Shown: positions 1 to 17,013 of the stretch, piece by piece
How the letters are laid out: each line of letters begins with the position of its first letter
Numbering within the stretch: the first letter of the stretch is position 1
NCBI GenBank assembly: GCA_018814635.1
Contig: JAHIYV010000102.1
Span: forward strand, 1-17,013
Direction: 5' to 3'
Length of the DNA stretch: 17,013 nt
Source of the DNA: Patescibacteria group bacterium
GTDB taxonomy: Bacteria > Patescibacteriota > Minisyncoccia > Phycocordibacterales > JAGLOS01
The notes under the pieces: model-generated
Database searches by the model: none
Seen by the model: only the letters and a program-made list of their open reading frames with translations
What the model was told of the DNA's origin: nothing
Program-made: the position numbers and the translations under genes

Positions 1-176
1 AGCCTGTTTAAAAACTTCATTCCGGCTAAAAATTCCCACCCAGCACCTTCTTTTACAAAACAATTATTTTTAATACTTACAAAACAGTAATTTACTACTG
101 TAATGTAAGAAAATTTTTTCGTAAAAAAAGGTGCTGGGTGGGAATTTCACTTCGAAAGCAAGTTTTTAAACAGGCT
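1..176. repeat. Palindromic (MITE-like) element A with 16-bp terminal inverted repeats
   Basis: The outer arms agcctgtttaaaaact (1-16) and its exact reverse complement (161-176) bound the element. A second perfect inverted pair of 19 bases lies inside (31-49 with 128-146, core cccacccagcacc). Between them is a smaller hairpin (acagta / tactgt, near 83-102). No transposase is encoded. The arm resembles that of the element at 14039-14138 (aggctgtctaaaaac), which suggests one family of non-autonomous elements. The left arm is the first base of the window, so any outer sequence or target duplication on that side cannot be seen. Confidence 0.75.
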
Positions 177-197
177 CTAAGCTCTTTTCTTTGGTGT

Positions 198-225
198 CCG
201 CCGAGGCTCTGCGGGGCAGTGGCGG
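198..225. other. Short GC-rich nested hairpin
   Basis: The arms ccgcc (198-202) and ggcgg (221-225) enclose a second stem, ctgc (209-212) with gcag (216-219). This patch is much richer in G and C than its surroundings and lies downstream of tRNA-Leu on the minus strand. It could be a processing or termination structure for the tRNA transcript, but there is no T-run. No gene is seen in 177-297. Confidence 0.3.
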
Positions 226-297
226 GGCTGATTTATTCGTTCAATTTCCGCTCGAAAAAAGTTCGCGCAAAGTGTATAATTCCGAACAAGTTACTAC

Positions 298-382
298 TGG
301 TGCCGAAGGAGGGAATCGAACCCTCACCTCTTGCGAGACACGATTTTGAGTCGTGCGCGTCTACCAATTCCGCCACTTCGGC
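298..382 (-). tRNA. tRNA-Leu (anticodon CAA), CCA encoded
   Basis: Read on the minus strand, the acceptor stem GCCGAAG pairs with CTTCGGC, followed by discriminator A and a genomic CCA (298-300). The anticodon arm CACGA-CTCAAAA-TCGTG gives anticodon CAA. A long variable arm (CTC/GAG) identifies a class II tRNA, and the T arm is GAGGG-TTCGATT-CCCTC. All stems are intact. The transcript diverges from dnaE, and its promoter lies at 402-430. Confidence 0.96.
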
Positions 383-401
383 ATAACTTTACAACTAAGT
401 C

Positions 402-430
402 ATTGTACTGAAATATATACCAAAAATCAA
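402..430 (-). promoter_or_regulatory. Promoter of tRNA-Leu
   Basis: On the minus strand, TTGATT (425-430) and TACAAT (402-407) are separated by exactly 17 bases. This predicts a start about 12 bases before the tRNA 5' end at 382. It is a good sigma-70 type match in the expected place. Confidence 0.55.
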
Positions 431-455
431 TGCAAAATTTCCAGATACCTGTTTT

Positions 456-466
456 TTTGTTATACT
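456..466 (+). promoter_or_regulatory. Extended -10 promoter of dnaE
   Basis: TGtTATACT (458-466) is an extended -10 box that ends 18 bases before the chosen dnaE ATG, implying a 5' leader of only about 12 bases. No clear -35 box and no Shine-Dalgarno sequence are visible. The box is divergent from the tRNA-Leu promoter. Confidence 0.5.
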
Positions 467-484
467 ACTTTTGATTATAAAACT

Positions 485-3400
485 ATGACTCAAAACTTTA
501 TTCATCTTCATACTCATTCCCACTATTCGCTTCTTGATGGATTGTCAAAAATTGACGATTTAATTGCGCGAGCAAGAAAAAATAATATGCCAGCTCTTGC
601 GATTACCGATCATGGTAGTCTTTATGGGGCTATTGAATTTTATAAAAAAGCAAAGAAAGCGGAGATTAAACCAATTCTTGGTGTTGAAGTATATGTGGCA
701 ATTAAATCTCGTCATGATAGAAATCCAGGAATAGACAATAAACGGTTTCATTTGACTTTGTTGGCGAAAAATAATGTGGGCTATAAAAACTTAATACGCT
801 TGGTTACACTTTCAAACACAGAAGGATTTTATTACAAACCAAGAGTAGATACAGAAATTTTAAGACTATACTCAGAAGGAATTATCTGTCTATCAGGATG
901 TTTTACTGGAGAAATATCCCGTGCTTGCCAAGCGAATGATTTGGAAAAGGCCGAATGCATTGCGCGAGAATATCAAGAAATTTTTGGCGCAGAAAATTAT
1001 TTTATAGAAATAGAACATCATCCGAAAATTGAAGGTTTTAACGAAACGAAACAAAGACTTATTGAATTAGCGCGACGACTTGATATGCCTTTAGTTGGCA
1101 CGCAAGATTCTCACTATATTGATCCAAGTGACGCTCTTGCTCAGGATGTATTACTTGCGGTCGGAACTGGTGTAGATATTCATACGAAAAATCGCCTCAC
1201 AATGTCGGGTGAAGATTTTTCTTTTATTGATACAAAAACGGCAATGAATTATTTCAAAGACACACCGGAAGCCGTTACAAATACTCAAAAAATTGCAGAT
1301 ATGTGTGAAATTGAACTTGAATTAGGTAATTGGACTTTTCCAAAATTTGAAATTAAAGAAAACTCAACTCATGATGAAGAGTTGCACCGTCTTGCATACG
1401 AAGGAATTAAAAAAAGAGGGTTAAAAGAAGACAAAGAATTACTAGATCGCATTAATTATGAATTAAAAGTAATCAAAGACAAGGGCTATTCCGTTTATTT
1501 TCTTATCGTAGAAGACTTGATTAGATACGCGAGAGAAAATAATATCTTTACAACAATTCGTGGCTCTGTTGCTGGCTCTATGACAACATTTCTTCTTGGT
1601 ATTACCAATGTAAACCCTTTTGAATATAAACTTCCCTTTGAACGATTTCTTAATCCCGAGAGACCTAGCGCGCCAGATATTGATATGGATTTTGCAGACA
1701 ACCGTCGTGATGAAGTTTTAGATTACGCACGAGAAAAATATGGTAAAGATAAAGTCGCCCAGATAGGAACTTTTGGTAAAATGATGGCAAAAGGATCTAT
1801 TCGCGATGTAACACGCGCGCTCGGACATCCTTATTCTATTGGCGACACACTAGCAAGTTTAATACCTCTTGGCTCACAAGGATTTCCAATGACAATTAGT
1901 AAAGCATTGGAAATAGAACCCGAATTGAAAACATCTTATCAAAAAAACACAACAACAAAAGAAATTGTTGATTTAGCAAAAAAACTAGAAGGTTGCGCAA
2001 GACACATTTCTGTTCATGCAGCTGGAGTTGTTATCTCGCCAACCTCTCTTTATGATTTTGTTCCGACACAGTTTGATCCCAAGGGTGGCAAAATTATTAC
2101 TCAATATGATATGTACAGTGTTGAAGATGCAGGACTTATTAAGTTTGATTTTCTTGGTATTAAAAATTTAGCAATACTGGATGATGCTGTACGACTTGTA
2201 AAAAAATTTCACGATATTGATATAGATATTGAAAATATCCCTGTTGATAATAAAAAAACTTTTGCTATGCTAGCGCGCGGCGAAACGATAGGACTTTTCC
2301 AATTAAATGGCGCAGGAATGACCCAATACTTAAAAGAACTTAAGCCCACTGTGATTTACGACATAAATGCAATGGTTGCTTTGTATCGTCCAGGACCAAT
2401 GGAAGCTATACCGCAATATATAAAAAGGAAACATAATCCCAGACTAGTTACATATTTAGATCCGCGACTAAAAGATATTTTGGATCAATCTTATGGGATT
2501 ATTACATATCAAGATGATGTGATGCTGATCGCTATTCATCTCGCTGGATATTCGTGGTTGGAAGCAGATAAACTTCGCAAAGCGATGGGAAAAAAAGTTC
2601 CTAAATTGATGAAAGAACAAAAAGAAAAACTGCTTAAAGGTTTTATTAAAAATGGATTAAGCCAAGAAAAAGCTGACAAATTATGGCGCCATATTGAGCC
2701 CTTTGCCGCCTATGGATTCAATAAAGCGCATGCCGCAAGTTATGGGCGAGTCGCGTATCAAACTGCGTATATGAAAGCCAATTACCCTGCTGAATATATG
2801 TGCGCAATATTAACAGCCGAATCAGGAGACACCGATAAAATTGCAGAAATTATAACAGAGTGCGCAAGAATGAAACTACCTGTTTTGCCACCAAATATTA
2901 ACGAGAGTTTTAGTAATTTTACTGTGATTAAAGGAGCAACCATTCAAGAAGACAAAATACGCTTTGGGTTAAATACAATTAAAAATCTTGGCTATGATAT
3001 TGCAAAAGCGATAATTGACGAACGAAAAGAAAACGGACAATATATATCATTTTCAAATTTTCTTGATAGAGTGCATCATAAAAATTTAAATAAAAAATCC
3101 TTAGAGTCTCTTGTAAAAAGTGGGGCTATGGATACTTTTGAAGAGCGAGGTAAATTGCTCGGCAATGTGGAAAACGCTCTTGAATATAATAAATATATTA
3201 TTAAACAAAAAGGATCTAATCAAGCATCTTTATTTGGTGACTCCACTGAATCAACCCTTCTTTCTTTTCAACTTAAAGATAGTCCCACTGTAACAAAAAA
3301 AGAAATGTTAGCGTGGGAAAAAGAGCTACTCGGACTTTATATTTCAGGACACCCATTGGACGCGTATCGAGAAAAAATAGAAAAAAGAGGCGCGACAATT

Positions 3401-3679
3401 AAACAACTGCTTAAAAACGCGCGCGAAGGTACAATCGCGATTGCTACTGGCGTACTTGAAGAAACAAAAGAAATTATGACAAAAAAAGGAGAGCAAATGG
3501 CATTTGTAAAAATTGCTGATTTTACAGACTCATTAGAAATTGTATTATTCCCAGCAGTTTTTTTGAAATATAAAAATATTATACGAACAGAACTATGTAT
3601 TGTTGTAAAAGGAAAAATATCGCAAAGAAATGGCAATGTAAGTTTATTAATAGATGTCATCAAAAAAATGGAAGAGTAA
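485..3679 (+). CDS. dnaE: DNA polymerase III subunit alpha (DnaE), 1064 aa
   Basis: This is the catalytic subunit of the replicative DNA polymerase. An N-terminal PHP domain opens with HLHTHSHYSLLDG (from residue 7), and further metal-site motifs follow: TDHGSLYG, GVEVY, SGCFTGE, IEIEHH and TQDSHY. The C-family polymerase core has the paired aspartates in PDIDMDF (D400, D402) and the third in KFDFLG (D555), plus YRPGPM and YGFNKAHAASYG. QASLF (913-917) fits a beta-clamp binding pentapeptide, and an OB fold (ATGVLEETKE onward) ends the protein. It is slightly shorter than E. coli DnaE (1160 aa). The frame is open upstream to 353, but that stretch crosses tRNA-Leu and both promoters. The ATG at 485 is preferred because the conserved PHP motif starts directly after it. 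There is no Shine-Dalgarno sequence. Confidence 0.97.
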   Translation: MTQNFIHLHTHSHYSLLDGLSKIDDLIARARKNNMPALAITDHGSLYGAIEFYKKAKKAEIKPILGVEVYVAIKSRHDRNPGIDNKRFHLTLLAKNNVGYKNLIRLVTLSNTEGFYYKPRVDTEILRLYSEGIICLSGCFTGEISRACQANDLEKAECIAREYQEIFGAENYFIEIEHHPKIEGFNETKQRLIELARRLDMPLVGTQDSHYIDPSDALAQDVLLAVGTGVDIHTKNRLTMSGEDFSFIDTKTAMNYFKDTPEAVTNTQKIADMCEIELELGNWTFPKFEIKENSTHDEELHRLAYEGIKKRGLKEDKELLDRINYELKVIKDKGYSVYFLIVEDLIRYARENNIFTTIRGSVAGSMTTFLLGITNVNPFEYKLPFERFLNPERPSAPDIDMDFADNRRDEVLDYAREKYGKDKVAQIGTFGKMMAKGSIRDVTRALGHPYSIGDTLASLIPLGSQGFPMTISKALEIEPELKTSYQKNTTTKEIVDLAKKLEGCARHISVHAAGVVISPTSLYDFVPTQFDPKGGKIITQYDMYSVEDAGLIKFDFLGIKNLAILDDAVRLVKKFHDIDIDIENIPVDNKKTFAMLARGETIGLFQLNGAGMTQYLKELKPTVIYDINAMVALYRPGPMEAIPQYIKRKHNPRLVTYLDPRLKDILDQSYGIITYQDDVMLIAIHLAGYSWLEADKLRKAMGKKVPKLMKEQKEKLLKGFIKNGLSQEKADKLWRHIEPFAAYGFNKAHAASYGRVAYQTAYMKANYPAEYMCAILTAESGDTDKIAEIITECARMKLPVLPPNINESFSNFTVIKGATIQEDKIRFGLNTIKNLGYDIAKAIIDERKENGQYISFSNFLDRVHHKNLNKKSLESLVKSGAMDTFEERGKLLGNVENALEYNKYIIKQKGSNQASLFGDSTESTLLSFQLKDSPTVTKKEMLAWEKELLGLYISGHPLDAYREKIEKRGATIKQLLKNAREGTIAIATGVLEETKEIMTKKGEQMAFVKIADFTDSLEIVLFPAVFLKYKNIIRTELCIVVKGKISQRNGNVSLLIDVIKKMEE

Positions 3680-3727
3680 TACCATTTTCTAAAAACTTCG
3701 TTATATAAATTCTAAGTTTTGTTACTA

Positions 3728-3884
3728 AGGACTCATACGCAAATAACTTCAGCAATTTCATCCCATCTTCATCCCATATTTTTCTGAAAAAATTTTCAAA
3801 ATATACCTATATTCTTCAAGTTTTTTCAGAAAAATCTGACACGAATCTGAGCGAACTTGCTGAAGTTATTTGCGTATGAGTCCT
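3728..3884. repeat. Palindromic element B with perfect 28-bp terminal inverted repeats
   Basis: The left arm 3728-3755 (starts aggactcatacgcaaataa) is the exact reverse complement of 3857-3884. Nested inside is a second perfect 14-bp inverted pair (3779-3792 with 3821-3834, core tttctgaaaa). The interior also carries ttcatcccatcttca (3757-3771), which recurs inverted in the element at 13841-13907. No coding capacity is seen. It may also help end dnaE transcription, but there is no T-run after the right arm. Confidence 0.8.
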
Positions 3885-3895
3885 AAAATAGTATT

Positions 3896-3928
3896 TTGTC
3901 ATCCCGCGCTCCGGGTCCAGAAATCGTG
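3896..3928. repeat. Dispersed 33-bp repeat, copy 1
   Basis: The 33 bases beginning ttgtcatcccgcgct recur at 8088-8120 with one difference (c/t). The unit contains a cccg-cgctc-cggg mini-hairpin. Both copies lie in intergenic DNA next to a palindromic element. Confidence 0.75.
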
Positions 3929-3955
3929 ACAGCCTCTTTCACTTGTATTAGAAAG

Positions 3956-3990
3956 CTGAACGCTTCAAATGGTGTAATTGAAGTGTTCAG
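3956..3990. repeat. 13-bp hairpin upstream of the ATPase gene
   Basis: ctgaacgcttcaa (3956-3968) pairs with ttgaagtgttcag (3978-3990) with a single G·T position and a nine-base loop. Its function is unknown. It is one of four consecutive inverted repeats between dnaE and the next gene. Confidence 0.5.
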
Positions 3991-4010
3991 AGTTGAAAGA
4001 AAGAATTACT

Positions 4011-4032
4011 GCATTTTTTTGCCAAAAAATGC
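4011..4032. repeat. 9-bp perfect hairpin
   Basis: gcatttttt (4011-4019) pairs with aaaaaatgc (4024-4032) around the loop tgcc. The structure is short, AT-rich and perfect. It could be part of a termination or regulatory region ahead of the ATPase gene. Confidence 0.4.
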
Positions 4033-4052
4033 TTTTCCCGTTTTTCCGAGAA

Positions 4053-4090
4053 AAAATTAAGGTCTTGTGATGACCTTAATTTTGATTTTT
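4053..4090 (+). terminator. Terminator-like 12-bp perfect hairpin before the ATPase gene
   Basis: aaaattaaggtc (4053-4064) pairs exactly with gaccttaatttt (4072-4083) around a seven-base loop, with T-rich DNA on the exit side. It could end read-through from dnaE or act in either direction. It lies 37 bases before the ATPase ATG and just upstream of its -10 box, so an operator role is also possible. Confidence 0.45.
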
Positions 4091-4108
4091 AATTTTTGCA
4101 CTTTTCTA

Positions 4109-4114
4109 TATAAT
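4109..4114 (+). promoter_or_regulatory. -10 box of the ATPase gene, leaderless geometry
   Basis: A consensus TATAAT ends six bases before the ATG at 4121, which puts the expected transcription start at or next to the start codon. No Shine-Dalgarno sequence precedes the ATG. Confidence 0.5.
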
Positions 4115-4120
4115 GTAACT

Positions 4121-6925
4121 ATGGATTTTTATAATAAATCATTGGGAACAAACGAGAACCCTCAAGGCATCAGCACGCCGGGTGAAGAAATTGAGATGTT
4201 GCAAAAACGCGCTGCGGAGCGCGCTTCACGCATGGGTGTTGAACTTTCCCCACCGGACGCGGAAAAATTTGCTGAACAAGAACTTGCTCAATATAGTAAA
4301 GACTCGGCAAAACAAATACTTGACCCCGAGTTTCAAATGAAAGTTGATGAGATTGAAAAAAGGATTCTTGACTTAAACCCAGAAGAAGATAAGCAGATGG
4401 ACGAACTTGTTTTAATGCTTACTGAAAAAGGAATTAAAAATACATTGTCTGTTTTAGAGAAATTAAATAACCCGCATTTGTCAGACGATTTTCATCGATT
4501 TTTAATTCAATATCTTGCGCAAGGAATGGAGGCGTGCGGTTTAAAAGAATCCAATCCACTCTTTAGAGCTCTTCAAATGAAATTATTTGAAATCACTCTA
4601 CCAGATTATATTGGCAATAATACCAATAACACCGAGAGAAGTTTTGCTAGTTTGGTTACGGCAATGGAACAATTCTATAACGGAATGCTTTCTATACAAG
4701 AAAAAGCGCGCATACAAAGTTATTTTACATTAGAAATTGCTTTATCTAACTCAGGAGATGATGTGGTTATTTATATGGCTATGCCAAAAACAAAAGTAGC
4801 ATTATTTGAAAAACAACTTCTTTCAACTTTTCCAAATGCGAGCGTTACTGAACATAAAGAAGACTATAATCCATTCAATAAAAATGGTGTGACTGTGGCA
4901 AGCGTTGCAAGGTTAGACAAGGAGGAAGTTTTTCCTCTCCGCTCGTTTGAAAAATTTGAGCATGATCCACTCAATGTTCTTTTGGGAGTTTTTTCAAAAT
5001 TAAACAGGGAAGGTGAGGGCGCCGCCATACAACTTGTGTTTGCTCCCGTGGGAGATGATTTGAATAAAAAATATAAAGGGGTCCTCAAAGATCTTAAAGA
5101 AGGTGTATCACTTAAACGAGCACTTGAAAGTACTGCTATGAGAATATCACGAGAGTGGCTTACTTCTGCTAAAGATGTATTGTTTGGAGGAAATAAAATA
5201 GATTTAAACCAAGACGAGACAAAAAAAGCCGAAGAAAAGGAGAAAAATAAAATTGCCGATGTTGATCTTGAAGCAATTACAGAAAAAATTTCATCGCCAA
5301 TAATCAATACCAATATCAGAATAATTGGATCCGCGGATACAGAAATTCGCGCGAAAGAAATTGTTGCCGATCTTGAATCGGCTTTCAATCAATTTGGGGG
5401 TGGCTTGCAGAATAGTCTCATATTTAATCGTAAAAGTTTTCGCGAACTAAAAACAGTTTTATATGAATTTTCATTTCGTCTTTTTGCGCCTAAATATGCG
5501 CTACCGCTTAATCTTAAAGAAATCACCACAATGTTTCATCTGCCGGTAAGCGAAGTTAATGCTTCACAACTTAAACATTCGCTAATAGTGTCTGCGTCCC
5601 CACCGATGAATATAAAAGAAGAAGGTATTTTACTTGGTGTGAATCGCCACAGAGGAACCGAAACAAATATACATATGACACCTGAAGATAGAATGCGTCA
5701 TTTTTATTGTTTAGGCCAAACGGGCACTGGCAAAACCACTCTTTTAAAAAATATGATTATTCAAGATATCGCGAACGGGGAAGGTGTTTGCTATATAGAT
5801 CCACATGGAACTGATATAGAAGATATTATAAATACTATTCCTCAGCATAGAATTCAAGATGTGATTTACTTTAACCCAAGTGATGCCGAGAGACCAATGG
5901 GGCTTAATATGTTGGAATACAATCCAGCATATCCAGAACAAAAACCATTTGTAATCAATGAGCTCCTTAGTATTTTTAATAAACTTTTTGACATGAAGGT
6001 TGCGGGTGGTCCTATGTTTGAACAATATTTTAGAAATGCAACTTCTTTGGTTATGGATGATCCTGAAAGTGGAAATACTCTTCTTGATGTCTCGCGTGTT
6101 TTGGCTGATGCAAAATTTAGAGAATTAAAATTATCACGATGTAAAAATCCAATTGTAACCCAGTTTTGGACAGAAATTGCGGCAAAAGCCGGCGGGGAGT
6201 CATCACTTGCTAATATGGTGCCGTATATTACAAATAAATTTGATGTTTTTCTTTCTAATGAAACTATGCGACTTATTGTTGGACAAGAAAAATCATCATT
6301 TAATTTTCGCGAGGTTATGGATGGCCGTAAAATTTTATTAGTTAATCTTGCTAAAGGGCGACTCGGTGATATTAACTCAAATCTTATTGGGCTTATTTTG
6401 GTAGGTAAAATTTTGATGGCAGCGCTGTCGCGGGTGGATACTATTGGACAACAACCGCCAGATTTTTATCTTTATATTGATGAGTTCCAAAATGTTACCA
6501 CTGATTCTATTTCAACAATTCTTTCAGAAGCGCGTAAATATCGTTTAGGGTTAATTATTGCTCATCAATTTATTTCTCAAATAGATGATAATATCAAAAA
6601 CGCCGTGTTTGGAAATGTTGGATCAATGTCTATTTTTCGTGTTGGCGCTGAAGACGCAAAGTTTTTAGAAAGTCAATTTTTGCCGACATTCACAGCCGCG
6701 GATATTATGAAAATTCCAAATTATAATACTTACTTGAAATTATTAGTGGATGGTTTCCCAGCTAAACCGTTTAATATTGAGCCTGGGCGCACAAAAGAAG
6801 GATCGGCCGAATTTGGGGCTCTTATTAAACAATATTCTCGTGCCACTTATGGACGCGACCGTGTGCAAATTGATAAAATAATTATGGATAAATACAGAAA
6901 TACATCAGGGTCTGGAAAGAAATAA
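4121..6925 (+). CDS. VirD4/TraG/HerA-like DNA-pumping ATPase, 934 aa
   Basis: A RecA-fold motor domain occupies the C-terminal 400 residues. Its Walker A is GQTGTGKTT (532-540, K538) and its Walker B is YLYIDEFQN (D787, E788). IDPHGTD follows Walker A, and a late LIIAHQFISQ segment fits the sensor region of type IV coupling and HerA/FtsK-type ATPases. About 530 N-terminal residues precede Walker A. They are charged and soluble-looking, and I do not recognise the domain. No membrane segment is visible, unlike classic VirD4. No other secretion or conjugation gene is nearby, so a role in DNA or protein transfer is inferred from the fold only. An upstream in-frame ATG (4067) would add 18 hydrophobic residues, but it lies inside the 4053-4083 hairpin and before the TATAAT at 4109. 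I therefore chose 4121. Confidence 0.85.
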   Translation: MDFYNKSLGTNENPQGISTPGEEIEMLQKRAAERASRMGVELSPPDAEKFAEQELAQYSKDSAKQILDPEFQMKVDEIEKRILDLNPEEDKQMDELVLMLTEKGIKNTLSVLEKLNNPHLSDDFHRFLIQYLAQGMEACGLKESNPLFRALQMKLFEITLPDYIGNNTNNTERSFASLVTAMEQFYNGMLSIQEKARIQSYFTLEIALSNSGDDVVIYMAMPKTKVALFEKQLLSTFPNASVTEHKEDYNPFNKNGVTVASVARLDKEEVFPLRSFEKFEHDPLNVLLGVFSKLNREGEGAAIQLVFAPVGDDLNKKYKGVLKDLKEGVSLKRALESTAMRISREWLTSAKDVLFGGNKIDLNQDETKKAEEKEKNKIADVDLEAITEKISSPIINTNIRIIGSADTEIRAKEIVADLESAFNQFGGGLQNSLIFNRKSFRELKTVLYEFSFRLFAPKYALPLNLKEITTMFHLPVSEVNASQLKHSLIVSASPPMNIKEEGILLGVNRHRGTETNIHMTPEDRMRHFYCLGQTGTGKTTLLKNMIIQDIANGEGVCYIDPHGTDIEDIINTIPQHRIQDVIYFNPSDAERPMGLNMLEYNPAYPEQKPFVINELLSIFNKLFDMKVAGGPMFEQYFRNATSLVMDDPESGNTLLDVSRVLADAKFRELKLSRCKNPIVTQFWTEIAAKAGGESSLANMVPYITNKFDVFLSNETMRLIVGQEKSSFNFREVMDGRKILLVNLAKGRLGDINSNLIGLILVGKILMAALSRVDTIGQQPPDFYLYIDEFQNVTTDSISTILSEARKYRLGLIIAHQFISQIDDNIKNAVFGNVGSMSIFRVGAEDAKFLESQFLPTFTAADIMKIPNYNTYLKLLVDGFPAKPFNIEPGRTKEGSAEFGALIKQYSRATYGRDRVQIDKIIMDKYRNTSGSGKK

Positions 6926-6984
6926 CACCCCTAATTTCGCATAGAAGATGAGTGAAAATTGAACAAGTTATTTTGTTATAGAGC

Positions 6985-7005
6985 TTAGGGCTCATACGCA
7001 AATAA
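6985..7005. repeat. Solo arm of element B
   Basis: ttagggctcatacgcaaata closely matches the left arm of element B (taaggactcatacgcaaata, 3726-3745). There is no inverted partner nearby, so this is a half element or a remnant. It ends about ten bases before the dus ATG. Confidence 0.6.
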
Positions 7006-7008
7006 TAT
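7003..7008 (+). promoter_or_regulatory. Possible -10 box of dus
   Basis: TAATAT ends six bases before the dus ATG, the same spacing as the TATAAT boxes of the ATPase and first ddl genes. It overlaps the inner end of the solo palindrome arm, so the repeat may have supplied the promoter. The match to consensus is only moderate. Confidence 0.3.
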
Positions 7009-7014
7009 TTTAGA

Positions 7015-8016
7015 ATGGAAATAACACAAAGCAAAAAGAAACCAAAAGGGTTTTGGGCTAAATTACCAAAGCCCTTTTTTGCGCTTGCGCCTATGTCTGA
7101 TGTTACGGATATAGCTTTCAGGCAGATAATTGCTAAATATAGCGCGCACGGAAAAGCTTTTGGTGGACCTGATGTATTTTGGACAGAATTTATTTCTTGC
7201 GATGGATTATGCAGTTTGGGTGGTAAACATATGTTGCGCGACCTTGAATATGACAAAAAAGAAAAACCGATTGTGGCGCAAGTGTTCGGTTCTAATCCTG
7301 ATACATTTTACAAAACAGCGCAGATTATTAAAAAGCTGGGCTTTGATGGAATAGATATAAATATGGGGTGCCCGGATCGCAAAATAGAAAAACAAGGCGC
7401 TGGCGCTTCTTTAATGAAAAATCCGAAACTTGCTACGGAAATTATTTATGCCACGAAAGAGGGGAGTGGCGATATGTCAGTTTCTGTTAAAACACGAATT
7501 GGTTATAATAAAAATCAAATTGAGGAATGGGTTCCAACGCTTCTTGAAACTGACATAGCGGCGATCACAATACACACGCGCACACGAAAAGAAATGTCAC
7601 TTGTGCCTGCCAATTGGGAACATATCGCGCGCGCTGTTCATCTTGCAAAAAAAACCAACACACTAATTATTGGCAATGGCGGTATTAAAAGTTTAGCAGA
7701 AGGTCAGCAAAAAGCGCGAGAAACTGACGCGGATGGAATAATGATTGGTTGCGGAATATTTGGCAACCCCTGGTTTTTTAACTCAAGAGTATCATATGAC
7801 GATATTCCTCTAATTAAACGTTTAGAAACACTCGTAGAACATGCTAACCTTTTTGAAAAAAAACTCGGCGATATAAAAAATTTTGCAATTATGAAAAAAC
7901 ACTTCAAAGCGTATGTAACCGGCTTTGATGGCGCCAAAGAATTAAGGCAAAAACTAATGGAAACAAACAACGCAAAAGAAGTAGAAAATGTAATTAAAAC
8001 ATATAAAAAATTTTAA
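7015..8016 (+). CDS. dus: tRNA-dihydrouridine synthase, 333 aa
   Basis: This FMN-dependent enzyme reduces specific uridines in the tRNA D-loop. The TIM-barrel motifs occur in order: LAPMSDVTDIAFRQ (24-37, FMN site), INMGCPDRKIEKQGAGASLM with catalytic C119, SVKTRIGY, ITIHTRTRKEMS, IIGNGGI, and GIMIGCGIFGNPWF. In the last motif the residue that is usually arginine (MIGRG) is cysteine. The length is normal. The start is the first in-frame ATG. The residues before APM are basic and plausible as a short N-terminal tail. No Shine-Dalgarno sequence is seen. The gene stands alone, 89 bases after the ATPase. Which Dus subfamily it belongs to cannot be decided here. Confidence 0.93.
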   Translation: MEITQSKKKPKGFWAKLPKPFFALAPMSDVTDIAFRQIIAKYSAHGKAFGGPDVFWTEFISCDGLCSLGGKHMLRDLEYDKKEKPIVAQVFGSNPDTFYKTAQIIKKLGFDGIDINMGCPDRKIEKQGAGASLMKNPKLATEIIYATKEGSGDMSVSVKTRIGYNKNQIEEWVPTLLETDIAAITIHTRTRKEMSLVPANWEHIARAVHLAKKTNTLIIGNGGIKSLAEGQQKARETDADGIMIGCGIFGNPWFFNSRVSYDDIPLIKRLETLVEHANLFEKKLGDIKNFAIMKKHFKAYVTGFDGAKELRQKLMETNNAKEVENVIKTYKKF

Positions 8017-8087
8017 AAAGTCGTAATGTCACTAAGTTACTTCTTGTCATCCCGCACGAACTTTTCTTGTTATTCCATACGAAACAG

Positions 8088-8120
8088 TTGTCATCCCGCG
8101 CTCTGGGTCCAGAAATCGTG
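8088..8120. repeat. Dispersed 33-bp repeat, copy 2
   Basis: This matches 3896-3928 at 32 of 33 positions. A truncated relative, cttgtcatcccgcacgaa, starts at 8043, so this gap holds one full and one partial unit. Just downstream, attccgtt-tttc-aacggaat (8134-8153) is a perfect 8-bp hairpin that abuts the next palindromic element. Confidence 0.75.
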
Positions 8121-8152
8121 GCTATACCCCTGGATTCCGTTTTTCAACGGAA

Positions 8153-8351
8153 TAGACCTGTCCCTTAATTAGTTTTGTAACGAGATTTCCATATTTTGAG
8201 TAGAATTTTTTATAAATTTTTTAAGTTCACCCTGTTAAATAGTCGCGAAGCGAATTTAACAGGGCAAGTGCCTAGTATAGGTGTAAAAATTTAGAAAAAA
8301 TTATGCTAAAATATGGGAATTGTAGTAGAAACTAATTAAGGGGCAGGTCTA
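8153..8351. repeat. Palindromic element D, 199 bp, 23-bp terminal inverted repeats
   Basis: The left arm 8153-8175 (starts tagacctgtcccttaatta) and the right arm 8329-8351 are reverse complements with one mismatch. The next inner parts of both arms are also related (ccatatttt... with ...aaaatatgg). The centre is a perfect hairpin: ccctgttaaa (8229-8238) with tttaacaggg (8255-8264), tipped by tcgc-gaa-gcga. The whole unit folds as one long hairpin. A further partial arm follows: aaattagtttttag (8368-8381) and caggtctaat (8390-8399, a direct repeat of 8344-8353). Confidence 0.75.
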
Positions 8352-8495
8352 ATAACAAAGAAAAAACAAATTAGTTTTTAGAAAATAGACAGGTCTAATG
8401 GTATAGGGGACATAAAAGCTGAAATCTAGGACGAATTTAGGAATGTTATTTCTTTCCAGACCCTAAATAATTTTCTGGATATTTTTAGAACAAAA

Positions 8496-8504
8496 TGTTA
8501 GAAT
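8496..8504 (+). promoter_or_regulatory. Extended -10 box of the HTH gene
   Basis: TGtTAGAAT (8496-8504) ends eight bases before the ATG at 8513, again implying a leaderless or nearly leaderless transcript. No -35 box is convincing. Confidence 0.4.
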
Positions 8505-8512
8505 ACTAAATT

Positions 8513-9127
8513 ATGGATACTTTTGGCATACTTTTTGGTTCACAGGCTCGTGTAAAAATTATGAGGCTTTTTCTGCTTAACTCAGAAAGTGTTTTTGAAA
8601 ATGCAGATATTTCAAAACGAAGCAAAGTGTCTTTATCAACAGTACGAACAGAAATAGCATGTTTGTTAAAAGCAGGGCTTATTAAAAAAACAAGTTTTTT
8701 TAAAGAAGTTCCAGCTAGAACGAAAAAAGGCAAACCAACCAAAAAACGAGTATCAGGATGGCGACTAGATAACTCCTTTACGCTTTTGCGCCCTCTTCGC
8801 AGTTTTTTAATTAATACCGAGCCGATGCGTAAAGAAGAAATTTTAAATAAATTTAAACATGCTGGTCGTTTGAAACTTTTAGTTATTGCGGGAACTTTTA
8901 TTCAAAACGAAGATAGCAGGGTGGATCTTTTAATTGTAGGGGATAACATAAAAAAAGCAGTTATTGAAAACGCGCTCTTGTCTATTGAATCTGAAGTAGG
9001 AAAAGAAATTTCATATGCGTATTTTGACACACAAGAATTTTTATACCGTGTTGAAATTTGTGATAAGTTTGTAAGAGATGTATTTGATTATGCTCATGAA
9101 AAAATTATCAACAAACTCAGTTTTTAG
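8513..9127 (+). CDS. HTH transcriptional regulator with NTase-like C-terminal half, 204 aa
   Basis: Residues 1-75 form a winged-helix region. GSQARVKIMRLFLLN leads into a predicted helix-turn-helix (ISKRSKVSLSTVRTEIACLL), and the wing region is rich in lysine and arginine. The C-terminal half (RLKLLVIAGTF..., RVDLLIVGDN, EISYAYFDTQEFLYR) resembles the nucleotidyltransferase-like tail of regulators common in CPR genomes. I see no GS-x-DxD catalytic signature, so it is probably not an active enzyme. The gene lies upstream of the cell-wall cluster, but a gap with its own terminator separates them. Its targets are unknown. Confidence 0.7.
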   Translation: MDTFGILFGSQARVKIMRLFLLNSESVFENADISKRSKVSLSTVRTEIACLLKAGLIKKTSFFKEVPARTKKGKPTKKRVSGWRLDNSFTLLRPLRSFLINTEPMRKEEILNKFKHAGRLKLLVIAGTFIQNEDSRVDLLIVGDNIKKAVIENALLSIESEVGKEISYAYFDTQEFLYRVEICDKFVRDVFDYAHEKIINKLSF

Positions 9128-9220
9128 AGTTTGTAAATACTTAAAAATTATAGGATGTTAGTGTTAGTGAAGGAAGTTCGGCTTCTTTCGTTGTTGACTT
9201 TTTATTAAATTAGTTTAGTT

Positions 9221-9237
9221 TACTATATAGTATATAG
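9221..9237 (+). promoter_or_regulatory. Symmetric AT-rich site, possible promoter or operator
   Basis: actata-tagta-tatagt (9222-9238 region) is an inverted repeat that overlaps TACTAT/TATAGT boxes. TTGACT lies at 9194-9199, but the spacing is longer than usual (21 bases or more). It sits shortly upstream of the terminator at 9249-9287. It may drive a very short transcript or be an operator. Confidence 0.3.
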
Positions 9238-9248
9238 TAGAAAAGGAG

Positions 9249-9287
9249 CCCTTAGACCTCCCATGGTTTAAGGGGTTTTTCTTTTTT
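9249..9287 (+). terminator. Rho-independent terminator between the HTH gene and the ddl cluster
   Basis: cccttagacc (9249-9258) pairs with ggtttaaggg (9265-9274) with one G·T pair and a six-base loop. It is followed by gtttttctttttt. This is a textbook intrinsic terminator on the plus strand. It isolates the HTH gene from ddl1, or ends a short RNA that starts near 9235. Confidence 0.7.
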
Positions 9288-9355
9288 AACCTTATAAATA
9301 TTAAGCAAACATTCCAACTATTTTTCAAATTTTTTATGACATAATATGATACAAA

Positions 9356-9364
9356 TGATATAAT
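9356..9364 (+). promoter_or_regulatory. Extended -10 promoter of the cell-wall cluster
   Basis: TGaTATAAT (9356-9364) is a perfect extended -10 box ending six bases before the ddl1 ATG. It predicts a leaderless mRNA for the ddl1-hydrolase-murF-ddl2 group. Confidence 0.6.
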
Positions 9365-9370
9365 ATACTT

Positions 9371-10342
9371 ATGTTTAACAATAAAATACGCGTGGGTGTA
9401 TTGCGTGGTGGCGTAAGTTCAGAATACGAAGTTTCTCTACAAACAGGAGAAACCGTACTTTCTGCTTTACCGACCGATAAATATAAAACCCTTGATATTC
9501 TTATAACAAAAGATGGGCAGTGGCATTTGAATGGTTTTTCCGCAAATCCCGCGCAAGTTATTAATAGTGTTGATGTTATTTTTAATGCTTTGCATGGGCA
9601 ATATGGCGAAGATGGAAAAGTTCAGCAGATATTTGAGATGTTTAAGATTCCGTATACAGGGTCTGCGGTTGTACCGTCTGCTATTAGTATGAATAAAGGA
9701 CTTGCAAAACATTGTTTTGGTTTTCACAACACCAAAACTCCCAAAAGTAAAACAATAAAAATTGGAGATAATGTGTCGGCAGAAATCTCTGCTTTGTTGG
9801 ACACACTTCCTCCTCCATATATTGTAAAACCAATTTCTGGTGGATCTTCCGTTCTCATGGTCGTTGCGCGGAATTTTGATGAGCTTTTGCGCGCGACCAA
9901 CAATATTTTAGAAACAAACCAAGTCGCGCTTGTGGAAGAATATATACAAGGTAGGGAGGTAACTTGCGCAATTGTGGATAGTTTGGAAAAACCAAAACTT
10001 TTTCCTTTGCCACTATTGGAAATTATTACACCAGACAATGATGAGATATTTAGTTATGACACAAGATATAAAGGTGAGGCCACGCAAATGTCTCCAGCCA
10101 ATATAGAAAAAAATATTGCAGAACAAATTAGACAAATAGCAATGGATATGTACAAAAAAATTGGTTTGAGGCATTACGCAACTGCAGATTTTATTGTGTC
10201 TCCATCAGGAATATATTTACTTGAATTTAACAGCTTGCCCGGATTTTCAGAATTTTCCGCAATGCCAAAAATACTTAAAGCGGATAACTTGGGACTGGAC
10301 GAATTTTTTGATCATATTGTTACTTGCGCTTTGGGCAAGTAG
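9371..10342 (+). CDS. ddl: D-alanine--D-alanine ligase family protein (Ddl1), 323 aa
   Basis: This is an ATP-grasp ligase of the Ddl family, which joins two D-alanines for the peptidoglycan stem peptide. Visible motifs are LRGGVSSEYEVSL (N-terminal substrate loop), LHGQYGEDGKVQ, YIVKPISGGSSV (ATP lysine and glycine loop), VEEYIQGREVTCA, the omega-loop FSYDTRYKGE, and the metal-binding EFNSLPG (E285, N287) with D273. The catalytic arginine normally found in the xxARxDF motif (R255 of E. coli DdlB) is threonine here (HYATADF, T271). The glycine loop reads GSSVLM rather than GSSVG. The enzyme may be weak, or specific for a different second substrate. It is the first gene of a co-directional set, 52 bases before the hydrolase. 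Confidence 0.88.
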   Translation: MFNNKIRVGVLRGGVSSEYEVSLQTGETVLSALPTDKYKTLDILITKDGQWHLNGFSANPAQVINSVDVIFNALHGQYGEDGKVQQIFEMFKIPYTGSAVVPSAISMNKGLAKHCFGFHNTKTPKSKTIKIGDNVSAEISALLDTLPPPYIVKPISGGSSVLMVVARNFDELLRATNNILETNQVALVEEYIQGREVTCAIVDSLEKPKLFPLPLLEIITPDNDEIFSYDTRYKGEATQMSPANIEKNIAEQIRQIAMDMYKKIGLRHYATADFIVSPSGIYLLEFNSLPGFSEFSAMPKILKADNLGLDEFFDHIVTCALGK

Positions 10343-10394
10343 TAAAATAGCGCATGCAAGTTTTCTTTTTTGAATTACAAGTAAAAGCAATCTT

Positions 10395-11153
10395 ATGTTA
10401 AAAAAAGATATCATTATTCAAAACTTAAAAACTACTTATTACCAAAGCGAGGTCTTTAATAAAGATAATGCTTTGATTTTTTTGCACGGGTGGGGGAGTG
10501 AACCACAAATTTTTAACGATTTACTAAATCAAAACCGTAACTCTATAGCTATTGCCTTGCCCGGGTTTGGTGGAAGCGAGACGCCAAAGCGAGCATGGTT
10601 TGTTAGTGATTATGCGAATTTTTTAAAACAGTTTTTAGAAAAGTTACAAATAAATAAACCTATTTTAATAGGACATTCTTTTGGAGGAAGCGTAATTATT
10701 AAATATTGCGCGCATAATAAAATTGCTAAACAAATCATTCTTATTAATAGTGCTGGTATTAGAAAAAAAGGAATTAAAATTTTCTTGTATTTAATTTTAG
10801 CTAAAATTTTTAAGACAATTTTTTTAATTCCTGGAGTAGCTTTGCTTAAAAACAAAATAAGAAAAAGGTTTTACTCTCATATCGGTGCTACGGATTATCT
10901 TAATGCGGGTCCTCTTAAACAAACTTTTCAAAATATCATCAACGAAGATTTAAGTGAGGATATGATAAAAACAAAAACAAAAACAACTTTAATTTGGGGA
11001 GAAAGAGACCAAGAAACACCACTAAAAAATGGTTTGTTAATGCAGAGTTTAATTCCACAAGCGGAAATGTTTATCGTTCGGGAAGGCAAACACTTTATGT
11101 TTGACAACGAAGAGTTTAATAGAATATTTTTCAAACAAATCAATGCTAATTAA
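10395..11153 (+). CDS. Alpha/beta-hydrolase fold protein, 252 aa
   Basis: All parts of a serine hydrolase are visible: HGWG oxyanion motif (31-34), nucleophile elbow GHSFGG with S95, acid D205 in WGERDQETP, and H233 in GKHFMF. A lysine-rich, hydrophobic cap region (about 121-160) lies between strands and could touch the membrane. There is no signal peptide. The substrate is unknown. Its place between ddl1 and murF, overlapping murF by 11 bases, suggests a role linked to the cell envelope or precursor metabolism. A generic esterase is equally possible. No Shine-Dalgarno sequence precedes the ATG. Confidence 0.85.
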   Translation: MLKKDIIIQNLKTTYYQSEVFNKDNALIFLHGWGSEPQIFNDLLNQNRNSIAIALPGFGGSETPKRAWFVSDYANFLKQFLEKLQINKPILIGHSFGGSVIIKYCAHNKIAKQIILINSAGIRKKGIKIFLYLILAKIFKTIFLIPGVALLKNKIRKRFYSHIGATDYLNAGPLKQTFQNIINEDLSEDMIKTKTKTTLIWGERDQETPLKNGLLMQSLIPQAEMFIVREGKHFMFDNEEFNRIFFKQINAN

Positions 11154-12510
11154 AAATCTTCTTTATGTCCTTCAAAGTGAAAACTATAATCTTCCGCGTT
11201 TTTGGAGGTTTGTTTACACACATTTGATATGGTGGAAATTAGAAAAAAGACAAAAACTTAAGTGGACACCTAAAGCTATTTTTTTATATAGCGGGACGGT
11301 ATCTATCATATTAATTTTACTCGCGCTGTCTTATTTTTTCTGGAAATCAAAAGGATTAATTTTATTGTTCATAATTCTTATACCATTTTTACCCGTGTTG
11401 CTGGGCTTGGTTGTATTGTTATTTACGCCTTTAGATTTTTATCTAAAAGGAAAATTAGTAAAACAAGCGCAAAGTATATTATTAAAAACCCAAATCACAG
11501 TTATTGGTATTACTGGCAGTTATGGTAAAACTAGTGCCAAAGAAATCCTAACCACAATTTTAGGAGAAAAATACAAAGTTTTGAAAACTCCAGGGAATGT
11601 TAACACAGACACAGGAATAGCAAACTTTATTAAAACAAACGCTTCGTTAATTGCCACCGCTGATATTTTAATCGTAGAAATGGGCGCATATGGTCCGGGA
11701 GAAATTACAAAAATTTGTAAAATGGTTTGCCCCCACTATTCTATTTTAACGGGAATAAACGAGACCCATATTGAAAGGTTTAAAACTCTAGATAGAATTA
11801 TAAAAACAAAATTTGAGTTAATTGAAAATACTAAAAAAATGGCGTTTTTGAATTTTGACAATGAAAATATTAAAAATAATTATTTGCGTTTTGACAAAGG
11901 TCATTGTATTAGAGTAACCGCGCAAGAAGTAAGTAATATAAAAATTTTAGATGAGTTTAAGGGGATTGCTTTTCAGTATCAAGGAGTTAATTTTCAAACT
12001 CAACTTTTGGCAGAACATAATATCATTTTAATTTTACTATGCGCGCGAATTGCTCAAGAATTAAAAATGGACTTAACACAAATTCGTGATGCTGTGAAAA
12101 AAATAAAGCCCATTATTCACCGCCAACAATCTGTATACAATACCAATACTGATATTCTGGTTATTGATGATAGTTATAATGCTAACTTTAATGGCATAAA
12201 GAGTGGTTTAAAAGTACTTCAGAGGGCAAAAGGCAGAAAAGTGGCACTTACTCCTGGGGTTGTGGAACTTGGCGATATGACAAAAGAAGTGCATAATAAG
12301 ATAGGAATATTATATACTCAAAATGTTGATTTGGCTCTTTTAATAAAGACACAAGGAACAGATTATATGGTGGAAATATTCAAGCAAATAGGATTCAAAA
12401 ATTATAAAATATACCAAAACACCAAAGAAGCGCATGATGATCTGGGTAATATATTACAAAAAGGGGATACAATTATTTTCCAAAACGATTTAACAGATAA
12501 TTATTTTTAG
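11143..12510 (+). CDS. murF: MurF-like Mur ligase with two N-terminal membrane segments, 455 aa
   Basis: MurF adds D-Ala-D-Ala to the UDP-MurNAc-tripeptide. The Mur-ligase core shows the P-loop GITGSYGKTS (K129), EMGAYGPGE (169-177), NETHIERF (H199), a likely carbamylated lysine (K213, TKFELIE), and the MurF hallmark DDSYNAN (332-338) with VELGDMTKEVH in the C-terminal domain. Residues 45-67 and 71-94 are strongly hydrophobic and form two predicted membrane helices. Classic cytosolic MurF has none, so this enzyme is probably tethered to the inner face of the membrane. A TTG start at 11101 would extend it by 14 residues, but the ATG at 11143 overlaps the hydrolase stop by only 11 bases and is preferred. 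It is flanked by two ddl genes. Confidence 0.87.
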   Translation: MLIKNLLYVLQSENYNLPRFWRFVYTHLIWWKLEKRQKLKWTPKAIFLYSGTVSIILILLALSYFFWKSKGLILLFIILIPFLPVLLGLVVLLFTPLDFYLKGKLVKQAQSILLKTQITVIGITGSYGKTSAKEILTTILGEKYKVLKTPGNVNTDTGIANFIKTNASLIATADILIVEMGAYGPGEITKICKMVCPHYSILTGINETHIERFKTLDRIIKTKFELIENTKKMAFLNFDNENIKNNYLRFDKGHCIRVTAQEVSNIKILDEFKGIAFQYQGVNFQTQLLAEHNIILILLCARIAQELKMDLTQIRDAVKKIKPIIHRQQSVYNTNTDILVIDDSYNANFNGIKSGLKVLQRAKGRKVALTPGVVELGDMTKEVHNKIGILYTQNVDLALLIKTQGTDYMVEIFKQIGFKNYKIYQNTKEAHDDLGNILQKGDTIIFQNDLTDNYF

Positions 12511-12533
12511 GACTTAACTAAAATAGAAATTTT

Positions 12534-13745
12534 ATGGATACAGACAATAAAAAAATAAATATAGGGGTATTTTTTGGTGGCAAAAGTCCAGAACACGATG
12601 TTTCAATTACTACTGGGCAATTTACCATTGTAGGATTAAAAAAATTGGGATACTCTGTAACTCCTATTTATTTAGACAAACAAGGCAAATGGTATATTGA
12701 TGAAAAACTTGGTTTTCTAAAAACTTTTCTTGAAACAGAAAAAAAAGAGAACTATTTACACGTGCTCACTCCTTCTTTTTTTGACATTAATTCATCTGTG
12801 GCTAGTCAAAAAATTGTTTTTCAAAAACAAGGTTTAATACGCAAAAAAATAATTATTGATGTTGCTTTTCCCACCTTTCATGGGTTAAATGGAGAAGATG
12901 GCACAATTCAAGGATTGTTTGAATTATTAAATGTGCCGTTCGTAGGCTGTGGGGTTGCTTCTTCCGCTTTAACTATGGACAAAATTTTCACCAAATTAAT
13001 TTATAAAAGTAAAAATATCCCTACCCCTGATTTTCTATCTTTTAATAGTTTTGAGTGGGAAAAAAACGAAGATGATATATTACAAAAAATAACAAAAAGT
13101 TTGAAATGGCCAATTTTTGTAAAACCAGCGCGACTTGGATCTTCCATAGGAATTACTAAAACGCAAAATCACGAAGAATTAAAAATGGCTTGCGAATTAG
13201 GTTTTCACTATGACGAACGAATTATTGTTGAAGAAGCGGTGGAGAATTTGATAGATTTAACTTGCTGTGTTATAGGCAATGAATACACTCAAACATCTTT
13301 AGTACAGGAAACATCTTTCACAGAGGGTCTTTTAAGTTATGAAGACAAATATCTAAAAGATGGCGGCACGCAAACTGGGCAAGCGCAAAATAGTATAATT
13401 ATTCCCGCGCGTATTGACGAAGAAACTACAAACAAAATCCGCGAAATGTCCGCGCAAATTTTCAAATTGTTTGATTGTTCGGGAATTGCCAGGGTGGATT
13501 TTCTCTACAACAAACAAATAAAACAACTTTACGCAAACGAAGTGAATACTTTACCCGGAACCCTTTATCATCATTTATGGGAAAAGAGCGGTTTAAAATT
13601 TGAAGAACTTTTAGAAAAATTAATAAACTGGGCGCAAAAAAAACATACTACAAAAAACAAAATAATCTACTCATTTGATTCTAATTTGTTACAAATCACC
13701 AAAGCAATCAAATTGGGACTTAGAAATAATTCATCCGCTGACTGA
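12534..13745 (+). CDS. ddl: D-alanine--D-alanine ligase (Ddl2), 403 aa
   Basis: This second Ddl-family ATP-grasp enzyme starts 23 bases after murF. Its motifs are complete: FFGGKSPEHDVSI, PTFHGLNGEDGTIQG, FVKPARLGSSIG, VEEAV, the omega-loop SYEDKYLKDGG, catalytic ARVDF (R320, D322) and metal-binding NEVNTLPG (E336, N338). The lysine-tyrosine pair in the omega-loop is typical of D-Ala-D-Ala rather than D-Ala-D-lactate ligases. It is longer than most Ddl proteins, with an enlarged N-terminal domain (residues 65-110) and a C-terminal tail. It keeps every catalytic residue that Ddl1 lacks, so it is the better candidate for the main Ddl. The gene ends in TGA, directly before an 8-bp tandem duplication. 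Confidence 0.93.
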   Translation: MDTDNKKINIGVFFGGKSPEHDVSITTGQFTIVGLKKLGYSVTPIYLDKQGKWYIDEKLGFLKTFLETEKKENYLHVLTPSFFDINSSVASQKIVFQKQGLIRKKIIIDVAFPTFHGLNGEDGTIQGLFELLNVPFVGCGVASSALTMDKIFTKLIYKSKNIPTPDFLSFNSFEWEKNEDDILQKITKSLKWPIFVKPARLGSSIGITKTQNHEELKMACELGFHYDERIIVEEAVENLIDLTCCVIGNEYTQTSLVQETSFTEGLLSYEDKYLKDGGTQTGQAQNSIIIPARIDEETTNKIREMSAQIFKLFDCSGIARVDFLYNKQIKQLYANEVNTLPGTLYHHLWEKSGLKFEELLEKLINWAQKKHTTKNKIIYSFDSNLLQITKAIKLGLRNNSSAD

Positions 13746-13787
13746 ATGACTGAATGTCGGAGATCTATCGGAGCCGAGCTCTGATAG
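13741..13787. repeat. 8-bp tandem duplication and hairpin at the end of ddl2
   Basis: actgaatg is repeated exactly and adjacently (13741-13748, 13749-13756), and the ddl2 TGA lies in the first copy. It is followed by a 10-bp stem, ctatcggagc (13765-13774) with gctctgatag (13778-13787), with one G·T pair and a three-base loop. There is no immediate T-run, so this is at best a weak terminator. Confidence 0.55.
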
Positions 13788-13840
13788 ACTCATTGATAAT
13801 TTATTTTTCACTTTGAATTTTTACTTTGAATTTTTTACTT

Positions 13841-13907
13841 AGGCCTCGTAAATAAATATGGCGTGAAGATGGGATGAAGTTCGGTAGGTTATTTTTTTAC
13901 GAGGCCT
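13841..13907. repeat. Palindromic element E, related to element B
   Basis: The arms aggcctcgtaaataaat (13841-13857) and 13891-13907 are inverted with one mismatch. The interior holds tgaagatgggatgaa (13864-13878), the exact reverse complement of the 15 bases at 3757-3771 in element B. A further perfect hairpin, cttaggag-ctcaa-ctcctaag (13906-13926), overlaps its right end. Confidence 0.7.
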
Positions 13908-14030
13908 TAGGAGCTCAACTCCTAAGTAGCTTGGAGGCTAAGTGTTCTCAAGTTGATCTGTTAAATCATTTTTTCTGTTACTACAAAATGCTACTCCTCA
14001 TTCCTTTATCTTCTTGAGTTGTCAACCCGA

Positions 14031-14157
14031 TTATCCAAGCAGGCTGTCTAAAAACCCCAATTTTGACGCTTTTTTGAAAATTTTTTGGCTAATCTTAGCC
14101 CTGCAAATTTCAAAAAACCGAGTTTTTAGACAGCCTGCAAGGAAAGCCCTTGGATAA
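14031..14157. repeat. Palindromic element F, related to element A
   Basis: gcaggctgtctaaaaac (14039-14055) is the exact reverse complement of 14122-14138. An outer pair, ttatccaag (14031-14039) with cttggataa (14149-14157), extends the stem. Inside, ggctaa/ttagcc (14086-14091 with 14095-14100) and ttttttgaaa-type arms continue the pairing. The arm resembles that of element A (agcctgtttaaaaac). No coding capacity is seen. Confidence 0.75.
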
Positions 14158-14284
14158 ATTATTGGAGCCCAACCTCAATAGATCTTTGGGTTAACCCTGC
14201 CAAGTTAACTGGCGGAAGTATAAGAAATTTGATAAACTATTGAAGTATAAAATAATAGAAATATAAAAAATAAAAAAATCTGCC

Positions 14285-14474
14285 TAAACTTTACAAAGTA
14301 AAGCATGGCGCAATAAAAATTCCCGACCAAGATAGCACCTCCTCATCAGGAGACGCTCTTGGTCGGGTCGTAGTCATCGAAAGATGCTATGGGCAGTTCG
14401 AAAGGGCTGTCGTTTTCTCTAGTGGGGAGATTTTTGTTACAAAAATATTCTTGTCAGAAATTAAACCCGACCAA
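14285..14474 (+). promoter_or_regulatory. Structured leader with two mutually exclusive stems upstream of the FemAB gene
   Basis: Several stems are visible. They are ctttac-aaa-gtaaag (14289-14303), a perfect 11-bp stem cccgaccaaga (14322-14332) with 14357-14367, an inner ctcct-catc-aggag, and catc-gaaa-gatg (14375-14386, a GNRA-type loop). The segment ttggtcgggt (14359-14368) can instead pair over 10 bases with acccgaccaa (14465-14474), which ends four bases before the FemAB ATG. The two pairings exclude each other, as in riboswitches and attenuators. I do not recognise a known riboswitch class. A degenerate palindromic element is the alternative reading. The rest of 13788-14284 holds only elements E and F and no gene. 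Confidence 0.4.
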
Positions 14475-14478
14475 AACA

Positions 14479-15512
14479 ATGAATAATTTTAAAATCCGAG
14501 AAATTGAAAATGGTGAAAATTTTGACCCAAGTATTTTTTGTGAAAATGTTCCATTTACGCAAGCGAGTTTTTATGGAGATTGGCAAAAAAATTTAGGCAG
14601 AATAGTAAAAAGATTTTTAGTATCTAGTGATAAAGAAATTGTCGCTTATTTTCAAATAATCAAATATCCGCTTTTGCTCGGCAAAAGCTATTTTTACATA
14701 CCTTATGGACCAATTACAAAAGATTTTTCTGCAGATTTTTTTACTTATATCAGACAAGAATTAAAAAAAATTGCTAAAACCGAAAATGTTGTTTTTGTCC
14801 GTCTTGATTTTACTCCACCAATTCCAAATGATATTCTTTCAAAATTTTTTACGAAAGCGCCATTTTATACCTATCATTCTGCGTATTTTCAACCACGAAT
14901 GGAATGGTTTCTTGGTTTAGAAAAATTAGAAAACGAGATACTTATGGAAATGTGGAAATGCACGAAAAAACCCGTTACTCAATACGATTAGCAGGTAAAA
15001 AAGAAATAACAACAGAAATTATTACTGAGGATTTTGAAAAATATTTTGAAGTTTTTTATAAATTAATGACAGAAACAGCAAAAAGAAATGGGTTTAGTCT
15101 TCACCAAAAAAATTATTATAAAAATATTTTTGAAAGTCTTTCTAAAATAAATTCTTATTTATCAATAGCAAAATATAAAGAGAAAATCCTCTGTATTTAT
15201 CAGGTGGTTATTTATGGAGAAGTAGCCAACTATATTTATGGTAGCTCAAGCAACGAAGAGCGAAATCGAAATGCAACCTATGCAACTCACTGGGAAGCGA
15301 TTAAGTATGCAAAACAGCTTAATTGTAATTATTATAACTTTGGTGGCATAGAAAAGGACAATTTATTAAATAAAGGAATGGTTACTTTAACTTTATATAA
15401 AAAGAAATTTGGAGGAAAGGAGATCGCACACTCTGATTTTTTCGATGTTGTTGTAAGTTCATTTTGGTATCGTCTTTATAATTTTAGAAAACTAATAAAG
15501 AAAATTAAATAA
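14479..15512 (+). pseudogene. FemAB/FemX-type aminoacyltransferase, frameshifted by an 8-bp tandem duplication
   Basis: FemAB-family enzymes use aminoacyl-tRNA to add bridge amino acids to the peptidoglycan stem peptide. The first half (14479-14991) has VPFTQASFYGDWQKNLGRIV and YFYIPYGPI. The second half (open from 14904 to 15512) has YIYGSSSNEERNRNATYATHW and YYNFGGIEKD, both family hallmarks. The halves lie in different frames. The cause is visible: tggaaatg occurs twice in tandem (14945-14952, 14953-14960). Removing one copy joins the frames as ILMEMHEKTRYSIRLAGKK, matching the family's MHEKTRYNIR-type motif and giving a normal 341-aa protein. It may be a recent null allele, a switchable locus, or an assembly error. 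The start is ATG 14479. An in-frame ATG at 14389 lies inside the structured leader. It is the last member of the cell-wall cluster, after a long repeat-filled gap. Confidence 0.85.
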
Positions 15513-15536
15513 AAAAATCCTAAAAAATTAATTGTC

Positions 15537-15561
15537 TTGGTAGGTATCCGATACCTACCAA
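15537..15561. repeat. 11-bp perfect palindrome after the FemAB gene
   Basis: ttggtaggtat and atacctaccaa flank ccg. The structure is a very strong hairpin 25 bases after the FemAB stop. No T-run follows on the plus strand. On the minus strand a T-rich stretch (aattaattttttagg) follows a few bases away. A terminator, protein-binding site or repeat remnant are all possible. The rest of the gap up to the tRNA (15562-15805) shows no gene. Confidence 0.5.
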
Positions 15562-15653
15562 TATAAATATGATACTTATTTATCAAGGTAGGACATTTCT
15601 ATGTGGTTCTATTGGGGCATTATCATTTTGGAATGACATTGCCATTTTTGGTC

Positions 15654-15681
15654 TTGTGTTATTAAAGATTTTGGATATACT
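15654..15681 (+). promoter_or_regulatory. Possible promoter upstream of tRNA-Ala
   Basis: TTGTGT (15654-15659) and TATACT (15676-15681) are spaced by 16 bases, about 125 bases before the tRNA. A weaker alternative is TTGATT (15709-15714) with TAATGT (15732-15737), spaced by 17. Neither is close to consensus. Confidence 0.25.
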
Positions 15682-15805
15682 AATGTAATACTCTGTGGGA
15701 GGAAGTGGTTGATTATTTTAGAGTTTTTGTGTAATGTTTGTTTAGTTATTATTTTCTGCACACTGCGCATGGTAAGTGTTTAGTTTGGTCCGTCCCAAGT
15801 ATTTT

Positions 15806-15882
15806 GGGCCCGTAGCTCAGTTGGCTAGAGCGCCTGTTTTGCACTCAGGAGGTCGCAGGTTCAATTCCTGTCGGGTCCACCA
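15806..15882 (+). tRNA. tRNA-Ala (anticodon TGC), CCA encoded
   Basis: The acceptor GGGCCCG pairs with CGGGTCC and includes the G3·U70 pair that marks alanine tRNA. Discriminator A and CCA follow (15879-15882). The anticodon arm CCTGT-TTTGCAC-TCAGG gives TGC, and the pair closing the anticodon loop is a T·T mismatch. The T arm is GCAGG-TTCAATT-CCTGT. The 3' end overlaps, on the opposite strand, the end of the damaged recombinase reading frame, so this tRNA may mark an insertion site. Confidence 0.95.
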
Positions 15883-16923
15883 AACGAAACATTGTCGGAA
15901 TTAAGAAAATGGAGCGATTTTGCGGGAGCCAAAATCGCGCTGTCATTTTTTTCAAAACCCTTTCCGCCTACGGCGGAAGCCGTGAATTCCCAAAGCTCCC
16001 CCCAATTGCATGAAAGCGTTTTGTCTTTGAGAATAGGGTTAGAGCCGATTTTTTGGAAAAACTCTTTCCATGCGAAATAATTTTCGCCTTTTTCCAAAAT
16101 AACGGCTTCTCTCAAAGACAAAACGAAACTCCGCAAGGGTGAAGAAGCGAATACTTGGAGCTTCTGCAAGACCTTTTGAGAATTTTTACGAGCTTTGCGA
16201 AGTAAAAAGTCCAAAAGGTGTACAGAACCTGTAAGGTTCGACCCAATTTTTTCTCTGTTGCCCAAAATCCTTAAAACTCTCCTCAAACTTTGCCTTCTGA
16301 CGAAGGAGAAGGTCTTTTCGTTGTAGATAAATATCGCGTTCAATGTCGCCGTCAAGATAAATGGAAACAAGTTTGTCCAGCTTCTCCTTCGTCTCGGAAA
16401 GTTTGGTTTTAAGATTTTGGGCAACACTTCCTCTTTCGGAAATTGACTCTTTGTCCCACAAGTCAATTTGCTTTTCCATGTTCTCAATTTCTGAAAGAGG
16501 AAGCGACACTGATTGAAGCAGATTTTTTGCTTGCGAAATGAGTGCGGAAGAAGATAGATACGGCTGACGACAAACACCTTTCTTTTTGGTACAGCGATAG
16601 TAAGTATATTTCGTGCCAAAACGATTTGTCGCATATTGAGCCGTAATCATACTTCCGCACTCACCACACCGAGCAAACTGTGCAAAGGGAAAATGATTTG
16701 GTACTTTTTGCACGCGAGGACGAGATTTTTTCGCAAGCATTTTTTGGACTGCTTCAAACAGTGTCGGAGAAACAATTGGCGCAAAGCTTCCGTCGTAATA
16801 CTCGCCTTTGTGATAGGTAAAGCCGAGATATACACGATTTGAGAGCATGCGAGCGACGGAAGCTTTGGCAGGTGGCGTTCCCTTCGTACTCACGCCGTGA
16901 TCCGCCAAAAAGTCCGTCGAGGC
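15861..16923 (-). pseudogene. Large serine recombinase, C-terminal part, frameshifted and rearranged
   Basis: Only the regions after the catalytic domain are present. Reading from about 16923 down, DFLADHGVSTKG and ARMLSNRVYLGFTYHKGEYYDG belong to the Recombinase domain. A zinc ribbon (CGECG ... YYRCTKKKGVC) and a charged coiled-coil stretch follow, then NWVEP. There the frame ends at TAA (16186-16188). The adjacent frame carries on with LREAVILEKGENYFAWKE and KIGSNPILKDKTLS, the usual tail of this family, and stops at 15861 inside the tRNA-Ala 3' end. A one-base shift near 16225-16245 would join them. No serine-nucleophile catalytic domain lies in the window. Upstream of DFLADH the frame stays open to the window edge, but its translation is not recombinase-like, because that DNA encodes the missing preceding segment on the other strand. 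The gene is visibly richer in G and C than its neighbours, which suggests foreign origin. Confidence 0.8.
16017..16125. repeat. Nested palindrome inside the recombinase 3' region
   Basis: Three concentric perfect stems are visible: 16 bp (16017-16032 with 16110-16125, core tttgtctttgag), 11 bp (ttttggaaaaa 16051-16061 with 16089-16099) and 6 bp (gcgaaa 16072-16077 with tttcgc 16082-16087). Both arms read as the same protein motif when translated from opposite strands (QKIGSNPILKDKT on minus, SKITASLKDKT on plus), so this looks like a diverged inverted duplication. Another stem, ttccgcc-tac-ggcggaa (15962-15978), lies just beyond. Confidence 0.6.
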
Positions 16924-17013
16924 GAGTGGTTGGTGCGCGCTCCCTTTGGCTATGTGAATAATCCCAAAACGAGAAATATTGAACCTCATCCGACTAGATC
17001 TCGTATCGTGGTA
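16897..17013 (+). pseudogene. Serine recombinase middle segment in inverted orientation, runs off the window
   Basis: The plus-strand frame from about 16897 to the last base reads VIRQKVRRGEWLV and then RAPFGYVNNPKTRNIEP and HPTRSRIVV. This is the stretch that normally links the catalytic domain to the Recombinase domain in large serine recombinases. It should lie directly upstream of DFLADHG, which is encoded here on the opposite strand. The two readings share codon boundaries across 16897-16920. No start codon is seen and the frame leaves the window open. It is either part of an inverted segment of the same gene, a second copy, or a chimeric join. Confidence 0.7.

What the first reader, a model, noticed from the sequence alone, without database searches (positions are those of the whole stretch)
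14945..14960. Exact 8-bp tandem duplication splits the FemAB-family gene
tggaaatg is present twice in a row. Deleting one copy restores one 341-aa frame through the conserved MHEKTRYSIRLAGKK motif. Nothing else in either half looks decayed, so the event is recent, reversible (phase-variation-like slippage) or an assembly artefact. A switch in this gene could change peptidoglycan cross-bridges in a small-genome cell.
Basis: partly seen in the sequence, partly recalled or inferred. Interest (0 to 1): 0.72.

Follow-up and report, generated by a model that had tools for sequence, protein, structure and literature searches.

The report
Cell-wall gene broken by small duplication
In the assembled genome of an uncultured small-genome bacterium, an exact 8-base tandem duplication shifts the reading frame of a FemAB-type cell-wall gene; it looks like an ordinary recent gene loss, and no sign of a built-in on/off switch was found.

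Summary
TGGAAATG stands twice in a row at 14945-14960, and the FemAB-family frame breaks exactly there. Both pieces match Pfam FemAB, and the closest intact relatives (77% identity in the N part, 70% in the C part) read through this point in one frame without a second copy, so the duplication is derived and causes the break. Beyond the repeat itself nothing supports a switch: 0 of 11 inspected relatives have a 4-12 bp tandem repeat at the site, and exact 8-bp repeats are as common in the genus-mate. The gene is patchy (51 of 397 genomes of the order hold a homologue), and three other copies seen here are broken in other ways. 'Nothing else looks decayed' is only partly right: in the closer of two comparisons the first two thirds keep 72 of 72 nearly invariant columns, but the last third has changed 8 of 32. 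No MurE, whose gene follows femAB in 9 of 12 close relatives, was found in this assembly. Best explanation: a young loss-of-function mutation in a dispensable gene. Without reads, an assembly error or a mixed population cannot be excluded.

The parts
14945..14960 (+). exact 8-bp tandem duplication TGGAAATG x 2; no microhomology at its edges
14479..14991 (+). frame A: N part of the FemAB-family gene; native through residue 158, then 12 out-of-frame residues and a stop
   Evidence: PF02388, E 1e-6
14904..15512 (+). frame B: C part of the FemAB-family gene (homology starts about 14958)
   Evidence: (PF02388, E 3.7e-17)
14965..14970 (+). run of six A just after the duplication, a possible but short slippage site
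   Evidence: read
15806..15882 (+). tRNA-Ala gene downstream of femAB, where 9 of 12 close relatives have murE next to femAB
9371..13745 (+). upstream peptidoglycan-precursor genes: two D-Ala-D-Ala ligases (9371-10342, 12534-13745), an alpha/beta hydrolase (10395-11153) and a MurF-like Mur ligase (11101-12510)

Best explanation
A one-off 8-bp tandem duplication arose inside a FemAB-type peptidoglycan-bridge gene of an uncultured bacterium whose order includes Ca. Taylorbacteria. Because 8 is not a multiple of three, translation from the start at 14479 leaves the native frame after residue 158 and stops at 14991, so the C-terminal half of the enzyme is not made (frame break shown; loss of function inferred). 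The gene is probably dispensable here: it is patchy in its order, broken in other ways in other genomes, not beside murE as in most close relatives, and no murE was found in the assembly, so the stem-peptide residue that FemAB enzymes decorate may not be installed in the usual way (inferred). It is a young pseudogene.
For: Exact duplication at the frame break. In 23 of 24 named homologous loci one frame runs through the site, and 0 of 11 inspected have a tandem repeat there. Homologue in 51 of 397 genomes of the order, the window's included. Other broken copies: in-frame TAA in G011, deletions in L066, frameshift with deletions in G159. MurE query: E <= 1.6e-56 in 28 of 30 other genomes, only 2.5e-8 in G000, in a gene that NCBIfam calls MurC. 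Mur ligase domain: 2 matches in G000, 5 in genus-mate G001. Eight of 32 nearly invariant columns changed in the last third.
Against: The first two thirds show no decay at all (0 of 72 nearly invariant columns changed), which fits artefact, polymorphism or a very recent event equally well. With 14 relatives no excess change is seen in the C half either. The draft is in 143 contigs, so murE may lie in a gap. Few Mur ligase matches are not peculiar to G000: G009 has 1, and G007, G025 and G027 have 2.
Confidence: 0.65

Rival explanations
1. Assembly or consensus artefact: the cells carry an intact gene and the second copy arose in assembly, for example by joining two contig ends without merging a short overlap.
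For: A draft in 143 contigs. The first two thirds of the gene show no decay. Many single-lesion pseudogenes in public genomes are assembly errors (PMC11017572, abstract and passages). Exact tandem repeats of 9 bp or more are about twice as dense in the G000 sample (24 in 141 kb) as in the G001 sample (21 in 248 kb) (counts).
Against: Exact 8-bp repeats are as dense in G001 (14 in 248 kb) as in G000 (9 in 141 kb). In the G000 sample 15 of 62 repeats of period 7-40 lie inside ORFs of 150 aa or more. A search for other frame jumps with G001 proteins gave one candidate, which is two neighbouring receiver genes; but that search also missed the femAB break itself, so it is insensitive.
Confidence: 0.17
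2. Reversible switch: spontaneous duplication and loss of 8 bp turn the gene off and on in the population, like the sequence duplications in pneumococcal capsule genes.
For: An exact duplication in an otherwise well kept reading frame; reported precedents in pneumococcal capsule genes (Waite et al. 2001 and 2003, titles and one sentence on them seen in passages of PMC4022640).
Against: Only two copies; 0 of 11 relatives have a repeat at the site; no second form in the assembly; no record with one or two copies in viral contigs; other broken copies show unrelated lesions.
Confidence: 0.06
3. The product is still made: as two overlapping chains (frame B starting at the ATG at 14958, with GGAAA at 14946-14950 seven bases before it) or by slippage at the run of six A at 14965-14970.
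For: The ATG, the weak ribosome-site-like GGAAA and the A run are in the sequence. The break lies near the border of the two FemX domains (recalled; the C part matches FemX from residue 181 onward, starting at its residue 19).
Against: No split FemAB in the 26 order loci and 14 named loci (overlapping sets) where both halves match; no unusual RNA structure (z -0.5); six A is short for slippage (recalled).
Confidence: 0.04
4. The duplication is the target-site footprint of a mobile element that has left.
For: No microhomology at the edges; recombinase and small repeat elements nearby.
Against: The 98-bp element at 14040-14137 is flanked by 4-bp repeats in 3 of 3 copies read. No genome-wide search for elements with 8-bp target duplications was made.
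Confidence: 0.03

Closest known systems
FemABX family (Pfam PF02388; solved relatives FemX of 1ne9/4ii9 and lipid II:glycine glycyltransferase 6snr)
   Same: Both pieces match the family model above its cut-off; the C part matches FemX chains in the PDB; closest relatives are single-chain proteins of about 342-358 aa from Parcubacteria-type genomes.
   Different: Here the frame is broken; NCBIfam names no equivalog (C part 39.9 bits against a cut-off of 500, N part no match), so the amino acid it transfers is unknown.
Pneumococcal capsule genes with spontaneous sequence duplications (cap3A-type, cap8E, tts)
   Same: A perfect tandem duplication inside an open reading frame (titles and one sentence seen).
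   Different: Reversion and coexistence of both states are reported there (from the titles and recall); nothing of the kind could be seen here.
Single-lesion pseudogenes of Parcubacteria MAGs
   Same: Pseudogenes are 4.9% and 9.4% of coding genes in two MAGs of one study (PMC11188291, passages).
   Different: The lesion here is a tandem duplication; nothing else sets it apart.

Membership tests
FemAB family (PF02388) | match to the family model above its curated cut-off | tested here: met
   28.3 bits (N piece) and 62.7 bits (C piece), cut-off 24
FemAB family (PF02388) | one continuous reading frame for both domains | tested here: not met
   frames A and B differ; relatives are continuous
FemAB family (PF02388) | aminoacyl-tRNA-dependent transfer to the stem peptide | not testable with these tools
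   no assay; no NCBIfam equivalog reached
Phase-variable gene (slippage type) | repeat tract at the site, kept in relatives | tested here: not met
   0 of 11 relatives inspected have a 4-12 bp tandem repeat at the site
Phase-variable gene (slippage type) | both states present in one population | not testable with these tools
   no reads; one form in the assembly
Pseudogene | disabling lesion relative to intact homologues | tested here: met
Pseudogene | relaxed constraint along the gene | tested here: inconclusive
   0 of 72 columns in the first two thirds and 8 of 32 in the last third changed; 0 of 35 and 3 of 44 in the looser set

The most novel reading that the evidence does not exclude
A spontaneous, reversible tandem duplication acts as an on/off switch for a peptidoglycan-bridge enzyme in a candidate-phylum bacterium, so that one population carries two wall types; or the duplication has turned a one-chain FemAB into two overlapping, coupled chains.
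Probability: 0.08. Interest if true: 0.55.

Novelty: new member of a known kind. Interest (0 to 1): 0.15.

Why it matters
If it is the young pseudogene that it looks like, it adds one case to the patchy loss of a peptidoglycan-bridge gene in this order, with a possible link to a missing MurE that can be tested across genomes. If reads showed both forms, it would point to phase variation of the cell wall in Patescibacteria; a full-text search for 'Patescibacteria', 'peptidoglycan' and 'phase variation' together found 0 papers in the held library, which does not cover most subscription journals.

Tried and rejected
Tandem-repeat density as a sign of bad assembly: no difference for 8-bp repeats, but repeats of 9 bp or more are about twice as dense in G000 as in G001; in the G000 sample 15 of 62 repeats of period 7-40 lie inside ORFs of 150 aa or more, in the G001 sample 47 of 87. 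Not decisive.

Other frame breaks in the assembly: G001 proteins (469 ORFs) against the window and 20 of 143 contigs gave 62 hit bins and one candidate, two neighbouring receiver genes. The same scan did not flag the femAB break, since the genus-mate's FemAB is too distant, so its negative is weak. ORFs of the other fetched loci flagged only femAB and the serine recombinase of the window.

Viral contigs: no relative of the protein, no match to the two flanks of the site with a gap of 0-12 bases. RNA structure at the break: not unusual. Promoter-like sites: no more than in shuffles; terminator-like sites 2 against 1.3. N part against solved structures: no meaningful hit. The structure prediction of the C part had not finished at the last poll, so no model is used and no fold search was made.

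Two conservation tests gave different pictures, and both are reported: 14 of 34 aligned relatives, chosen at 45% identity or more; 12 relatives. The split of the C half was made after I had looked at the alignment, so the Fisher value of 4e-5 is descriptive only.

Matches below the best 30 were not examined one by one, except G159; some are short or weak (G048, G100, G253, G266, G322) or carry stops (G351).

Full report
Observation. The window is one whole contig (C38, 17,013 bases) of a 762,503-base draft genome in 143 contigs, estimated 95.9% complete and 2.3% contaminated. TGGAAATG occurs twice in a row at 14945-14960 and the 16-mer occurs once in the assembly. Frame A (14479-14991, 170 aa) and frame B (ending at 15512) both match Pfam FemAB above its cut-off, and relatives align to A up to the duplication and to B after it. 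Exact 8-bp tandem repeats are not rare (9 in 141 kb, 4.6 expected), but one that coincides with a frame break is very unlikely to be there by chance.

The duplication is derived. A scan of named genomes gave 24 homologous loci. In 23 of 24 one frame of at least 294 aa runs through the site: in 14 it matches both parts of the window's gene; in 9 it matches only the C part and holds at least 155 residues upstream. The 24th, L066, is broken by deletions. Of the 30 best loci of a scan of 397 genomes of the order, 26 match both parts in one frame, 2 match only the C part within one long frame, 1 is the window, and 1 (G011) has an in-frame TAA. The two sets overlap. The closest homologue is in Ca. 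Taylorbacteria RIFCSPLOWO2_12_FULL_43_20 (L053), 77% identical in the N part and 70% in the C part. Of 11 relatives whose DNA at the site I inspected, 0 have a tandem repeat of 4-12 bp. The bases before and after the pair (A and C) give no microhomology, which speaks against simple re-pairing of a slipped strand as its origin (inference).

Is the gene otherwise decayed? With 14 relatives of at least 45% identity, the window departs from 0 of 35 (N) and 3 of 44 (C) columns conserved at 90% in the others, within the range of intact relatives. With the 12 named relatives L053-L064 the window departs from 0 of 40 columns in the N part, 0 of 32 in the next 79 residues, and 8 of 32 in the last third; tested in the same way, L053-L057 have 0 to 2 departures there and L058-L064 have 2 to 7. 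Distances agree for the three nearest relatives: window-L053 non-synonymous distance is 0.134 in the N part and 0.244 in the last third, while L053-L055 is 0.205 and 0.106. Against the more distant L056 and L057 this contrast is absent. Synonymous distance to L053 is also higher in the last third (1.53 against 0.55), so a mosaic origin or a changed specificity is as possible as relaxed selection. The split was made after looking at the alignment; I give it as an observation, not as a test.

Patchy and repeatedly broken. A homologue of the C part is found in 51 of 397 genomes of the order, the window's included, and the Pfam family in 15 of 98 genomes, again with the window's. Besides the window and G011, G159 has a frameshift with deletions near a contig end and L066 has deletions. 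These lesions differ in kind and place, as ordinary loss would give.

Neighbourhood. In 9 of the 12 named loci L053-L064 a murE-like gene follows femAB directly. In the window femAB is followed by about 290 bases, a tRNA-Ala gene at 15806-15882 and, on the other strand, a broken serine recombinase. A MurE protein finds matches of E 1.6e-56 or better in 28 of 30 other genomes, but in G000 only one of 2.5e-8, in a gene that NCBIfam calls MurC. The Mur ligase domain is found twice in G000 (that MurC and the MurF-like protein of the window) and five times in genus-mate G001; other genomes with few are G009 (1) and G007, G025 and G027 (2 each). Where G001 and G024 have a Mur ligase right after the PBP gene, G000 has none in the 1 kb to the contig end. 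A MurG-type domain and three transpeptidase domains are present, and MraY and FtsW by my own reading. So a wall is probably made, but no ligase for the third stem-peptide residue was found. FemAB enzymes decorate that residue (recalled), so this gene may have lost its substrate; an assembly gap remains possible. The FemAB of genus-mate G001 is of another clade (31% and 35% identity in the two parts) and follows an aminotransferase-like gene (named by eye).

Mechanism. Shown: the frame shifts at the duplication; frame A keeps 158 native residues, adds 12 others and stops. Inferred: no full enzyme is made and function is lost. Most likely this is a recent, neutral or nearly neutral loss. In one study 4.9% and 9.4% of coding genes of two Parcubacteria MAGs were called pseudogenes (PMC11188291, passages). 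On the other hand many single-lesion pseudogenes of public genomes are assembly errors (PMC11017572, abstract and passages), and I give that 0.17; my own check of the assembly was insensitive. Reversible duplications have precedents in pneumococcal capsule genes (PMC4022640, passages), but beyond the repeat nothing here supports one. Rescue by a second start or by slippage, and a mobile-element footprint, remain possible and unlikely.

Verdict. A correct observation with an ordinary best explanation. Only reads can separate fixed mutation, artefact and mixture.

Noticed in passing
14040-14137; L046 1506-1603; L106 6681-6778: A 98-bp inverted-repeat element in three nearly identical copies in this genome, each flanked by an exact 4-bp direct repeat (CAAG, CTTG, CTCG) and, by my reading, each inserted in the arm of a hairpin.
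   Followed up: partly
about 16139-16228, minus strand: The serine recombinase at the contig end is broken by an insertion of roughly 90-100 bp that is related (73-75% identity) to sequence at C124, C20 and C10; four other recombinases of this genome have open frames of 493-557 aa.
   Followed up: partly
genome G000: C35 (L199), C88 (L200), C112 (L191), against G001: Only two Mur ligase domains found (MurC and a MurF-like protein) beside MurG and three transpeptidases; no MurE found, and none of the Mur ligase expected right after the PBP gene.
   Followed up: partly
9371-13745: Two different D-Ala-D-Ala ligase genes flank an alpha/beta hydrolase and a MurF-like ligase with hydrophobic N-terminal stretches; the second ligase has close relatives in only 3 of 64 other genomes (37-51% identity over nearly its whole length).
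   Followed up: no
L005 1492-2514 (G011); L211 1540-2165 (G159); L066 about 2590-3510: Three more broken copies of this FemAB gene, by a stop codon, by a frameshift with deletions, and by deletions.
   Followed up: partly
about 15190-15512: The last third of the window's femAB is unusually diverged at conserved positions and in both kinds of substitution; a mosaic origin is not excluded.
   Followed up: partly
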